From an uncultured Methylococcaceae bacterium (GTDB lineage: Bacteria; Pseudomonadota; Gammaproteobacteria; Methylococcales; Methylomonadaceae): 64,000 bases of DNA. This document shows positions 1 through 64,000 of the stretch, piece by piece (position 1 is the stretch's first letter; the number at the start of each line of letters is the position of its first letter). Location of the stretch: positions 1 to 64,000 of the forward strand of contig CAIXAE010000012.1 in NCBI GenBank assembly GCA_903917345.1, given 5' to 3'. The position numbers were made by a program, and so were the translations under genes. The notes beneath the pieces are model-generated. The model saw only the letters and a list, made by a program, of their open reading frames with translations, did no database searches and had not been told where the DNA came from.

Positions 1-1430
1 CCAGCGATACCTATAGTGGTGTGCTGAGTGGTACAGATGGCAGTCTTTCTGTTACGGGTGGTACTGAGACTTTGTCAGGCATTAACACCAACACCGGTTC
101 AACTACGATTGGCACAGGCGCTACTTTAGCCCTATCCGGTAGTGGTTCCATAGCTAATAGCAGTGTTGCAAACTCAGGTACCTTTAATATTCAGAACGTA
201 GCTCAAAATGTGACGGTGGCAGGCTTCTCACAAGCTTCATCGGGCTTATTGGCTATGAACTTTGCGTCTGTTAATAATCAAAAATTAAACGTGAGTGGCA
301 CGACCTCTTTAGCAGGCAGTTTGTCATTAGCCGCAGCGGCTGGTACATATGTACCAGGCCATTACACACTATTAACGAGCACGGGGTTATTAACAGGACA
401 TTTTTCTAATGTCGCTATTGCTTCTTTAGCTAATTACACAAATCTCGGCTATTCAGTAAGCTACGATGCGCATGATGTTTATTTAAACCTATTACCCAAC
501 TTATTAAATACCCAAGCTTCACTTCAAGCTAACGTTGCGGCTTTACAAGGTGTTTATGCCTTACAAACAGGTACCATTAATAACAGCTTGAATTACGACT
601 GTAACAATTTTGGTAGTCAAGGCTTCTGTGTATCAACCGGTGGTCGATACAGTAATGCCACAGAGTCTTCTGCTAACACCACCAGTGCAATGGTCATTGC
701 GGGATACCGTATTAATGATCAACTACGCGTAGGCGGGTCGCTTGACCAAAACTTATACAATACCGATGTGGCCCAAACTGCGATGGTGAGTAGCAATACA
801 CCCCTAATAGGCGCTTTTGTAGTATGGAATCAAAATGCAGATAGAACAGGTTTTGAGGCTAAAGCGGCGACAAGTTATAACAATAGCGGCGTTACTATTA
901 ATCGTTCTCCCATTGGCGCCTCTGAGTTAGGCAAAGGCAGTTCTGCACTTAATACATTAGCTGAATCATTAACGGCTAGTTATGGCGTTAAGTTAGGTGA
1001 AAACTGGATGACATCGCCTTACGCGGGTATTCGTCATACATCAGTGGCTTCTACGGCTTATACAGAACGTGCATCAGCTAATCTGACTGTACCTTTAAGC
1101 TACAACGGCGTTTATCAAGACAGTACCACTGCGCTATTGGGCGTAAAGTTTGCTGGTCTTGTGTATAGAAATACCACGATTCAAACCAGTGCGGGTTATG
1201 AACAAGATTTGCAAAACTCGGTTAATAACTACACGGCTACAGGTTTAGATGGCTTAACCAGCATTACGTTTAATCCTAATATTCAAAGATCGCGTGCAGT
1301 GGCAAGTTTTGGCGCGAATTATGAAGTGGCTAGAGGCCATAACATTGGCTTTAATACCATTTACAGACAAGAATCTTTCCAGAATGTAGATACCAAAATG
1401 GCGTATGTAAATTACACCCTGGGATTTTAA
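1..1430 (+). CDS. Autotransporter, C-terminal part (5' end outside window)
   Basis: The reading frame is open from the left edge, so this is the 3' part of a larger gene. The first 50 or so residues (YSGVLSGTDG..., repeated TGGTETLSG-type strands rich in G, S and T) match the autotransporter-associated beta-strand repeats of a secreted passenger. From about residue 165 (counted from base 21) the sequence changes to an autotransporter beta-barrel domain that ends in aromatic F, as outer-membrane barrels do. The family inserts its barrel in the outer membrane and exposes the passenger at the surface, often as an adhesin; the role here is unknown. Two cysteines nine residues apart (YDC...GFC) near the start of the barrel are unusual. 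A strong hairpin follows about 45 bases after the stop. Confidence 0.85.
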   Translation, partial: SDTYSGVLSGTDGSLSVTGGTETLSGINTNTGSTTIGTGATLALSGSGSIANSSVANSGTFNIQNVAQNVTVAGFSQASSGLLAMNFASVNNQKLNVSGTTSLAGSLSLAAAAGTYVPGHYTLLTSTGLLTGHFSNVAIASLANYTNLGYSVSYDAHDVYLNLLPNLLNTQASLQANVAALQGVYALQTGTINNSLNYDCNNFGSQGFCVSTGGRYSNATESSANTTSAMVIAGYRINDQLRVGGSLDQNLYNTDVAQTAMVSSNTPLIGAFVVWNQNADRTGFEAKAATSYNNSGVTINRSPIGASELGKGSSALNTLAESLTASYGVKLGENWMTSPYAGIRHTSVASTAYTERASANLTVPLSYNGVYQDSTTALLGVKFAGLVYRNTTIQTSAGYEQDLQNSVNNYTATGLDGLTSITFNPNIQRSRAVASFGANYEVARGHNIGFNTIYRQESFQNVDTKMAYVNYTLGF

Positions 1431-1476
1431 GCAACAGTTGACTCGACTTGTAAATCATCCTCCCAAGCCTGCTTGT

Positions 1477-1518
1477 TCTAGCACTCCAAATACCTCAATG
1501 GGTATTTGGAGTGCTAGA
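1477..1518. repeat. Perfect 18-bp inverted repeat (hairpin)
   Basis: The arm at 1477-1494 (TCTAGCACTCCAAATACC) is exactly complementary to 1501-1518, with a 6-base loop. It lies 47 bases after the autotransporter stop, so it could end that transcript. There is no T-run on either side, which is unlike a classical intrinsic terminator. The outer TAGCACTC/GAGTGCTA arms resemble CIRCE half-sites, but the spacing is 22 instead of 9. Confidence 0.7.
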
Positions 1519-2050
1519 TTCATTGCTTCAGTTATCTGCGCCACTGCTGCAAAGTATAGAAAAACCTATGGAAGCATCTGATAGACCACTTGGTTTATCC
1601 AGTAGACTACTGGACACTTCTGTTTAAGCACTAGAAAATCAAATCACTGTATTTTTTATGACGATTCACTGTTCGTCCAGATCAGTAGAGCACTGGGTGG
1701 TTTTTTTGTAGCCCTTAAAAAGGGTAGTCCACTCATTGCACAGACAACAGCTTATGAGGTTGGGTGTGTTGAAGCAGTTAAACAGATCAGTCCAGTACGT
1801 TAACGTGTTCTTCTAGTAGTGAATAATGATTTTTCGCTTAGGATTGCGATAGTGAGGTGCTTAAAAGTGCTGACTAGATTGCAGGTGCGAACTTTTTAAA
1901 TACCTATTCGTTTTGGCAAGATGCACTTTACGACTAACTGGATGCTAACCAACGCTTGCAAAGCGTTCTTTTAGCTTTGTATATCACCCGCAAGTTCCTC
2001 AACACAGGTCTCTATTGTAAGCATTTATGTATCAAGAAAAACCAATTAGT

Positions 2051-2056
2051 TATAAT
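2051..2056 (+). promoter_or_regulatory. Possible -10 box for the gene at 2127
   Basis: A perfect TATAAT lies 71 bases before the start codon of the small unknown gene. No good -35 hexamer lies at 16-18 bases, so this is a weak call. Confidence 0.25.
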
Positions 2057-2126
2057 ACAATCTAGGTCAAACCTACCTAAACAGGTTTATTGTCTAATCA
2101 ATCTAATAATTAAAAAAGGATAAAAC

Positions 2127-2546
2127 ATGGGGTTTTTAGTTGCATTAATTAAACTAGGTATTAAGTGGGCGCCTAAGTCTATTGTGTTATGGGTGGTTAA
2201 CTATAAGTTAAAAGGTATAGCAGAAGTTAAAGATTATGCGCTTGATTTAGAGGCTAGAACTGTTTATGCCAATACGTTGTTATATGGCGAAACAGAAGCG
2301 ATTGAAGTACGGGCAGAGCAGTTTGGGATTATTTTAGACGCCGGTGCTTATAAATTTATTTTGCAAAAAGCCTACTCTAATAAACCCTGGTTAAACAATT
2401 CTTTGGCTTTTGTATTGGGTAAAGTCATACCGATACCGGTTATTCCACAATTAACGCCTTTTATGCCTTTGGCTTATGCGTTGTTAAAGATTGAGTTGGA
2501 ATTGCCCGAGCCAAAAGTGGTGGCTGTTATTGAAGCGAAAAACTGA
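2127..2546 (+). CDS. Conserved-looking hypothetical protein, 139 aa
   Basis: I do not recognise this protein. It begins with a hydrophobic, basic stretch (MGFLVALIKLGIKWAPKS) that could be a membrane-associated helix. A mixed alpha/beta segment follows, then a second hydrophobic proline-rich stretch (VIPIPVIPQLTPFMPLAYALL) at about residues 100-120. No catalytic motif is visible. The start is supported by AAAAAAGGA eight or so bases upstream. It is transcribed towards alr, with only 9 bases between the two convergent stops. Confidence 0.6.
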   Translation: MGFLVALIKLGIKWAPKSIVLWVVNYKLKGIAEVKDYALDLEARTVYANTLLYGETEAIEVRAEQFGIILDAGAYKFILQKAYSNKPWLNNSLAFVLGKVIPIPVIPQLTPFMPLAYALLKIELELPEPKVVAVIEAKN

Positions 2547-2555
2547 TTTTTAACA

Positions 2556-3668
2556 TTAAGCGGTTTGGAGTGCAGATTTCTCGACAATTTGTACTCTTTG
2601 CGTAATACCACACACCAAGGTGTAAGGAATAGTTTCTGCACACACTGCTATTTCTTCTACGGCTAAATCCTCTCCCCATAGCGTCACCGGATCGCCCGCT
2701 TTAGCGTCGGGTTGTGGGCCTAAATCCACAGTAATCATATCCATAGACACTCGACCAATTAACGGGACGCGTTGGCCGTTAACTAATACGGGTGTGCCTG
2801 CTTTGGCATAGCGGGGATAGCCGTCACCATAGCCAATGGCGATAACGCCTAAGGTGGTATCTTTCGGACAAATCCATGTGCCGGCATACCCCACTTTATC
2901 GCCTTTTGTGAGCTGTTTAACAGCAATGACGCGTGAGTGTAAGCTCATGATAGGCTTTAAATTAAGTTGGCTGCCGCTGCTGTCTGCAAAGGGTGAAATA
3001 CCATACAACATAACGCCCGGTCTCACCCAGTCTGTAATTGCAGCGGGCCACGCTAAAATACCAGCGGAGTTAGCAATGCTGTATGCATTTTTGGATGTGG
3101 CGTCGAGTGATAGGCCAGTGACGGTATCGGTAAAGGTTTTAATTTGTGCTAAAGAGGTGTCATCGGCTTTAACATCGGCATTGGCTAAATGCGTCATTAA
3201 ATTGATGGGCTGTTTAATGATAGGGCACTGCTGTAATTGCTCATAAACCGCTTTATATTCGCTGGGTTTAAAGCCTAAGCGATTCATACCCGTATCTAAT
3301 TTTAACCAAATGGACAGTTGGCTGTGTTCAGGTCTTTGGGCAAAAATAGCGAGTTGACAGGCGGTGTGTACGACAGCATCTAATTGATAGTGTAATAGGG
3401 CATCTAATTCTTCGTGACTGGTAAAGCCTTCTAAAACGGTAATCGGTGTTTTAATACCTGCTTGGCGTAAGCGGATGCCTTCGTCAACACGGGCTACAGC
3501 AAAGGCATCAACGGGTTTTAATGCTTGGGCTATGCGTAATAAGCCATGTCCATAGCCATTGGCCTTAATAACGGCCATGATTTTGGCATGGGGTGCGTAT
3601 TGACGAACTTGTTCTAAGTTATGTTGGGCTGCATCGATATTGAGCACCGCGTAAGCCGCAGGGATCAT
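2556..3668 (-). CDS. alr: Alanine racemase
   Basis: PLP-dependent cytoplasmic enzyme that interconverts L- and D-alanine, supplying D-alanine for peptidoglycan. At 370 residues it has the usual length. The N-terminal TIM-barrel holds the PLP lysine K35 in AVIKANGYGHG. R130 in MNRLGF is the conserved arginine after the barrel strand, and the second catalytic base is Y261 in VGYAGTW. The C-terminal beta domain carries IGRVSMDMITVDL. Its ATG overlaps the dnaB stop (ATGA), so the pair is translationally coupled; dnaB-alr is a common gammaproteobacterial arrangement. Confidence 0.96.
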   Translation of the reverse strand: MIPAAYAVLNIDAAQHNLEQVRQYAPHAKIMAVIKANGYGHGLLRIAQALKPVDAFAVARVDEGIRLRQAGIKTPITVLEGFTSHEELDALLHYQLDAVVHTACQLAIFAQRPEHSQLSIWLKLDTGMNRLGFKPSEYKAVYEQLQQCPIIKQPINLMTHLANADVKADDTSLAQIKTFTDTVTGLSLDATSKNAYSIANSAGILAWPAAITDWVRPGVMLYGISPFADSSGSQLNLKPIMSLHSRVIAVKQLTKGDKVGYAGTWICPKDTTLGVIAIGYGDGYPRYAKAGTPVLVNGQRVPLIGRVSMDMITVDLGPQPDAKAGDPVTLWGEDLAVEEIAVCAETIPYTLVCGITQRVQIVEKSALQTA

Positions 3669-5062
3669 TCATAATCCCCAGAACTATAAGGGGTGCCGGC
3701 AAAGTTTTCAAAGCGGGTATATTGACCTAAGAAGGTTAATCTAACCGTGCCGAGCGGACCGTTTCTTTGTTTGCCGATAATGATTTCGGCAATGCCTTTA
3801 TCTGGGCTGTCTTCGTTATATACTTCATCACGATACACAAAAACAATTAAATCAGCGTCTTGCTCAATCGCTCCTGAATCTCTTAAATCTGACATCACCG
3901 GGCGTTTATTGGGGCGTTGCTCTAAGTTACGGTTTAGCTGTGACAAAGCAATGACGGGTACATTAAGCTCTTTTGCTAAAGCCTTTAAGCCTCTGGAAAT
4001 ATCCGAGATTTGTTGTACGCGGTTATCGCCACTGGAAGGTGATTGCATGAGCTGTAGATAATCAACTACGATTAAGCCTAGTTGCCCATGCTCACGCGCT
4101 AAACGTCTTGCTCTAGCTCTAACTTCTGTCGGTGATAAGGCAGGGGAATCATCAATAAATAATTGGGTGCCGGCTAAGAGATTAATGGCCGAGGTTAAGC
4201 GTGGCCAATCATCATCTTCTAATTTACCTGTTCTGACTTTGTTTTGATCTATGCGGCCTAAAGACGACATCATTCTCATAGCCAAAGAATCCCCCGGCAT
4301 CTCCATACTAAAGACTGCGACTGGGCTATTGGTTTTTAAGGCGACATTTTCTGCCATGTTCATGGCAATAGTGGTTTTGCCCATAGAGGGTCGGCCTGCC
4401 ACAATGATTAAGTCGGCAGGTTGTAATCCCGAAGTTAAATCATCAAAATCGGTAAAGCCGGTACTGGCACCGGTAACAGAGCCTTCTTGTTCATAGAGTG
4501 TCTCAATTTTATCAACCGCTTGTGACAGTAACTGCTTGATGGATATAAATCCACCGGCTTGCCCCCGTTGGCGTTGTTCTGCTATTTGAAATACCTGCCG
4601 TTCGGCATTTTCTAAAAGTTCTGCGGTATCTCTGCCTTCTGGGTTAAAGGCAGAATTTGAGATTTCAGTGCCGATATGGATCAGTTGTCTTAAGACCGAG
4701 CGATCTCTAACAATATCAGCATAGGCGGTAATGTTGGCGGCACTCGGGGTGTCCTTTGCCAGCAAAATTAAATAGGGTAAACCGCCGACGTTTTCTAATT
4801 CGCCAATGCCTTTTAAGGCATCTGATAAGGTAATAACGTCGAAAGGAATTTGTTTTTCAGCCAGTTCTTCAATTTTTCTGAAGATAAGTTGGTGACTACG
4901 ACGATAAAAGTCTGTTTCGACCACTCGGCCAGCAATGGTGTCCCATGTTTGATTATCAAGCATCAATCCACCTAATACTGATTGTTCAGCTTGGATTGAG
5001 TTGGGGGGCACCTTCATGGCATCCAGGGAATAGTCTCGATCGAGGGTGTAGTCTTCAGGCAT
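3665..5062 (-). CDS. dnaB: Replicative DNA helicase DnaB
   Basis: Hexameric 5'-3' helicase that unwinds DNA at the replication fork and binds primase. The 465 residues are normal for the family. The N-terminal primase-interaction domain (about 20-120) is followed by a linker and the RecA-like ATPase domain. Walker A is GRPSMGKT at 223-230 and Walker B is LIVVDYLQLM at 330-339; the downstream SQLNR and R-rich segment (RDSGAIEQDAD) are typical DnaB motifs. No intein or insertion is seen. It is the first gene of a dnaB-alr unit. Confidence 0.97.
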   Translation of the reverse strand: MPEDYTLDRDYSLDAMKVPPNSIQAEQSVLGGLMLDNQTWDTIAGRVVETDFYRRSHQLIFRKIEELAEKQIPFDVITLSDALKGIGELENVGGLPYLILLAKDTPSAANITAYADIVRDRSVLRQLIHIGTEISNSAFNPEGRDTAELLENAERQVFQIAEQRQRGQAGGFISIKQLLSQAVDKIETLYEQEGSVTGASTGFTDFDDLTSGLQPADLIIVAGRPSMGKTTIAMNMAENVALKTNSPVAVFSMEMPGDSLAMRMMSSLGRIDQNKVRTGKLEDDDWPRLTSAINLLAGTQLFIDDSPALSPTEVRARARRLAREHGQLGLIVVDYLQLMQSPSSGDNRVQQISDISRGLKALAKELNVPVIALSQLNRNLEQRPNKRPVMSDLRDSGAIEQDADLIVFVYRDEVYNEDSPDKGIAEIIIGKQRNGPLGTVRLTFLGQYTRFENFAGTPYSSGDYE

Positions 5063-5215
5063 GTTAATTTTTTGAAAAAGAAGAAATCATATCATGATGT
5101 GAGTTTTCAGTCATGAGCTTGCGGGCTTATGCGTTGATGGCTATAGAATAATATTAAGCGATAAAGTAGACTTAAAACCCAATGTTGCATATTTAACTAT
5201 TTAAAGGGTTTCTGC

Positions 5216-6478
5216 TTGAATATTACGGCTCCAGTAAATAATCGTCAAACGACCTATGTGGGTATTGCATTGCTGATGGGGGTTATAGTTGGGGAGGGTC
5301 TCAATTTAACCTTGGCGGTTAATGGGGCACTACCCTCGCCTCCTTTATTAGGTCAGGTTATTGAGGTACTTACCTTGCTAACAGATATATTTCTGCGCTT
5401 GATTAAGATGATTATTTCCCCTTTGGTGTTTTCTATTTTAGTGGTGGGTGTCGCTAAAATGGGGGATATTCAAACAGTTGGTCGTATTGGTATTAAGGCA
5501 ATGCTATGGTTTTTTTTAGCCTCCTTCAGCAGTTTATTGCTGGGTATGTTGCTTGTAAATGTTCTAGAACCGGGAAAATCTCTGCTAATTGATTTACCCC
5601 CTCTGGATGCGCAAACAGGTTTGGCACAAGTTCGCCCAACCTTAGCTAATTTTGTTGCGCATATCGTTCCTAAAAGTATTACCGAAGCTATGGCCGGTAA
5701 TGAGATATTACAAATCGTCGTTTTTTCTATGTTTTTTGGAGTGGCGTGTGCGGGTATAGGTGAAGTCGCCTTGCCGGTTGTAAAGTTTTTGGATTCATTA
5801 GCGCACATAATGTTAAAGGTGACGGCTTATGTGATGAAGTATGCGCCAATTGCGGTTTTCTCGGCTATCGCTTCAGTGATTGCTCAGCAGGGTTTAAGCG
5901 TGTTATTGACGTATGGTAAGTTTATCAGTGAGTTTTATTTAGGTTTAGTGTTGTTGGGAATGCTGCTCTGTTTGGTGGGCTTTTTGTTTGTAGGTTCTAG
6001 GATATTAAGCTTACTAAAGCATATTCGTGAACCCATGTTATTAGCGTTTGGCACCGCGAGTAGTGAAAGCGCATACCCCAAATTATTAGAACAATTAGAT
6101 CGCTACGGCTGCGATGAAAAAGTGTGTGGTTTAGTGCTGCCTTTAGGCTATTCGTTTAATTTAGACGGCAGTATGATGTACATGACTTTTGCAGTGCTGT
6201 TCATCGCTCAAGCCTATGGGATTGATATGCCTTTGAGTGAACAGTTTTTTATGCTGCTGGTGTTATTGTTTACGAGTAAAGGAGTTGCAGGTGTGCCTAG
6301 GGCGTCTCTGATTGTGATTGCAGCGACTTTATCTATGTTTAAATTACCTGAGGCGGGATTATTACTGTTATTGGGGGTTGATCAGCTGTTAGATATGGGG
6401 CGTAGTGCCACGAATGTCTTAGGTAACAGTATAGCCGCCACGGTGATATCTAGATGGGAAAGGGCGGATGATCTTTAA
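5216..6478 (+). CDS. Dicarboxylate/amino acid:cation symporter (DAACS/SLC1 type)
   Basis: Inner-membrane carrier of the GltP/DctA family, which takes up glutamate, aspartate or C4-dicarboxylates with H+ or Na+. The 420 residues hold eight or more hydrophobic helices. The family signatures are present: GTASSESAYPKLLEQLD (serine-rich HP1 hairpin), GYSFNLDGSMMYMT (TM7, NMDGT-like), SKGVAGVPRAS (HP2) and DMGRSATNVLGNSIAATVISR (TM8). The exact substrate cannot be read from sequence. TTG is the start because AAGGG sits 7 bases upstream and no better start exists. It lies between dnaB and the lipid-transport operon, with no obvious link to either. Confidence 0.88.
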   Translation: MNITAPVNNRQTTYVGIALLMGVIVGEGLNLTLAVNGALPSPPLLGQVIEVLTLLTDIFLRLIKMIISPLVFSILVVGVAKMGDIQTVGRIGIKAMLWFFLASFSSLLLGMLLVNVLEPGKSLLIDLPPLDAQTGLAQVRPTLANFVAHIVPKSITEAMAGNEILQIVVFSMFFGVACAGIGEVALPVVKFLDSLAHIMLKVTAYVMKYAPIAVFSAIASVIAQQGLSVLLTYGKFISEFYLGLVLLGMLLCLVGFLFVGSRILSLLKHIREPMLLAFGTASSESAYPKLLEQLDRYGCDEKVCGLVLPLGYSFNLDGSMMYMTFAVLFIAQAYGIDMPLSEQFFMLLVLLFTSKGVAGVPRASLIVIAATLSMFKLPEAGLLLLLGVDQLLDMGRSATNVLGNSIAATVISRWERADDL

Positions 6479-6514
6479 TGAATTTGTCATGGCAATATGA
6501 TATGTTTTTAATGT

Positions 6515-7648
6515 ATGTTAATTATTCCTTGTGAAATTAAGACCGCCCAAAAAGAGGCAACGCTAGAAATTGCTTTTGCGGGTGATTGGGTGCTGGATGC
6601 GCACACGCCGTCTTTAGAGTCCTTATTAGCCCAAATTAATAAGGGCTCCTCTATAAAACACGTCGTGTTTTCTACGGAAGCCTTGGGACATTGGGACAGT
6701 CTGTTGATGACGGACATAATTCGGATTATCGATCAAGGTGCGTATGAGGGTATTGATGTAGACATCACTACTTTACCTGATGGTATACAAGGTTTATTAA
6801 GTTTGGTCTATGCAGTACCTGAGCGCTTGGATGCAAAACGTCACGATACTAAACGGCGCTGGCTTGAGGTTATTGGCGATGGCGCAATCAGTGCGGTGCA
6901 CGAGGCAGGTGCTTTACTCATTTTTGTGGGTGAAACAGTATTAAGTGTCGGTGCATTAATACGGGGCAAGGCCCGATTTAGAACGATTGATTTATGGATT
7001 AATATTCAAGACTGTGGTCCTTCTGCTGTCCCTATTATTACCCTTATTAGTTTTTTAATTGGCTTGATCTTGGCTTTTGTGGGAGCGCTCCAATTAGCCT
7101 TATTTGGTGCCCAAATTTATATTGCTGATATGGTGGGTTTGGGTATGACACGGGAAATGGGCGGCTTTATGGCCGCTATCATCATGTCAGGCAGAACGGG
7201 TGCAGCCTTTGCAGCCCAATTGGGTACCATGCAAGTGAATAGTGAAATTGATGCGCTTAAGACCATGGGATTTAAACCGATGGAGTTTTTAGTATTACCG
7301 CGTATGTTGGCTTTGATTTTAATCATGCCTATGCTTTGTCTTTACGCGGATTTAATGGGTATCATTGGTGGGTCTTTGGTGACAGTAGGTTTTTTTGATG
7401 TGTCATTCTTAGAATACTTCGATCGAACAGCCGGTGCGATTCATTTTAAAGATTTAATGGTGGGTGTCACTAAATGCTCGGTGTTTGGTGTGTTGATCGC
7501 TTTATCAGGTTGTATGCGCGGCATGCAATGTGGACGGAGTGCATCAGCGGTGGGTAAAGCAGCTACTTCTGCGGTGGTTACGTGTATTGTATTTATTGTA
7601 ATGGCTGATTCAACAATGACGTTAATCTGTAATCGTCTCGGAATTTAA
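6515..7648 (+). CDS. MlaE-family lipid ABC transporter permease with N-terminal STAS-like domain
   Basis: Membrane subunit of an MCE-type ABC system that moves phospholipids between inner and outer membranes. Residues 1 to about 110 look like a STAS-like (MlaB-type) domain fused in front of the permease. The remainder carries five or six hydrophobic helices with the MlaE-type segment GLGMTREMGGFMAAIIMSGRTGAAFAAQLGTM split around residues 205-240. The ATPase gene follows after 2 bases, so this is the first gene of a four-gene operon. Length (377) matches the STAS-fused subgroup rather than the 260-residue E. coli MlaE. Confidence 0.88.
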   Translation: MLIIPCEIKTAQKEATLEIAFAGDWVLDAHTPSLESLLAQINKGSSIKHVVFSTEALGHWDSLLMTDIIRIIDQGAYEGIDVDITTLPDGIQGLLSLVYAVPERLDAKRHDTKRRWLEVIGDGAISAVHEAGALLIFVGETVLSVGALIRGKARFRTIDLWINIQDCGPSAVPIITLISFLIGLILAFVGALQLALFGAQIYIADMVGLGMTREMGGFMAAIIMSGRTGAAFAAQLGTMQVNSEIDALKTMGFKPMEFLVLPRMLALILIMPMLCLYADLMGIIGGSLVTVGFFDVSFLEYFDRTAGAIHFKDLMVGVTKCSVFGVLIALSGCMRGMQCGRSASAVGKAATSAVVTCIVFIVMADSTMTLICNRLGI

Positions 7649-7650
7649 AA

Positions 7651-8448
7651 GTGACTACCCCTTGCTTAGCCATTAAAAACATGACCATGGCTTATGGTGA
7701 TTTTGTAATCCAAAAAGAGTTGGACTTTACCATTAACCGGGGTGATATTTTTATCATCATGGGGGGGAGTGGTTGTGGTAAGAGTACGCTGTTAATGCAT
7801 CTGATTGGCTTGCAACGGCCTGCAAAAGGCCAAGTCTTTTATGGGGCTGATAGTCTCTGGGAGGCTGATATCAATGTGCGGCAACGGATTTTGAATCGTA
7901 CGGGGGTGTTGTTTCAAAGTGGGGCTTTATTAAGCTCTATGACGTTAGCAGAAAACATTGCCTTGCCTCTTTCTCAGCATACCCAACTTGGGGCTATGCG
8001 CATACGTCAGATTGTATCTTATAAATTAGCCTTAGTCGGTTTAGCGGGTTTTGAAGATTATTACCCCTCAGAAATCAGTGGGGGTATGCAAAAGCGCGCG
8101 GGTTTGGCCAGAGCGATGGCGTTGGATCCAGAAATTTTGTATTTTGACGAACCATCTGCCGGCTTAGATCCTATAAGCGCAAAACTTTTAGATGATTTAA
8201 TCCGGAGTCTACGCGATAACTTAGGGTCTACTATCGTCATGGTGACGCATGAGTTGGCCAGTATTTTTGCGATTGGTACTAACTCCGTCTTTTTGGATTC
8301 AGATACCAAAACGATGATTGCTCAAGGCTCACCTAAGCAGTTGTTAGCTGAGTCAACTGACCCTAAGGTGATTCGGTTTTTAACACGGGGCATCATGGAA
8401 AAGAATAGTCCGCATAAAACAAATAGCCAGGAGCACAGTAAAGTATGA
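7651..8448 (+). CDS. MlaF-family lipid ABC transporter ATPase
   Basis: Cytoplasmic ATPase that powers the permease encoded just upstream. Walker A GGSGCGKST is near residues 38-46, the ABC signature is ISGGMQKRAGLARAMA, and Walker B is EILYFDEPSAGLDP, the form typical of MlaF. The switch histidine is in VMVTHEL. GTG start; the stop overlaps the ATG of the MCE gene (ATGA). About 25 polar residues extend the C-terminus. Confidence 0.92.
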   Translation: MTTPCLAIKNMTMAYGDFVIQKELDFTINRGDIFIIMGGSGCGKSTLLMHLIGLQRPAKGQVFYGADSLWEADINVRQRILNRTGVLFQSGALLSSMTLAENIALPLSQHTQLGAMRIRQIVSYKLALVGLAGFEDYYPSEISGGMQKRAGLARAMALDPEILYFDEPSAGLDPISAKLLDDLIRSLRDNLGSTIVMVTHELASIFAIGTNSVFLDSDTKTMIAQGSPKQLLAESTDPKVIRFLTRGIMEKNSPHKTNSQEHSKV

Positions 8449-9449
8449 GTAAGCCAGCAAATCCTTTAGCCATTGGGGCCTTTTTGGTGGGTGCTATAAC
8501 ATTACTTATTACTGCGGTATTGGTTTTTGGTGGGGGCCAGTTTTTTAAGCGAAAAATTCAATATGTCATATACTTCGATTCAGCATTGAATGGGCTGAAT
8601 GTGGGAGCGCCCGTTAAGTTGCAGGGTGTGCAAATTGGTACGGTTAAAGAAATCTCTTTAGAGCTTAACGAGGATGCAAAAAAAATCACTAAGCCGGTGG
8701 TGATAGAAGTTGATCCGGGTACGATTTTAGATTCTAAGGGACATCCTTTCCAAGTTGTCGCGGATATGGAAGAACGCAAGAAAAATGCACAGCAGTTAAT
8801 TGATGCCGGCTTAAAGGCTCAATTACAAACCCAAAGTTTATTGACGGGGTTGTTATATGTTGAATTTAGTTTTTATCGAGATGTGCCGGTTAAGTTGGTA
8901 GGTGTTGATTACAAAGGTCTTCCAGAGTTACCTTCTGTTCCTTCTGCCGTTGATCAAATTAAAGATGCGGCTGAACAAGTTTTAACGAATATTAAACAAT
9001 TACCCATAGAGCAGATGGTTAATGATTTGGCCATTACTTTAAAAGAGTTGCGGGTTATGGCTACATCAGAGGATTTAAAGAAAGATCGTGCGGCTTTGAG
9101 TAAAACTCTAAAAGAAACGGCCGTATTAATCGAAACTTTGAATCGTGATTTATCGCCTTTGGTTGCCAATATGAATGGCACAATGACAGATACACGCTTT
9201 ATGGTGAATCAATTTTCTAAAGATATTAAGCCCGTGATGTTATCTACTGAAAAGGCTTTAAGTTCAGCAACGAGTGTCTTGAATGAGTCTAAACATGCCG
9301 TGGGCTCAGTTGAAGCTTTGGCTTCGCCCGATGCGCCTTTATGGCAGTCACTTGAAGCGTTAAGGGATGCGGCCCAATCGACTAAGCAATTGACTGATTA
9401 TTTAGAGCGTCATCCTGATGCGATTATTTACGGAAAGGGTAAGGAGTAA
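8445..9449 (+). CDS. MCE-domain (MlaD-like) lipid-binding protein
   Basis: Periplasmic substrate-binding component of the lipid ABC system, anchored by one N-terminal helix (about residues 8-30, GAFLVGAITLLITAVLVFGGG). The MCE domain follows at about 38-150 (YFDSALNGLNVGAPVKLQGVQ is the hallmark strand). The remaining 180 residues are helical and probably oligomerise, forming the channel or needle. At 334 residues it is longer than E. coli MlaD (183) and nearer single-MCE proteins of PqiB-like or organic-solvent systems. It overlaps the ATPase gene by 4 bases. Confidence 0.9.
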   Translation: MSKPANPLAIGAFLVGAITLLITAVLVFGGGQFFKRKIQYVIYFDSALNGLNVGAPVKLQGVQIGTVKEISLELNEDAKKITKPVVIEVDPGTILDSKGHPFQVVADMEERKKNAQQLIDAGLKAQLQTQSLLTGLLYVEFSFYRDVPVKLVGVDYKGLPELPSVPSAVDQIKDAAEQVLTNIKQLPIEQMVNDLAITLKELRVMATSEDLKKDRAALSKTLKETAVLIETLNRDLSPLVANMNGTMTDTRFMVNQFSKDIKPVMLSTEKALSSATSVLNESKHAVGSVEALASPDAPLWQSLEALRDAAQSTKQLTDYLERHPDAIIYGKGKE

Positions 9450-9453
9450 GACG

Positions 9454-10077
9454 ATGCAAATAATTACTAAGTCTAAGCACAGTTATAAATTAAGTCACTT
9501 ATTGGGATGTGCGTTTATATGTGCGATGGTAACGGCCTGTGCTCATGATGCTAAGCCGGTTGAGTTTTATAGATTGTCAGCCGATGTAGGGCTTAAGCAA
9601 AATGCTAAATTCGCTGTTAACTCTAAAGAAGTGATAGTGGGTTTAGGTCCGGTTAGAATTCCAGAATATCTAAATCGCCCGCAAATGATGGTTGCTATTT
9701 CCGATAATCAATATTCGGTTTCCGAAGAGCATCGCTGGGCAGAAAAGCTGGATCAGAATATTTTATTAGCACTTTATAAAGCGTTGCCTGCGCAATTGAA
9801 TACAGAGCATGTGTTGAGATATCCTTGGTCTCAACGTCAAGACATAAATTATCAAGTCAGTATCGATATATTGGACTTGACGATAGATGCTCAGGGACAA
9901 AGCCAGTTTATGGCTCAATGGTCTATCAAACCCAAAGATAAAGCCAGTGTTGATAAGCGCTTTGAATGCAGCCTGCCTGCTTCTAGCTCAGATTATGCGT
10001 TGATGGTTAAAGTGCAAAGCGAATGTTTAACTCAGCTGGGGCAGGCTATTTCAAAATCTTTAAATGAGTTGATGTGA
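9454..10077 (+). CDS. ABC-type transport auxiliary lipoprotein (PqiC-like, DUF330)
   Basis: Likely outer-membrane lipoprotein partner of the MCE system. The chosen ATG at 9454 has AAGGAG eight bases upstream and gives a clear lipoprotein signal ending in VTAC, with C31 as the lipidated residue. An ATG at 9418 would give 12 extra residues and overlap the upstream gene, and has no ribosome site. The body holds the DUF330 pattern: VEFYRLS, then VGLGPVRIPEYLNRPQMMV and RWAEKLDQNILLAL. The operon appears to end here. Confidence 0.85.
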   Translation: MQIITKSKHSYKLSHLLGCAFICAMVTACAHDAKPVEFYRLSADVGLKQNAKFAVNSKEVIVGLGPVRIPEYLNRPQMMVAISDNQYSVSEEHRWAEKLDQNILLALYKALPAQLNTEHVLRYPWSQRQDINYQVSIDILDLTIDAQGQSQFMAQWSIKPKDKASVDKRFECSLPASSSDYALMVKVQSECLTQLGQAISKSLNELM

Positions 10078-10098
10078 TTAGAGCAGAACGCTAAGAGA

Positions 10099-10899
10099 TT
10101 AGCTTGTTCTGTGTAATATAAGCTCTAAGACTAATTTGCTACCAAAGTAGGCTAATAAGAGTGATAGAAAACCCAGTAAAGTCCATTTAATGGCGGTCAT
10201 TCCGCGCCAACCGTAAAATCTTCTCCCTAATAATAGTCCTGTAAAAATTATCCATGCCAATAGCGATAAAACAGTTTTATGGACTAGGTGTTGTGCAAAC
10301 AAATCCTCAATAAACAAAAAACCAGTCGCTAATGATATGGTTAGAAAAGCAATCCCTGTTGTTAACATTTGAAATAGCAAGGACTCCATAGTTTGTAATG
10401 GAGGCAATGATTGAATGAAGCGTTTAGGTGGGTGGCTTTTTAATTGCTGATCTTGAATCGCTAATAGCAAAGCTTGCAGTGCGGCTATATTTAAAAGACT
10501 AAAGGCAATGATAGACGTCAAAATATGAGCGCTCATTTCCCAGTTGTAGTGTGAAAGTGTTTGTGTGTTCTCTGGAAATTTAAGTTCCAATGCTAACATG
10601 CTTGCTGCGATTGGAAATATGGCTACGCCTAAAGTTTCAACAGGCTTATTAAGAGAGGCAATCACTAATAATAAAGCCACAATCATTGCGATTAATGATC
10701 CCGTACTAAAAAAACCGAAGTTAAATCCAACGTTTTGATGAAAGTTAAGACCTATAAAGACAAGGTGAGATAAAGCGCCTACCCATCCTAGATAAATAGA
10801 TGCTTGTTTGAAACGGCTTTTACCCATATTTTGAATAATCAGCAAACTGCTCATTAAATAGGAGCCAATAGAGAGTAGGGCAATTACAGTCACGTTCAT
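10099..10899 (-). CDS. ypjD: CcsA/YpjD-like inner-membrane protein
   Basis: Polytopic protein of 266 residues with about eight hydrophobic helices, of the cytochrome c assembly (CcsA/HemX) superfamily. Conserved-type histidines occur in the helices (SHLVFIGLNFH, HYNWEMSAHILTSIIAFSLL, HLVHKTVLSLLAWIIF). Gammaproteobacterial YpjD proteins are normally encoded divergently from ffh, as here. Family members of known function move or bind heme, but the specific role of YpjD is not settled. It converges with the lipoprotein gene. Confidence 0.85.
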   Translation of the reverse strand: MNVTVIALLSIGSYLMSSLLIIQNMGKSRFKQASIYLGWVGALSHLVFIGLNFHQNVGFNFGFFSTGSLIAMIVALLLVIASLNKPVETLGVAIFPIAASMLALELKFPENTQTLSHYNWEMSAHILTSIIAFSLLNIAALQALLLAIQDQQLKSHPPKRFIQSLPPLQTMESLLFQMLTTGIAFLTISLATGFLFIEDLFAQHLVHKTVLSLLAWIIFTGLLLGRRFYGWRGMTAIKWTLLGFLSLLLAYFGSKLVLELILHRTS

Positions 10900-11089
10900 T
10901 GTTATATAGGTAGTGTAGCAAGTAAAAATAAGCGTATTTTCAATAAACCCAGTCTACAGGGTTTAATTTATTCTGTCATTGCAACGGGTGCAAAGCCTTT
11001 CATTGATATGTTAATATACAAGATTAAATAGTCCTAGCGCATTTGTACTGGCGGATAGTTTCCTTAGTTTAAACAACAAAGACAGCGAT

Positions 11090-12445
11090 ATGTTTGATAA
11101 TTTAACCGATAGATTAAGTAGTACGCTTAAAAAACTAAAGGGTCAGGGGCGTCTGACTGAAGAAAATATAAAAGATGCATTGCGTGAAGTGCGCATGGCC
11201 TTGCTTGAGGCTGATGTATCTTTATCAGTCGTCACCGATTTTATCGAACGCGTTAAAGAAGGTGCTTTAGGGCAAGAAGTTCAGGCTAGCTTGTCGCCAG
11301 GTCAGGCGATGATTAAGTTGGTGCAGTCTGAGTTGGTTAAAGTAATGGGTGAGGCTAATGAAAGTCTTAACCTAAATGCTCAGCCTCCCGCTGTTATCTT
11401 AATGGCTGGTTTGCAAGGTGCTGGTAAGACCACTACCGTTGCGAAATTAGGTCGTTGGTTACAAGAAACACAAAAGAAAAAAGTAGGGGTCGTTAGTGCT
11501 GACGTCTATCGGCCAGCGGCTATCAAGCAACTACAAATGTTGGCTGATGAATTAAAACTCGACTTCTTTGAAAGTGATTTATCTCAGCAACCTGTTGATA
11601 TTGCAAAAAATGCAATTGAAGCGGCAAAGAAAAAATTCCTAGACGTTATCATTATCGATACGGCGGGTCGTTTGCATGTCGATGACGAAATGATGGGCGA
11701 GATTAAAGCCCTGCATGCCGCGATTAACCCCATTGAAACCTTGTTTGTTGTTGATTCAATGACAGGGCAAGATGCTGCCATTACTGCGAAAGCATTTAAT
11801 GACGCATTGCCATTAACGGGTGTCATTCTAACGAAAGCAGATGGTGATGCAAGAGGTGGTGCTGCGCTTTCTATTCGTCATATCACTGGCAAACCTATTA
11901 AGTTTATAGGTGTTGGTGAAAAAACTAATGCTTTAGAACCCTTCTACCCAGATCGTCTAGCGTCAAGAATTTTGGGTATGGGTGATGTACTCGGTCTTAT
12001 TGAAGAGATTGAACAAAAGGTTGATAAAGAAAAAGCAGAGAAGTTAGCGCGTAAAATTCAGAAAGGGAAGGCTTTTGATTTAGAAGATTTCCGTGAACAG
12101 TTACAGCAAATGCAAAGTATGGGCGGTGTTGGCTCTATGTTGGATAAGTTGCCCGGTATCAATAGCGTTCCGCAAGAAATGAAAGATAAAGTGAATGACA
12201 AGATGTTAGCGCGTCAAATTGCGGTCATCAACTCAATGACAATGAAAGAACGACAGTATCCTGATTTAATTAAAGGCAGTCGTAAAAAACGAATCGCTGA
12301 TGGTAGTGGTCAAGAGTTACAGGATGTTAATCGCATTTTGAAGCAATTCTTGATGATGCAAAAAATGATGAAGAAGTTTAAAGCCGGCAATATGGCAAAT
12401 ATGATGCGCGGAATTAAAAGCAATGTACGGGGTATGAGAAGGTAA
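11090..12445 (+). CDS. ffh: Signal recognition particle protein Ffh
   Basis: GTPase that binds 4.5S RNA and signal sequences of nascent membrane proteins and hands them to FtsY. The N domain (1-90) is followed by the G domain with GLQGAGKTTTVAKL and the DTAGR motif. From about 300 comes the methionine-rich M domain (LQQMQSMGGVGSML, FLMMQKMMKKFKAGNMANMMRG), which binds signal peptides. The length of 451 is typical. Its receptor FtsY is encoded in this window as part of an unusual fusion at 54278. Confidence 0.98.
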   Translation: MFDNLTDRLSSTLKKLKGQGRLTEENIKDALREVRMALLEADVSLSVVTDFIERVKEGALGQEVQASLSPGQAMIKLVQSELVKVMGEANESLNLNAQPPAVILMAGLQGAGKTTTVAKLGRWLQETQKKKVGVVSADVYRPAAIKQLQMLADELKLDFFESDLSQQPVDIAKNAIEAAKKKFLDVIIIDTAGRLHVDDEMMGEIKALHAAINPIETLFVVDSMTGQDAAITAKAFNDALPLTGVILTKADGDARGGAALSIRHITGKPIKFIGVGEKTNALEPFYPDRLASRILGMGDVLGLIEEIEQKVDKEKAEKLARKIQKGKAFDLEDFREQLQQMQSMGGVGSMLDKLPGINSVPQEMKDKVNDKMLARQIAVINSMTMKERQYPDLIKGSRKKRIADGSGQELQDVNRILKQFLMMQKMMKKFKAGNMANMMRGIKSNVRGMRR

Positions 12446-12503
12446 TTTTCATGCCAATTTTGATGGCCAAGTGTGTTAAGTGTTGATTATTTTCAATTTG
12501 TTC

Positions 12504-12531
12504 TTCACATATGCTGAAAATCGCGTAAAAT
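12504..12531 (+). promoter_or_regulatory. Putative sigma-70 promoter of rpsP operon
   Basis: TTCACA at 12504-12509 and TAAAAT at 12526-12531 are 16 bases apart, within the 130-base gap between ffh and rpsP. The expected leader is about 40 bases. This is pattern reading only. Confidence 0.4.
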
Positions 12532-12575
12532 GGTCAGATTAAATTTTTGATTAAATGTTTTTTTGAGGAAAATAG

Positions 12576-12827
12576 ATGGTAACCATTCGTCTTACAAGAG
12601 GCGGCGCTAAGAATCGCCCTTTTTATCACGTTGTTGTAACTGATAGCAGAAGTGGTCGTGATGGCCGTTATATTGAACGTATCGGTTTTTTTAATCCTTT
12701 AGCACGTGGTAATGAAGAAAGATTACGTTTAGACAGCGAACGTGTTGAATATTGGAAATCAAATGGTGCACAACCATCAGAACGCGTAGCAAAATTAATA
12801 AAAGACGCAGCTAAATTAGCAGCATAA
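12576..12827 (+). CDS. rpsP: 30S ribosomal protein S16
   Basis: Small basic ribosomal protein of 83 residues, normal length, beginning [20 protein letters not shown] as in all S16 proteins. It is the first gene of the conserved rpsP-rimM-trmD-rplS operon. TGAGGA lies 8 bases before the ATG. Confidence 0.98.
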
Positions 12828-12830
12828 GGC

Positions 12831-13337
12831 TTGAATAAAGCAACTGATATAAGCGTTGGGAAGGTTTCTGGCGTTTTTGGGATTAAAGGGTGGGTAAAAG
12901 TTTTTTCCTACACTGAATCTAGAGAGAATATTTTAAAATATTCTCCATGGTTGTTAAAAAAGGGCACTGAAACAAAAGTTTTAAAAGTCGTTGAAGGTAA
13001 CTCTCAAGGCAAGTTCTTAGTAGCTCAACTTGAAGGTGTTAGTGATAGAGATCAAGCCGCAGCATTGATGGGCTGGGAGATTTTTATTAAAGCTGAGCAA
13101 TTACCTAAAGCCCGTAAGGGTGAATATTATTGGTCGGATTTAATTGGCTTAACCGTTAAAACCAATTTAGGTGTTGAGTTAGGTGTCGTTGACAGTCTAT
13201 TAGAAACGGGTGCAAATGATGTTGTTATTGTTACAGGTGAGCGAGATCGGGTCATTCCTTTCCTGCAGAATGAAACAATAATTGAAATAAATTTGGATTT
13301 GGGATTAATGATTGTTGATTGGGATCCTGACTTTTAA
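12831..13337 (+). CDS. rimM: 16S rRNA maturation factor RimM
   Basis: Assembly factor for the 30S subunit head that binds ribosomal protein S19. The 168 residues hold the N-terminal RimM barrel ([20 protein letters not shown]) and the PRC-barrel-like C-terminal half ([13 protein letters not shown]...VIPFL). A TTG start three bases after the rpsP stop is used because the homologous N-terminus begins here; the ribosome site is poor, which suggests coupling to rpsP. The stop overlaps the trmD start (TAATG). Confidence 0.95.
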
Positions 13338-14083
13338 TGACAGCCATACATTTTGATGTAATCACTTTATTTCCTGAGATGATAACAACTGCCGCCAGTT
13401 ACGGAGTAACCGGTAGAGCAATTGAACGAGAAATAGTTAGTTTATCCACGTGGAATCCCCGAGATTTTACTCAGGATAAACATAAAACGGTTGATGATCG
13501 TCCATACGGTGGTGGACCAGGAATGGTCATGAAATACTCACCTTTGCACGATGCAGTCTATCAGGCAAAAAAATTAGGAAAACAGGAGGCTAAAGTAGTT
13601 TACTTAAGTCCTCAAGGTAAACCGATTACGCAAGCGTTACTGTCTGAAGCGTGTAATGTGTCACAATTAATTTTAGTTGCGGGACGTTATGAGGGAGTTG
13701 ATGAACGCTTTGTAAACATGGATTGTGATGATGAATGGTCCATTGGTGATTATGTTATTAGTGGCGGTGAATTAGCGGCCCTAATAGTGATAGATGCAAT
13801 AACGCGTTTATTGCCGGGTGTACTAGGTCATGAAGAGTCAGCTCAGCAAGACTCTCACATGAACGGACTGTTAGATTATCCTCATTATACGAGACCAGAA
13901 GATATTGAAGGGCATAATGTCCCTGAAGTATTGTTGGGTGGTAATCATGCTGAAATAGGTATTTGGCGTATGAAGCAGGCTTTAGGTAGAACTTGGCAAA
14001 GACGACCAGATTTATTAGAAAATAAGAATTTAAGTGCAGAGCAGAGTAATCTGTTGCAACAATTTAAAAATGAAGTTGAATAG
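13337..14083 (+). CDS. trmD: tRNA (guanine-N1)-methyltransferase TrmD
   Basis: SPOUT-class enzyme that makes m1G37 in tRNAs to prevent frameshifting. The 248 residues are standard. It opens with [11 protein letters not shown] and contains the AdoMet-binding trefoil-knot segments [12 protein letters not shown] and [17 protein letters not shown], followed by the catalytic [16 protein letters not shown] segment. It is coupled to rimM by a one-base overlap. Confidence 0.98.
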
Positions 14084-14091
14084 GGTGTGTG

Positions 14092-14433
14092 ATGAGCAAT
14101 ATTATTGATGTATTGGAAAAAGAACAATTAAAAGAAATTCCTGAATTTAATCCAGGTGACACTGTAGTTGTTCAAGTTAAAGTAAAAGAAGGCGAGCGCG
14201 AAAGAATCCAGGCATTTGAAGGCATCGTGATTGCAAAACGTAATCGTGGTTTAAACTCTGCATTCACTGTAAGAAAAATTTCACACGGAACTGGCGTTGA
14301 ACGTGTTTTTCAAACACATAGTCCATTAATTAGTGAAATTACAGTTAAACGTCGTGGTGATGTTCGTCGTGCTAAATTGTATTATTTACGTGACTTAACT
14401 GGTAAAGCAGCTCGTATTAAAGAAAAACTTTAA
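14092..14433 (+). CDS. rplS: 50S ribosomal protein L19
   Basis: Ribosomal protein at the 30S-50S interface, 113 residues. The family N-terminus [12 protein letters not shown] points to the ATG at 14092 rather than the GTG immediately before it. [18 protein letters not shown] and the basic C-terminal [16 protein letters not shown] are characteristic. It is the last gene of the operon and is followed by a strong terminator. Confidence 0.97.
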
Positions 14434-14456
14434 TAAGCAATTTATTGGTATACTTG

Positions 14457-14485
14457 AAAAAGGCAGCTTAAGCTGCCTTTTTTTA
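14457..14485 (+). terminator. Rho-independent terminator after rplS
   Basis: The hairpin AAAAAGGCAGC-TTAA-GCTGCCT is followed by a run of seven Ts, 24 bases after the rplS stop. Confidence 0.9.
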
Positions 14486-14537
14486 TGTTTAAAAAATCCC
14501 TCATAAACTGATATTATTAAATCTTTGACCTGTAAAT

Positions 14538-15035
14538 ATGCCTAAACAAGAAAAAACATTAACGATGACAGTGCTCATGACACCTGATATGGCTAATTTT
14601 TCGGGTAATGTGCATGGGGGATCTTTATTAAAATTACTTGATCAGGTCGCGTATGCTTGTGCTGCCAAATACTGTAAGAATTATGTAGTCACAGCGGCAT
14701 TAGATCAGGTCTTTTTTAAGCAGCAAGTTAATGTAGGTGAGTTAGTTTCTTTTTTTGCTCGAGTTAATCATGTGGGGCGATCTTCAATGGAAGTGGGCGT
14801 TAAAGTCGTCGCTGAAAACTTACGAACTAACGAAAAAAGACATACCACATCGTGTTATTTTACGATGGTAGCTATTGATGAAAATGGTAAATCATTTGAA
14901 GTGCCGCGTTTAGTTTTAGAAACGGAAGCAGAAAGAAAACATTATGTGGCGGCTGAATTGCGCAGAAAAATGCGCCAAGAAAGTTTAGAAAAAAGTCGTG
15001 CACTCTATGTTGAATTATCAGAGGAAGAGTTCTAA
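14538..15035 (+). CDS. Acyl-CoA thioesterase (hotdog fold)
   Basis: Cytoplasmic hotdog-fold hydrolase of acyl-CoA esters (YciA/BFIT group). MTPDMANFSGNVHGGSLLKL carries the family's N-G-x-x-H-GG-x-L catalytic signature, and the helix LDQVAYACAAKYC follows. At 165 residues it is a single-domain protein with a basic helical tail. The stop directly abuts the parC GTG, so the two are probably co-transcribed; no functional link is evident. Confidence 0.88.
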   Translation: MPKQEKTLTMTVLMTPDMANFSGNVHGGSLLKLLDQVAYACAAKYCKNYVVTAALDQVFFKQQVNVGELVSFFARVNHVGRSSMEVGVKVVAENLRTNEKRHTTSCYFTMVAIDENGKSFEVPRLVLETEAERKHYVAAELRRKMRQESLEKSRALYVELSEEEF

Positions 15036-17267
15036 GTGGGCTTACAAGAGAATTTCGAACAATTACCTTTAAAGGATTTTGCTGAGAAAGCGTATTTGGA
15101 TTATTCCATGTACGTCATATTGGATAGAGCCTTGCCCAATATAGCGGATGGATTAAAACCAGTTCAGCGCCGAATCGTTTATGCCATGTCAGAGTTGGGA
15201 TTGACGGCTCTAGAAAAATATAAAAAATCTGCTCGTACCGTAGGGGATGTTTTAGGTAAATATCATCCTCATGGTGATTCTGCTTGCTATGAAGCTATGG
15301 TGCTCATGGCGCAAAGTTTTTCTTATCGATATCCATTGGTTGATGGTCAAGGTAACTGGGGTTCACCTGATGATCCAAAATCATTTGCGGCCATGCGTTA
15401 TACGGAGTCTCGCTTAACAGGTTATGCCAATACCTTATTGAGTGAGTTAGGGCAGGGCACTGTCGAGTGGGCTGATAACTTTGATGCCACTTTAAAAGAG
15501 CCTGAATTATTACCCGCCAGATTACCTAATATTTTACTGAATGGTACGATGGGTATTGCCGTAGGTATGGCTACCGATATACCACCACATAATCTAAGAG
15601 AAGTTGCGGCCGCTTGCATTCAATTATTAGATGAGCCTGACTGCCCTGTTGAAACGTTATTCACGCATATAAAAGGCCCTGATTACCCAACAGAAGCAGA
15701 GATTATTACCTCTGCTGAAGATATACAAAAAATGTATATGACGGGTGGTGGTTCTATAAAGATGCGCGCTATTTATGAGGAAGAAGATGGTGTTATAGTG
15801 ATTACCGCTTTGCCACATCAAGTCTCGGGCGCTAAATTATTAGAACAAATTGCCGCACAAATGTTGGCGAAGAAATTACCCATGATCGAAGACTTAAGGG
15901 ACGAGTCTGATCATGAAAATCCAACTCGGTTATTAATCATTCCAAAGTCTAAACGCACCGATGTTGATGCGGTTATGTCGCATTTATTTACGACGACTGA
16001 TTTAGAGAAAAGCTATCGTGTTAACTTAAACATGATAGGTTTGGATGGTAAGCCCAAAGTTAAAGGGCTTAGAGAAATATTAGTTGAATGGTTAGCCTTT
16101 AGAACAGAAACGGTGCGCAGACGTTTGCAATATCGCTTGGATAAAGTGTTAGCCAGATTACACATCTTAGATGGTTTATTAATTGCCTATCTTAATATAG
16201 ATGAAGTAATAGCGATTATTAGAAACGAAGAATATCCTAAGCCCGTTTTAATGGCGCGTTTTGCTTTAACAGACATTCAAGCGGAAGCGATTTTAGAATT
16301 AAAATTAAGACATCTTGCTAAGCTAGAGGAAATGAAAATCCGTGGCGAACAAGATGCCTTAGAAAAAGAACGTGCCGCATTAGAAAAAACCTTAGGTTCA
16401 AAATTATTATTAAATCGTTTGATTAGAAAAGAAATTGAACGCGATGCTGAGCAATATGGTGATGAACGTCGATCACCAATTGTTTCTAGAGTGGCAGCCG
16501 TCGCCTTAGAAACAACGTCTTTAATTAGTAATGAACCTTTAACAATTATATTGTCTCAAAAAGGTTGGATTAGAGCGGCTAAAGGCCATGATATTGATGT
16601 AGAAACGCTCAATTATCGATCAGGTGATAGTTATCTGTGTGCCGTTAAAGGTCGTTCAACGCAGCCTGTTTATTTATTAGATTCAACTGGGCGGGCCTAC
16701 AGCACTTCGAGCCATGACTTGCCTTCAGCTAGAACGCAAGGCGAGCCACTCACAGGTCGATTTAATCCGCCAGCCGGGGCCTTATTTAGTCATTTAATAA
16801 CCGGTAACCTGGATGACTGGTATGTATTAGCAAGTCATTATGGTTATGGCTTTAGAGTTCAACTTAAAGAATTAGCCAGTAAAAATAAAGCCGGGAAACT
16901 GCTAATCACGTTGCCCAAGGGTGCCCAGGTAATAAAACCAGAATGGGTGCAAAGTGAAACAGATTTATTAGCCGTGGTTACTTTACAGGGGCGATTATTG
17001 ATATTCCCAGTAGCCGATTTGCCCGAGTTAGCACGTGGTAAAGGTAATAAATTAATACAAATACCCTCGGCCGACTTAAGCTCAGGCACAGACTCTGTCG
17101 TTGCGGTATTACCCGTCCCAGAAAACAGTCATTTAAAAGTCATCTCTGGTAAGCGATTCTTAAGTTTAAAGACGGCGGATATTGCACATTATACGAGTGG
17201 TCGAGCTAAAAGAGGTATGCCGTTACCTAGAGGTTTCCAGCGTGTTGATGGTTTAGAGCTAGAATAG
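15036..17267 (+). CDS. parC: DNA topoisomerase IV subunit A
   Basis: DNA-cleaving subunit of topoisomerase IV, which decatenates replicated chromosomes. The active-site pair is R121-Y122 in AAMRYTES. The quinolone-resistance region [13 protein letters not shown] keeps the sensitive-type residues S82 and E86. The C-terminal third holds degenerate beta-pinwheel blades. The length of 743 and the shortened pinwheel favour ParC over GyrA. GTG start directly after the thioesterase stop, with GAGGAAGAG upstream. Confidence 0.95.
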
Positions 17268-17350
17268 AAAATACGCTTCAAGCTTATAGTTTGATCATCC
17301 TAAAAGCTAATTCTTAGATTTTAGGTTTATGTTAAAATTACTGTCTATAA

Positions 17351-17427
17351 GCCCCGGTAGCTCAGTTGGATAGAGTGGCCCCCTCCTAAGGGGCAGGTCG
17401 GACGTTCGAATCGTCTTCGGGGCACCA
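17351..17427 (+). tRNA. tRNA-Arg (anticodon CCT)
   Basis: A full cloverleaf is visible. The acceptor stem is GCCCCGG paired with TCGGGGC. The D arm contains AGCTCAGTTGGATAGAGT. The anticodon stem GCCCC/GGGGC encloses loop CTCCTAA, giving anticodon CCT (codon AGG). The T loop is TTCGAAT, and CCA is encoded at the 3' end. Confidence 0.97.
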
Positions 17428-17462
17428 TATAGATTATAGATAATAATTATTTTGGATAATTT

Positions 17463-18254
17463 ATGTCTACACAACGTCCTGTGGTACTTTCTTTTTCTGG
17501 CCATGATCCTAGTGGAGGGGCTGGCGTTCAAGCAGATATAGAAACGCTTATTAGTCATCAATGTCATTCCGCCAGTGTTATTACTGCTTTAACCGAGCAG
17601 GATACGCGTAACGTAAAAAAGTTAATTCCGCAAAAACCAGAAAACATTGTTAGTCAGGCTAATAGAATATTAGCTGATTTAACGGTGAATGCTTTTAAAA
17701 TCGGTTTAATTGGTCATCATGAAACAGCCTATGCGATTCATGAGATTTTAAAAGCACATCCCAAAATACCCGTGATATTAGACCCCGTTTTAGCTGCCGG
17801 TGGTGGCGCTCAACTTTACAGTGATTATTTAATAACAGAAATCATTGAACTCTTATTACCCTGTACTACCGTTGTAACGCCCAATAGCGAAGAAGCGCGT
17901 AAGTTAGTGGGACATGAGAATTTAGAACAATGTGGTTTGGAGATGTTGGCTCAAGGCTGTGAGTATGTCTTAATTACCGGCACGCATGAATCAACGCCGG
18001 CGGTGAGTAATCAGTTGTTTTATGATAATCAAATCTGGGAAACCTATACTTGGGATAGGTTGCCCCACAGTTATCATGGCTCGGGCTGTACCTTAGCCAC
18101 CAGTATTGCGGCATTAATTGCGCATGGTTTGGATCCCATACAAGCGGTGATGGAAGCACAAGAATATACATGGAATTCTTTAAATAGTGGATATAAACCA
18201 GGTAAGGGGCAGTTCATTCCTAATCGCTTATTTTGGATGGAGGATGAGTCGTGA
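17463..18254 (+). CDS. thiD: Hydroxymethylpyrimidine/phosphomethylpyrimidine kinase
   Basis: Ribokinase-fold enzyme that phosphorylates HMP and HMP-P to make the pyrimidine half of thiamine. The 263 residues show the N-terminal SFSGHDPSGGAGVQADIETL substrate loop and the C-terminal HSYHGSGCTLATSIAALIA anion-hole motif with the catalytic cysteine. The gene starts 36 bases after the tRNA. The stop overlaps the thiE start (GTGA), so the next two pathway steps are coupled. No TPP riboswitch is seen in front. Confidence 0.95.
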   Translation: MSTQRPVVLSFSGHDPSGGAGVQADIETLISHQCHSASVITALTEQDTRNVKKLIPQKPENIVSQANRILADLTVNAFKIGLIGHHETAYAIHEILKAHPKIPVILDPVLAAGGGAQLYSDYLITEIIELLLPCTTVVTPNSEEARKLVGHENLEQCGLEMLAQGCEYVLITGTHESTPAVSNQLFYDNQIWETYTWDRLPHSYHGSGCTLATSIAALIAHGLDPIQAVMEAQEYTWNSLNSGYKPGKGQFIPNRLFWMEDES

Positions 18255-18877
18255 GGTTTCCCTCTAGGGGCCTATATGCCATTACTCAGACTGACAATAA
18301 ATCGGCAGAAACCATTATTAAAGAAGTGCAGGCGGCGATCAAAGGCGGGGCCGTTGTCGTGCAATATCGAGATAAAAGTCCGGTTGATGCCGTTTCATTA
18401 GCCACAGCATTAGTTAAGGTGTGTCACGAATTTAATGTACCCTTATTGATTAATGATGATGTAGAGCTGGCTATAGCAGTGGGTGCTGATGGTGTGCATA
18501 TCGGTAAAGAAGACGGTGCCATTGCATACGCTCGGACACGCTTAGGCGCTGATGCTATTATCGGTGCCTCTTGTTATAACTCGGTCGAACGCGCTTTAGA
18601 GGCTCAAGTTCAAGGGGCTACTTATGTGGCTTTTGGACGATTTTTTCCGTCTAATTCAAAACCTTTAGCCGCACCTGCTGAGTTACAGACTCTGCAAGCC
18701 GCAAAGCTAAAAATTTCAGTGCCTACTGTTGCTATAGGTGGCATCTTGCCAGAAAATGCAAAACCATTATTAAATGCTGGGGCTGATCTATTAGCGGTTA
18801 TCGGTGGGCTTTTTGATACGGCAGATGTTGAACAATCCGCTCGTGAATATAAAACACTGTTTAGTCAGCCTCATTAG
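18251..18877 (+). CDS. thiE: Thiamine-phosphate synthase
   Basis: TIM-barrel enzyme that joins HMP-PP with thiazole phosphate to form thiamine phosphate. The 208 residues contain RGLYAITQ, VQYRDKS (pyrophosphate binding), LLINDDVELAIAVGADGVHIG and VAIGGILPENA, all family signatures. GTG start within the thiD stop. It converges with phrB, with two bases between the stops. Confidence 0.95.
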   Translation: MRFPSRGLYAITQTDNKSAETIIKEVQAAIKGGAVVVQYRDKSPVDAVSLATALVKVCHEFNVPLLINDDVELAIAVGADGVHIGKEDGAIAYARTRLGADAIIGASCYNSVERALEAQVQGATYVAFGRFFPSNSKPLAAPAELQTLQAAKLKISVPTVAIGGILPENAKPLLNAGADLLAVIGGLFDTADVEQSAREYKTLFSQPH

Positions 18878-18879
18878 AT

Positions 18880-20265
18880 CTAATTATCTATCTGTTGCGT
18901 CTCGATAGCTGCTTTATACCATGCCTTTGTGAATTGGCTTTCGACGGAATGGTTGATGATAGGCGCTGGGTAAGCACCTGCTTGATGTTGCTTATCCCAT
19001 TGATGAATCGTTTTTGGCGTAAAGCCTTTTAATTCAGGTAACCAGTGATAAATATATTGACAGTCAGCATCAAACTTTTGTTGCTGTAACCAAGGGTTAA
19101 AGATTCTAAAATAAGGTTGTGCATCACAACCTGTTGAGGCCGCCCACTGCCAATTGCCGTTATTCACACAAGGATCATAATCGACTAAGTGTTGGGCAAA
19201 ATAACGCTCTCCCCAGCGCCAATTGATATGCAAATCTTTGACTAGAAAAGACGCCACTATCATTCTGACGCGGTTATGCATAAACCCCGTTTGATTCAGT
19301 TCTCGCATGCCCGCATCCACAATAGGGAAGCCCGTTCTACCTTCCACCCAAGCATTAAAATACTCAATATTGTTATCCCATTTTAAATGCGCAAACTTTT
19401 CTAAAAAGGCATGCCCAAATACGTTAGGGAAGTGATAAGAGATATGGGTAAAAAAATCTCGCCAATAGAGTTGGCGCAATAAAGGGTGTTCAGAACCTAG
19501 AGCCTCAACAATTGCGTAATAAGCTTCTCTTATTGAGCAGGTGCCAAACTTTAAGTGGACTGATAATTTACTCGTACTATCAAGGCATGGGAAATCTCGG
19601 GTGTGGGTGTATTCTTTTTGAGCTTCGAGATTGTCCAAAATAAACAATGCTTGTTGGCGCCCCCCTTGTAGCATTGCACTTTCTACGACTGTTTTCGAAA
19701 TGTCTAGTGCTGCTAAGTTAATATCCGATTGAGGTAATAAAAAATTATGCTTAGAGAGTGCTTCGGGTAATGCCACTGGAAACCGAACGGCATTATTATA
19801 AAAGGCCGTAAAGACTTTATAGGCGGTGTTGTCGTGTTTAACCGCTTGTTCGGGTTCTGTCAGTAAGGCATCAGCAATGATATGTAGTTTAAGCCCCAGT
19901 TCATTACACGTTACACCTAGTTGATAATCACGCTGTCGACTAAAGGGGGTGTAATCACGATTGATAAATACGGCCTCTATCCCATGTTCTTTGATGGTGT
20001 GCATTAAAACAGTTTCAGGTAAGTCGTTGTATAGACCTAACGCTGCACCCACATCGTGCATTTGGTGCTGTAAATCTTTAATAGATTGCAGCATAAATTG
20101 TAAACCGGGTTTACTTTGATAGGGATGGGCTTCTATCTGTCTGGGATCAAATATGAAACAAGCTAAAACATGTTCTGAAAGGTTTAGGGCGTGATTAAGA
20201 CCGGTATTGTCTTGTAAACGTAAATCACGCCGAAAAATAAAGAGAGAGTTTTTATAGGTCGGCAT
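18880..20265 (-). CDS. phrB: Deoxyribodipyrimidine photolyase
   Basis: Light-driven FAD enzyme that splits UV-induced pyrimidine dimers. The N-terminal antenna domain (LFIFRRDLRLQDNTGL) is followed by a helical FAD domain with LRQLYWRDFF, FPIVDAGMRELNQTGFMHNRVRM and NNGNWQWAASTGCDAQPYFRIFNP; the tryptophans of the electron chain are present. The 461 residues fit class I CPD photolyase. It lies downstream of a DUF1499 gene and divergent to the LOV operon, which suggests shared light or oxidative-stress control. Confidence 0.95.
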   Translation of the reverse strand: MPTYKNSLFIFRRDLRLQDNTGLNHALNLSEHVLACFIFDPRQIEAHPYQSKPGLQFMLQSIKDLQHQMHDVGAALGLYNDLPETVLMHTIKEHGIEAVFINRDYTPFSRQRDYQLGVTCNELGLKLHIIADALLTEPEQAVKHDNTAYKVFTAFYNNAVRFPVALPEALSKHNFLLPQSDINLAALDISKTVVESAMLQGGRQQALFILDNLEAQKEYTHTRDFPCLDSTSKLSVHLKFGTCSIREAYYAIVEALGSEHPLLRQLYWRDFFTHISYHFPNVFGHAFLEKFAHLKWDNNIEYFNAWVEGRTGFPIVDAGMRELNQTGFMHNRVRMIVASFLVKDLHINWRWGERYFAQHLVDYDPCVNNGNWQWAASTGCDAQPYFRIFNPWLQQQKFDADCQYIYHWLPELKGFTPKTIHQWDKQHQAGAYPAPIINHSVESQFTKAWYKAAIETQQIDN

Positions 20266-20301
20266 TAAATGAATGGATGAAAGAGACTTTAAGCAGTGTC
20301 T

Positions 20302-20739
20302 CTAGCTGATTAAATCGGCTTTTTTAAGTGTTGCACGTAACGCTTCTATACGTTTATGGTTAATACCAAAATCAAAATGTCCAGTTCGTGAAGCTGAGCG
20401 AATATGAATGGCATTGTTTTCTTTATCTAGGCAAAAGTCAACGTCATCCACAAATTTGAATATTAGGCTGGTGACTTCCGCATGAATATTATCAGGACTC
20501 TCATGCGTAACTATAAGTCGGCTTTGATGATTTAACTCATCTTTTAAACTAGACCAAGCTTTATCAGACTCGCCTTTAATCTTAAAAGGCTGTATGAAAT
20601 GTTTACTTTCAGGGGTCTCGCTGCTCAAACAGTTAGGTATTTCTTGGCAAGGAGGTAATAACTTTTTAGGTAAGGTATCTGCCTGACTGGCGCCACTGAG
20701 CGTCATAAAAAGCATATAAAAAAATATTTTAAAAGTCAT
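20302..20739 (-). CDS. DUF1499 family exported protein
   Basis: The 145-residue protein begins with a signal peptide (hydrophobic residues 4-18, cleavage probably after SQA). The DUF1499 pattern follows: CQEIPNCLSSETP near the mature N-terminus and CLDKENNAIHIRSASRTGHFDFGINHKRIEAL near the C-terminus. The biochemical function is unknown. It is 36 bases upstream of phrB on the same strand, so the two are probably co-transcribed from the divergent promoter region. Confidence 0.8.
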   Translation of the reverse strand: MTFKIFFYMLFMTLSGASQADTLPKKLLPPCQEIPNCLSSETPESKHFIQPFKIKGESDKAWSSLKDELNHQSRLIVTHESPDNIHAEVTSLIFKFVDDVDFCLDKENNAIHIRSASRTGHFDFGINHKRIEALRATLKKADLIS

Positions 20740-21042
20740 AATAAAATACCGCTGATCAAAATTTAAAATAAAACCAGCTTTTAATTTTCCATAAATTTTA
20801 AAAGTGTCAAATGCAAATTGACTTAATAAGTGCTTGAGAATAATACATTAATATTTATGTGGTTTAAGTGAGGCGCGGTAATTTAAATTTGCCAGTTTTG
20901 AAATTTAAGTTAAAGTGTGACTGAGGTTTAATTTATCTTAGTCTAGATTTCATAATTTTAATCGTCGGAGACATCAACAACGTTGATAGTCTGAACAAGG
21001 CGAATTTAAGTTGAGTTACCCTCAACTGGGAGAGGTATCGTA
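20740..21042. promoter_or_regulatory. Divergent control region between DUF1499-phrB and the LOV operon
   Basis: This 303-base AT-rich gap has no gene. It holds a candidate plus-strand promoter at 20818-20846, an imperfect inverted repeat overlapping its -35 box, and two hairpins (GACATCAAC-AAC-GTTGATAGTC and AGTTGAG-TTACC-CTCAACT). The second hairpin lies just before the ribosome site of the SRPBCC gene. The implied 5' leader is about 190 bases. Confidence 0.5.
20818..20846 (+). promoter_or_regulatory. Candidate promoter of the SRPBCC-LOV operon with overlapping inverted repeat
   Basis: TTGACT at 20818-20823 is followed after 17 bases by TAATAC at 20841-20846. The -35 box forms the right arm of AAGTGTCAA-N7-TTGACTT (20802-20824), a plausible operator for a dimeric regulator. 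This is inferred from pattern only. Confidence 0.35.
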
Positions 21043-21516
21043 GTGCAAATTAAATTTCCTTTTGATTCGTCATCACCCATATCGGGTGAGGCATCCATAA
21101 AAATTAATAAATCCATTGCTGATGTATTTGCATTCATTGGCGATAGGTTCTATGAAAATTATCCTAAATGGGCGCCCGAAGTTGTTGAGTTAGAACCTTT
21201 AGACGGTGAACAGCTTTTTGTGGGCGCCAAAACCAAACAAGTCAGAGCAGATCAAGGTGCATTAGTAGAATCAGTATTTGAAATTACTGATTATCGACCT
21301 GTGGTCAATTTAACATTCAAAGGCATTGATGAGCCTTACAAACATGAATACGTTCTTAAATCCACCGATGAGTCTGATTGTACCGAGTTAACCTTTCGTT
21401 TTGAGTTATCTGAGGTAGAAGTGTTCATGCGGCCTTTTCAGAAGTTGATTCGGGCCTCTATTGAAGAAGGGGCAGAAAATACCGTAGAAAATATTAAAAA
21501 TTTGATGCTCGCTTGA
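21043..21516 (+). CDS. SRPBCC-fold protein
   Basis: This is a START/Bet v1-like (SRPBCC) protein of 157 residues. Members bind hydrophobic ligands in a deep pocket; the ligand here is unknown. The pattern GEASIKINKSIADVFAFIGD, then YPKWAPEVVELEPL and LTFKG...YVLKSTDESDCTELTFRFEL, is typical. The GTG start is preceded by GGGAGAGG at 7 bases. It is the first gene of a seven-gene operon with a LOV sensor. SRPBCC genes are often found in light- or singlet-oxygen-induced clusters. Confidence 0.8.
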   Translation: MQIKFPFDSSSPISGEASIKINKSIADVFAFIGDRFYENYPKWAPEVVELEPLDGEQLFVGAKTKQVRADQGALVESVFEITDYRPVVNLTFKGIDEPYKHEYVLKSTDESDCTELTFRFELSEVEVFMRPFQKLIRASIEEGAENTVENIKNLMLA

Positions 21517-21567
21517 GCCCATTAAGCTAGTCATAGTGACTTAAAATATAAAGAATTGGAGTTAGAA

Positions 21568-22023
21568 ATGCCTTTTATTGTAGAAAAAGATAGCGGACTC
21601 ATACCACAAGTCCTCTCCGCCATTTTAGATGAATGTGTTAATGGAGTTACTTTGGCAGATCCCGATATAGAAGACGCCCCTATCGTATATGCGAACAAAG
21701 CTTTTGAACGTTTAACTGGTTATGGACAAGAAGATATCATTGGTTATAACTGTCGTTTCTTACAGGGTGAAGATAGAGAACAGCCTGCTAGATACATTAT
21801 TGCAGAGGCCATGAAAAAACATGAAGGTGTAGAAGTCACGCTAAGAAATTATAAGAAAGACGGCACGTTATTTCATAATCGTCTAAAAATTACCCCGCTT
21901 TTTGATAAGAAACAACGAGTCATTTATTATCTGGGTGTGCAATATGACATCACTCAGCAAGTTGATTCTAATAACGAGATTAAAGAACTCAGTGCCTTGT
22001 TAGCCGCCATCAGCCCAAAATAA
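21568..22023 (+). CDS. Short LOV-domain (PAS) blue-light photoreceptor
   Basis: The 151-residue protein is essentially one LOV domain plus short helical caps. The flavin-binding signature GYNCRFLQGEDREQ is intact, with photoactive cysteine C62. N104 (LFHNRL) and Q125 (YLGVQYDIT) are at the flavin-contacting positions. A C-terminal helix (about 131-151) could act as a J-alpha-type coupler or dimerise. No kinase, DNA-binding or cyclase output domain is attached. ATG 21568 is chosen over TTG 21556 because GGAG lies 6 bases upstream. It is second in the operon. Confidence 0.9.
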   Translation: MPFIVEKDSGLIPQVLSAILDECVNGVTLADPDIEDAPIVYANKAFERLTGYGQEDIIGYNCRFLQGEDREQPARYIIAEAMKKHEGVEVTLRNYKKDGTLFHNRLKITPLFDKKQRVIYYLGVQYDITQQVDSNNEIKELSALLAAISPK

Positions 22024-22029
22024 ACGATT

Positions 22030-22863
22030 ATGAATGCGACAGAAACCGTCAGTACAAGTGGAGGGCTTTATTATAATGAAGTGTTATTTGCGCTTGCGAT
22101 AGTCGCCTTTATTGTTTTGGTGGTGATGGAAAAGCGGCATCCGTTTCGCGAGTTTCCAGCCAAGATTTTTAAAGAATCTTTTTCTACCAATACCACCGCA
22201 TTCTTGGTTAATAATTTAATACTCAGTACGCTTAGCGCCTCTTCGTTGTTTTTGGTGGCTCAGCAATTTGCTTCACATGGTTTATTGAGCGGCTTAGATA
22301 ATGGCCCCGTAAAGTGGATATTAGCGTTCGCTTTTTTTGATTTAGCTATTTATCTTTGGCATTTTGTCAGTCACAAGTCAGACTATTTATGGCGTTTCCA
22401 TAAAGTCCATCATAGTGATAAAGGTTTTAATGTCTCTACCGGTTTTAGATTTCATGTATTTGATCTGTTGTTAGAAATCGTTTACAAATGTGTCTTTGTA
22501 GTCGTGATAGGTGTGGATGCGTATTCGGTATTGTCTATAGAAATAGTAGAGTTGTTTTTTATTTTATTTCACCATGCCAATATTCAAGTGCCTAATGAAG
22601 ATAAAATCTCTAATGTTTTTATCACGCCGTCTTTGCACAGAACCCACCATTCTAAAAAAAGGTCAGAACATGACAGTAACTACGGCATTGTGTTTTCTTT
22701 TTGGGATAGATTATTTGGTACTCGCAAAGAATTAGTGCCTGAGCATATCGGTTTAGATATCATCCAAGCGGATAACTTTATTCAATTGTTTTCTTTGGCT
22801 TTTATCACTGAAGTTAAGCTTAGAAAACTATTAAGCAGAATTCCAAAAGGTAAGGCAAAATGA
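22030..22863 (+). CDS. Fatty acid hydroxylase/sterol desaturase superfamily protein
   Basis: Integral membrane di-iron oxygenase of 277 residues. The histidine clusters that hold the two irons are visible: HFVSH (about 114-118), HKVHH (about 126-130) and HRTHH (about 203-207). Four or so hydrophobic helices surround them. The substrate (fatty acid, sterol, carotenoid or ether lipid) cannot be told from sequence. It is six bases after the LOV gene and overlaps msrP by 4 bases. Confidence 0.85.
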   Translation: MNATETVSTSGGLYYNEVLFALAIVAFIVLVVMEKRHPFREFPAKIFKESFSTNTTAFLVNNLILSTLSASSLFLVAQQFASHGLLSGLDNGPVKWILAFAFFDLAIYLWHFVSHKSDYLWRFHKVHHSDKGFNVSTGFRFHVFDLLLEIVYKCVFVVVIGVDAYSVLSIEIVELFFILFHHANIQVPNEDKISNVFITPSLHRTHHSKKRSEHDSNYGIVFSFWDRLFGTRKELVPEHIGLDIIQADNFIQLFSLAFITEVKLRKLLSRIPKGKAK

Positions 22864-23777
22864 TCATCAAAACGCATAAAAGCATCCCAAGTTCTGAGAT
22901 TACTGATCCTGCCGTTTTTAAACAGCGTCGTCAGTTGATTAAAGCGATGCTGGCCTTAGGCATAACCGGTTCTGGCGTTTATTCGGGTTTTGCTGATGCA
23001 AAAGAGGCACCCTTAACTGCAACGTCGGCTGATATCGTTAAAAATCATACGAATTATTACGAATTCACCTATAACAAAACCGATGCTACTGCGTTAGCTC
23101 AAGCGTTACCTATTGATCCTTGGTCAGTTGAAATTACCGGAGAAGTTGAGCAACCGGGTGTTTATCATTTAGAAGATCTCTTAAGCCAGCAAACTCTAAA
23201 AGAATACATCTATCGCTTTCGCTGTGTAGAAGCGTGGTCGATGGTGGTGCCTTGGGTAGGCTTTCCATTAGCTAGTTTATTAAAAAAGGTAAAACCTTTA
23301 TCAAGTGCGCAATTTGTGCAATTTACCACACTGTTTGACCCTAAGAGCATGCCCAACCAAGCTGATAACCGAATGTTAGATTGGCCCTATGTGGAAGGGT
23401 TAAGAATGGATGAAGCGATGCATCCTTTAACGATATTAGCGACCGGTATGTATGGAGACTCTTTGCCTAAACAGAACGGTGCGCCTTTAAGATTAGTGGT
23501 GCCTTGGAAATACGGTTTTAAAAGTATTAAGGCCATCGTAAAGATTGAATTGTTAAAAAGAGCGCCGTTAAGCACTTGGAGTAAATCTGCACCCAATGAT
23601 TATGGCTTTTATGCCAATGTAAATCCAGATGTGCCCCATCCGCGTTGGAGCCAAAGTAGCGAACGTGTTTTAGGCGCTGGATTTTTTACCCCACGTCGTA
23701 AAACACAGTTGTTTAATGGCTATGCTGATGAAGTCGCTGGTCTATACAGCAATATGGATTTGCGACATTTCTTCTGA
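22860..23777 (+). CDS. msrP: Protein-methionine-sulfoxide reductase, molybdopterin subunit
   Basis: Periplasmic molybdoenzyme that repairs oxidised methionines in envelope proteins. A twin-arginine signal (RRQLIKAMLALG) precedes the sulfite-oxidase fold. C122 in YRFRCVEAWSMVVPW is the molybdenum ligand. The C-terminal APLSTWSKSAPNDYGFYANVNPDVPHPRWSQ segment is typical of YedY/MsrP. The 305 residues are near E. coli MsrP in length. It overlaps msrQ by one base. Confidence 0.94.
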   Translation: MIIKTHKSIPSSEITDPAVFKQRRQLIKAMLALGITGSGVYSGFADAKEAPLTATSADIVKNHTNYYEFTYNKTDATALAQALPIDPWSVEITGEVEQPGVYHLEDLLSQQTLKEYIYRFRCVEAWSMVVPWVGFPLASLLKKVKPLSSAQFVQFTTLFDPKSMPNQADNRMLDWPYVEGLRMDEAMHPLTILATGMYGDSLPKQNGAPLRLVVPWKYGFKSIKAIVKIELLKRAPLSTWSKSAPNDYGFYANVNPDVPHPRWSQSSERVLGAGFFTPRRKTQLFNGYADEVAGLYSNMDLRHFF

Positions 23778-24487
23778 TGTTACAACGTTTTTTAAAGCCC
23801 TATCCCTTATGCTTTAGTCTCTGTTTATTGCCATTACTTGGCATTGTTATCGATATGATGTTCGATAACTTAGGGGCGGATCCTATACAAGCTTTACACA
23901 TACGTTTAGGCGATTGGTCCTTACGCCTGTTATGGCTTACTTTGTTTATTACCCCTTTACAAAAGATCACACAATGGCGTGGTATGGCCCAATATCGAAA
24001 GCTATTAGGTCTATATACCTTTTTTTATGCGAGCTTACACGTTATCGTCTACTTGTGGTTAGATCAAGGTTTGGCCTGGGGCACTATAACCACAGATATT
24101 ATTGAAAGCTCTTATATTTGGTTTGGAGTAATAGCGTTTCTGATTATATTAGCCTTGGCGGTTACTACGCCCAAGGCTATGGTTAAATTGCTGGGTAAAA
24201 ATTGGAAAAAATTGCATCGATACATTTATATCGCCTCTGGTGCCGTCATTATCCATTACTACTGGCAACTAAAAGGCAATATGGCCGAGCCTTTATTTTA
24301 TTTAATTATACTGTCTTTATTAATGCTATTTAGACTGGCTGTCTGGTTTAAAAATCGTCAGTTTACTAAAATGATGATACCCACCACCCGCAAGATAAGA
24401 GTGGTTAAAGCGGACTCAGCAACAGCAGAAGCAGGCCGGTCCAAAGGTATCGTAATTGAAGAAATTGATACGGATATAGAAACATGA
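23777..24487 (+). CDS. msrQ: Protein-methionine-sulfoxide reductase, heme b membrane subunit
   Basis: Inner-membrane ferric-reductase-like protein that passes quinol electrons to MsrP. About six helices are visible. Candidate heme histidines include YASLHVIVYLW, KLHRYIYIASG and VIIHYYWQ. The C-terminus carries about 35 extra charged residues after the last helix, longer than E. coli MsrQ (211 residues). It overlaps the next gene by 4 bases. Confidence 0.93.
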   Translation: MLQRFLKPYPLCFSLCLLPLLGIVIDMMFDNLGADPIQALHIRLGDWSLRLLWLTLFITPLQKITQWRGMAQYRKLLGLYTFFYASLHVIVYLWLDQGLAWGTITTDIIESSYIWFGVIAFLIILALAVTTPKAMVKLLGKNWKKLHRYIYIASGAVIIHYYWQLKGNMAEPLFYLIILSLLMLFRLAVWFKNRQFTKMMIPTTRKIRVVKADSATAEAGRSKGIVIEEIDTDIET

Positions 24488-25422
24488 AAAAAATCCCAAT
24501 AGGAATTAGTAGCTGTTTATTAGGCGAACTAGTTCGGTTTGATGGCTCGCATAAGCGTGATTCTTATATCAACGGTACCTTAAGCCAGTATTTTGAGTTT
24601 AAAGCCTATTGTCCTGAGGTTGCCATAGGTTTGGGTATTCCTCGGCCTACCATTCATCTGGTTAAACAAAATAATGAAATCCGTTGTGTGGGTATAAAAG
24701 ACCCAACATTGGATGTGACAGCACCCTTAACCGAATATGCAGCTAGCTTAAAAGACAGTCATGCGGATTTATGTGGTTATATTTTAAAAAAGGATTCGCC
24801 TAGCTGTGGCATGGAGCGCGTGAAAGTCTTCTCGGGTAATCATCAACCCAATAGAGAAGGCTTTGGTATTTATGCCCAAGAGATGATGCGTAATAATCCT
24901 TTAATGCCCGTAGAAGAAGAGGGCCGTTTAGGTGATGCTGGTTTGCGTGAGAATTTTATCCAACGCGTGTATGTGTTATATCGCTGGAAACAATTATTAG
25001 CAGAGGGACTTACTCCGCAAAAGCTAACGCATTTTCATGCGCGGCATAAATTAATCATTATGAGTCATGGGGACTATCGAGAACTAGGACAGTTATTGGC
25101 GACAGTGACTAAAGAAAATGTGCAACAAGTGGCCGAGCAGTATATTGCTATCTTAATGCCCCTGCTTAAATCGGTGGTTAATCGTGGTCAGCACGTGAAT
25201 GTGTTACAGCATATTCAAGGCTATTTAAAAAAAGAATTAGCGGCGGATGACAAAGCCGAACTATGCGAGATTATCGAGCGTTATCGTCAAGGTGAGATTC
25301 CCTTAATTGTACCCATCACCTTGCTTAAACATCATTTCCGTAAGTCGCCAGACGTCTATATAGAGGAATCTTATTATATGTCGCCGTATCCGCAAGAACT
25401 CCAACTGATCAATCAATTATAA
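24484..25422 (+). CDS. DUF523-DUF1722 protein (YbgA-like)
   Basis: Two domains. Residues 1-160 are DUF523, with conserved cysteines in GISSCLLGELVRFDG, FKAYCPEVAIGLGIPRP and KKDSPSCGMERVKVF. Residues 190-310 are DUF1722 (HARHKLIIMSHG...YMSPYPQEL). The function is not established. The family recurs next to photolyase genes and in light/singlet-oxygen regulons of proteobacteria, which fits its place here. Length 312. Confidence 0.85.
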   Translation: MKKIPIGISSCLLGELVRFDGSHKRDSYINGTLSQYFEFKAYCPEVAIGLGIPRPTIHLVKQNNEIRCVGIKDPTLDVTAPLTEYAASLKDSHADLCGYILKKDSPSCGMERVKVFSGNHQPNREGFGIYAQEMMRNNPLMPVEEEGRLGDAGLRENFIQRVYVLYRWKQLLAEGLTPQKLTHFHARHKLIIMSHGDYRELGQLLATVTKENVQQVAEQYIAILMPLLKSVVNRGQHVNVLQHIQGYLKKELAADDKAELCEIIERYRQGEIPLIVPITLLKHHFRKSPDVYIEESYYMSPYPQELQLINQL

Positions 25423-25426
25423 AACC

Positions 25427-26287
25427 ATGGCAAAGCTATTAATTGTGGGCTGTGGCTCTATCGGTTTGCAGTTAGCGGAGGAACTGAGTGCTAAAGGCCA
25501 TCAAGTGACAGGGCTTAAGAGAACGCCGCCGATATTAGCTATAACAGGTATTAACTTTATGGCGGCAGATATTGCGTCATTAGCGCAACTTAATGCCTTA
25601 CCCACTGATTTTGATGCCGTGTATTTTATTGTTTCACCTGATGGTCGTAACCCAGACAGTTATCAAGCAGTGTATGAGCAGGGGCTAAATAATTTACTGA
25701 ACATTTTTAAACAGACAGATGCTAATCCACAGTGGATATTGGTGTCGTCCACCAGTGTGTATGGGCAAACCCAAGGCGAATGGGTGGATGAAGCGAGCAC
25801 GGCAGAACCACAAAATGTTCCCAGCCGATACATCCGACAAGCAGAACTACAATTGACCGCGTTAAATCCGAAAAATATCGTGGTGCGCTTTTCAGGTATT
25901 TACGGCCCCGGTCGAGAATACTTAATAAGAATGGCTCAGCAGGGTGGGGCCGTTCAAAAAGAGCCGGTATATTATACTAATCGAATTCATCAAGCCGATT
26001 GTGTGGGCGTCTTAGTTTATTTGTTAGAGCAAAGTTTAGCCGGAATCGCCTTAGAGCAATACTATGTGGCGAGTGATAATGATCCAGCCCCGCAATGGGA
26101 GGTAATCTCATGGTTAGCAGAGCGATTGGGTGCTGAACAGCCGACTGTTAAAGCGCCAGATAACACGGCTCAATCAAATAAACGTTGTAATAACCAACGT
26201 TTAAAGGCTTTAGGCTATCAATTTAAGTATCCTTCTTATCAAACAGGATATTCTCAGCTTATTAAGGGTGTCAAAGGCGTCAATTAA
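25427..26287 (+). CDS. NAD(P)-dependent epimerase/dehydratase (YeeZ-like)
   Basis: Rossmann-fold SDR protein of 286 residues. It starts with the dinucleotide-binding loop GCGSIGLQLAEEL. The segment SSTSVYGQTQGEWVDE holds the family's SS-x-Y-G motif, and RFSGIYGPGREYL follows. The usual YxxxK pair is not obvious (RYIRQAE instead), as in YeeZ-type members. The substrate is unknown. It is the last gene of the LOV operon; the palindrome-rich gap begins right after its stop. Confidence 0.8.
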   Translation: MAKLLIVGCGSIGLQLAEELSAKGHQVTGLKRTPPILAITGINFMAADIASLAQLNALPTDFDAVYFIVSPDGRNPDSYQAVYEQGLNNLLNIFKQTDANPQWILVSSTSVYGQTQGEWVDEASTAEPQNVPSRYIRQAELQLTALNPKNIVVRFSGIYGPGREYLIRMAQQGGAVQKEPVYYTNRIHQADCVGVLVYLLEQSLAGIALEQYYVASDNDPAPQWEVISWLAERLGAEQPTVKAPDNTAQSNKRCNNQRLKALGYQFKYPSYQTGYSQLIKGVKGVN

Positions 26288-26355
26288 GGTCAATATGTTA
26301 TTGATGCATCAAGCAGCAACGTTGAGAAACCTAGATGAGACGTTCTTCTATAAAC

Positions 26356-26521
26356 ATACGTCAACGAATGGCTTCATACCTTGTTCTTTAATACCTGCTT
26401 AACAACGAGTAATCTATATAAAAGGATCTTGGATAAATATACGTCAACGTATAGCGTGATGAGCCGTTCTTTGATCCCTATTTAATATTGAGTAGGACAT
26501 ACAAGACGTCCTCGGATATAC
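26356..26521 (+). repeat. Two-copy degenerate 83-bp tandem repeat
   Basis: 26356-26438 and 26439-26521 align without gaps at 55 of 83 positions (my hand count). Exact shared blocks are ATACGTCAACG, GTTCTTT and GAGTA. A third start (ATACGACAATG) appears at 26522, exactly 83 bases on, before the pattern gives way to the first long hairpin. Confidence 0.6.
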
Positions 26522-26533
26522 ATACGACAATGT

Positions 26534-26585
26534 TGAACTAACATACGTTGTCTTATAATTTTATAAGACAACGTATGTTAGTTCA
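26534..26585. repeat. Long perfect hairpin 1 (25-bp stem)
   Basis: 26534-26558 is exactly complementary to 26561-26585, with only two bases between. The core TCTTATAATTTTATAAGA is nearly the same as in hairpin 2. The stem includes ACATACGTTG/CAACGTATGT. It has no T-run, so it is not a standard terminator. Confidence 0.9.
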
Positions 26586-26733
26586 TCAACAACTTATAGG
26601 GTACATAAGACCACTTATTTACCACATAAGAGCCTGTTGAATATATATAGGTTAACAAATGTGTATCACTCGACGTCGATCGTGTATCCGAGGACGTCTA
26701 ATGGTTACTAAACGAGCTTTTATAAGGACTCCC

Positions 26734-26761
26734 CGACGTCTTATAATATTATAAGACGTCG
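26734..26761. repeat. Perfect 28-bp palindrome (hairpin 2)
   Basis: The two 14-base halves (CGACGTCTTATAAT and its complement) meet without a loop. The core matches hairpin 1 except for paired changes in the arms (TTG/CAA against ACG/CGT), as expected if the fold rather than the sequence is kept. Confidence 0.9.
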
Positions 26762-26996
26762 AGTAATCTTTAAAGGTTGTCCTATAGCGCTGTTTAACGT
26801 CGGGTAATACCTAAACTTAAACGAGTAATGTATATCGGACGTCCTTGAGTACTTACTCGACGTCATATAGGGTCGATAAGACGCCTTGTTTTTGGGTTTA
26901 ATAAAATAGATACAGTTGATTTAAATACAACTCATAATCAAAATGCCTGTATGCTTAATATACTTTCACACGCTTTATGGCTCTTCAATTCACACT

Positions 26997-27665
26997 ATGA
27001 CAGACATTACTTTTTCAATAGCTGACTACCCCGAGATTCGTAATCGCGGCATTTTTCTGAATACTAAAATATACGAAAAGCTTACTCCAGAAGATATCAA
27101 AACCTGTGCTTGCAATCTTGATGTGTGGGTTGGGAATGCATTAGGAATTGATAGTGACGAAGAAATGAATATATTTGCTGATTATGCCATTTATGGGTAC
27201 CGTCCCAATGGTTTTAATATGGCTGAAAAGTTCTTGCGCTTATTTCATAATGAGGCTGATGACTTTGAACTAGCATTGCTTCGGTATATGCGATCTGCGC
27301 ACTATGTCATTTATCAAGTCGAAGAAACGAATGGCGTGGACACCTTTAATGTCGTGGATATATACAGTAAGGTTCAGTATAAGATTATAGATTTTAAATT
27401 GGCAAAGTCCACTTTTAAAGGCGAAATATTCGCCAGCCATCTGATTGACTTTGAAGGATTCTCTATTCAAACGGGAGGGGCTTTGATAATGGCACCCGAG
27501 ATTTTAGGGTCTGATGTAATGAAGCAATTGATTGAATTTATGAAAGACGCTTATCCGGGTGATTTTTTGAGTTATCCAGAGATTGGTGCATTGCTCGCAA
27601 AAAATATGGCTGCTGCGGGACTAAAACTGGGGGAGCGCGCAAAATTGGGCCGTGTGAAGTTTTAA
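26997..27665 (+). CDS. Hypothetical protein resembling SEC-C-associated domain proteins
   Basis: The stretch from about residue 50 (DYAIYGYRPNGFNMAEKFLRL, then YMRSAHYVIYQVEE, VVDIYSKVQYKI and SIQTGGALIMAP) recalls the domain that accompanies SEC-C zinc motifs in some proteins, but no C-terminal SEC-C cysteines are present. No enzyme motif is visible. The ATG at 26997 gives 222 residues; an ATG at 26943 would add 18 hydrophobic residues, and neither has a ribosome site. It sits alone after the palindromic region. Confidence 0.6.
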   Translation: MTDITFSIADYPEIRNRGIFLNTKIYEKLTPEDIKTCACNLDVWVGNALGIDSDEEMNIFADYAIYGYRPNGFNMAEKFLRLFHNEADDFELALLRYMRSAHYVIYQVEETNGVDTFNVVDIYSKVQYKIIDFKLAKSTFKGEIFASHLIDFEGFSIQTGGALIMAPEILGSDVMKQLIEFMKDAYPGDFLSYPEIGALLAKNMAAAGLKLGERAKLGRVKF

Positions 27666-27681
27666 TTTTTAGATAGCAATC

Positions 27682-28398
27682 CTAGAATTGATATCGAACA
27701 TTCGCAAATAAATTGTCGATCAAGGTATCTCTGTTTGTGGTTGAATAGAGATAATCCGCTAAATAGGCGATATCTGTCACCCAATGTGTGTTGAGTTGAT
27801 AACTAAACCCCGCTTGAATTCTATACTCGCTTACCCCTTTGGGGCCGTAGGCGCTATTGTTTAAATAACCATAAACCTCATTACCCAGCACAGCACTTAA
27901 TTTTGGGCTAATGAAGTTTAAAGGTCGGTTTATTTGAATCAGCTCTCTCAGTCTCATGCCAGTACTGGCAGTGTCGTATCGGATGCGTTCATCAAGTCGC
28001 GTTCGTAAATTGATATTAAAACCTAATAAACCAGTCGATACTACAAAATCTTCGTAGGGTCTATTTTCATCATAGGGTCTCTTATTAAGAGGCGTGTTCC
28101 AGTCATGCAGGTATCCCAAGCCGACAGCGATATTGGGGTTAAGTTGTTTTGTTACTTGAGTCGAAAGTTGAGTTTCATTAAACCGCATACCGGCCGGGCT
28201 ATCGTCACGCGTTAGGTTTTGCTCTAAGATTTGCCAGTTAAGATCTTCAGCTAATCGGCCTGTAAGACCGGCTGAGGTAATTGTTCCATCAATGTAGTTG
28301 GTATTGGCCGACACGTTAGAACTTAAAGCATAAAGTTCAACGATCACTAGCAGCAACTTCACCCAAGCTGAAAGCTTATATTTATGAAGCATGTGCAT
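27682..28398 (-). CDS. DUF2490-type outer-membrane protein
   Basis: The 238-residue protein has a signal peptide (hydrophobic 14-26, cleavage probably after VSA near residue 31), then amphipathic beta-strands and a C-terminal YQF, as in outer-membrane barrels. The segment EDLNWQILEQNL...RLRELIQINRPL...LSAVLGNEVYGYLN fits DUF2490. The function is unknown. The stop lies 16 bases from the convergent gene upstream. Confidence 0.72.
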   Translation of the reverse strand: MHMLHKYKLSAWVKLLLVIVELYALSSNVSANTNYIDGTITSAGLTGRLAEDLNWQILEQNLTRDDSPAGMRFNETQLSTQVTKQLNPNIAVGLGYLHDWNTPLNKRPYDENRPYEDFVVSTGLLGFNINLRTRLDERIRYDTASTGMRLRELIQINRPLNFISPKLSAVLGNEVYGYLNNSAYGPKGVSEYRIQAGFSYQLNTHWVTDIAYLADYLYSTTNRDTLIDNLFANVRYQF

Positions 28399-28507
28399 AA
28401 TTTTCCACTGTTATGAGGTGAGGATAAAATCTATGATAGCAACATTAGAACAAAAGTTTTAATGATCAAATACTATGAATGTATCTAATAGTTAGATGAG
28501 TATTTTC

Positions 28508-28545
28508 ACTGATAGCCCAATATCTTATTGGGCTATCAGTTTTTT
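28508..28545 (+). terminator. Strong hairpin with T-run
   Basis: ACTGATAGCCCAATA (28508-28522) pairs perfectly with 28526-28540 over a 3-base loop and is followed by six Ts on the plus strand. Both flanking genes are on the minus strand, so the hairpin may work mainly as a structural end for the alcohol dehydrogenase transcript, where the U-run would be missing, or block antisense transcription. Confidence 0.65.
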
Positions 28546-28562
28546 AAAGAAAGTTATTAGCG

Positions 28563-29606
28563 TTATAAACTGGCTAAATCAATCACAAAACGATATTTAA
28601 CGTCGCTTTTTAATACACGCTCATAAGCTTCGTTGATGTGTTGTATGGGAATAATCTCAACGTCAGAGGTGATGTTGTGTTCGGCACAAAAATCTAACAT
28701 TTCTTGGGTTTCTTTTATGCCACCTATTAAGGAACCGGCAAGATTTCTGCGTTTAAAGATTAAATTACCTACGGAGGGTGAGGGGTGAGGTTGATCAGGC
28801 ACGCCCACTAAACATAATGTGCCGTCGCGTTTTAATAAAGCAGTAAACGCATCTAAATCATGGGGTACGGCCACCGTATTCAATATAAAATCAAAACTAG
28901 CAATATGTTGTGCCATTTCATCTGGATGCTTTGAGATCACGACTTCATCTGCACCTAGGCGTTTAGCATCTTCTGCTTTGCCAGGAGAAGTGGTAAATAA
29001 AACAACATAAGCGCCCATTGCATGCGCTAGTTTAATGCCCATGTGGCCTAGGCCCCCTAAGCCCACCACGCCTACTTTATCGCCTTTACCGACCTTCCAA
29101 TGCCTTAAGGGTGAGTAAGTGGTAATGCCGGCGCATAGTAAAGGTGCTGCAGCGGCTAAATCTAGCTTGTCTGATACGTGTAAGACAAAGTCTTGGTTAA
29201 CGACGATTTGTTTAGAGTAGCCACCATAATTATTACCCCCAGAGATTTTATCAGGGCTGTTATAGGTAAACTCAGCACTATTACAATATTGTTGTAAGTC
29301 TTCTTGGCAATCTGGGCAAACACCACAGGAGCCGACCATACAGCCTACTCCGACGCTATCACCCACTTTAAAACCTTTGACTTCAGTGCCTATTTTGGTG
29401 ACTTTGCCGACTATTTCATGTCCTGGTACCATGGGGAAACTTGAGTTACCCCATTCATTACGAACTTGATGTATGTCGGAATGGCAGACGCCACAGTAGA
29501 GTATTTCTATTTGGACGTCATTAGCAAGGGGTTCGCGTCTCTCAAAACTAAAGGCTTCTAAAGGCGTGTTGTGGTTATGAGCGGCATAGCCTAGTGTTTT
29601 TTGCAT
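28563..29606 (-). CDS. Zinc-dependent NAD(P) alcohol dehydrogenase (cinnamyl-ADH/YahK type)
   Basis: Medium-chain dehydrogenase of 347 residues that interconverts alcohols and aldehydes. Catalytic zinc ligands are in YCGVCHSDIHQ and PGHEIVGKV. The structural zinc cysteines are in CGVCPDCQEDLQQYC, and the cofactor loop is VGLGGLGHMGIKLA. The catalytic zinc region and VDLASL-type ending are typical of NADPH-preferring aldehyde reductases. It might reduce aldehydes formed by stress or methylotrophy, which is inference. AGGAGCCC lies before the ATG. Confidence 0.9.
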   Translation of the reverse strand: MQKTLGYAAHNHNTPLEAFSFERREPLANDVQIEILYCGVCHSDIHQVRNEWGNSSFPMVPGHEIVGKVTKIGTEVKGFKVGDSVGVGCMVGSCGVCPDCQEDLQQYCNSAEFTYNSPDKISGGNNYGGYSKQIVVNQDFVLHVSDKLDLAAAAPLLCAGITTYSPLRHWKVGKGDKVGVVGLGGLGHMGIKLAHAMGAYVVLFTTSPGKAEDAKRLGADEVVISKHPDEMAQHIASFDFILNTVAVPHDLDAFTALLKRDGTLCLVGVPDQPHPSPSVGNLIFKRRNLAGSLIGGIKETQEMLDFCAEHNITSDVEIIPIQHINEAYERVLKSDVKYRFVIDLASL

Positions 29607-29621
29607 AAAGGGCTCCTAGTA

Positions 29622-30242
29622 TTATTTAATTTCGATATGTATTTCGTTGCGACGTAAAAAGGGCAGGGTCCATGGTGGATCATAAGCTGCCGATTGCGCA
29701 GGATTTATCAAAGTGTATTTTTGTTGAATTAACCAAGACGCTAACTCAGAAGATTTTTCTTTAATCCCTTGTTCAGATAGGCTGCCCGTATAACTCAGTA
29801 CGGCCAGTTTTTTACTGGGAATCTCAACCAGCTTAATGGCAGGATCATCAGGTATGGGGGCGTTGGCTAGTGTATAAGTACTCGGTAACACAAATGCCAT
29901 GTACCAGTTATCGCCTGATTGTTGTTGTATGACCGGAGCAGTCATCGCAATTTGTTCGGAACTTTGCTTTTCTTGGATAACTGGGGTGGTCATGCTGATT
30001 TGTTGTTGGCTTTGGTTGCCACCAAAGATATATCCAGCTAGGCGTCTAAAACCTTGGTTACCACTGGTATGATAATCACCGGTTATTTCAGTTTGAGCGA
30101 TAAGAATAGGGGGGTATTCTCTAATCTGAATGTGTCCATAGTCTTGCAAGACTTGGTAGTGAGGTTCTTCTGATGTTCTTATGCCGACTAAACTACAGCC
30201 TGTCAGTATAAGAGTGCTTAAAATACTGATTACTTTTGTCAT
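29622..30242 (-). CDS. SOUL-family heme-binding lipoprotein
   Basis: The 206-residue protein has a short lipoprotein signal ending in LILTGC. The SOUL/HBP fold follows: YQVLQDYGHIQIREYPPILIAQTEI at the start, QISMTTPVI and QIAMTAPVI (the family repeat), and YDPPWTLPFLRRNEIHIEI at the end. Some SOUL proteins bind heme or porphyrins; binding here is untested. It lies 15 bases upstream of the dehydrogenase gene on the same strand, so they probably share a transcript. Confidence 0.88.
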   Translation of the reverse strand: MTKVISILSTLILTGCSLVGIRTSEEPHYQVLQDYGHIQIREYPPILIAQTEITGDYHTSGNQGFRRLAGYIFGGNQSQQQISMTTPVIQEKQSSEQIAMTAPVIQQQSGDNWYMAFVLPSTYTLANAPIPDDPAIKLVEIPSKKLAVLSYTGSLSEQGIKEKSSELASWLIQQKYTLINPAQSAAYDPPWTLPFLRRNEIHIEIK

Positions 30243-30475
30243 CTTTAATAACCCTCCTGTATAGCGTTTAATTTAAATTACTAAAAGTATTTTAATACCA
30301 TTAAGACTTAGTTTATCAAGCCAATAGCTTATCGGTTTAAATTAATCTAATGCGACAAAAGTTTTGAAGTGAAACTAAAGGGGGCGTTGAGATGTTTGTG
30401 TTTGCTAGGCGTTAGCAAATGATAACAATTGTAGAGATAGGAGGGCGGCTTAATAGTCGCCCCAAAATGGCTTGA

Positions 30476-30739
30476 TTAGCGTCTGCCTTTGTTACCGGGC
30501 GCTGCTTCTTCAAATTTAACCTTTAAAGGTTTTCCGCAATATAAATTGCCATCAAGTGCTGCTATAGCAGCTCTGGCTTCGTGGCCTTCCATGCCTACAA
30601 AACCGAATCCTCGACATTTTCCGCTGAAAATATCAGCGATAAGTTGAATGGAGCGGACTTTGCCATACTCTGAAAATAACTCTTCAACAGAAGATTCAGT
30701 GGCGTCGCTAGGTAAGTTTCCTACAAAAAGTCGTTTCAA
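30476..30739 (-). CDS. RRM-type RNA-binding protein
   Basis: The 87-residue protein is one RNA recognition motif. RNP2 is LFVGNL at residues 4-9 and RNP1 is CRGFGFVGM near 45. A short basic tail (NKGRR) ends it. The TTG at 30739 is chosen because AGGA lies upstream and homologues start MKRLFVGNLP-like; extending further upstream adds unlikely residues. It follows a cold-shock gene on the same strand, with a hairpin in the 107-base gap. Confidence 0.85.
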   Translation of the reverse strand: MKRLFVGNLPSDATESSVEELFSEYGKVRSIQLIADIFSGKCRGFGFVGMEGHEARAAIAALDGNLYCGKPLKVKFEEAAPGNKGRR

Positions 30740-30791
30740 AAGACATATCCTAAATAAGGGGGAGAGGGAGAGGGGTCGGAAAATCCGACTA

Positions 30792-30832
30792 CGCCCCAAC
30801 CCTGAATAAATGTACTCGGGGTTGGGTGTTAG
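30792..30832 (-). promoter_or_regulatory. Hairpin between the cold-shock and RRM genes
   Basis: CCCAACCC and GGGTTGGG arms face each other across about 16 bases in the gap. With no clear T-run on the minus strand it may be a leaky terminator or an RNA-stability structure dividing the two genes. Confidence 0.4.
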
Positions 30833-30846
30833 AAAGCAAAGGTCAG

Positions 30847-31053
30847 TTATGCTGTCGTTACGTTTGAAGCTTGTGGGCCTTTTGCGCCTGATTCTACATC
30901 ATATTTTACAGCTTGACCTTCAGCTAAAGTGCGGAAACCACCGTCACTTGCGATTGCAGAAAAATGTACGAATACATCTGCACTGCCATCACTTGGAGAA
31001 ATAAAACCGAATCCTTTAGATTCGTTAAACCATTTAACTGTACCTGTTGCCAT
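30847..31053 (-). CDS. Cold-shock domain protein (CspA family)
   Basis: The 68-residue OB-fold nucleic-acid chaperone begins [23 protein letters not shown]1 is KGFGFI and RNP2 is VFVHF. TGAGGA lies 8 bases before the ATG. A candidate TATAAT at 31212-31217 (minus) would give a leader of about 150 bases with a hairpin at 31155-31180. Long structured leaders are known for cspA-type mRNAs. Confidence 0.95.
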
Positions 31054-31154
31054 GTTACATCCTCAATAAATTGAATTAAAAATTTTTATTGCAAATCAGA
31101 CCGGGCACAAATAGGAAAATAACGAATGGAATTTCTGAGAAGTGCTGATTAACA

Positions 31155-31180
31155 TGCAAAACTTATTAGACAAGTTTGCA
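31155..31180 (-). promoter_or_regulatory. Hairpin in cold-shock gene leader
   Basis: TGCAAAACTT and AAGTTTGCA form a 9-bp stem with one bulged base, about 100 bases before the start codon. It may be a temperature-responsive leader element, which is inference. Confidence 0.35.
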
Positions 31181-31211
31181 TTTGTGGCAATACTATCGAC
31201 TAACAATTATC

Positions 31212-31217
31212 ATTATA
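31212..31217 (-). promoter_or_regulatory. Candidate -10 box of cold-shock gene
   Basis: TATAAT reads on the minus strand 159 bases before the ATG. The -35 region is poor. Confidence 0.3.
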
Positions 31218-31241
31218 GTGGCATATGACTTGCATAGCCAT

Positions 31242-33473
31242 CTATTTCCAAATAGTGACAATATTAGTGAAATCATCGGTCCATGGCTTCATATCAAAAT
31301 ATAATGGCATCTTTTCCCAATGACCTAGTTGGCTTAGGCTAAGGGGCGCTAAAGTGTCTGGATTTTTGGCCATCACCACCCAGTCAGTTGCAACAACAAG
31401 AGGGGGCGGATTTTGCGGTTTATACTCTTGAATAAGAGCCGCTAGATGCATGTGTTCTGCATGGATAGAGAGTACTTTTTTAAGCGCTAAATGCCGATTA
31501 GTCATATGAAAGGCTAAGATACCGTGCGGTTTTAACTTTTTAAAATAGATCTCTAGGGCTTCTTTAGTGATTAGGTGCGTGGGTACGGAATCTGAGCTAA
31601 AGGCGTCCATGATTAATAGATCAAATTGGCCGTCAGGTTCTTTATCTAGCGATAAACGTGCGTCACCAATACGTATGCTGGGTTGATGTGCACAAAGCTT
31701 CATGTAAGTGAAAAATTCTGGCTTACTGGCTATCTCTACAACTAAAGGATCAATCTCATATAAGGTCCAATGCTGAGATGCTTTCGAGTAGCACGTTAAA
31801 GCACCAGCCCCTAAACCTACTACACCAATATTCCAGTTTTGATTTTTGGTGTCAAACTCTTTAAAAAGTTGTCCCATGGGGCCTGGGCGACTGTAATAAG
31901 TTAATGGCGTTGTTTGTAAGTTTTCAGGTAGGCGTTGTGCGCCGTGTTTAGTCGTGCCATGGAAAAGCTCATGGTACGTTTCATCTTGATTTCTCTCGTC
32001 AGTCAATACGCTTTCTCGCACAGCTAAGACACCAAAGAAGGTGCGTTCTTGATAGATCGTGTGTGATGACAGGCCGTGTAAACCTAACGATAAGAAAATA
32101 ATAGCCCCGGTGCTAAAAGCAAAAGCAATAGGCTTTGATCTTAATAAAAAGGTAATCAGCGTAATAAAAATGAGGCTGATAACGATAATATCAAAGTATT
32201 GTAGTAAATCTTTGATACTTGCATAAAGAGTAAGACCTGTAATAACTAATGCGGTGGGCCATATTACTTGGAGTAGCGCACTTTTGGCCGTGATTGATAT
32301 CGACCATGGACGTAATAGTAGTGCGGCAATAATCATTAACGGATACTCGTAGATACCATTAAAGATAAAAGGCGCAACAAAGGTGTTAAACATGCCACCT
32401 AACATGCCACCAAAGGACATGATTAAATAGAAGGTAGTTAAATGTTGGGTAGCCGGCCGGTTTTTTGATAACTCACCATGGCAAACCATGACGGCAAAGA
32501 AAAAGGCGATGAGATGTAATATTAAATAGGCCCAGTAAGGTAAATCAGCTGGGTTAATAAACGCATAGGTAATAAAGGGAATTAAGATATAAGGTTGTAA
32601 TCTGACTATAACGGGATGAATAGCATCGTTCCAGTGTGAGAATACAATAATAAAAGTTAATAAATAGACGGTTAAGGGAATAATCCATAACAAAGGTACC
32701 GAGGCAATATCGGTACTTATAAAATTGGTTAAGCCTAGTAATAAACTAGAAGGCACAAACGCTAAAGCTAACCAATGTAGTCTTCTTCCCCAGCTCAGAT
32801 TTACGTCTTCTGGAGGAGTGCTTTCTTGTGTAATGGGGGGGTGTTGTTTGCTTTTATAAAGCAAGGCTGCACAAGCCGATATTAAAAGGCACAGCAAGAT
32901 GTAACCTAAACTCCAGTCCGTTTTTTGTGCGCTTAAATCAATGTGCGGTTCAATTAAAAATGGATAACTGATGAGGGCAATAAGACTGCCGGCATTACTT
33001 GCTGCATACAAAAAGTAAGGATCATCACTGTTTTTATGATCGATACTAGCAAACCATTTTTGGATTAACGGTGAGGTAGTCGATACCACGAATAAAGGGA
33101 GACCGATTGCAATCAACAATGTCCATACTATCCAGAGTGTAGGATTGCTTTCTGTTGGGGGAGCAGTATTTTCAGGTAAGGCTAAGGGCAAAGCTAAAAA
33201 GCTCAGCAGAATAACTAGGGTGTGTAATTGGATTTGTCGGACGGGTTTAAAGCGTGAAGCAATCGTGTGTGCGTACAGATACCCTAAAAATAAAATAGTT
33301 TGATAAAACACCATACAGGTGTTCCAAACAGCGGGTGATCCGCCTAGCAAGGGTAAAAGGATTTTTCCGAACAGGGGTTGCAGTACAAACATGAGTGATG
33401 CACTGACAAATAATGTCCCTGCAAATAATAAGGTCCAAGATAAACTTTGGTTAGTTTTTGCAGGGTGAGACAT
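31242..33473 (-). CDS. Fused membrane/spermidine-synthase-like protein
   Basis: The 743-residue protein has two parts. Residues 1 to about 460 contain a dozen or more hydrophobic helices (MFS-like transporter region). Residues 490-743 form a spermidine-synthase-like Rossmann domain with the AdoMet-type loop GVVGLGAGALTCYSK and DLLIMDAFSSDSVPTHLITKEAL. Proteins of this build are widespread but their reaction is unknown, and true polyamine synthesis is doubtful. It begins 11 bases after fdsD, so it is apparently the last gene of the formate dehydrogenase operon. Confidence 0.85.
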   Translation of the reverse strand: MSHPAKTNQSLSWTLLFAGTLFVSASLMFVLQPLFGKILLPLLGGSPAVWNTCMVFYQTILFLGYLYAHTIASRFKPVRQIQLHTLVILLSFLALPLALPENTAPPTESNPTLWIVWTLLIAIGLPLFVVSTTSPLIQKWFASIDHKNSDDPYFLYAASNAGSLIALISYPFLIEPHIDLSAQKTDWSLGYILLCLLISACAALLYKSKQHPPITQESTPPEDVNLSWGRRLHWLALAFVPSSLLLGLTNFISTDIASVPLLWIIPLTVYLLTFIIVFSHWNDAIHPVIVRLQPYILIPFITYAFINPADLPYWAYLILHLIAFFFAVMVCHGELSKNRPATQHLTTFYLIMSFGGMLGGMFNTFVAPFIFNGIYEYPLMIIAALLLRPWSISITAKSALLQVIWPTALVITGLTLYASIKDLLQYFDIIVISLIFITLITFLLRSKPIAFAFSTGAIIFLSLGLHGLSSHTIYQERTFFGVLAVRESVLTDERNQDETYHELFHGTTKHGAQRLPENLQTTPLTYYSRPGPMGQLFKEFDTKNQNWNIGVVGLGAGALTCYSKASQHWTLYEIDPLVVEIASKPEFFTYMKLCAHQPSIRIGDARLSLDKEPDGQFDLLIMDAFSSDSVPTHLITKEALEIYFKKLKPHGILAFHMTNRHLALKKVLSIHAEHMHLAALIQEYKPQNPPPLVVATDWVVMAKNPDTLAPLSLSQLGHWEKMPLYFDMKPWTDDFTNIVTIWK

Positions 33474-33484
33474 GTTTGATTTTA

Positions 33485-33700
33485 TTAATCAAGTTTTGCG
33501 ATAGCTTGTCTTGCTAAGTCACTTAATTTTGAACCATCTTCTTTATTGTAACTGATGATAGCTTGACGCATTCTTGGGTCCCATGATCTAAAAATATGAT
33601 TTTTTATGCCATTGGCAGCGAGTTCTTTGTCACTTTCGGCATTAAAAAAATTACCAATATCATTGGCCATTCTAATTAAGATATCAATTTTATTGCTCAT
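33485..33700 (-). CDS. fdsD: Formate dehydrogenase delta subunit FdsD
   Basis: Small accessory subunit of 71 residues. The pattern IDILIRMANDIGNFFNAE and HIFRSWDPRMRQAI matches FdsD, which is needed for active soluble formate dehydrogenase. Its ATG overlaps the fdhD stop (ATGA). Confidence 0.92.
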   Translation of the reverse strand: MSNKIDILIRMANDIGNFFNAESDKELAANGIKNHIFRSWDPRMRQAIISYNKEDGSKLSDLARQAIAKLD

Positions 33701-34533
33701 AATACATTGCTATTGTGGGTTAAGCGATGAGGGTGTGTGTAGATCACATGCTGAGCACCCCTAGCAAAACCAATTAAGGTTAAATTTGTTTCTTTGGCTA
33801 AGCGAATAGCTAAACCGGTAGGTGCTGATATGGCTGCGAGCATATTAATGCCTACCCATGCTGTTTTTTGTACCATTTCAAAACTGGCTCGACTAGTAAC
33901 GAGTACAAACCCGCTGGATAATTCTTTTTCGGTGCGTAATAAAAAACCAATCAGTTTATCAAGGGCATTGTGCCTACCAACGTCTTCTCTTATATCAATG
34001 ATACCTTGCCCCGGTATCACCCATGCCGCTGCATGCACGGCACCGGTTATTTTATTAAGCTTTTGAAATGAAGCCAGTTCTGTTAGTGCGTGTTGTAAGT
34101 CGGTTGCGCAGACACTTAAATCACCGACCACTTCACCGGGCTTGCGAATAGCTTGTTTTAAAGTGCTCGCGCCACATAATCCACAGCCTGTTCGGCCGGT
34201 TAAGTTTCGGCCTTTATCAGACATACAATGAAAGCGTTCTTCAGGAATCTTTATCTGCACTTCAATACCGTTAGAACGATTATAGACGCGAGCAGATAAC
34301 AATTCTTGAGGGCTTTTAATAATGCCTTCTGTAATACTAAATCCTAATGCGAACTCTTCAAGATTAGTCGGCGTTGCCAGCATGACAACATGCGGCATGC
34401 CGTTGTATATTAAAGAGATGGGGACTTCTTCCACAATAGTATCCAGTTCACTTATGTGATGATCACTTTTCCACCGATCAACAGTGAATTCTTGATAGCT
34501 AGGCCAACCAAGATCTAATATTGCTTCGTCCAT
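33697..34533 (-). CDS. fdhD: Formate dehydrogenase accessory sulfurtransferase FdhD
   Basis: Cytoplasmic chaperone that sulfurates the molybdenum cofactor for formate dehydrogenase. The functional cysteine pair is C117 and C120 in TGRTGCGLCGAS. EDVGRHNALDKLIG and SRASFEMVQK are family signatures. The 278 residues are standard. It lies between fdsA (24 bases) and fdsD (overlap), as in other Fds operons. Confidence 0.96.
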   Translation of the reverse strand: MDEAILDLGWPSYQEFTVDRWKSDHHISELDTIVEEVPISLIYNGMPHVVMLATPTNLEEFALGFSITEGIIKSPQELLSARVYNRSNGIEVQIKIPEERFHCMSDKGRNLTGRTGCGLCGASTLKQAIRKPGEVVGDLSVCATDLQHALTELASFQKLNKITGAVHAAAWVIPGQGIIDIREDVGRHNALDKLIGFLLRTEKELSSGFVLVTSRASFEMVQKTAWVGINMLAAISAPTGLAIRLAKETNLTLIGFARGAQHVIYTHPHRLTHNSNVL

Positions 34534-34557
34534 TTCTAATAGTTAATGGCTAAGCCA

Positions 34558-37413
34558 TTAGCCATTGATAATACCTTGTTCCAATAAATCGAGTTGAGTG
34601 TCCGTAAATTCTTGATATTTTGCTTGCCACTCTGACGTTTGATTTACTTTACTGATTTGGACAGCCGTTACTTTGTACTCAGGGCAGTTTGTCGCCCAAT
34701 CTGAGTTATCTGTAGTAATAACGTTTGCACCTGATTCAGGAAAGTGGAAAGTAGTATAGACAACGCCTGGTTGAACTTTATCAGTGACCAAAGCACGTAA
34801 TACTGTTTCACCAGTACGACTCTTAATACCTACCCAATCGTTGGTATTGATGCCACGATCTTCTGCATCATGTGGGTGGATTTCTAATAAGTCTTCAGAG
34901 TGCCATGCATTGTTTTCAGTACGACGTGTTTGTGCGCCTACGTTATATTGAGACAATATGCGACCTGTGGTCAGAATTAATGGATATTTACCATTAACGC
35001 GTTCGGATGTTGCTACAAATTCAGTCAGCATGAATAGACCTTTGCCATCGTCACGCATAAAGGTCTCTTCATGCATGGTGGGTGTGCCTGTTGATGCTTC
35101 ATCATAGCAAGGCCATTGAATACTACCTAGTTCATCAATTTTGTCATAGCTAACACCTGTAAATGTGGGTGTTAGACTGGCAATTTCTGCCATGATTTCT
35201 GATGGGTGTGTATAGTTCATTGGATAACCTAAGGCATTAGCCAACATTTGCGTCACTTCCCAATCCGCATAACCGGCTAAAGGCTTCATAACTTTACGAA
35301 CGGGAGATATACGACGTTCTGCGTTGGTAAATGTGCCAGTTTTTTCTAGGAATGAAGCGCCAGGTAAAAATACATGGGCGAATTTAGCGGTTTCGTTTAA
35401 GAAGATATCTTGCACGATAACGCATTCCATAGAACGTAAAGCCGAATGAACATGTTGAATGTCTGGATCAGATTGCGCAATGTCTTCACCTGCACAGTAT
35501 AGGCCCATAAAGCTTTTATCTAATGCTGCATCAAACATGTTAGGGATGCGTAAGCCAGGTTCAGAACTGAGTTCAGCGTTCCAAGCTTTTTGGAATAAGT
35601 TTTGTGTGGCTGCATCTGAAACGTGACGATAGCCAGGAAATTCATGTGGGAAAGAACCCATGTCACAAGAACCTTGCACGTTGTTTTGTCCACGTAATGG
35701 ATTTACGCCTACCCCAACGCGTCCTAAGTTACCTGTGGCCATGGCTAAGTTAGCAATGCCAATAACCATAGTTGAGCCTTGACTGTGTTCTGTAACACCT
35801 AGTCCATAGTAAATGGCTGCATTTTTAACAGTTGCATACAATCTTGCTGCAGCTCTGAGGTCAGCTGCTGGGATACCTGTAATAGATTCAGTATTTTCTG
35901 GGGCGTGACGCGTGTCTGCAACGAATGTTCTCCATTTGTTGAATGACGCTACATCGCAACGAGTATTTACAAAGTCTTCATCCACTAAGTTTTCAGAAAC
36001 AATGACATGTGCAAAGGCATTGATAACAGCAACGTTTGTGCTAGGGCGAAGTTTTAAATGATAGTCAGCTTTTACATGCGGTGAGTTTTTGACTAAGTCA
36101 ATTTCACGAGGATCGACAACAATGAGTTTAGCGCCTTGACGTAGACGTTTTTTCATTTGTGAGCCGAATACAGGGTGTCCATCGGTAGGGTTTGCGCCTA
36201 TCACGATAATGACATCGGCTTTCATGACTGAATCAAAGTCTTGTGTACCTGAAGATTCGCCAAAAGTTTGTTTTAAACCGTAACCTGTCGGTGAGTGACA
36301 TACACGAGCACAGGTATCTACGTTGTTGTTACCGAAACCAGCTCTAATGAGTTTTTGCATGATATAAACTTCTTCGTTAGTACAACGAGATGAAGTAATA
36401 CCACCAATTGAGTCTTTGCCATATTTAGTTTGGATACGTCTTAATTCAGATGCGGCATGATTGATGGCTTCTTCCCAGCTTACTTCTTGCCACGCGTCTT
36501 TAATGCTGGCGCGAATCATAGGTTTGGTGATGCGATCTTTATGTGTTGCATAACCAAAAGCAAAGCGGCCTTTAACACAAGAGTGACCGTGGTTCGCTTT
36601 ACCGTCTTTGTTAGGTACCATGCGGATGACTTGTTCACCCTTCATTTCTGCTCTGAATGAACAACCCACACCACAATATGCACAGGTGGTGACAATGGCG
36701 TGTTCGGGTTGACCATGATCAATAACTGATTTTTCCATTAAAGTGGCTGTTGGGCACGCTTGTACACAAGCGCCACAAGAAACACACTCGGAATCCATGA
36801 AGCTTTCGTTTTGGCCAGGAGATACTTTGGAGTCAAAGCCTCTACCTTCAATCGTTAAGGCGAAGGTACCTTGTGTTTCTTCACAAGCTCTTACACAACG
36901 AGAACAAACGATACATTTACTGGGGTCAAAACTGAAATAAGGATTACTTTCATCTTTAACGGCATGAAGATGGGTTTCAACCGGTTTATAGCGTACTTCG
37001 CGTAAACCTACCGCGCCTGCCATGTCTTGTAATTCACAATCACCGTTTGATGAGCATGTCAGACAATCTAGCGGGTGATCAGAAATGTATAATTCCATTA
37101 CGCCACGGCGGACATCCGCTAATTTTGGGGTTTGAGTTGAGACTTTTAAACCTTCGCCACAAGGGGTGGTGCAAGAGGCCGGCATGCCGCGCGCGCCTTC
37201 AACTTCTACTATACAAAGACGACAAGAACCAAAAGGTTCAACACTATCCGTTGCGCAGAGTTTTGGAATGTCAATGCCAATAGAGGAGGCCGCTCGCATG
37301 ATGGAGGTGCCTTCAGGAACGGTGACTTTAAAGCCATCAATCTCTAAGTTAACTAAGTTTGTTGAGGTACTTGCTGGGGTGCCAAAATCTTTATCTTTAT
37401 TGATACTCATCAT
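34558..37413 (-). CDS. fdsA: NAD-dependent formate dehydrogenase catalytic (alpha) subunit
   Basis: Molybdenum/tungsten enzyme oxidising formate to CO2. Cluster ligands can be read in order: [2Fe-2S] C53, C64, C67, C81; H113-C117-C120-C126; two ferredoxin-like 4Fe-4S sets at C167-C177 and C210-C220; and the catalytic-domain 4Fe-4S set C244, C247, C251, C279. C372 in ARVCHSPTGYGL is the metal ligand, so this is a cysteine and not a selenocysteine enzyme. The length of 951 is typical. A second ATG three bases later is equally possible as start. Together with FdsB and FdsG it forms a soluble NADH-producing complex. Confidence 0.97.
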   Translation of the reverse strand: MMSINKDKDFGTPASTSTNLVNLEIDGFKVTVPEGTSIMRAASSIGIDIPKLCATDSVEPFGSCRLCIVEVEGARGMPASCTTPCGEGLKVSTQTPKLADVRRGVMELYISDHPLDCLTCSSNGDCELQDMAGAVGLREVRYKPVETHLHAVKDESNPYFSFDPSKCIVCSRCVRACEETQGTFALTIEGRGFDSKVSPGQNESFMDSECVSCGACVQACPTATLMEKSVIDHGQPEHAIVTTCAYCGVGCSFRAEMKGEQVIRMVPNKDGKANHGHSCVKGRFAFGYATHKDRITKPMIRASIKDAWQEVSWEEAINHAASELRRIQTKYGKDSIGGITSSRCTNEEVYIMQKLIRAGFGNNNVDTCARVCHSPTGYGLKQTFGESSGTQDFDSVMKADVIIVIGANPTDGHPVFGSQMKKRLRQGAKLIVVDPREIDLVKNSPHVKADYHLKLRPSTNVAVINAFAHVIVSENLVDEDFVNTRCDVASFNKWRTFVADTRHAPENTESITGIPAADLRAAARLYATVKNAAIYYGLGVTEHSQGSTMVIGIANLAMATGNLGRVGVGVNPLRGQNNVQGSCDMGSFPHEFPGYRHVSDAATQNLFQKAWNAELSSEPGLRIPNMFDAALDKSFMGLYCAGEDIAQSDPDIQHVHSALRSMECVIVQDIFLNETAKFAHVFLPGASFLEKTGTFTNAERRISPVRKVMKPLAGYADWEVTQMLANALGYPMNYTHPSEIMAEIASLTPTFTGVSYDKIDELGSIQWPCYDEASTGTPTMHEETFMRDDGKGLFMLTEFVATSERVNGKYPLILTTGRILSQYNVGAQTRRTENNAWHSEDLLEIHPHDAEDRGINTNDWVGIKSRTGETVLRALVTDKVQPGVVYTTFHFPESGANVITTDNSDWATNCPEYKVTAVQISKVNQTSEWQAKYQEFTDTQLDLLEQGIING

Positions 37414-37428
37414 TAATTCCTCGTGTCT

Positions 37429-38985
37429 TTATACGGCTGTGTTAGCTTGATCATCTACGCCGAAGTCTTTCGGGAAATGATTTAAAGCACTTAATACAGG
37501 ATAGGGCGTCATGCCTCCTAATGCACACAGGGATCCATTTAATAATGTATTACAAAGGTCACGCAATAAAGGGATGTTTTTATCTAATGCTTGGCCAGCA
37601 ATAATTTCGTCCATGACTTCATAACCTCTTGTTGAACCAATACGGCAAGGTGTGCATTTGCCACATGATTCAGCTGCACAAAACTCCATGTTATAACGCG
37701 CTAATTCAGCCATGTTAGCGGTATCATCAAACGCAACGACTCCGCCATGGCCTAACACTGTCCAATTAGCAGCAAAGGCTTCATAGTCTAAAGGAGTATC
37801 GAATTGAGATTCTGGTAAATAGGAACCTAATGGGCCACCTACTTGGACGGCTTTAATTGGTCTACCTGAAGCAGAGCCACCGCCAAAGTCATATAACAAC
37901 TCACGTAAAGTCATACCAAAGCCCAATTCAACTAAGCCCGTGTGTTTTAGGTTGCCAGCAAGTTGGAGAGGGAGTGTGCCGCGTGAGCGTCCCATGCCAA
38001 AGTCACGGTAATAATCACCGCCTTTGTCTAAAATAATGGGTACCGAAGCTAATGAAATAACGTTATTGACAACGGTAGGTTTGCCAAATAAGCCACTAAT
38101 AGCAGGCAAGGGGGGTTTAAATCGAACTAAGCCACGTTTGCCTTCTAGACTTTCCATAAGAGAAGTTTCTTCTCCACAGACATAGGCGCCTGCGCCTAAG
38201 CGGACTTCTAGGTTGAAACTTTTGCCACTGCCTTTAATATTGTCACCTAAATATCCAGCAGCATAGGCTTTTTCAATGGCCGTATTAAGGGCTTTGTGTG
38301 CATGGGGGTATTCTATGCGTAGATAGATGTAGCCTTGTGTGGCACCTACTGCGATACCAGCGATAGTCATGCCTTCAATTAACACGAAGGGATCACTTTC
38401 CATGACCATTCTGTCAGAGAATGTGCCGGAGTCGCCTTCGTCTGCATTACAAATGATATATTTTTGTTCAGATGGTGTGTTAAGTACTGTATTCCATTTA
38501 ATGCCAGTAGGAAATGCAGCGCCACCACGACCTCGTAAGCCTGAGTCGGTTACGGCTTTAACGATATCTGCTTGGGAAAGTTTGAGTGCGTTACTTAAAC
38601 CTTGGTAACCTTCGTGACTGATGTAGTCTTCTAAGCTAATAGGGTCGGTAATACCGATGCGAGCAAAGGTTAAGCGCTGTTGCTTTTTTAGATATTCAAT
38701 TTCTTCTGTTAAACCAAGGTAGAGAGGATGTTCTCCGCCGTTGACAAAGTCGGCGTCAAAAAGACTAGCAACGTCGCTAACTTGGACAGGGCCATAAGCT
38801 TTTCTACCTGCGTCGGTAAGTACTTCTACCATCGGTTCAAGCCAATAGAGACCTCTTGATCCGTTGCGAATTAATTGAATAGTAATATTGCGTTTTAGGG
38901 CTTCTTGAGCAATGGTTTTTGCAACGCGATCAGCGCCGATTGAAACAGCCGTTGAGTCACATGGCACGTAAATGGTAATACTCAT
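37429..38985 (-). CDS. fdsB: Formate dehydrogenase beta subunit (NADH/FMN binding)
   Basis: Diaphorase subunit that passes electrons to NAD+. An N-terminal thioredoxin-like domain (about 1-110) is fused to a NuoF-like domain with [16 protein letters not shown] (NADH/FMN glycine loop) and [20 protein letters not shown]. The 4Fe-4S ligands are [14 protein letters not shown] and a later cysteine in LCALGG. The 518 residues are normal. Its start overlaps the fdsG stop by 4 bases. Confidence 0.96.
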
Positions 38986-39458
38986 GCTATGTCCTCTGCT
39001 TGAGTGATAATACTTTCAAAATTGTCTGCAGAAACACGACCGTAAATATCATGACCAATTTGCATTGCAGGCGAGCAGGCACAATTGCCTAAGCAATAAA
39101 CAGGTTCTAGTGAGAATTTACCATCTGCAGTGGTTTCATGGTAATCAATACCCAAGGTAGATTTAACATGTGCTTCAAGTTTTTTACCACCCATTGCTTG
39201 GCAAGACTCTGCTCTGCATAGGTGTATCGTTTGTTTGCCTGGAGCGGTATCACGAAAATAGTGATAAAAACTTATCACACCATGAACTTCAGCGCGAGAA
39301 AGTTTTAGCGCTTTTGCAATGGCAGGTACGCTATCAGAGGGAACATAACCTAATTTATCCTGAACAGCATGCAAAATAGGTAATAATGCACCTGGTTTAT
39401 CCTTAAGCGCAGCGATGATGTCTTGCACTATTGTTTCCATTGCGTTCAATTCAGTCAT
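38982..39458 (-). CDS. fdsG: Formate dehydrogenase gamma subunit
   Basis: NuoE-like [2Fe-2S] electron-transfer subunit of 158 residues. Its ligands are C-x4-C in [10 protein letters not shown] and C-x3-C in CLGNCACSP. The first half is a helical bundle ([16 protein letters not shown]). It is the first gene of the operon; the promoter is annotated just upstream. Confidence 0.96.
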
Positions 39459-39529
39459 TCTCTTTTCTCAACACTAATTTGTTTACAAAAGTTACACCAA
39501 TCCCTAGTGCTACCTTAAAAATGTCGCCT

Positions 39530-39558
39530 AGCATAGCACAAGAAAATTTATGTGTAAA
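39530..39558 (-). promoter_or_regulatory. Putative sigma-70 promoter of the formate dehydrogenase operon
   Basis: On the minus strand TTTACA (39553-39558) and TATGCT (39530-39535) are 17 bases apart and about 70 bases before fdsG. The two hexamers match consensus at 5/6 and 4/6. Confidence 0.45.
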
Positions 39559-39770
39559 AGACACAATATTAAAGGATTATGACAAAGAGTAGAGAAACAA
39601 ACGGCTGGATAAACCATTTCATTTTAGGAAATAAACAGATTAATAATGCGTGTCTAATTTGTTTATAAACTTGAACTTATCTCTACTTGTGATCATTGAT
39701 ATACAAGTTTTTAGTAAATAAGCAAGTGAATCGGTTGATTGTGCAGGGGATATAGAGGGGTATGAAGTGG

Positions 39771-39805
39771 AAAATCTGTAGCCTTATTGATTAAGGCTAC
39801 AGATT
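39771..39805 (-). terminator. Terminator after cold-shock gene
   Basis: AATCTGTAGCCTTA pairs perfectly with TAAGGCTACAGATT over a 5-base loop, and a short TTTT follows on the minus strand. It starts 7 bases after the stop codon. Confidence 0.75.
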
Positions 39806-39812
39806 AAAAGCA

Positions 39813-40013
39813 TTAGATGATTGTTACTTCTTCTGCTTGTGGGCCTTTTTGGCCTTGAGTTACAGTAAACTGAACTTTTTGGCCTTCATCTAAAGATTTA
39901 AAGCCTGAGCTGTTAATGTTACGAAAATGTACAAAAACGTCTGGACCATTCTCTTGTTGAATGAAACCAAAACCTTTTTCTGCGTTAAACCATTTAACTA
40001 CACCAGTTGTCAT
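39813..40013 (-). CDS. Cold-shock domain protein (second CspA-family gene)
   Basis: The 66-residue protein reads [20 protein letters not shown], with RNP1 KGFGFI and RNP2 VFVHF. It differs from the paralogue at 30847 (QENGPD in place of the serine-rich loop). It has its own terminator and a 215-base upstream gap, so it is a single-gene unit. Confidence 0.95.
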
Positions 40014-40228
40014 TGTTTAGTCCTAATTGTGTATAAGTAAGCCTTTATAGGCGGGTATCGCTGGGAAATTTAAGATTTACTTATGATAAACAGGACGAGC
40101 AATTTAGAAAAACTTCGTAAAGATAAGCATAACGGTAAAACTATTTTCAAGCTGAGTGGATTCTATAGTTACGTTTAAATAAAGTCAATAAATACTCGTT
40201 ATTTACGCGGGATTGATGCTTATTAATG

Positions 40229-41779
40229 TTACTGAAAAAAATTGACTAGACTGATAACTAGCGTACTTATGATCATGGTCCAGACAGTTGATCTGTGGTT
40301 ATCATTGATTTGTTGTCTAAGTTTTAAAAGTTCTCTTTGTTGCGCTTCTGCTTGTTGCTGAGCCTGAGCAGCATTATTGAGTGCCTTATATATAAGGGAA
40401 GGAACCTCTGGGAACTGTTCTGCAAACTCTGGGAATTGCTTTAGAAATTTATTGATTTTAGCTTTGGGGCCAATACGATCATGAAACCATTGTTCAAGAT
40501 AAGGTTTAGCCGTTTGCCATAAATCAAGTTCTGGATAGAGTTGGCGACCCAAACCTTCTATGTTCAATAAGGTTTTTTGCAGTAGTACGAGTTGGGGTTG
40601 TACAACCATATCAAAACGACGTGCAGTTTGAAATAATCTTAGTAAGAGTTGTCCGAATGAGATGTCTTTAAGGGGTTTTTCAAAGATGGGCTCGCAAACG
40701 CTACGAATGGCTGATTCAAATTCTTCAATTCTTGTCGTACTGGGTACCCAGCCTGATTCAACATGCATTTCTGCAACTTTACGATAGTCGCGGTTAAAAA
40801 AAGCTAAGAAGTTCTCCGCTAAATACCGTTGGTCAGATAAGGATAAAGTGCCTACAATCCCAAAGTCAACAGCGATATATTTGTCAGGTAGTTCTACAAA
40901 AATATTACCGGGATGCATATCAGCATGGAAAAAATTATCTCTAAACACTTGCGTAAAGAAAATCTCAACACCACGTTCTGCTAAGACTTTAAAATTTGCG
41001 CCACCGACTTTCAATTGTTCTATTTCCCCAACTGGGATGCCGTGAATTCTTTCCATAACCATGACGTTTTTTCGAGTAAACGCCCAATAAACTTCGGGTA
41101 TGTAGAGTTGTTCAGAGTTTTCAAAGTTACGGCGTAATTTTGATGCGTTTGCCGCTTCTCTAATCAGGTCGAGTTCGTCTAATGTGGTTTTTTCAAACTC
41201 TGAAACGACTTCTGTAGCACGTAATCTTTTAGCATCAGGCCAGAATTTTTCAGCAAATCGAGCTAACTCATAAAGTAGGCCAATATCAGATTGGATTTGT
41301 TTTTCTATATTAGGTCGTAATACTTTAACAATGACGCTTTCACCACTATGTAAAACAGCCGTGTGAACTTGGGCAACAGAAGCTGAAGCTAAAGGAGTAG
41401 GGTCAAACTCTGCAAATGCCTCTTCAATAGACATTTCCAATTCTTTTTCGATGATACTTTTTGCAATGTCATTATTAAAGGGCGGGACGCGGTCTTGGAG
41501 TTTGACGAGTTCATCAGCAATGTCATCGGGCAATATATCTTTGCGTGTTGATAATGCTTGGCCAAATTTTACATAAATGGGACCAAGATCTTCTAGTGTG
41601 CGTCTTATTCTTACAGCTTGAGAGTCTTTTTTTGATTTAAACCAAAAGCCAGGGGTAATAAAGGCAAGGTATCTAATAGGTCGAAATAGGTTGGTTTTTA
41701 AAACTATTTCGTCTAATCCATGATACATCAGAACCCAGTTGATATGGATTAGGCGATAGAGAATTTTGGGTCTGATCAC
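40229..41779 (-). CDS. ubiB: Ubiquinone biosynthesis protein UbiB
   Basis: Atypical ABC1/ADCK-family kinase-like ATPase needed for ubiquinone synthesis. The family signature KFGQALSTRKDILP appears near residue 72. The ATP site contains ASASVAQVH with the alanine-rich loop in place of a glycine loop, and FHADMHPGNIF plus AVDFGIVG are the catalytic and metal loops. A C-terminal membrane segment (TVWTMIISTLVISLVNF) anchors it. The 516 residues are typical. It is the last gene of ubiE-ubiJ-ubiB. Confidence 0.95.
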   Translation of the reverse strand: MIRPKILYRLIHINWVLMYHGLDEIVLKTNLFRPIRYLAFITPGFWFKSKKDSQAVRIRRTLEDLGPIYVKFGQALSTRKDILPDDIADELVKLQDRVPPFNNDIAKSIIEKELEMSIEEAFAEFDPTPLASASVAQVHTAVLHSGESVIVKVLRPNIEKQIQSDIGLLYELARFAEKFWPDAKRLRATEVVSEFEKTTLDELDLIREAANASKLRRNFENSEQLYIPEVYWAFTRKNVMVMERIHGIPVGEIEQLKVGGANFKVLAERGVEIFFTQVFRDNFFHADMHPGNIFVELPDKYIAVDFGIVGTLSLSDQRYLAENFLAFFNRDYRKVAEMHVESGWVPSTTRIEEFESAIRSVCEPIFEKPLKDISFGQLLLRLFQTARRFDMVVQPQLVLLQKTLLNIEGLGRQLYPELDLWQTAKPYLEQWFHDRIGPKAKINKFLKQFPEFAEQFPEVPSLIYKALNNAAQAQQQAEAQQRELLKLRQQINDNHRSTVWTMIISTLVISLVNFFQ

Positions 41780-42399
41780 GAGTTACCTTTTGGATGAGCT
41801 TTTTGTAAACGGTCAACTCGGCTTTCTAAGCGATCAAAATCTGCACGTACTTGATCAACCTGAGTGTAAAAAATATCTATTTCAGGTGCGGAAGGAAGGT
41901 CGCGAGTTTCTTCTTGAAGAAATTCTGAGGCATTAAGTTTAAATGTTTCAATCGATTGATTGCTCCAGTTTTTTCCCGCATTAACAAACTGACTCAGGTT
42001 GCTTGCGATTGAGTCGCCTGTATATTGAGCGATTAATGGCTCTAAATTGATATTTAACTTTGCAAAAAGTGTTTGAAATTTTTTGCCCGTAAGCATGTCG
42101 CCTTCAATTTTGACATCACCAGAAAAAATTGAGCGCATAGGGCTAGCACTGAGCCCCATTAGACCAAAGGCAAATACAGACCCTGTCAAAGTAGTGTCAG
42201 GCGTATTTGTGGAATAGTCCAATAGTTGAATGGCCTCTGCAGATGGGCAAAGGTAAATGGTTTCGTTAAAGGGTAGTATAGTAATTGCAATTATTTTATC
42301 GGCTAAAGGCGACAAGTATTCAGATTTATGATCGTCTAAGCCGATAAAAATATTGAGTGCATTTTCTATAGCGCTCATTAACAAAGGTTTGATGATCAT
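41776..42399 (-). CDS. ubiJ: Ubiquinone biosynthesis accessory factor UbiJ
   Basis: SCP2-domain lipid-binding scaffold of the soluble ubiquinone-synthesis complex. The N-terminal SCP2 fold (SAIENALNIFIGLDD, then GSVFAFGLMGL and VKIEGDMLTGKKFQTLFAKLNINLE) is followed by a coiled coil (DIFYTQVDQVRADFDRLESR). The ATG at 42399, one base after the ubiE stop, fits homologues; an upstream start would overlap ubiE. Its stop overlaps the ubiB start by 4 bases. Length 207. Confidence 0.9.
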   Translation of the reverse strand: MIIKPLLMSAIENALNIFIGLDDHKSEYLSPLADKIIAITILPFNETIYLCPSAEAIQLLDYSTNTPDTTLTGSVFAFGLMGLSASPMRSIFSGDVKIEGDMLTGKKFQTLFAKLNINLEPLIAQYTGDSIASNLSQFVNAGKNWSNQSIETFKLNASEFLQEETRDLPSAPEIDIFYTQVDQVRADFDRLESRVDRLQKAHPKGNS

Positions 42400-42400
42400 G

Positions 42401-43150
42401 CTAGATTTTGTAGCCTCTATGAACAGCCACAATGCCTTGAGTCATGTTGAAATATTCACAGCGCTCTAAACCTGCGTTTATCATCATGTTTTTTAGTTCT
42501 TCTTGTTTGGGGTGCATACGAATGGATTCAGCAAGATATCTATAGCTGTCTTCATCTTTTGCAACTACTTTTCCAATTTTAGGGAGTAGTTTGAACGAGT
42601 AGAAATCGTAAACAGTCTCAGTGATTTTGTCGATGGGGTGTGAGAATTCAAGAACGATAACGCGACCACCCGGCTTTAGAACACGATACATCGAGCGTAA
42701 TGCGGCATCTTTATCGGTAACATTTCTAAGGCCGAACGCAATACAAACACAGTCAAATGTGTTGTCTTCAAAAGGGAGACATTCTGCATTGACTTGGGCA
42801 TAACGAATATTGCCAATTAGACCTTTATCAATAAGTCTGTTTCGGCCTGTACGTAACATTTCAGAGTTAATGTCTGCGAGAACTACTTGACCCTCTTTTC
42901 CGACGCGTTGTTCAAATAGTATGGTTAAGTCACCTGTACCCCCGGCTAAGTCGAGTACTTTTTCTCCTTTGCGTACATTACTTAACTGAACTGCAACACG
43001 TTTCCAGATGCGATGAATACCCAAAGACATTAGGTCGTTCATGATGTCGTATTGTCCCGCAACTGAATCGAATACACCGCGTACAAGATTAACTTTTTCA
43101 TCTGTTGCAACTTGTTTAAATCCAAAGTGTGTGGTGTTATCGTTTGTCAT
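42401..43150 (-). CDS. ubiE: Ubiquinone/menaquinone C-methyltransferase UbiE
   Basis: AdoMet-dependent methyltransferase of quinone synthesis, 249 residues. The signature [25 protein letters not shown] and the AdoMet loop [15 protein letters not shown] are intact, followed by [28 protein letters not shown]. It is the first of three ubiquinone genes and lies 8 bases after a DUF971 gene. Confidence 0.97.
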
Positions 43151-43158
43151 TTTTATGC

Positions 43159-43548
43159 CTAGTTTTTTAAAGTTTCTTTGCGCTTATGCCCTGCTGTTTC
43201 GAGTTCTTGTAGGTAGTTTACCCACAAATCCTGATATTCAGCGCCTAATTTGTAAAGTAAGTCCCATGTGTAAATGCCGCTGTCATGTCCATCACTAAAA
43301 ACTGGACAAATAGCATAATTACCGATGGGTTTGATTTCTATAATCCCTACGTCTTCTTTGTTTATTTGTAAAACTTCTTGCCCTGGGCCATGCCCTACGG
43401 CTTCTGCGGACGGTGTATAGACACGCATATATTCACAGGGTAATTGAAAGTCACTACCATTATCAAAGCTAATTTCAAGGATGTTAGATAATTGATGTAG
43501 TTTTATTTCTGTAGGCCAAGTGTTACAAGGTTTAACGGTTAAGCGCAT
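43159..43548 (-). CDS. DUF971 (gamma-butyrobetaine hydroxylase-like N-terminal) protein
   Basis: The 129-residue protein consists of the small domain [20 protein letters not shown]...[14 protein letters not shown]...[27 protein letters not shown], the DUF971 pattern. It lacks the conventional zinc cysteines. The function is unproven; the gene commonly lies between hslUV and ubiE in gammaproteobacteria, as here. Confidence 0.88.
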
Positions 43549-43572
43549 AAGGCTGAGTTTAATGTAATATTA

Positions 43573-44898
43573 TTATAGAATGTAACGACTTAAATCTTCA
43601 TCATCAGCAAACTCTGTGAGATGCTGATCTACGTAATTGGCATCAATAACGATATTTTTATCTTCAAGGTCAGACGCATTATAAGATATTTCTTCTAATA
43701 GTCTTTCTAAAAGCGTATGTAGCCTTCTTGCGCCTATGTTTTCAACACGTTCATTCACTTGCCAGCCTAATTCTGCAATACGTTGAATACCGTCGGTAGC
43801 AAAAGATAAACTCACGCCTTCTGTTGCCAATAAGGCGGTATATTGTTCGGTCAATGAGGCATTGGGTTCTGTTAGGATTTGCACAAAGTCATCAGCCGTT
43901 AATGCGTTAAGTTCCACGCGTATAGGGAATCGACCTTGTAATTCTGGTATTAAATCAGACGGCTTGGCAACATGGAACGCGCCTGATGCTATAAATAAAA
44001 TATGATCCGTTTTGATCGTACCGTATTTCGTACTGACTGTACTACCTTCAACTAAAGGTAATAAGTCACGCTGTACACCTTCTCTTGATACTTCTCCACC
44101 ACCGCCACCTAACTCGGATCGCTTGCAAATCTTGTCGATTTCATCTAGAAATACAATTCCATTTTGTTCCACAGAATCAATAGCTTTAAAGCGGATTTCA
44201 TCTTCATTAATAAGCTTGCTGGCTTCTTCTTCTTGTAATGACTGCAATGCTTTTTTAATAGGCATTTTGCGAGATTTTGTTTTACCACTACTGATGTTTT
44301 GAAACATACCCTGTAGCTGGCTAGTCATTTCTTCCATGCCAGGAGGAGCCATGATCTCAACGCCGACGGGTGCCACATGAATGTCAATTTCTATTTCTTT
44401 AGCGTCCAGATCACCTTCACGAAGCTTCTTACGCATCTTTTGGCGAGTTGACTCTTCACTTTCCGAGAGCATACCCGCTTCTGCACGGGGTAATAAGATA
44501 TCTAGAATTTTTTCTTCAGCAGCATCATAGGCTTTATTTTCAACCTTTGACATTTCAGCTGTACGGGTCATTTTAACGGCAGTATCAATAAGGTCACGGA
44601 TAATGGATTCAACATCTCTACCGACATAACCTACTTCTGTAAACTTAGTGGCTTCTATCTTAATAAAAGGAGCGTTTGCTAACCGAGCAAGTCGACGGGC
44701 AATTTCGGTTTTACCTACGCCTGTAGGGCCAATCATTAGAATATTTTTAGGTGTAATTTCGTTTCTTAAAGCGGGGTCAACTTGTTGTCTGCGCCAACGG
44801 TTTCTAAGAGCAATAGCAACAGATCTTTTAGCGCTAGCTTGACCAACAATATGCTTATCAAGTTCGTTTACAATTTCTTTTGGGGTCATCTGTGTCAT
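43573..44898 (-). CDS. hslU: ATP-dependent protease ATPase subunit HslU
   Basis: AAA+ unfoldase that feeds proteins to HslV. Walker [12 protein letters not shown], Walker [13 protein letters not shown], the inserted I domain (about 110-240) and the C-terminal SRYIL that activates HslV are all visible. ATG 44898 ([20 protein letters not shown]) matches homologues; ATG 44910 would add four residues. It overlaps the hslV stop in either case or nearly so, and the two form a heat-shock operon in related bacteria. Confidence 0.95.
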
Positions 44899-44902
44899 GC
44901 AA

Positions 44903-45448
44903 TTACTCATTAGGCTCTGCGTCTAATTCTTCTATACGTAGGTTGTGATTAGTGTAGATGCAAATATCTGCGGCAATATTTAAAGATCTTTCTACTATTT
45001 CTCTGGCGCTTAGATCTGTGTTTTCTAAAAGGGCGCGAGCAGCGGCTTGAGCAAAAGCACCACCCGAGCCAATAGCCATTAAATCGTATTCAGGCTCAAT
45101 AACGTCGCCAGTGCCTGAGATAATTAAAGATGTTTTGGCATCAGCGATTGTAAGTAGCGCCTCTAATTTACGTAAGGCGCGGTCTGTACGCCAATCTTTA
45201 GCCATTTCAACGGCGGCTCTTGTTAAGTTGCCACGATGTTTTTCAAGCTTGCCTTCAAAGTGTTCAAATAGGGTGAATGCATCAGCAGTGGCTCCCGCAA
45301 AGCCAGCGATAACTTTGTCGTGGTATAAGCGCCGTACTTTACGTGCGTTTCCTTTCATGACGGTGTTTCCTAAGGTGACTTGACCGTCACCACCAATCAC
45401 TACTTTGTCGCCACGACGAACAGAAAGTATTGTTGTTCCTCTAAACAC
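44903..45448 (-). CDS. hslV: ATP-dependent protease peptidase subunit HslV
   Basis: Proteasome-like threonine peptidase. The N-terminus reads [21 protein letters not shown]; the nucleophile is therefore T5 after removal of a four-residue leader, instead of the two-residue situation in E. coli. SIG-type motifs [18 protein letters not shown] are present. GTG start with GGGA 11 bases upstream. The 181 residues are normal. No clear sigma-32 promoter was identified in the 127-base gap in front. Confidence 0.95.
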
Positions 45449-45656
45449 TTTTATATCCCAAATTTCAAAAAAACAGGAAGTGAATTTTACATGTTATGGA
45501 CTTAATTTGTGGGAAAAAGTGAAGTGGGGTAACGGGATTAAAATGGGCTTTAGCTTAGGTATTTTAAAATAAGACATGACAAGAAGGACTTATAGGTCCT
45601 ATTATCTGGGTCTATTAATTGCTTCGTTGCTCAAAATGCATAATAAGGTTTTAAAA

Positions 45657-47555
45657 ATGTTTAATCGTTTTATGGCAGGCTTAGTCTCAAGTTCTATGTT
45701 GCTTGCGTGCACTCCAACTCGGCAGATTGCAGTTGATTATCCATCTGGGCAGGCAGGTGAATCCAATGCAGTCCAAACAATTGAAACAACATCATTTGAA
45801 CCAATCTCTGGATTTAAGGCGATAGACGGTGACGATTATTATGTGCGCTTGATTTCGGATTTTGAGTTTAAAGGCGAAAATATCTTAAAAGCGGGTTGCA
45901 ACAATTTGACGCCCAGTTATGAAAATGGAAATTTGTTTTCTTCTCTGACATTCTCTGTTCGGAATGATGCGCTTAAATTTAAAAATGAGACTACGGGCTT
46001 TCTTTATCAATCCAGTACCGGTAATTGTAATTTTAAATTCGAAGCCAAAAAGATTGTCTTGATGCCTTGGGTGCGATTAGATTACGGCAAGGAGGCTGCG
46101 ATTGAATATGGTTTTACATCAAGCACAAATCGTGAAGTTAATATGGCTGGGTTGGCGGGTGATGTGACCGCGGCAAGTAGTTTATTAGCATTAACAGGTG
46201 TCGGTGTAGGCGTTGCTACGGTGGGACAGATTGCAGGTCAATGGGCAAAGACATCCGCGCAGACTGCGCCTGCCCCAAAAATATCAGCAAAACAAAGTTC
46301 TGAGTCCCACTCTTTGCCGGGCTTGGTGGGCTTCTCTGGTCAAGCGGGTGTTTTAAAACATGCCAAATTTAAAGTCTACAGTGTGGCCGAGGGTGGCGCG
46401 AATGTTTTAGGACCAGAAACTCAAGTGCTGGGTGAGTTGAAGGTTTCTCCGGAAGTTTCAGTCTCATTATTGTTAAAAACAAATGCTGATGGAATTCCAG
46501 ACGCAAGGGATTTGTCCTTGAATGAAATTGGTTATTTACCCAGTAAGGTTATGGAGGGTGATACTAAATTAATACAGTTACTAGAACAGTCAAAAAGCCA
46601 AGATAAGCCAAATCTAAAACCTGACTGGACTAATTATGCGGATGTTGAAGGTAATTGCAAAAAGATCAAATCTTCATTAAGGGACTTAGGATTCAATAAG
46701 TTTGATCGTGATGTTTTTTTATATTATTTTTTAGTTAATAGTCCTGATTGGAATAATTACAATCGATCGTCGCAGCAACTGTTGAGTGAAGATGTCTCAG
46801 TTAAATCAATGGAGGACATTAAGGCAAAAAACTTTGGGTCTTGTTTGGTTGCAGAAGATTATAGTGTTATGAAGGCAATGGGGTTAAAAGTTAACTCACA
46901 AACTGATTGGCAAGACATGCAGATTTCGGGTGATAAAAAGCAACAGGTTCTTTTGCCGCTTAAATCAATAGAAAGACAATTTTCACGTGTTTTAAGCAAC
47001 TCTAATAAATCAGAAATTGAGCAACAGTTATATCCTCTATTATTTACCGCTAGTAAGGGTGATGGGACGGTGTTATTGCAGAATTATTTGGGTGACTTTG
47101 GTTTAGAGAAGTTGCTGGCCGATCCAAAAGCTCAAGTCATTGTGGCGAATCCTAGTAATGCCGCTGCGATTGATGTGAATAAAGCTTCTAATACCGAGCC
47201 ATTAGTGAACGAACCTGCTCAGGTCGCTCCCATTCCGGCTGAAGGAGTCATAGTCACGGCGCGGCAATTATCCCAGGTGATTTCTGGATTATTGTTTAAT
47301 GAGTTTACGTGTGGGCGTTTATTGCCAGATCAACAAGGGCGCTTATTAAATAACGATGGATTTGTATTGTTTACAACTAGGTCAGGTAGTCCAAGACTTA
47401 AAGGTGGCGCTATTGAGTTTGAGTTTTCAGGAGGAAAAATTAATCGAATCGCTTTTCAATTGCCTACTTACAAAGATTTTGAACAGAGCGTCATTGATCA
47501 CCCTGTTGCGGGAGATTGTCGCATAGATACTGTTTTCATAAATCAGCTACATTAA
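45657..47555 (+). CDS. Large hypothetical lipoprotein, about 632 aa
   Basis: I do not recognise this protein. With ATG 45657 it starts with a lipoprotein signal (MFNRFMAGLVSSSMLLAC), giving a lipidated cysteine at about residue 18. A start at 45576 would put 27 residues in front and spoil the signal. A glycine/valine-rich hydrophobic stretch (LLALTGVGVGVATVGQIAG) lies near residues 180-200; the rest is a mix of strands and helices with a proline/alanine linker near 540. It stands alone between hslV and the oxidase operon. Confidence 0.65.
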   Translation: MFNRFMAGLVSSSMLLACTPTRQIAVDYPSGQAGESNAVQTIETTSFEPISGFKAIDGDDYYVRLISDFEFKGENILKAGCNNLTPSYENGNLFSSLTFSVRNDALKFKNETTGFLYQSSTGNCNFKFEAKKIVLMPWVRLDYGKEAAIEYGFTSSTNREVNMAGLAGDVTAASSLLALTGVGVGVATVGQIAGQWAKTSAQTAPAPKISAKQSSESHSLPGLVGFSGQAGVLKHAKFKVYSVAEGGANVLGPETQVLGELKVSPEVSVSLLLKTNADGIPDARDLSLNEIGYLPSKVMEGDTKLIQLLEQSKSQDKPNLKPDWTNYADVEGNCKKIKSSLRDLGFNKFDRDVFLYYFLVNSPDWNNYNRSSQQLLSEDVSVKSMEDIKAKNFGSCLVAEDYSVMKAMGLKVNSQTDWQDMQISGDKKQQVLLPLKSIERQFSRVLSNSNKSEIEQQLYPLLFTASKGDGTVLLQNYLGDFGLEKLLADPKAQVIVANPSNAAAIDVNKASNTEPLVNEPAQVAPIPAEGVIVTARQLSQVISGLLFNEFTCGRLLPDQQGRLLNNDGFVLFTTRSGSPRLKGGAIEFEFSGGKINRIAFQLPTYKDFEQSVIDHPVAGDCRIDTVFINQLH

Positions 47556-47618
47556 TGTTGATTTGTTCCATTATATATTCCGTAAATTTTTTACGGTTAA
47601 TGCTGCTTTGACCACTAG

Positions 47619-47723
47619 GTGAGATATAATGGTCTTATCCCCCAGATTGAAAGTCAGCTAGGTGTTAATATTGATTTCTCAAATGAGGTAGAGTCTTTAG
47701 AGGAGGTAGGTGATGTTGTTTAA
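47619..47723 (+). pseudogene. Possible remnant of an acyl carrier protein-like gene
   Basis: A 34-codon frame reads LIPQIESQLGVNIDFSNEVE, then SLEEVGDVV and stop. This resembles helix II to helix IV of acyl/peptidyl carrier proteins (ELEEKLG-ID...SVGDLV). An in-frame stop directly precedes it and no phosphopantetheine serine motif is found upstream, so if real it is a decayed 3' end. Confidence 0.3.
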
Positions 47724-47763
47724 TACTTATGATGAAGCCTTGAATAGATAATAAAGTACTTTA

Positions 47764-47815
47764 CTTCATAAAAAAAGCTTGTGTCTTGAGGATGTCACAA
47801 GCTTTTTTTATGAAG
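47764..47815. terminator. Strong bidirectional terminator hairpin
   Basis: A perfect 20-bp stem (CTTCATAAAAAAAGCTTGTG and its complement) encloses a 12-base loop, with A- and T-runs inside the stem so that it can work on both strands. Confidence 0.85.
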
Positions 47816-48003
47816 ATTCGATCTAAAATCACCTAAAGGACGTCTAGTATAGATCGGCGTCATGGGTTAAAATCTACACGTTTTTTGAGATTATTATTAC
47901 GTAAAAAGGATTGTGCCAGGGATTTTGGAATGGCTACAAATTACGATCTATATAACTACCTATAATTCAAGAGTTTTATAACAACTATCGAAGGGGCTGC
48001 TCC

Positions 48004-49125
48004 GTGAACAAAGCAAAGCAACTATTCGCAGGTCTGATTCTAATGGCTTTAGGGCTTGGAACAGCGCATGCGGACTATACGCTCAATTTAATGAAAGGGG
48101 TTACTAAGGTCAGTAATGACATTTATGACCTGCATATGCTGATCTTATGGATCTGTGTATTTATAGGCGTCGTGGTATTTGGCGCAATGTTTTACTCGAT
48201 TTTTCATCATCGTAAATCTAAGGGCCATGTTGCTGCACAATTCCATGAAAATACAACGGTTGAGATAATCTGGACTATCATCCCAACTTTAATTTTAGTG
48301 GCTATGGCTATCCCTGCAACTAAAACGTTGTTGGAATTGAGTGACGTTGAAAAGTCAGATATGACCATTCAAGTAACTGGTCGTCAATGGTATTGGGATT
48401 ACAAATACCTAGACAACGATATACACTTTGAAAGTCACTTGGATGAAGCCAGTGAGCGAGTTCATAGAACAGTAGGTGCGGATCCAAGATCTGTCCCCAA
48501 CTATTTATTAAATGTGGACAAGCCTTTAGTTATCCCGGTTCATAAAAAAGTCCGTTTTGTATTAACGTCTACCGATGTTATCCATTCTTGGTGGGTTCCC
48601 GATCTAGGTTGGAAAAAAGATGCAAATCCAGGCTTTATTAATGAGGCATGGACTTTAGTTGATAAGCCTGGTACTTATCGCGGGCAATGTACTGAGTTAT
48701 GTGGTCGAGATCATGGTTTTATGCCTATCGTTGTTATAGCGATGGAGCAAGCGGATTATGATGCATGGGTAAAAAGAACTTCAGAGCAACAAAAACAAAA
48801 GCCAGATTTAAGTGATCAAAGTCGTCAGCAATTGATGGCGCATGGTGAGTCAGTGTACTTAAAGAACTGTGTGGGATGTCATCAGATTGATGGGGCAGGT
48901 GTTCCTGGATTGATTCCTGCATTAACAGGCAGTGCGATAGCAACAGGTAAGTGGGAGTCATTAGACGGATTCTTACGTGCAGGTACTTCAAAAATGCCGA
49001 AGTTTGAAAAGCTCAATGGTAAAGAATTTGCCGAGTTGATGACTTACGTACGTAATAACTTGGGTAATAAAGTGGGCGATGAATTACAGCCAAAACAAAC
49101 AGCATTACCGGATGATGATGAATAG
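48004..49125 (+). CDS. coxB: Cytochrome c oxidase subunit II with fused cytochrome c domain
   Basis: Membrane-anchored electron entry subunit. A signal peptide (1-23), two transmembrane helices (about 45-68 and 88-106) and the cupredoxin domain follow in order. CuA ligands are H194, C229, C233, H237 and M240. The C-terminal cytochrome c domain has CVGCH (C289-C292-H293) and M331 as the likely axial ligand, so this is a caa3-type enzyme. GTG start with AAGGGG 7 bases upstream. It is the first gene of the oxidase operon. Confidence 0.97.
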   Translation: MNKAKQLFAGLILMALGLGTAHADYTLNLMKGVTKVSNDIYDLHMLILWICVFIGVVVFGAMFYSIFHHRKSKGHVAAQFHENTTVEIIWTIIPTLILVAMAIPATKTLLELSDVEKSDMTIQVTGRQWYWDYKYLDNDIHFESHLDEASERVHRTVGADPRSVPNYLLNVDKPLVIPVHKKVRFVLTSTDVIHSWWVPDLGWKKDANPGFINEAWTLVDKPGTYRGQCTELCGRDHGFMPIVVIAMEQADYDAWVKRTSEQQKQKPDLSDQSRQQLMAHGESVYLKNCVGCHQIDGAGVPGLIPALTGSAIATGKWESLDGFLRAGTSKMPKFEKLNGKEFAELMTYVRNNLGNKVGDELQPKQTALPDDDE

Positions 49126-49180
49126 TCCTTATATTCTGCTATCAACTTACTCTTTTTTTATAATTTTAGAGGTATAAATT

Positions 49181-50818
49181 ATGTCTGCTGCTGTAGATGA
49201 ACACGATCACCATGATGATCACCACGATCACGGGCCTGAAAAAGGTCTGTTGAGATGGATTATTACTACCAATCATAAAGACATAGGTACTCTGTACTTA
49301 CTGTTTGCATTAACCATGTTTTTTGTGGGTGGATCAATGGCAATGGTTATTCGTGCCGAATTATTTGAACCGGGTTTACAGTTTGTAGATCCAGCTTTCT
49401 TTAATTCCATGACTACCATGCACGCCTTGGTTATGGTTTTTGGTGCAGTTATGCCGGCCTTCGTTGGTTTGGCAAACTGGCAAATTCCTTTAATGATAGG
49501 TGCCGCTGATATGGCATTGCCACGCATGAACAACATGAGTTTCTGGATGTTGGTTGCTGGAGTATTATTGTTGGCCAGCACTTTATTTATGGAAGGCGGA
49601 GCTCCTAATGGTGGTTGGACTTTATATCCACCGTTGGTATTGCAACCGATTACGGTCGGGAAAGCGTTGCCATTCGCAGTTTTCTCTGTGCATTTATTGG
49701 GTATTTCATCAATCATGGGTGCGATCAATATTATTGCGACTATTTTCAATATGCGTGCGCCAGCTATGAAACTGATGGACATGCCATTGTTTGTTTGGAC
49801 CTGGTTGATTACTGCTTTTTTGTTGATTGCTGTTATGCCTGTATTTGCCGGCGCAGTGACTATGTTATTAACCGATAAGTTTTTCCATACCAGCTTCTTC
49901 AATGCAGCAGGTGGTGGTGATCCGGTTCTTTATGAACATATTTTCTGGTTTTTCGGGCATCCTGAAGTGTATATCATGATTCTGCCAACTTTTGGCGTTG
50001 CATCAACGATTATTCCAGTATTTGCCCGTAAACCTTTATTTGGTTATGCATCGATGGTTTGGGCGACAGCTTCTATTGCGTTCCTGTCCTTTATCGTTTG
50101 GGCGCATCATATGTTTACGGTTGGTATGCCAATTGCAGGTGAGTTGTACTTTATGTATGCCACAATGTTAATTGCAGTTCCTACCGGTGTTAAGGTCTTT
50201 AACTGGACTGCGACTATGTGGAAAGGTGCGATGACTTTTGAAACGCCGATGTTGTTTTCAATTGCCTTTGTTGTGTTATTTACCATGGGGGGATTTACCG
50301 GCTTGATGATGGCAATCGCTCCTGCTGATTTTCAGTATCACGATACTTATTTTATCGTTGCCCATTTTCATTACACGTTAGTTCCTGCATCTGTTTTTAT
50401 CTTGATGGCGGCGGGTTACTTTTGGCTGCCTAAATGGACTGGCCATATGTATAACGAAAAAATTGGTCAACTGCATTTTTGGTTATCAACCATTTCGGTC
50501 AACATTCTGTTTTTCCCACAGCATTTCTTGGGTCTTGCAGGCATGCCCCGTCGGATACCAGACTATGCAGTGCAATTTGCTGATTGGAATATGATTTCTA
50601 GTGTAGGTGGATTTATATTTGGTGCCAGTCAGTTACTATTCTTATACATAGTAATTGATACGATTAGAGGCGGCACTGGTGAGAAAGTATCTGATGAAGT
50701 TTGGGAAGATGCAGCAAAGCATGGTTTAGAGTGGACTTTACCCTCTCCAACTCCTTATCATACTTGGACTACACCTCCAACAAGTGTGCCAACTGAACAC
50801 GTTTTAGATTCACATTAA
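49181..50818 (+). CDS. coxA: Cytochrome c oxidase subunit I
   Basis: Heme a/a3-CuB catalytic proton-pumping subunit of 545 residues with twelve helices. Histidine ligands are H81 (heme a), H260 and cross-linked Y264 in GHPEVY, H309-H310, and H395 and H397 in VAHFHY. GHPEVY with glutamate marks the A1 family. The N-terminus before the first helix is unusually rich in histidine (DEHDHHDDHHDHG), a known variation that could bind metal. It is 55 bases after coxB. Confidence 0.98.
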   Translation: MSAAVDEHDHHDDHHDHGPEKGLLRWIITTNHKDIGTLYLLFALTMFFVGGSMAMVIRAELFEPGLQFVDPAFFNSMTTMHALVMVFGAVMPAFVGLANWQIPLMIGAADMALPRMNNMSFWMLVAGVLLLASTLFMEGGAPNGGWTLYPPLVLQPITVGKALPFAVFSVHLLGISSIMGAINIIATIFNMRAPAMKLMDMPLFVWTWLITAFLLIAVMPVFAGAVTMLLTDKFFHTSFFNAAGGGDPVLYEHIFWFFGHPEVYIMILPTFGVASTIIPVFARKPLFGYASMVWATASIAFLSFIVWAHHMFTVGMPIAGELYFMYATMLIAVPTGVKVFNWTATMWKGAMTFETPMLFSIAFVVLFTMGGFTGLMMAIAPADFQYHDTYFIVAHFHYTLVPASVFILMAAGYFWLPKWTGHMYNEKIGQLHFWLSTISVNILFFPQHFLGLAGMPRRIPDYAVQFADWNMISSVGGFIFGASQLLFLYIVIDTIRGGTGEKVSDEVWEDAAKHGLEWTLPSPTPYHTWTTPPTSVPTEHVLDSH

Positions 50819-50881
50819 AACTTAAAAGTAACTTAGCGTAGTTTATAAGCATAGCTACGCTATTTAACTTTAGACATTAAC

Positions 50882-50977
50882 ATGACAACAAAAAATAAGA
50901 ATATTTTAACAGCGGTTATATTAGGTGCAATTACTTTAATTTTCTATCTATTCGCTGTTGCCCAAGCAGTATCTTAA
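50882..50977 (+). CDS. Small cytochrome oxidase assembly membrane protein, 31 aa
   Basis: A 31-residue frame (MTTKNKNILTAVILGAITLI, then FYLFAVAQAVS) makes one transmembrane helix. Its stop overlaps the ctaG start (TAATG). Short single-helix proteins between coxA and ctaG are a recurrent feature of proteobacterial oxidase operons and are described as oxidase small assembly proteins. Confidence 0.75.
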   Translation: MTTKNKNILTAVILGAITLIFYLFAVAQAVS

Positions 50978-51528
50978 TGACGGATTCTACTAGTAAAAAA
51001 AATCTAAAGTTAGCAAGAACCTTATTGGTGGTTGCGGTCACTATGTTTGGTTTTGGATATGCTCTAGTGCCAATTTATGATGTGTTATGTGAATGGAAAT
51101 GGATACAGCGAGATAGACCGGACGATATTAAAAAGGTACCAGAAACTGCTTATACCGTCGATGTAAATAGAGAAATAACGGTGGAGTTTTTGACGGTATT
51201 AAATGAGTCTACGCCGATGACATTTCGTGCAGAAACCAAACAATTAAAAGTGCATCCGGGGCAGTATTATTCGGTTAACTTTTATGCGGAAAATAAAACA
51301 AATAAAGAAATGAAAGCTAGAGCAATTGCTAGTTTTTCGCCTGCTCTTATAAGTCAATATTTTGAAAAAATTGAATGCTTCTGTTTTTCAGAACAAACTT
51401 TTAAGGCAAAGGAAGCTAAAACAATGCCTATGCGTTTTGTTATTAATCCTGAAATACCTGAACAATATAAAACCATTACATTGTCATACACATTTTTCGA
51501 TAATACTGAAAGGTCAGTAAATAATTAA
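50977..51528 (+). CDS. ctaG: Cytochrome c oxidase assembly protein CtaG/Cox11
   Basis: Copper chaperone that inserts CuB into subunit I. An N-terminal helix (about 14-35, GYALVPIYDVLCEW after it) anchors a periplasmic Ig-like domain. The copper-binding pair is in ECFCFSEQ. The 183 residues are standard. Confidence 0.96.
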   Translation: MTDSTSKKNLKLARTLLVVAVTMFGFGYALVPIYDVLCEWKWIQRDRPDDIKKVPETAYTVDVNREITVEFLTVLNESTPMTFRAETKQLKVHPGQYYSVNFYAENKTNKEMKARAIASFSPALISQYFEKIECFCFSEQTFKAKEAKTMPMRFVINPEIPEQYKTITLSYTFFDNTERSVNN

Positions 51529-51541
51529 AAAGGGGAATCTT

Positions 51542-52393
51542 ATGTCTACAAATAGCACGTATTACATACCGCATAAAGCAACTTGGCCCGTTATTGGTAC
51601 AGCTGGGTTGATGACTATGCTAGCTGGATTTGCTAACTATTTAAACGGTTCTTCAATTGGACAGCCATTGATGATAGTAGGACTGTCTGTGTTTATTGTT
51701 ATGTTAGTTGGCTGGTTTACTTTACAGGCAAAGGAAAGTGAATCAGGTATGTACAACCATGAGGTAGGCATTTCATATCGTCATGGCATGATGTGGTTTA
51801 TCTTCTCAGAAATCGTATTCTTTGCGGTTTTCTTTGGTACTTTGTGGTACACACGTAATTTATCGGTGCCTTGGTTAGGTGAAGGTGCAACAAAAGAATT
51901 ACTATGGCCAACTTTTGATGCGGTATGGCCGACAAATGGTCCAGGGAAAGTGGGCGGTGAATTTGAACCTATGGGTGCTTGGGGATTGCCATTCATAAAT
52001 ACTTTGCTTTTATTAACAAGTGGCGTGACTTGTACTTGGGCGCATCATGGTTTATTGGCGAAAAATAGAGATCAGTTAATTAAAGGTTTATTGGCTACTG
52101 TTGCATTAGGCTTCTTGTTCGTTTGTTTTCAAGCGATTGAGTATCATGAAGCTTATTCAGAAATGGGTCTAACATTAGGCTCTGGTGTTTATGGTTCAAC
52201 TTTTTTCATGTTGACTGGCTTTCATGGTTTCCACGTATGTGTGGGTGCGATTATTTTGAGTGTTGTATTGTTCCGTAGTACAAAAGGACACTTTTCACCA
52301 GAAAATCACTTCGCATTTGAAGCGGCAGCATGGTACTGGCATTTTGTTGACGTTGTTTGGTTAGGTTTATTTATATTTGTATATTTAATCTAA
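51542..52393 (+). CDS. coxC: Cytochrome c oxidase subunit III
   Basis: Seven-helix subunit of 283 residues that stabilises subunit I. Signatures include RHGMMWFIFSEIVFFAVFFG, WGLPFINTLLLLTSGVTCTWAHH and FAFEAAAWYWHFVDVVWLGLF. GGGGA lies upstream of ATG. It closes the coxBA-ctaG-coxC transcript, which ends in a terminator 17 bases after the stop. Confidence 0.97.
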   Translation: MSTNSTYYIPHKATWPVIGTAGLMTMLAGFANYLNGSSIGQPLMIVGLSVFIVMLVGWFTLQAKESESGMYNHEVGISYRHGMMWFIFSEIVFFAVFFGTLWYTRNLSVPWLGEGATKELLWPTFDAVWPTNGPGKVGGEFEPMGAWGLPFINTLLLLTSGVTCTWAHHGLLAKNRDQLIKGLLATVALGFLFVCFQAIEYHEAYSEMGLTLGSGVYGSTFFMLTGFHGFHVCVGAIILSVVLFRSTKGHFSPENHFAFEAAAWYWHFVDVVWLGLFIFVYLI

Positions 52394-52410
52394 TAACCAA
52401 CAGATACACT

Positions 52411-52448
52411 AAAAAGCGCTACCTATTGTAGGGTGGCGCTTTTTTTTT
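52411..52448 (+). terminator. Terminator after coxC
   Basis: AAAAAGCGCTACC and GGTGGCGCTTTTT form a hairpin with one wobble pair, followed by eight or nine Ts. Confidence 0.85.
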
Positions 52449-52460
52449 GTCAGAAAGTTT

Positions 52461-52721
52461 TTATGGATTAGTCGTTTCAGCGGGTGTTACATGGGGACGG
52501 TTAATGTTTAAACCAATTCCATGGGGTTTTATAAGGCCAGTTGCAAAGGCTATGAAAATAAATACAAATAAAATTAATGAGAGAGTGATGCGAAAAGTCA
52601 GTGACTTTACTGTTTTTTTTGATTGCTCTTCTGATTTATGATTAATGAGATGAAATAGAGCAGAGCCAAGACTAATAATAATTAGAATAAAGGTAACAAT
52701 GACGATGCTTTGAAGAATCAT
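52461..52721 (-). CDS. DUF2909 family twin-transmembrane protein
   Basis: The 86-residue protein has two hydrophobic helices (about 2-25 and 45-66) separated by a basic loop. TVKSLTFRITLSLILF and ending LIKPHGI match DUF2909, usually encoded in cytochrome oxidase clusters on the opposite strand. The ATG at 52721 is preferred to a TTG four codons upstream. The function is unknown. Confidence 0.8.
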   Translation of the reverse strand: MILQSIVIVTFILIIISLGSALFHLINHKSEEQSKKTVKSLTFRITLSLILFVFIFIAFATGLIKPHGIGLNINRPHVTPAETTNP

Positions 52722-52739
52722 GGTAAAGTCCAATGAGAA

Positions 52740-52768
52740 TTGAAGGATGTCCTATTTTCGTTTATTAA
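52740..52768 (+). promoter_or_regulatory. Putative promoter of the SURF1 - CtaA-FtsY unit
   Basis: TTGAAG (52740-52745) and TATTAA (52763-52768) are 17 bases apart, in the only sizeable gap before SURF1. If real, it drives heme A and FtsY production. Confidence 0.35.
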
Positions 52769-52823
52769 TGCATCTCTGCCAATAGATTAAAGAGAAAACG
52801 CCGATTATTAATGTGATGAAAAA

Positions 52824-53537
52824 ATGAACTTTAAAAGAACTCCGACTGTTATTTTCTTATGTGTTTTGCCATTATTAATTGCATTGGGTTTATGGCAATT
52901 AGGTCGTGCAGATCAGAAGCGTGTTCTACTGGAACAGCGTGAACAAGGTATGTCTTCTGCAGAAATATTGAGTTTGTCGGATGGTATTGTAGATAATGTT
53001 GATGTTTTAAAATTTAAAAAAGTGAAGCTCAATGGGCATTATGATGCAGCTCATCAATTCTTAATTGATAATCAGATTAGTTCAGGTAGAGTAGGATATT
53101 TTGTTTTAACTCCTTTTATTTTGACAGATGGCGCTCGAGCAGTATTAGTTAATAGGGGTTGGGTGCCTTTAAATGCAAATAGACAGATTCTGCCTGATTT
53201 ACAATTTACGACTAACCCCATTGAAGTAACAGGGAGAATCAATAGTTTTCCTAGTGTGGGTATTAAATTGGCCGGAGCTGAGCAGCCAAGCTCAGGATGG
53301 CCATCTGTAATGCAAGTTGTGGATACTTCTATCTTAGCCAAAAAGCTGGGTTATACCTTATTCACGTTTCAAGTTGAATTAAATAAAGAATTGCCTGAAG
53401 GCTTTAAGCGAGAGTGGCAGGTGAGTAGTATTATGTTGCCTGAGCAACATATTGCTTATGCTATGCAATGGTTTGCATTGGCGGTGACTTTAACAGTATT
53501 ATTTTTTTGGTATAGTAAGAAAAACAAAGATGAATGA
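52824..53537 (+). CDS. SURF1 family cytochrome oxidase assembly protein
   Basis: Inner-membrane protein of 237 residues that helps insert heme a into subunit I. The first helix (8-24, ends LGLWQLGRADQKRVLLEQRE) and last helix (about 210-230, YAMQWFALAVTLTVLFFWY) flank a periplasmic domain with the SURF1 motifs GYFVLTPF and VLVNRGWVP. It overlaps the next gene by 8 bases. Confidence 0.93.
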   Translation: MNFKRTPTVIFLCVLPLLIALGLWQLGRADQKRVLLEQREQGMSSAEILSLSDGIVDNVDVLKFKKVKLNGHYDAAHQFLIDNQISSGRVGYFVLTPFILTDGARAVLVNRGWVPLNANRQILPDLQFTTNPIEVTGRINSFPSVGIKLAGAEQPSSGWPSVMQVVDTSILAKKLGYTLFTFQVELNKELPEGFKREWQVSSIMLPEQHIAYAMQWFALAVTLTVLFFWYSKKNKDE

Positions 53538-54267
53538 GCAACAGAAGAAGAATCGAGTATTAATAGTCGCTATTTTTGCTATGACCATTATCCCGTTCGT
53601 AATCGCTTGGGGGCTTAAAGAAAATCCTGATTTAGTTAAAGGAACCACTAACAAGGGACAATTGGTAGTACCCTCTATTGCTATTTTAGATCAAGATATT
53701 ACTGGGTTCGATGCTTTTTCTAAAAGCAATATTAAAGAATTACATGGACATTGGTTAATTGTTAATGTAATACCTAATTCTGGCTGTAATCAGGTTTGCC
53801 TGGAAGCCTTACTTAAGACTAAACAACTTAGATTGATGTTAAATAAAGAATTGCCAAGAACGCGCCGAGTTGTAGTGTTATATAAAACACCCAATGATGA
53901 AGCTGCTGCGCAATTGTGGTTAAAAGATTCGATATTATGGCGCTTAAATCGTCTTGAAGATGATGAAAGTAAGACCCTCTATTTAAGCTTATTGCGTGAA
54001 GAAAATAAATTGGAGTCCTCATTAGTTGATAAATTGATAGAAAATGAGAATAGAGAGGTTGCGCTGAGTTCTGATTTAATTAGAGTCCAGTTGAGTGCTG
54101 AGGTATTAAAAAAGATAGCGGAGTTTAATAAAGGTCCCGTTTCAGAAGGGATGCTTTATTTAATAGATCCATTAGGTAACTTAATGATGCAATATGATTC
54201 AGGCTTTAATACCTACAAGGTTAAAGATGATCTGATGCATTTACTTAGAATTTCACAAATTGGCTAG
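53530..54267 (+). CDS. SCO-like oxidase-cluster membrane protein
   Basis: The 245-residue protein has an N-terminal helix (about 9-27) and a periplasmic thioredoxin-like domain. It keeps a C-x3-C pair (C86, C90 in NSGCNQVCLE), as in copper chaperone SCO proteins, and the LIDPLGNLMMQYD segment. The usual SCO histidine before that segment is replaced (EGMLYLIDP). Homologues in this position are common in proteobacterial oxidase clusters; a thiol or copper role is inferred. Confidence 0.7.
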   Translation: MNEQQKKNRVLIVAIFAMTIIPFVIAWGLKENPDLVKGTTNKGQLVVPSIAILDQDITGFDAFSKSNIKELHGHWLIVNVIPNSGCNQVCLEALLKTKQLRLMLNKELPRTRRVVVLYKTPNDEAAAQLWLKDSILWRLNRLEDDESKTLYLSLLREENKLESSLVDKLIENENREVALSSDLIRVQLSAEVLKKIAEFNKGPVSEGMLYLIDPLGNLMMQYDSGFNTYKVKDDLMHLLRISQIG

Positions 54268-54277
54268 CGAGTAGAGG

Positions 54278-56215
54278 ATGTTCAGAAAGATAACACTGTT
54301 CAGCGTTGTATTAACAGCAATCATTATCATATTAGGATCAATTACTCGGGTAAGCGATGTATACACGAGTCTAATTGATCAAAACTTAATTAAACTATTA
54401 AAAGGTCAAGCCCACGATTATTTAACAGGTACTCTAGGAGTATCGGTTGTATTGTTAAGCGTACTCTCATGGCGTCAAAAAGACTATAAAACAAGATTAG
54501 TTTTAAACACCTCATTCGTTCTACTTTTGGTTGCATTACAAGCGGCACTTGGATACTGGGCAGGGGATTTATTAAGCTATCCCATCATAATAACGTTGCA
54601 CGTGTTGCTAGGCTTGTTTACTTTCTGGAATCTTTACAGTGTCTATTTGTATACAGATCCAGAATTAGAAACTAAAGAAACAAACAGTCCAAGGTTATGG
54701 GTATCGACTCTCAGTCGAGTTGCAATGTTATTTTTATTAACTCAGATAGCTTTAGGCATTTGGGTGAGTACAAATCATGCAGGTTTGGCTTGTGTAGGCT
54801 TTCCACAATGCAATGGTCAATGGTTTCCACGAGCAGACTTTGCTAGTGCACTTGATGTATTTAGAGGATTGATTAATCAATATAACGGCATCATTTCTTA
54901 TGATGCTCAGGTGGCAGTTAATTGGATACATAGAGTATTTACTTTAGCCGTATTTATAGTGCTCAGTGCTGTCTTGTTTGTTTCCACATCTAGTGCATCA
55001 TCTCAAACAGTTAAGAAATCAGGCCTTGTGCTTGGTTCTTTATTGTTCTTATTGATAGTTTTAGAAATACTTGCAATTAAACACAATCTACCTTTATGGA
55101 TAGGTGTTGTGCATCATATGGTTGCCGCACTAATGATGCTTCCGCTTATAGCGATAAATTTTTATGCACGCATTAACCAAGGGGTTTATCTTCGCCAAGA
55201 AACAACAGTTATTACCCAGCCAGTCACAACAGAAGTCACAGAGACTCCTTCAACTGCAGATGCTGGATTTGAGGAGTATGTTGAGCCTTTACCTGAGTCT
55301 TTATATCTAAGACTTAAATCACAGTTAAAAAGAACACGCTCAGGGTTAAGTGGCATCTTGGCGGGTTTGCCTTTAGGCTCAAAAGATATTAATGATGAGT
55401 TACTAGAAGAAATTGAAGCAAATCTGTTAATGGCGGATGTCGGAATTGATGCCACAACCGAAATTATTAGGCATTTAACCAATAATTTAGAGCGTCATGA
55501 GTTAAAAGATGGCGAGGCTCTTACTAAGGCGTTAAAAGAAGAGTTATATAGAATATTAAAACCGTGTAGCCAAACTTTACAAATTCCCCAGCAAGATGAG
55601 CCTTTTGTCATTTTAGTCGTGGGAGTTAATGGAGCGGGAAAAACGACAACCATTGGCAAATTAGCTAAACGCTTACAAGCACAAGGTCATAGTGTTATGT
55701 TGGCTGCGGGTGATACGTTTAGAGCGGCCGCAGTTGAGCAATTACAGGTATGGGGTGAACGTAATAATATTCCTGTCGTTGCGCAACATACAGGTGCAGA
55801 CTCGGCCTCAGTTATTTTTGATGGTCTACAATCAGCAAAAGCAAAAGGCATTGATGTTTTGATTGCTGATACCGCTGGGCGTTTACATACTAAATCCAAC
55901 TTGATGGAAGAGTTAAAGAAAATTAAGCGGATTATGGGAAAAATTGATGAGGCGGCGCCTCACGAAGTGTTATTAGTCCTTGATGCGGGTACGGGTCAAA
56001 ATGCACTATCTCAAGCAAAATTGTTTAATGAAACGGTTTCCTTGTCTGGGTTAGTTTTAACTAAGTTGGATGGTACGGCGAAAGGTGGCGTCATCTTTGC
56101 ATTGGCTAAACATACCGGGACACCGATTCGTTTTATTGGAATTGGTGAGGGTATTGATGATTTGCAAGATTTTGATGCTGAGCTCTTTGTTGAAGCCTTA
56201 TTTGTGAAAGAATAA
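54278..56215 (+). CDS. ctaA-ftsY: Fusion of heme A synthase (CtaA/COX15) and SRP receptor FtsY
   Basis: One 645-codon frame codes for two proteins normally separate. Residues 1-300 are heme A synthase, which turns heme O into heme A: eight hydrophobic helices and heme histidines at H46 (QAHDYLTG), H108 (TLHVLLG), H218 (NWIHRVF) and H279/H280 (VVHHMVA), plus C172 and C178 in the second-half loop. The first helix-pair loop is shorter than usual. Residues 301-340 are an acidic, Thr-rich linker. Residues 342-645 are FtsY: N domain, G domain with GVNGAGKTTTIGKL (449-462), AGDTFRAAAVEQL, DTAGR and TKLDGTAKGG. No in-frame ATG, GTG or TTG lies between the last CtaA helix and the FtsY N domain, so FtsY cannot obviously be made alone. 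Its stop overlaps ftsE (TAATG). Confidence 0.93.
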   Translation: MFRKITLFSVVLTAIIIILGSITRVSDVYTSLIDQNLIKLLKGQAHDYLTGTLGVSVVLLSVLSWRQKDYKTRLVLNTSFVLLLVALQAALGYWAGDLLSYPIIITLHVLLGLFTFWNLYSVYLYTDPELETKETNSPRLWVSTLSRVAMLFLLTQIALGIWVSTNHAGLACVGFPQCNGQWFPRADFASALDVFRGLINQYNGIISYDAQVAVNWIHRVFTLAVFIVLSAVLFVSTSSASSQTVKKSGLVLGSLLFLLIVLEILAIKHNLPLWIGVVHHMVAALMMLPLIAINFYARINQGVYLRQETTVITQPVTTEVTETPSTADAGFEEYVEPLPESLYLRLKSQLKRTRSGLSGILAGLPLGSKDINDELLEEIEANLLMADVGIDATTEIIRHLTNNLERHELKDGEALTKALKEELYRILKPCSQTLQIPQQDEPFVILVVGVNGAGKTTTIGKLAKRLQAQGHSVMLAAGDTFRAAAVEQLQVWGERNNIPVVAQHTGADSASVIFDGLQSAKAKGIDVLIADTAGRLHTKSNLMEELKKIKRIMGKIDEAAPHEVLLVLDAGTGQNALSQAKLFNETVSLSGLVLTKLDGTAKGGVIFALAKHTGTPIRFIGIGEGIDDLQDFDAELFVEALFVKE

Positions 56216-56877
56216 TGACGATGATTGATTTTTCTAATGTCACTAAACGTTATGAAGAAACAGGTGATGTTTTGCGTAATGTCAGCTTTGAACTCGAAAA
56301 GGGCGAAATGGCTTTCCTTACTGGACATTCGGGTGCAGGCAAAAGTACTTTATTACGGCTAATAGCGGCAATGGAGCGTTGTAGTCGCGGCCAAATTATT
56401 GTTGATGGTGAAGATTTAAGTCTTGCAAAAGAAAGTCAGTTGCCTTTTATTAGAAGAAAAATGGGCTTTATTTACCAAGATTATAAATTGCTACATGATA
56501 GAACGGTTTTTGATAATGTAGCCTTACCTTTGATTATTGCGGGTTATGGGCATCAAGAAGTCAGTCGGCGGGTAAGAGCGTCGTTGGAAAAGGTGGGTCT
56601 GCAAGGCAAAGAAAAAAAATACCCTTTAGCCTTATCTGGGGGAGAGCAACAACGAGTGGGTATAGCGCGAGCTGTTGTTAATAAACCGCCCATCATTATT
56701 GCTGATGAACCCACAGGCAACTTGGACCCTGACTTGTCAGCAGAAATTATGAATTTATTTCGCCAATTTCAACAAGTAGGCGTAACAATCTTAATCGCAA
56801 CACATGATATTTCTTTAATTTCTCAAATGAATAACCGTGTCTTAAAGTTAGATCATGGACAACTGGTGCAGAGTTAA
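56215..56877 (+). CDS. ftsE: Cell division ATP-binding protein FtsE
   Basis: ABC-type ATPase that with FtsX regulates septal peptidoglycan hydrolases. The 220 residues carry Walker A GHSGAGKST, signature LSGGEQQRVGIARA and Walker B IIIADEPTGNLD. It is coupled to the CtaA-FtsY gene by a one-base overlap; an ATG two codons later is also possible. Confidence 0.97.
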   Translation: MTMIDFSNVTKRYEETGDVLRNVSFELEKGEMAFLTGHSGAGKSTLLRLIAAMERCSRGQIIVDGEDLSLAKESQLPFIRRKMGFIYQDYKLLHDRTVFDNVALPLIIAGYGHQEVSRRVRASLEKVGLQGKEKKYPLALSGGEQQRVGIARAVVNKPPIIIADEPTGNLDPDLSAEIMNLFRQFQQVGVTILIATHDISLISQMNNRVLKLDHGQLVQS

Positions 56878-56880
56878 CAT

Positions 56881-57900
56881 ATGAAGCGCGTTAATAAGAA
56901 TCGTATAAAAAAAGATCCGCCGATAAAGCAAGTTAAGCAGGAAAATAAACAAACCGCATTATCGGGGGGCGGTTACAACGATAAAGTGATTGCCTATCGA
57001 GATTTGCATATACATGCGTTATTTTCAAGTCTGGGGCGCATGATTGCAACACCGTTCAGTTCAATTATGACGATTGCTGTTTTAGCCATCGCCATTTCAT
57101 TAGCTACCGGTTTTTATGTTGTCGTTGCCAATATTCATCAATTAACAGGCAGTTTGGAAACCAGCAATCAAATTTCATTATTTCTTAGAGAGGATGTCTC
57201 TGATACACATGCCAAAAAAGTGGTGGAAAATATTCGAGCTAATCAAAGTGTCCAGAGTGTCAAATTAATCACTAAGGAACAGGCTTTAGAAGAGTTTAAA
57301 GAATACAGCGGTTTTGGCGATGCCATCAATACGATAAAGAAGAACCCATTGCCTATCGTGTTACAGGTTTTGCCAAAAAATGCCTTAGATGAAAAGCAAG
57401 GTTTAGACGATTTATTAAAGAGCTTTAAGCAATTGCCAGAAGTTGATTTTGCTCAATTAGATTTGCAGTGGGTGGATCGCTTGCAAGCCATTATAGATGT
57501 GGCACAGTTATTTGCATCGTTATTAAATATTTTATTGGCCGCCGCCGTCTTATTTATTATTGGTAACACTGTGCGCTTAGAGTTTTATAGTCGGCGTGCT
57601 GAAGTAGTTATCTCTAAACTAGTAGGGGCGACCAATGCTTTTATTAGAAGACCGTTTTTATATACCGGTTTTTGGATGGGATTTATTTCTGGGGTTAGCG
57701 CTTGGTTTATTGTGACTATCTTAATGTTAATTTTAAGAAGTTCGGTGGAGCGATTATCGGGGCTTTATGATGGTGCCATGCATTTGTTATTTTTAGATTT
57801 TGCCGAAACACTGTTTTTAATCACTGCTTCTTCTCTCTTGGGTGTGTTAGGTGCCTGGGCGGTTTTATATTGCGAGCTTCGGTCTGCCAAGTCTCAGTAA
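56881..57900 (+). CDS. ftsX: Cell division protein FtsX
   Basis: Membrane partner of FtsE, 339 residues. A long basic N-terminus (about 45 residues) precedes the first helix; the periplasmic domain (about 85-205) and three more helices follow. RAEVVISKLVGATNAFIRRPFLYTG is the family's cytoplasmic coupling segment. It is 3 bases after ftsE. Confidence 0.95.
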   Translation: MKRVNKNRIKKDPPIKQVKQENKQTALSGGGYNDKVIAYRDLHIHALFSSLGRMIATPFSSIMTIAVLAIAISLATGFYVVVANIHQLTGSLETSNQISLFLREDVSDTHAKKVVENIRANQSVQSVKLITKEQALEEFKEYSGFGDAINTIKKNPLPIVLQVLPKNALDEKQGLDDLLKSFKQLPEVDFAQLDLQWVDRLQAIIDVAQLFASLLNILLAAAVLFIIGNTVRLEFYSRRAEVVISKLVGATNAFIRRPFLYTGFWMGFISGVSAWFIVTILMLILRSSVERLSGLYDGAMHLLFLDFAETLFLITASSLLGVLGAWAVLYCELRSAKSQ

Positions 57901-57919
57901 AAAATGGCGATAAAAATTA

Positions 57920-57946
57920 TTAGCACTCTTTATTGGAGAGTGCTAA
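57920..57946 (+). promoter_or_regulatory. Perfect CIRCE operator (HrcA site) before rpoH
   Basis: TTAGCACTC-N9-GAGTGCTAA is the exact CIRCE consensus, bound by the heat-shock repressor HrcA. It lies 31 bases before the rpoH ATG, in the 77-base ftsX-rpoH gap. The hrcA gene is not in the window. Confidence 0.92.
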
Positions 57947-57977
57947 AATCGCAAAAAAGTTTTTACTTGGAGTTTGT

Positions 57978-58835
57978 ATGACTAACACATTAGCATTACC
58001 CGTTAATTTATCGGTTGGAACATTTGATGCTTATTTGAATTTAGTAAGATCAATGCCCAGATTAACGGTTGAAGAAGAGCGTGAGTTAACACTTAGATAC
58101 AGAGATGAAGGTGATTTAAGCGCGGCAAGAGAATTGGTCATGACCAATTTACGATTTGTGGTTCATGTCGCCAGAGGTTATAGCGGTTATGGGCTATCAA
58201 TGCCCGATATTATTCAAGAGGGTAATATTGGATTAATGAAGGCTGTTAAGCGCTTTGACCCGGATGTAGGCGTGCGATTAGTATCGTTTGCTGTACATTG
58301 GATTAAAGCGGAAATTCATGAGTATGTGATCAAAAACTGGGGCATTGTTAAAATTGCCACAACGAAAGCGCAGCGTAAATTGTTTTTTAATTTACGTAAA
58401 TCAAAACAAGATTTGGGTTGGTTGTCTAATGCGGAGGCCATGGCTCTAGCAGAAAACTTGAATGTTGATTTAAGTGATGTTTATGAAATGGAGAAACGTT
58501 TAAGTAGTCATGACATGTCTTTTGATATGCCAACAGACGAATCTTCTGAAGAAACAGCGTTTTACCCTGCTAATTACTTAGAACAATACGGTGCTGATCC
58601 TTCTGAATTGTTAGAAAATGCAGACTGGGAAGATCATGGTCAAGACTTGTTATCTGAAGCAATGGCAAAATTAGATGCGCGTAGCTTTGATATTTTAACT
58701 AGTCGTTGGTTGGCAGAAGATAAAGCGACATTACATGAATTGGCTGAGAAATATAATGTATCAGCTGAAAGAATTAGGCAGTTAGAGCAAAATGCAATGA
58801 AGAAGATTAAGGCATCTATAACCTTAGCTGCATAA
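57978..58835 (+). CDS. rpoH: Heat-shock sigma factor RpoH (sigma-32)
   Basis: Alternative sigma factor for heat-shock genes, 285 residues. Region 2 reads NLRFVVHVARGYSGYGLSMPDIIQEGNIGLMKAVKRFDPDVGVRL split around the core-binding helix, and the RpoH box QRKLFFNLRKSK is present near 130. Region 4 ends in HELAEKYNVSAERIRQLEQNAMKKI. ATG 57978 has GGAG 6 bases upstream; the frame is open earlier but would run through the CIRCE element. A terminator follows. Confidence 0.97.
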   Translation: MTNTLALPVNLSVGTFDAYLNLVRSMPRLTVEEERELTLRYRDEGDLSAARELVMTNLRFVVHVARGYSGYGLSMPDIIQEGNIGLMKAVKRFDPDVGVRLVSFAVHWIKAEIHEYVIKNWGIVKIATTKAQRKLFFNLRKSKQDLGWLSNAEAMALAENLNVDLSDVYEMEKRLSSHDMSFDMPTDESSEETAFYPANYLEQYGADPSELLENADWEDHGQDLLSEAMAKLDARSFDILTSRWLAEDKATLHELAEKYNVSAERIRQLEQNAMKKIKASITLAA

Positions 58836-58856
58836 TAATAAACTATTTGTATTATC

Positions 58857-58895
58857 AAAAAAGGGCTTAGCGATTTAATCGCTAAGCCCTTTTTT
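58857..58895. terminator. Terminator after rpoH
   Basis: AAAAAAGGGCTTAGCGAT and its complement form a perfect 18-bp hairpin over a 3-base loop, ending in a T-run. The A-run on the other side lets it also serve the convergent gene at 58924. Confidence 0.92.
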
Positions 58896-58923
58896 GTTGT
58901 GGTTGCTTAAATGCCTCTAAAGC

Positions 58924-59160
58924 TTACGCCGGGTTAAGCAGGGTCAGGACTGTTTGCGCTTGTTCAGCCGCCTCATGTCCAAGGCTGGTTAAATAACCGC
59001 CGTCTTCTTGTGTAACTAGGCCTTTGGCAAAGAGACGTTTAGTGGCTTCAATATATTCTGGTGCTGCTGTTTTGTGTACCTTAATTCCTTCTTGTGTTGT
59101 ACTGAGGTTGTAGCGAACCAAAATATTTATTTCATCTACAAGGTCTTGTGTGTATGGCAT
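58924..59160 (-). CDS. TIGR02647 family protein
   Basis: Small helical protein of 78 residues: TQDLVDEINILVRYNLST, TQEGIKVHKTAAPEYIEATK, then RLFAKGLVTQEDGGYLTSLG and EAAEQAQTVLTLL. This is the TIGR02647 pattern, confined mainly to gammaproteobacteria. A winged-helix-like shape is plausible but the function is unknown. Confidence 0.82.
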   Translation of the reverse strand: MPYTQDLVDEINILVRYNLSTTQEGIKVHKTAAPEYIEATKRLFAKGLVTQEDGGYLTSLGHEAAEQAQTVLTLLNPA

Positions 59161-59257
59161 TATTATTCCTTAAATTCATCACTAGAGACTGTCATCATAA
59201 AACTATTTCCCTTAACTGAGTAAGTTTTTTTGATTATATATTTTAAACAGACATTAA

Positions 59258-59581
59258 TTAGTAACGTTTAACAGTCGGGTCACATTGACAAGACCATGCG
59301 TCAATACCGCCAGATAAATTAGCCACATTTTTAAAGCCAGAATGAACGAGGTAGCTGGCGGCTTGTTGACTTCTCATGCCATGATGGCAAATCACAATAA
59401 TTTCTATGTCAGGATTCAGTTCATTTAAGCGGTCAGGCACTTGTCTAAGGGGAATTAATACGCTATTGGCAATGTGAGTGTAGTCGTATTCTGTAACTTC
59501 ACGGACATCTAATAAAAATAACGCTTCATTCTGTGCGAGTTTTTGCTGCAGGTCAGTGGCTGATAGTTGTTTTACTGTCAT
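59258..59581 (-). CDS. Rhodanese-like protein
   Basis: Single-domain rhodanese of 107 residues that could transfer sulfane sulfur. The active cysteine is C65 in IIVICHHGMRSQQAASYL; LLDVREVTEYDYTHI is the CH2A motif. A second C-terminal cysteine pair (SCQCDPTVKRY) is present. ATG 59581 has AAGGA six bases upstream and is preferred to an earlier start that would add 8 residues. Confidence 0.9.
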   Translation of the reverse strand: MTVKQLSATDLQQKLAQNEALFLLDVREVTEYDYTHIANSVLIPLRQVPDRLNELNPDIEIIVICHHGMRSQQAASYLVHSGFKNVANLSGGIDAWSCQCDPTVKRY

Positions 59582-59738
59582 AGGAATCCTTGGGTAATCT
59601 CTCAAGATGTTAGTTAATAAAGGGTGTTAAGTTAAATTTAGCAACAAAAGTGTAATAATGCCAATAAAACTTGCTTATTAGGGCGCATTCTGATAAAAAT
59701 GTCCGGTTTTTATTTATCCAGTCTTTAGGAGTTAATGG

Positions 59739-60173
59739 ATGACAGATAGTACCAAATCGACTGCTTCACCCTTCAGTTTTAAGCCTTATGTTGAGGTACA
59801 AGATGAAGAGTACATGAGTGAGTCGCAATTAAAGCATTTTGAAGCGATCTTGAAGAACTGGAAAGCTGAGTTAATGCACGAAGTAGATCGTACTGTAACG
59901 CATATGAAAGATGATGCGGCTAACTTTCCTGATCCCAATGATCGAGCCACTCAAGAGTCAGAATTTAGTCTTGAATTAAGAACGCGTGATCGTGAGCGTA
60001 AACTGATTAAAAAAATTGACGAATCACTTAAAGAAATTGAATCAGGTGACTATGGCTTCTGTGAAGCCTGTGGTATCGAAATTGGCATCCGTCGTCTTGA
60101 AGCACGTCCAACAGCTAGTCTTTGCATAGACTGCAAGACTTTAGATGAAATTAGGGAAAAACAAATGGGTTAA
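59739..60173 (+). CDS. dksA: RNA polymerase-binding transcription factor DksA
   Basis: Acts with ppGpp in the secondary channel of RNA polymerase. The coiled-coil (about 30-105) has the tip residues D65 and D68 (FPDPNDRATQE). The zinc site is C108, C111, C129 and C132. AGGAG lies 7 bases before the ATG. It precedes gluQ, as in E. coli. Confidence 0.97.
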   Translation: MTDSTKSTASPFSFKPYVEVQDEEYMSESQLKHFEAILKNWKAELMHEVDRTVTHMKDDAANFPDPNDRATQESEFSLELRTRDRERKLIKKIDESLKEIESGDYGFCEACGIEIGIRRLEARPTASLCIDCKTLDEIREKQMG

Positions 60174-60184
60174 ACGCGTTTAAC

Positions 60185-61069
60185 GTGTTTGAAAAAACCA
60201 ATTATATCGGCCGGTTTGCACCTTCTCCTACCGGCCCCCTGCATTTAGGCTCCTTATATACCGCTTTAGCTAGTTTTCTTGATGCCAAATATCATCAGGG
60301 TCAATGGTTATTGCGCATTGATGATCTTGATATCCCCCGAAACATAACAGGCGCTGCCGCGCAAATTTTAAGCACGCTAGAGACTTTTGGTTTGCATTGG
60401 GATGCGGTCGTGGCTTATCAGAGCGATTCTTTAAGCATTTATGAAAATGCTCTGACTAAATTAGCGAGCTCTCAAATGATTTACCCTTGCATTTGTAGTC
60501 GCAAAACATTGGCGACTGAGGGTGATTGTCATTGCTTAGAAAAAAAAATTGATCTTAACGCTCCCCATGCTTACCGTGTTAAAGCCGATCAACGACTCAT
60601 TGAGTTTAATGATCAATTACAGGGAACCATTATTAGCAACATGGTTGAGCAAGACGATTTTATATTAAAAAGAAAAGATCAAATTGTGGCTTATCAATTT
60701 GCCGTGGTGCTTGATGACGCTTTCCAGGGTGTTAATCATGTGGTACGAGGCTATGATTTATTAGCGTTGACGCCTAAACAAATTTACCTTCAAAAACTCT
60801 TAGGGTTAGCAACGCCCGCGTATATGCATGTGCCCATCATCATGGATGCTCAGGGCTTTAAATTAAGTAAACAAACCTTGGCAGCGGCAGTTAGTTTAAA
60901 AGAGCCTCAGAGGATTATTTTTCAGTTATTGCAATTATTAAGGCAAAGCCCACCGCAGGCGCTTAAAAATTCGACTTTGAGTGAGTTATTAGCATGGGCG
61001 ATTAAGCATTGGAGCCCTGAGCATCTTAAAAACTGTCATTCGATTAATCAATTTGCCGAGCCGTCATGA
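60185..61069 (+). CDS. gluQ: Glutamyl-Q tRNA(Asp) synthetase
   Basis: A truncated glutamyl-tRNA synthetase paralogue (294 residues, no anticodon domain) that attaches glutamate to the queuosine of tRNA-Asp. GRFAPSPTGPLHLGSLYTALAS is the class I HIGH-type motif, YPCICSRKTL...CHCLE the zinc site and FKLSKQTLA the KMSKS-type loop. GTG start. It overlaps queG by 4 bases. Confidence 0.95.
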   Translation: MFEKTNYIGRFAPSPTGPLHLGSLYTALASFLDAKYHQGQWLLRIDDLDIPRNITGAAAQILSTLETFGLHWDAVVAYQSDSLSIYENALTKLASSQMIYPCICSRKTLATEGDCHCLEKKIDLNAPHAYRVKADQRLIEFNDQLQGTIISNMVEQDDFILKRKDQIVAYQFAVVLDDAFQGVNHVVRGYDLLALTPKQIYLQKLLGLATPAYMHVPIIMDAQGFKLSKQTLAAAVSLKEPQRIIFQLLQLLRQSPPQALKNSTLSELLAWAIKHWSPEHLKNCHSINQFAEPS

Positions 61070-62142
61070 ATACAGTAACTATGCAGCACCTAGCGTTGCA
61101 AATTAAACAATGGGGACAAGCCTTAGGCTTTCAACAGGTTGGTATTACGGATACGGATTTGTCAGAAGCAGAGCAACATTTGCAAACTTGGTTAGCTAAA
61201 GGCTATCAAGGTGAGATGGATTATATGAATAGACACGGTTTAAAACGTAGTCGCCCTGAGTTATTACATGAAGGTACGGTTCGTGTAATTTCAGTGCGCA
61301 TGGATTATCAAACCGAAGCCGCAGAATCAATGCATCAGCAATTAGATGATCCCACAGCGGCTTACATATCTCGATATGCGTTAGGACGAGATTATCACAA
61401 ATTAATGCGTAATCGTTTGCAAAAGTTAGTCGATAAAATCCATGCAGAACTCAATTTAACAACAGACGCCGAGGTGTTCAAATTAGATATGCGTCCGTTC
61501 GTAGATAGTGCGCCGGTATTAGAAAAAGCCATAGCAGAAAAGGCTGGTTTAGGTTGGATAGGTAAGCATAGTAATGTTATTAACCGCAAAGCCGGCTCAT
61601 GGTTCTTTTTAGGAGAAATCTATACCGCATTACCTTTGCCGATCGATGAGGTCAGTTCATCCCATTGCGGTGATTGCACAGCATGTCTCAGTATTTGCCC
61701 CACACAAGCCATTGTTGCGCCGTATCAAGTGGATGCGCGTCGTTGCGTATCTTATTTAACCATAGAGCTGCATGGGGCTATTCCTGAGGAATATCGACCC
61801 TTAATTGGCAATCGTATATACGGCTGTGATGATTGTCAGGTAATTTGTCCTTGGAATCGGTTTGCAAAGCTGACAGCAGAGGCGGATTTTAATCCGAGAC
61901 GACAATTAAACACCCAACAATTATTAGATGTCTTTGCATGGACAGAAGATGTTTTCTTATTAAATACAGAAGGTTCAGCTATTCGCCGTATAGGTTATCA
62001 GCGCTGGTTAAGGAATATTGCAGTGGCCTTAGGGAATGCGCCCAAGTCTACCGAGGTAAAAGCTGCACTCATTGAAAAACTTAAAGACTGCTCAGACTTA
62101 GTTAAAGAACATGTGCTGTGGGCTTTAATGCAGCAAGAATAA
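61066..62142 (+). CDS. queG: Epoxyqueuosine reductase QueG
   Basis: Cobalamin and iron-sulfur enzyme for the last step of queuosine synthesis in tRNA. The 358 residues contain two 4Fe-4S sets (CGDCTACLSICPTQAIV and CDDCQVICPWN) and VDSAPVLEKAIAEKAGLGWIGKHSN typical of the reductive-dehalogenase-like fold. The C-terminal HEAT-like region is short. Overlap with gluQ couples making queuosine and glutamylating it. Confidence 0.96.
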   Translation: MNTVTMQHLALQIKQWGQALGFQQVGITDTDLSEAEQHLQTWLAKGYQGEMDYMNRHGLKRSRPELLHEGTVRVISVRMDYQTEAAESMHQQLDDPTAAYISRYALGRDYHKLMRNRLQKLVDKIHAELNLTTDAEVFKLDMRPFVDSAPVLEKAIAEKAGLGWIGKHSNVINRKAGSWFFLGEIYTALPLPIDEVSSSHCGDCTACLSICPTQAIVAPYQVDARRCVSYLTIELHGAIPEEYRPLIGNRIYGCDDCQVICPWNRFAKLTAEADFNPRRQLNTQQLLDVFAWTEDVFLLNTEGSAIRRIGYQRWLRNIAVALGNAPKSTEVKAALIEKLKDCSDLVKEHVLWALMQQE

Positions 62143-62143
62143 A

Positions 62144-62184
62144 TCCTCCCTATCATCACTCTATTAAATTTATGATAAGGAGGA
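62144..62184. terminator. Inverted repeat between convergent genes
   Basis: TCCTCCCTATCAT and ATGATAAGGAGGA form a 13-bp stem with one mismatch and a 15-base loop. No T-run, so termination is uncertain, but the place between two convergent stops suits a transcript end. Confidence 0.5.
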
Positions 62185-62192
62185 GGGATAAG

Positions 62193-62906
62193 TTAAGCGG
62201 TTATCAATTGCTTTTCTGATGCAGTAAAGAAGTTTTTAAAGTACGGCATAAAGCTAACGGTAGTAGGAATTGAATAAAAGCAATAAATAGCGGCGGCTTC
62301 ACCGGTTGAAACCCCAAACACCCACTGTGGCATAAATAAGGTCATTAATGCCATAAAGCAATGATAACTGGCAATTTTGTAGTTATGCTTCCAAACAAAG
62401 CCACTGAGCGCTAGGCCAAATAAAGAGCCATGGGTGACAAGGGTGCCAAAGGCGCTGGTGATATGATAACCAATGTGATATTTGCCCATAAATAAACACG
62501 CCACCATATTGCCAATAAAGCTAGGTGTGGTATTAATCACTTGCCATTCTTTAGGTAAAAAGGCACATAAAATAAAGAAACCACTTAAACACGTGCCCAA
62601 GATTGTTGCTTTCTTAAGTGCGGTTTTATCATAAGAATAAGTCGCTAAAGCCGGCATAATAGCAAAGGCTTGTAAAGCAATATGGTAGGTGGATACTTCA
62701 CTTAAAAAGGCGTTAAGACCATAACCACATTGATCCGCTACGGGATAAGCGAAATATTGAATAAACTCCATCAGAGCAAAATGAAAAATAGCGTAAGCTC
62801 TTGCAGAGCGTACCCAAAAAGATTCAGTTTTATCTAGAAAAGTTACCCCTGAAGCCGCTAATCCAATAACCCCTAATCCTAGCGACATATCAGCACTAAA
62901 ACACAT
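62193..62906 (-). CDS. DUF6629-type membrane protein
   Basis: Integral membrane protein of 237 residues with about seven helices. It begins MCFSADMSLGLGVIG, a hallmark of the DUF6629 family, and contains ALMEFIQYFAYP near residue 50. The start at 62906 is set by GGAGGA five bases before it; a GTG 15 bases upstream would put that site inside the gene. The function is unknown. Confidence 0.8.
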   Translation of the reverse strand: MCFSADMSLGLGVIGLAASGVTFLDKTESFWVRSARAYAIFHFALMEFIQYFAYPVADQCGYGLNAFLSEVSTYHIALQAFAIMPALATYSYDKTALKKATILGTCLSGFFILCAFLPKEWQVINTTPSFIGNMVACLFMGKYHIGYHITSAFGTLVTHGSLFGLALSGFVWKHNYKIASYHCFMALMTLFMPQWVFGVSTGEAAAIYCFYSIPTTVSFMPYFKNFFTASEKQLITA

Positions 62907-63246
62907 ATTTCCTCCATTCACTTATTAAAATTAATCTTATTTTACTACAAGGAGGGAGGAACTATAAGCCGATCTTAGGTGAGAAGGCCAATAATAGCTC
63001 TTTAGTCATACTATCTTGTCTTTGCTGGTAAATTGTCTCTAAAGGAATCTGATAGAAAATAGATAACTATTTATTGGTTACGTGCGAAAATTATCACAAT
63101 ATGAATGTGGAACAGAGGATTACATTCATTTTTAGTTGGCTATTAATGTAGGTGCAGTAACGCCAAACGCTTTATTTGTTTCTTTTATAAATAAAGAGCT
63201 ATATTAAAGGTGTTGATGTGTCTAATATTTAAACAATAGGACTTTT
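62907..63246. other. Gap of about 340 bases
   Basis: No gene or strong structure was found. The right end holds AATAGGA, the ribosome site of the small gene at 63247. The rest is ordinary AT-rich sequence between two divergent genes and presumably holds their promoters. Confidence 0.4.
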
Positions 63247-63477
63247 ATGAAAGTGAAATATTTATCGGTTTTAACTTCTGTATTGTTATTGTCATCTTTA
63301 CCCATTAGCGCTCATGTGGGTGTTAATGCGGATCACAGTAAAGTTAAACACTTATTTTTACATTTAATGGGTTTTGAGCATTTAGCCTTTTTTATAGGCT
63401 TGGGTCTTTGTGTCTATATCGGCGGCCAATTAGTGCTATCCATGTTTGCGCGTTTTAATCATAAAAGAGCTCGATAA
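63247..63477 (+). CDS. Small secreted or membrane protein, 76 aa
   Basis: A signal peptide (1-22, ending PISA) is followed by HVGVNADHSKVKHLFLHLMG and a hydrophobic helix (about 45-68), then a basic end. The H-x-x-x-G-x-x-H spacing weakly recalls the start of HupE/UreJ nickel-permease relatives, but the protein is far too short. It is not recognised with confidence. Confidence 0.55.
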   Translation: MKVKYLSVLTSVLLLSSLPISAHVGVNADHSKVKHLFLHLMGFEHLAFFIGLGLCVYIGGQLVLSMFARFNHKRAR

Positions 63478-63484
63478 CACGCCT

Positions 63485-64000
63485 TTAATTACGCATTTGT
63501 CTGAGTATCCAGCTTTGGCGACTCATAACATAAGCGGAGGGGTTGTCGGCTTTTAGTTTTAGGGGGTTAGGTAAGGTGGCTGCGAGTATGGCGGCTTGCG
63601 AGCGACTTAGATTTTTTGCTGAGGTATTAAAATAACGTTGGCTGGCGGCCTCAATTCCAAATAAGTGATCACCAAACTCAGCAATATTGAGATATACGCC
63701 CATAATTCTTTCTTTAGACCAGAATATTTCAATCAGTAGCGTAAACCAAGCCTCTAGACCTTTCCTAAAGAAACTTTTTGCTGGGGTTAAAAACAGGTTC
63801 TTTGCTACTTGTTGGCTTATGGTGCTGGCACCTCTTAATTTTCGGTTACCATTCAAATAAGCATTAGCCGCTGATTTGATAGCGTTTAAATCAAAGCCAA
63901 AGTGATCATAAAAAAGTTGATCTTCTGATGCAATAACCGCTGCAGCAGCATTGGGTGAGATTCTGCCAGGACTGACCCATTGGTAATCAATAGATTCGTA
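63485..64000 (-). CDS. mtgA: Monofunctional peptidoglycan glycosyltransferase, C-terminal part (5' end outside window)
   Basis: GT51-family lipid II polymerase, open to the right edge. The catalytic glutamate lies in [16 protein letters not shown]; then [37 protein letters not shown] and [13 protein letters not shown], all GT51 motifs. There is no transpeptidase domain after it, hence MtgA rather than PBP1. The TTG at 63856 is inside the gene, not its start. Confidence 0.92.

What the first reader, a model, noticed from the sequence alone, without database searches (positions are those of the whole stretch)
26288..26942. Palindrome-packed non-coding region of unknown nature
About 650 bases behind the LOV operon contain many inverted repeats of several sizes built from a few motifs (ACGTC/GACGT, TTATAA, CGRGTAAT). 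The organisation is unlike a decayed gene, CRISPR, integron attC array or IS end. It may be a structured RNA, a repeat family, or an array for a DNA-binding protein.
Basis: seen in the sequence. Interest (0 to 1): 0.7.

Follow-up and report, generated by a model that had tools for sequence, protein, structure and literature searches.

The report
Dispersed palindrome-mosaic repeat in a methanotroph
A roughly 630-base non-coding stretch built from about a dozen worn copies of a 41-base near-palindromic unit turns out to be one member of a small repeat family that sits at unrelated intergenic sites in three sister species of lake methane-eating bacteria; it is real and undescribed as far as I could find, but most likely a mobile or neutral DNA repeat rather than a new machine.

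Summary
The stretch is the most strongly self-complementary 300 bases of the window (z -15.6) and holds 20 strong inverted repeats against 4.4 in shuffles. Its true limits are about 26262-26894. The left half is a head-to-tail array of a degenerate 41-42 bp unit; the right half holds the same unit in both orientations; the 3' end is a long hairpin followed by TTTTT. It is not a lone oddity. Homologues (61-94% identical by segment) lie in two sister Methylococcales MAGs at three other, non-homologous intergenic sites; the readable 3' ends all stop at the same T-run. None was found in other genomes, phages, plasmids or Rfam. The pilT-yggS gap, occupied in a sister species, lacks the element in the window's own genome. 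Copies are mosaics, lose single 42-bp units, and have different helices perfected in different copies, as expected for quasi-palindrome template switching rather than one conserved fold. I read it as a low-copy, non-autonomous palindromic mosaic repeat. A structured RNA or protein-binding array is not excluded. RAYT transposase and reverse transcriptase were not found in this genome. New variant of a known kind (intergenic palindromic repeats); moderate interest.

The parts
26262..26894 (+). whole palindrome-mosaic element (family A), non-coding
   Evidence: limits from alignment with G013:C1, G013:C227+C192 and G010:C33: 81-82% identity to G013a and G010 from about 26262; identity drops from 84-94% to ~40% right after 26894
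26262..26333 (+). conserved 5' end (TTAAGGGTGTCAAAGGCGTCAATTAAGG...), includes AAGGCGTC (26274-26281), complementary to GACGCCTT (26880-26887) at the 3' end
   Evidence: the DNA fold closes the element with this pair
26335..26533 (+). left array: five direct, degenerate 41-42 bp units (26335, ~26376, ~26418, 26459, ~26501); a sixth unit present in G013a and G010 is missing after 26347
   Evidence: profile scan of units; direct repeats D1/D2; 42-bp gap in alignment
26504..26521 (+). left arm of long-range stem, pairs with 26682-26699 (17/18)
26531..26588 (+). central hairpin, arms 28 bp, 27/28 complementary here but only 17-20/28 in the other copies
26682..26699 (+). right arm of long-range stem
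26591..26769 (+). right half: units in inverted or mixed orientation, with GACGTC palindrome 26734-26761 (14/14 here, 5-11/14 in other copies)
26770..26893 (+). most conserved 3' domain: long imperfect hairpin followed by TTTTT (26889-26893), terminator-like
   Evidence: 94% identical to G013b and 84% to G013a; fold -34.6 kcal/mol; consensus structure
25427..26287 (+). upstream NAD-dependent epimerase gene; its last codons (roughly GVKGVN and the stop) lie in the element, while orthologues match only to residues 279-282
26997..27665 (+). downstream gene (ORF listing starts it at 26943), no Pfam family; found in 10 of 35 genomes of the genus

Best explanation
A low-copy, non-autonomous, dispersed intergenic repeat (family A) of about 630-690 bp in a small clade of lake Methylococcales. 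SHOWN: it is a mosaic of degenerate 41-42 bp quasi-palindromic units, direct on the left and inverted or mixed on the right, with a fixed 3' end (long hairpin + TTTTT) and a less sharp 5' end; copies lie at four non-homologous loci in three species; units are lost singly; identity between copies is patchy along the element; different helices are perfect in different copies. INFERRED: the element is copied at the DNA level to new intergenic sites, sometimes with a bit of the gene upstream of the donor. The palindromes are kept and sharpened mainly by replication template switching between inverted arms (quasi-palindrome correction) and by unequal exchange between units, rather than by selection on one RNA fold. 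When it lands behind a gene, its terminal hairpin and T-run probably serve as a transcription terminator or 3'-UTR structure. No dedicated transposase is identified.
For: Homologues at E 3e-121, 3e-100 and 3e-60 in G013 and G010, next to different genes: pilT/phd-yggS, cydC, an ABC permease. G013b is read across two contigs that share an identical 149-bp overlap. In the window's genome the pilT-yggS interval is 364 bp without the element although the flanking genes are 93-95% identical; G008 keeps the sequence next to the element's 3' end without the element. Fixed 3' end and patchy identity, window vs G013b 61% over the first 240 bases and 94% at the 3' end. Single-unit differences. Central hairpin 27/28 here versus 17-20/28 elsewhere, whereas the helix GCYTGTTGAATA.../...TATTCAACARGC is 15-17/19 elsewhere and 10/19 here. 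G-T versus A-C mismatches in stems 19 versus 32, so no plus-strand RNA bias. G013a carries about 40 bp resembling the 3' coding end of the epimerase ahead of its element. An analogous palindromic array in G029 (same interval as the window element) carries a 55-bp piece of the dtd gene joined at a 9-bp microhomology. Template switching creating and maintaining hairpins is documented (PMC8794818, PMC7202029; abstracts).
Against: Only four copies, one of them cut by a contig end and one joined from two contigs; the relatives are MAGs. Single copy in the window's own genome, which is unusual for a successful mobile repeat. No clean target-site duplication, no convincing terminal inverted repeats (8 bp only), no partner transposase found. 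The epimerase-fragment match is modest when ungapped (24/41, p about 4e-5). The 3' domain is well conserved, which a purely neutral repeat would not need.
Confidence: 0.6

Rival explanations
1. A large structured non-coding RNA gene (about 630 nt) ending in its own intrinsic terminator, comparable in size to OLE/ROOL/GOLLD.
For: Folding far above shuffles in the three copies folded against shuffles (z -10.8, -3.9, -6.0); fixed 3' end at a hairpin + T5; 3' domain 84-94% conserved.
Against: No Rfam match. Consensus fold has a positive (unfavourable) covariation term and only 7 of 97 pairs with a both-sides change. The minus strand folds about as well. Helices differ between copies. No promoter above chance. 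Copies are not syntenic.
Confidence: 0.17
2. An array of binding sites for a DNA-binding or nucleoid protein (one site per 41-42 bp unit, about four helical turns).
For: Unit spacing 41, 41, 42, 41, 42 in G013a, close to 4 x 10.5 bp; recurrent GACGTC/CGAGTA motifs.
Against: Units are degenerate, spacing breaks down in the right half, the array was found in only three of the 35 genus genomes searched, and no partner gene is known.
Confidence: 0.12
3. A retroposed transcript: the gene plus its 3' structured tail was copied through RNA, giving a fixed 3' end at the terminator and variable 5' ends that can run into the upstream gene.
For: All three readable 3' ends stop at the T-run; G013a seems to carry the epimerase 3' end; the G029 analogue carries a dtd fragment 5' of the array.
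Against: No RVT_1 reverse transcriptase found in the window's genome (99.8% complete), G013 or G010; one in G029. The dtd-array junction at a 9-bp microhomology fits DNA-level template switching as well.
Confidence: 0.06
4. A classical MITE of an undetected insertion sequence.
For: Size, non-coding, dispersed, 8-bp complementary ends AAGGCGTC/GACGCCTT.
Against: No other copy or IS with such ends in the own genome even at E <= 10; ends too short and not conserved in G013b; no target-site duplication seen.
Confidence: 0.05

Closest known systems
REP/BIME and REPIN elements with RAYT transposases (PMC2817692, PMC3116915, abstracts only)
   Same: Intergenic, palindromic units in alternating orientation, mosaic arrays
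   Different: Unit 41-42 bp without an evident GTAG head, one or two copies per genome instead of >100, and no Y1 transposase (PF01797) found in the window's genome
MITE-like small mobile sequences (ERIC/RU-1 etc., PMC2229807, abstract only)
   Same: Short, non-coding, dispersed, with strong secondary structure, sometimes fused to gene ends
   Different: Longer, made of internal 41-bp units, without clear terminal inverted repeats or target-site duplication
Neisserial intergenic mosaic elements (from memory; one search located papers that mention them)
   Same: Intergenic arrays of short repeats with inverted parts
   Different: Different sequence, very low copy number; a defined dRS3-like 20-bp inverted repeat was not tested for
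Large ornate RNAs OLE, ROOL, GOLLD (PMC12286853, abstract only)
   Same: Size class and heavy predicted structure with a terminator-like end
   Different: No Rfam match, no covariation support, non-syntenic copies, both strands fold alike

Membership tests
REP/BIME | short palindromic unit in high copy number in the genome | tested here: not met
   the own genome holds only this one copy at significant E
REP/BIME | associated RAYT (Y1, PF01797) transposase in the genome | tested here: not met
   none in G000 or G010; two in G013, not shown to be linked
REP/BIME | alternating orientation of palindromic units | tested here: met
   direct units left, inverted or mixed units right
MITE | terminal inverted repeats | tested here: inconclusive
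   8-bp AAGGCGTC/GACGCCTT only, 7/8 in G013a, lost in G013b
MITE | target-site duplication or precise empty site | tested here: inconclusive
   the pilT-yggS interval lacks the element in relatives but is too diverged to read a duplication
MITE | partner IS with the same ends | tested here: not met
   no partner in own genome at E <= 10
MITE | copies at non-homologous sites | tested here: met
   four loci with different neighbours
known structured RNA (Rfam 15) | match at gathering score | tested here: not met
   none in the window or the homologous loci searched
known structured RNA (Rfam 15) | covarying helices across homologues | tested here: inconclusive
   7/97 pairs, positive covariation term, only four sequences
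CRISPR array | near-identical repeats with unique spacers | tested here: not met
   tandem repeat finder reports nothing here; units are only partly alike and follow each other without spacers
phage or plasmid remnant | similar DNA in phage or plasmid records | tested here: not met
   no match at E <= 0.1; IMG/VR pattern scans gave none or one chance hit

The most novel reading that the evidence does not exclude
Palindrome-mosaic arrays are a recurrent, lineage-specific class of intergenic element in this methanotroph genus (family A here, family B at G000:C10:65380 and C8:181298, a B-like family in G029). They would spread without a transposase, by replication template switching that copies the array with a scrap of the upstream gene, so that hairpins make and repair themselves.
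Probability: 0.2. Interest if true: 0.7.

Novelty: new variant of a known kind. Interest (0 to 1): 0.42.

Why it matters
It adds a low-copy palindromic mosaic repeat, built from a 41-bp unit, to the known bacterial intergenic repeats. Several families of the same architecture in one genus, with scraps of donor genes attached, would offer a natural record of template-switch copying in bacteria and a warning that strong folding alone does not indicate a functional RNA.

Tried and rejected
Decayed gene: no ORF of 60 aa or more inside and unit length is not a multiple of three throughout. CRISPR: no clean tandem repeat. Phage or plasmid origin: no matches. RAYT/REP: no Y1 transposase in the own genome. 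Retroposition: no reverse transcriptase found in the own genome. Scan of 84,980 species genomes with a conserved 21-base pattern: only the two sister MAGs plus unrelated chance hits. Covariance model of the 3' domain in 201 genomes of the family: only G000 and G013 (G010's contig ends before that domain). Window 20679-21311 scored as high for inverted repeats but is A+T-rich low-complexity DNA. The attC-like hairpins seen elsewhere are not backed by an integron integrase above the curated cut-off. Empty-site reading for a target duplication failed because intergenic DNA is too diverged. Literature searches found no description of such repeats in Methylococcales.

Full report
What is there. The stretch behind the epimerase gene is non-coding and full of inverted repeats. 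It has 20 strong inverted repeats against a mean of 4.4 in shuffles, and 26401-26700 is the most stable 300-nt window of the 64 kb relative to dinucleotide shuffles (z -15.6). The property is similar for both strands and for DNA parameters. In a 400-kb sample of the same genome no 250-nt window reached a comparable deviation (best -31 kcal/mol; -54 for 300 nt here).

Homologues. A DNA search of the own genome found only this copy. Among 60 relatives, G013 and G010 (same genus) hold clear homologues. A pattern scan of 84,980 species genomes recovers the same MAGs, whose records name them Methylococcaceae (CANGLL, CAIXDX); the other pattern hits there are chance. Phages, plasmids, IMG/VR and Rfam gave nothing. 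A covariance model of the 3' domain searched in 201 genomes of the family found only G000 and G013; G010 lacks that part because its contig ends inside the element.

Limits and anatomy. Aligning the copies places the element at about 26262-26894. The 3' limit is sharp: identity falls from 84-94% to about 40% right after TTTTT. The 5' limit lies within the last codons of the epimerase, whose orthologues match only to residues 279-282 while this one ends at 286 with GVKGVN. The left half is a head-to-tail array of 41-42 bp units (spacing 41, 41, 42, 41, 42 in G013a), the right half holds units in both orientations. The window copy lacks one 42-bp unit present in G013a and G010; G013b lacks a different one. 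The last 124 bases form a long hairpin followed by T5.

Dispersal. The four copies have different neighbours: epimerase / unknown gene (window), yggS / phd-pilT (G013a), cydC / unknown gene (G013b, read across two contigs with an identical 149-bp overlap), an ABC permease (G010). Gene names other than the epimerase are read from the translations, not from a family search. The pilT-yggS interval of the window's genome is 364 bp and lacks the element although the genes are 93-95% identical, and G008 keeps the DNA next to the element's 3' end without the element.

How it evolves. Identity between copies is patchy: window versus G013b is 61% over the first 240 bases and 94% over the last 125. Helices are not uniformly kept. 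The central hairpin is 27/28 here and 17-20/28 in the others, the GACGTC palindrome 14/14 here and 5-11/14 elsewhere, while the TTGTTGAATA helix is 15-17/19 elsewhere and 10/19 here. RNAalifold gives an unfavourable covariation term and 7 of 97 pairs with changes on both sides. Non-Watson-Crick opposites in stems are 19 G-T and 32 A-C, so there is no sign of selection on plus-strand RNA pairing. This pattern fits arm homogenisation by template switching, a documented process (PMC7202029, PMC8794818; abstracts), more than conservation of one RNA fold. This step is inference.

A parallel case. The same genome holds another palindrome-packed non-coding array, family B (G000:C10:65380-65830), with a second copy at C8:181298-181673, 73% identical, and none in 60 relatives. 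In G029, the interval between the epimerase (plus one further gene) and the orthologue of the window's downstream gene holds a B-like array that recurs downstream of dtd at C45 (89% identical); the C16 copy carries a 55-bp piece of dtd joined to the array at a 9-bp shared sequence. G013a likewise shows about 40 bp similar to the epimerase 3' end ahead of its family A element (ungapped 24/41, so suggestive only). DNA-level copying with a scrap of donor gene would explain both. Reverse transcription would as well, but no RVT_1 gene was found in G000, G013 or G010.

Filing. It works like a dispersed intergenic palindromic repeat. It is not filed as REP/BIME (copy number and RAYT tests not met), nor as a MITE (no partner, ends inconclusive), nor as a known RNA (Rfam not met). 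Function beyond a probable terminator or 3'-UTR effect is not shown. Limits: four copies, MAG assemblies, contig ends inside two copies, no expression data, no metagenome scan available.

Noticed in passing
L120 5380-5830 (G000:C10:65380-65830) and L126 (G000:C8:181298-181673): A second family (B) of palindrome-packed non-coding arrays with a ~20-bp unit around GACACTGTnAGCGCTAGCGCT; two copies in the window's genome, none in 60 relatives.
   Followed up: partly
L131/L069 (G029:C16:73689-74169) and L134/L135 (G029:C45:66706-67386): B-like palindromic array in the same gene interval as the window element; carries a 55-bp fragment of dtd joined at a 9-bp microhomology, the other copy lies behind full-length dtd.
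   Followed up: partly
L113 16100-16550 (G000:C43): Several attC-like hairpins (GCCTAACAAACCAAGCGG...CCGCATGGCTTGTTATGCC); no integron integrase over the curated cut-off in the genome.
   Followed up: partly
L054 1050-1400 and L055 850-1260 (G028, G022): Long near-perfect hairpins of repeated ACGAAG/CTTCGT (CACGAAGACACGAAG...) just upstream of the epimerase gene.
   Followed up: no
window 26896-26930 and L023 (G007:C28): Short A+T-rich motif TTTAATAAAATAGATAC...GTTGATTTAAATACAAC just after the element, ~86% matched over 35 bp in G007 and weakly in several other genomes of the genus.
   Followed up: no
L050 (G021:C100), 3' of the epimerase gene: Other repeats (CTTAATCGGGCTGATGCA / CTTAATCGTGCCGATGCA) behind the orthologous epimerase; the stretch after this gene differs widely among the relatives examined.
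   Followed up: no
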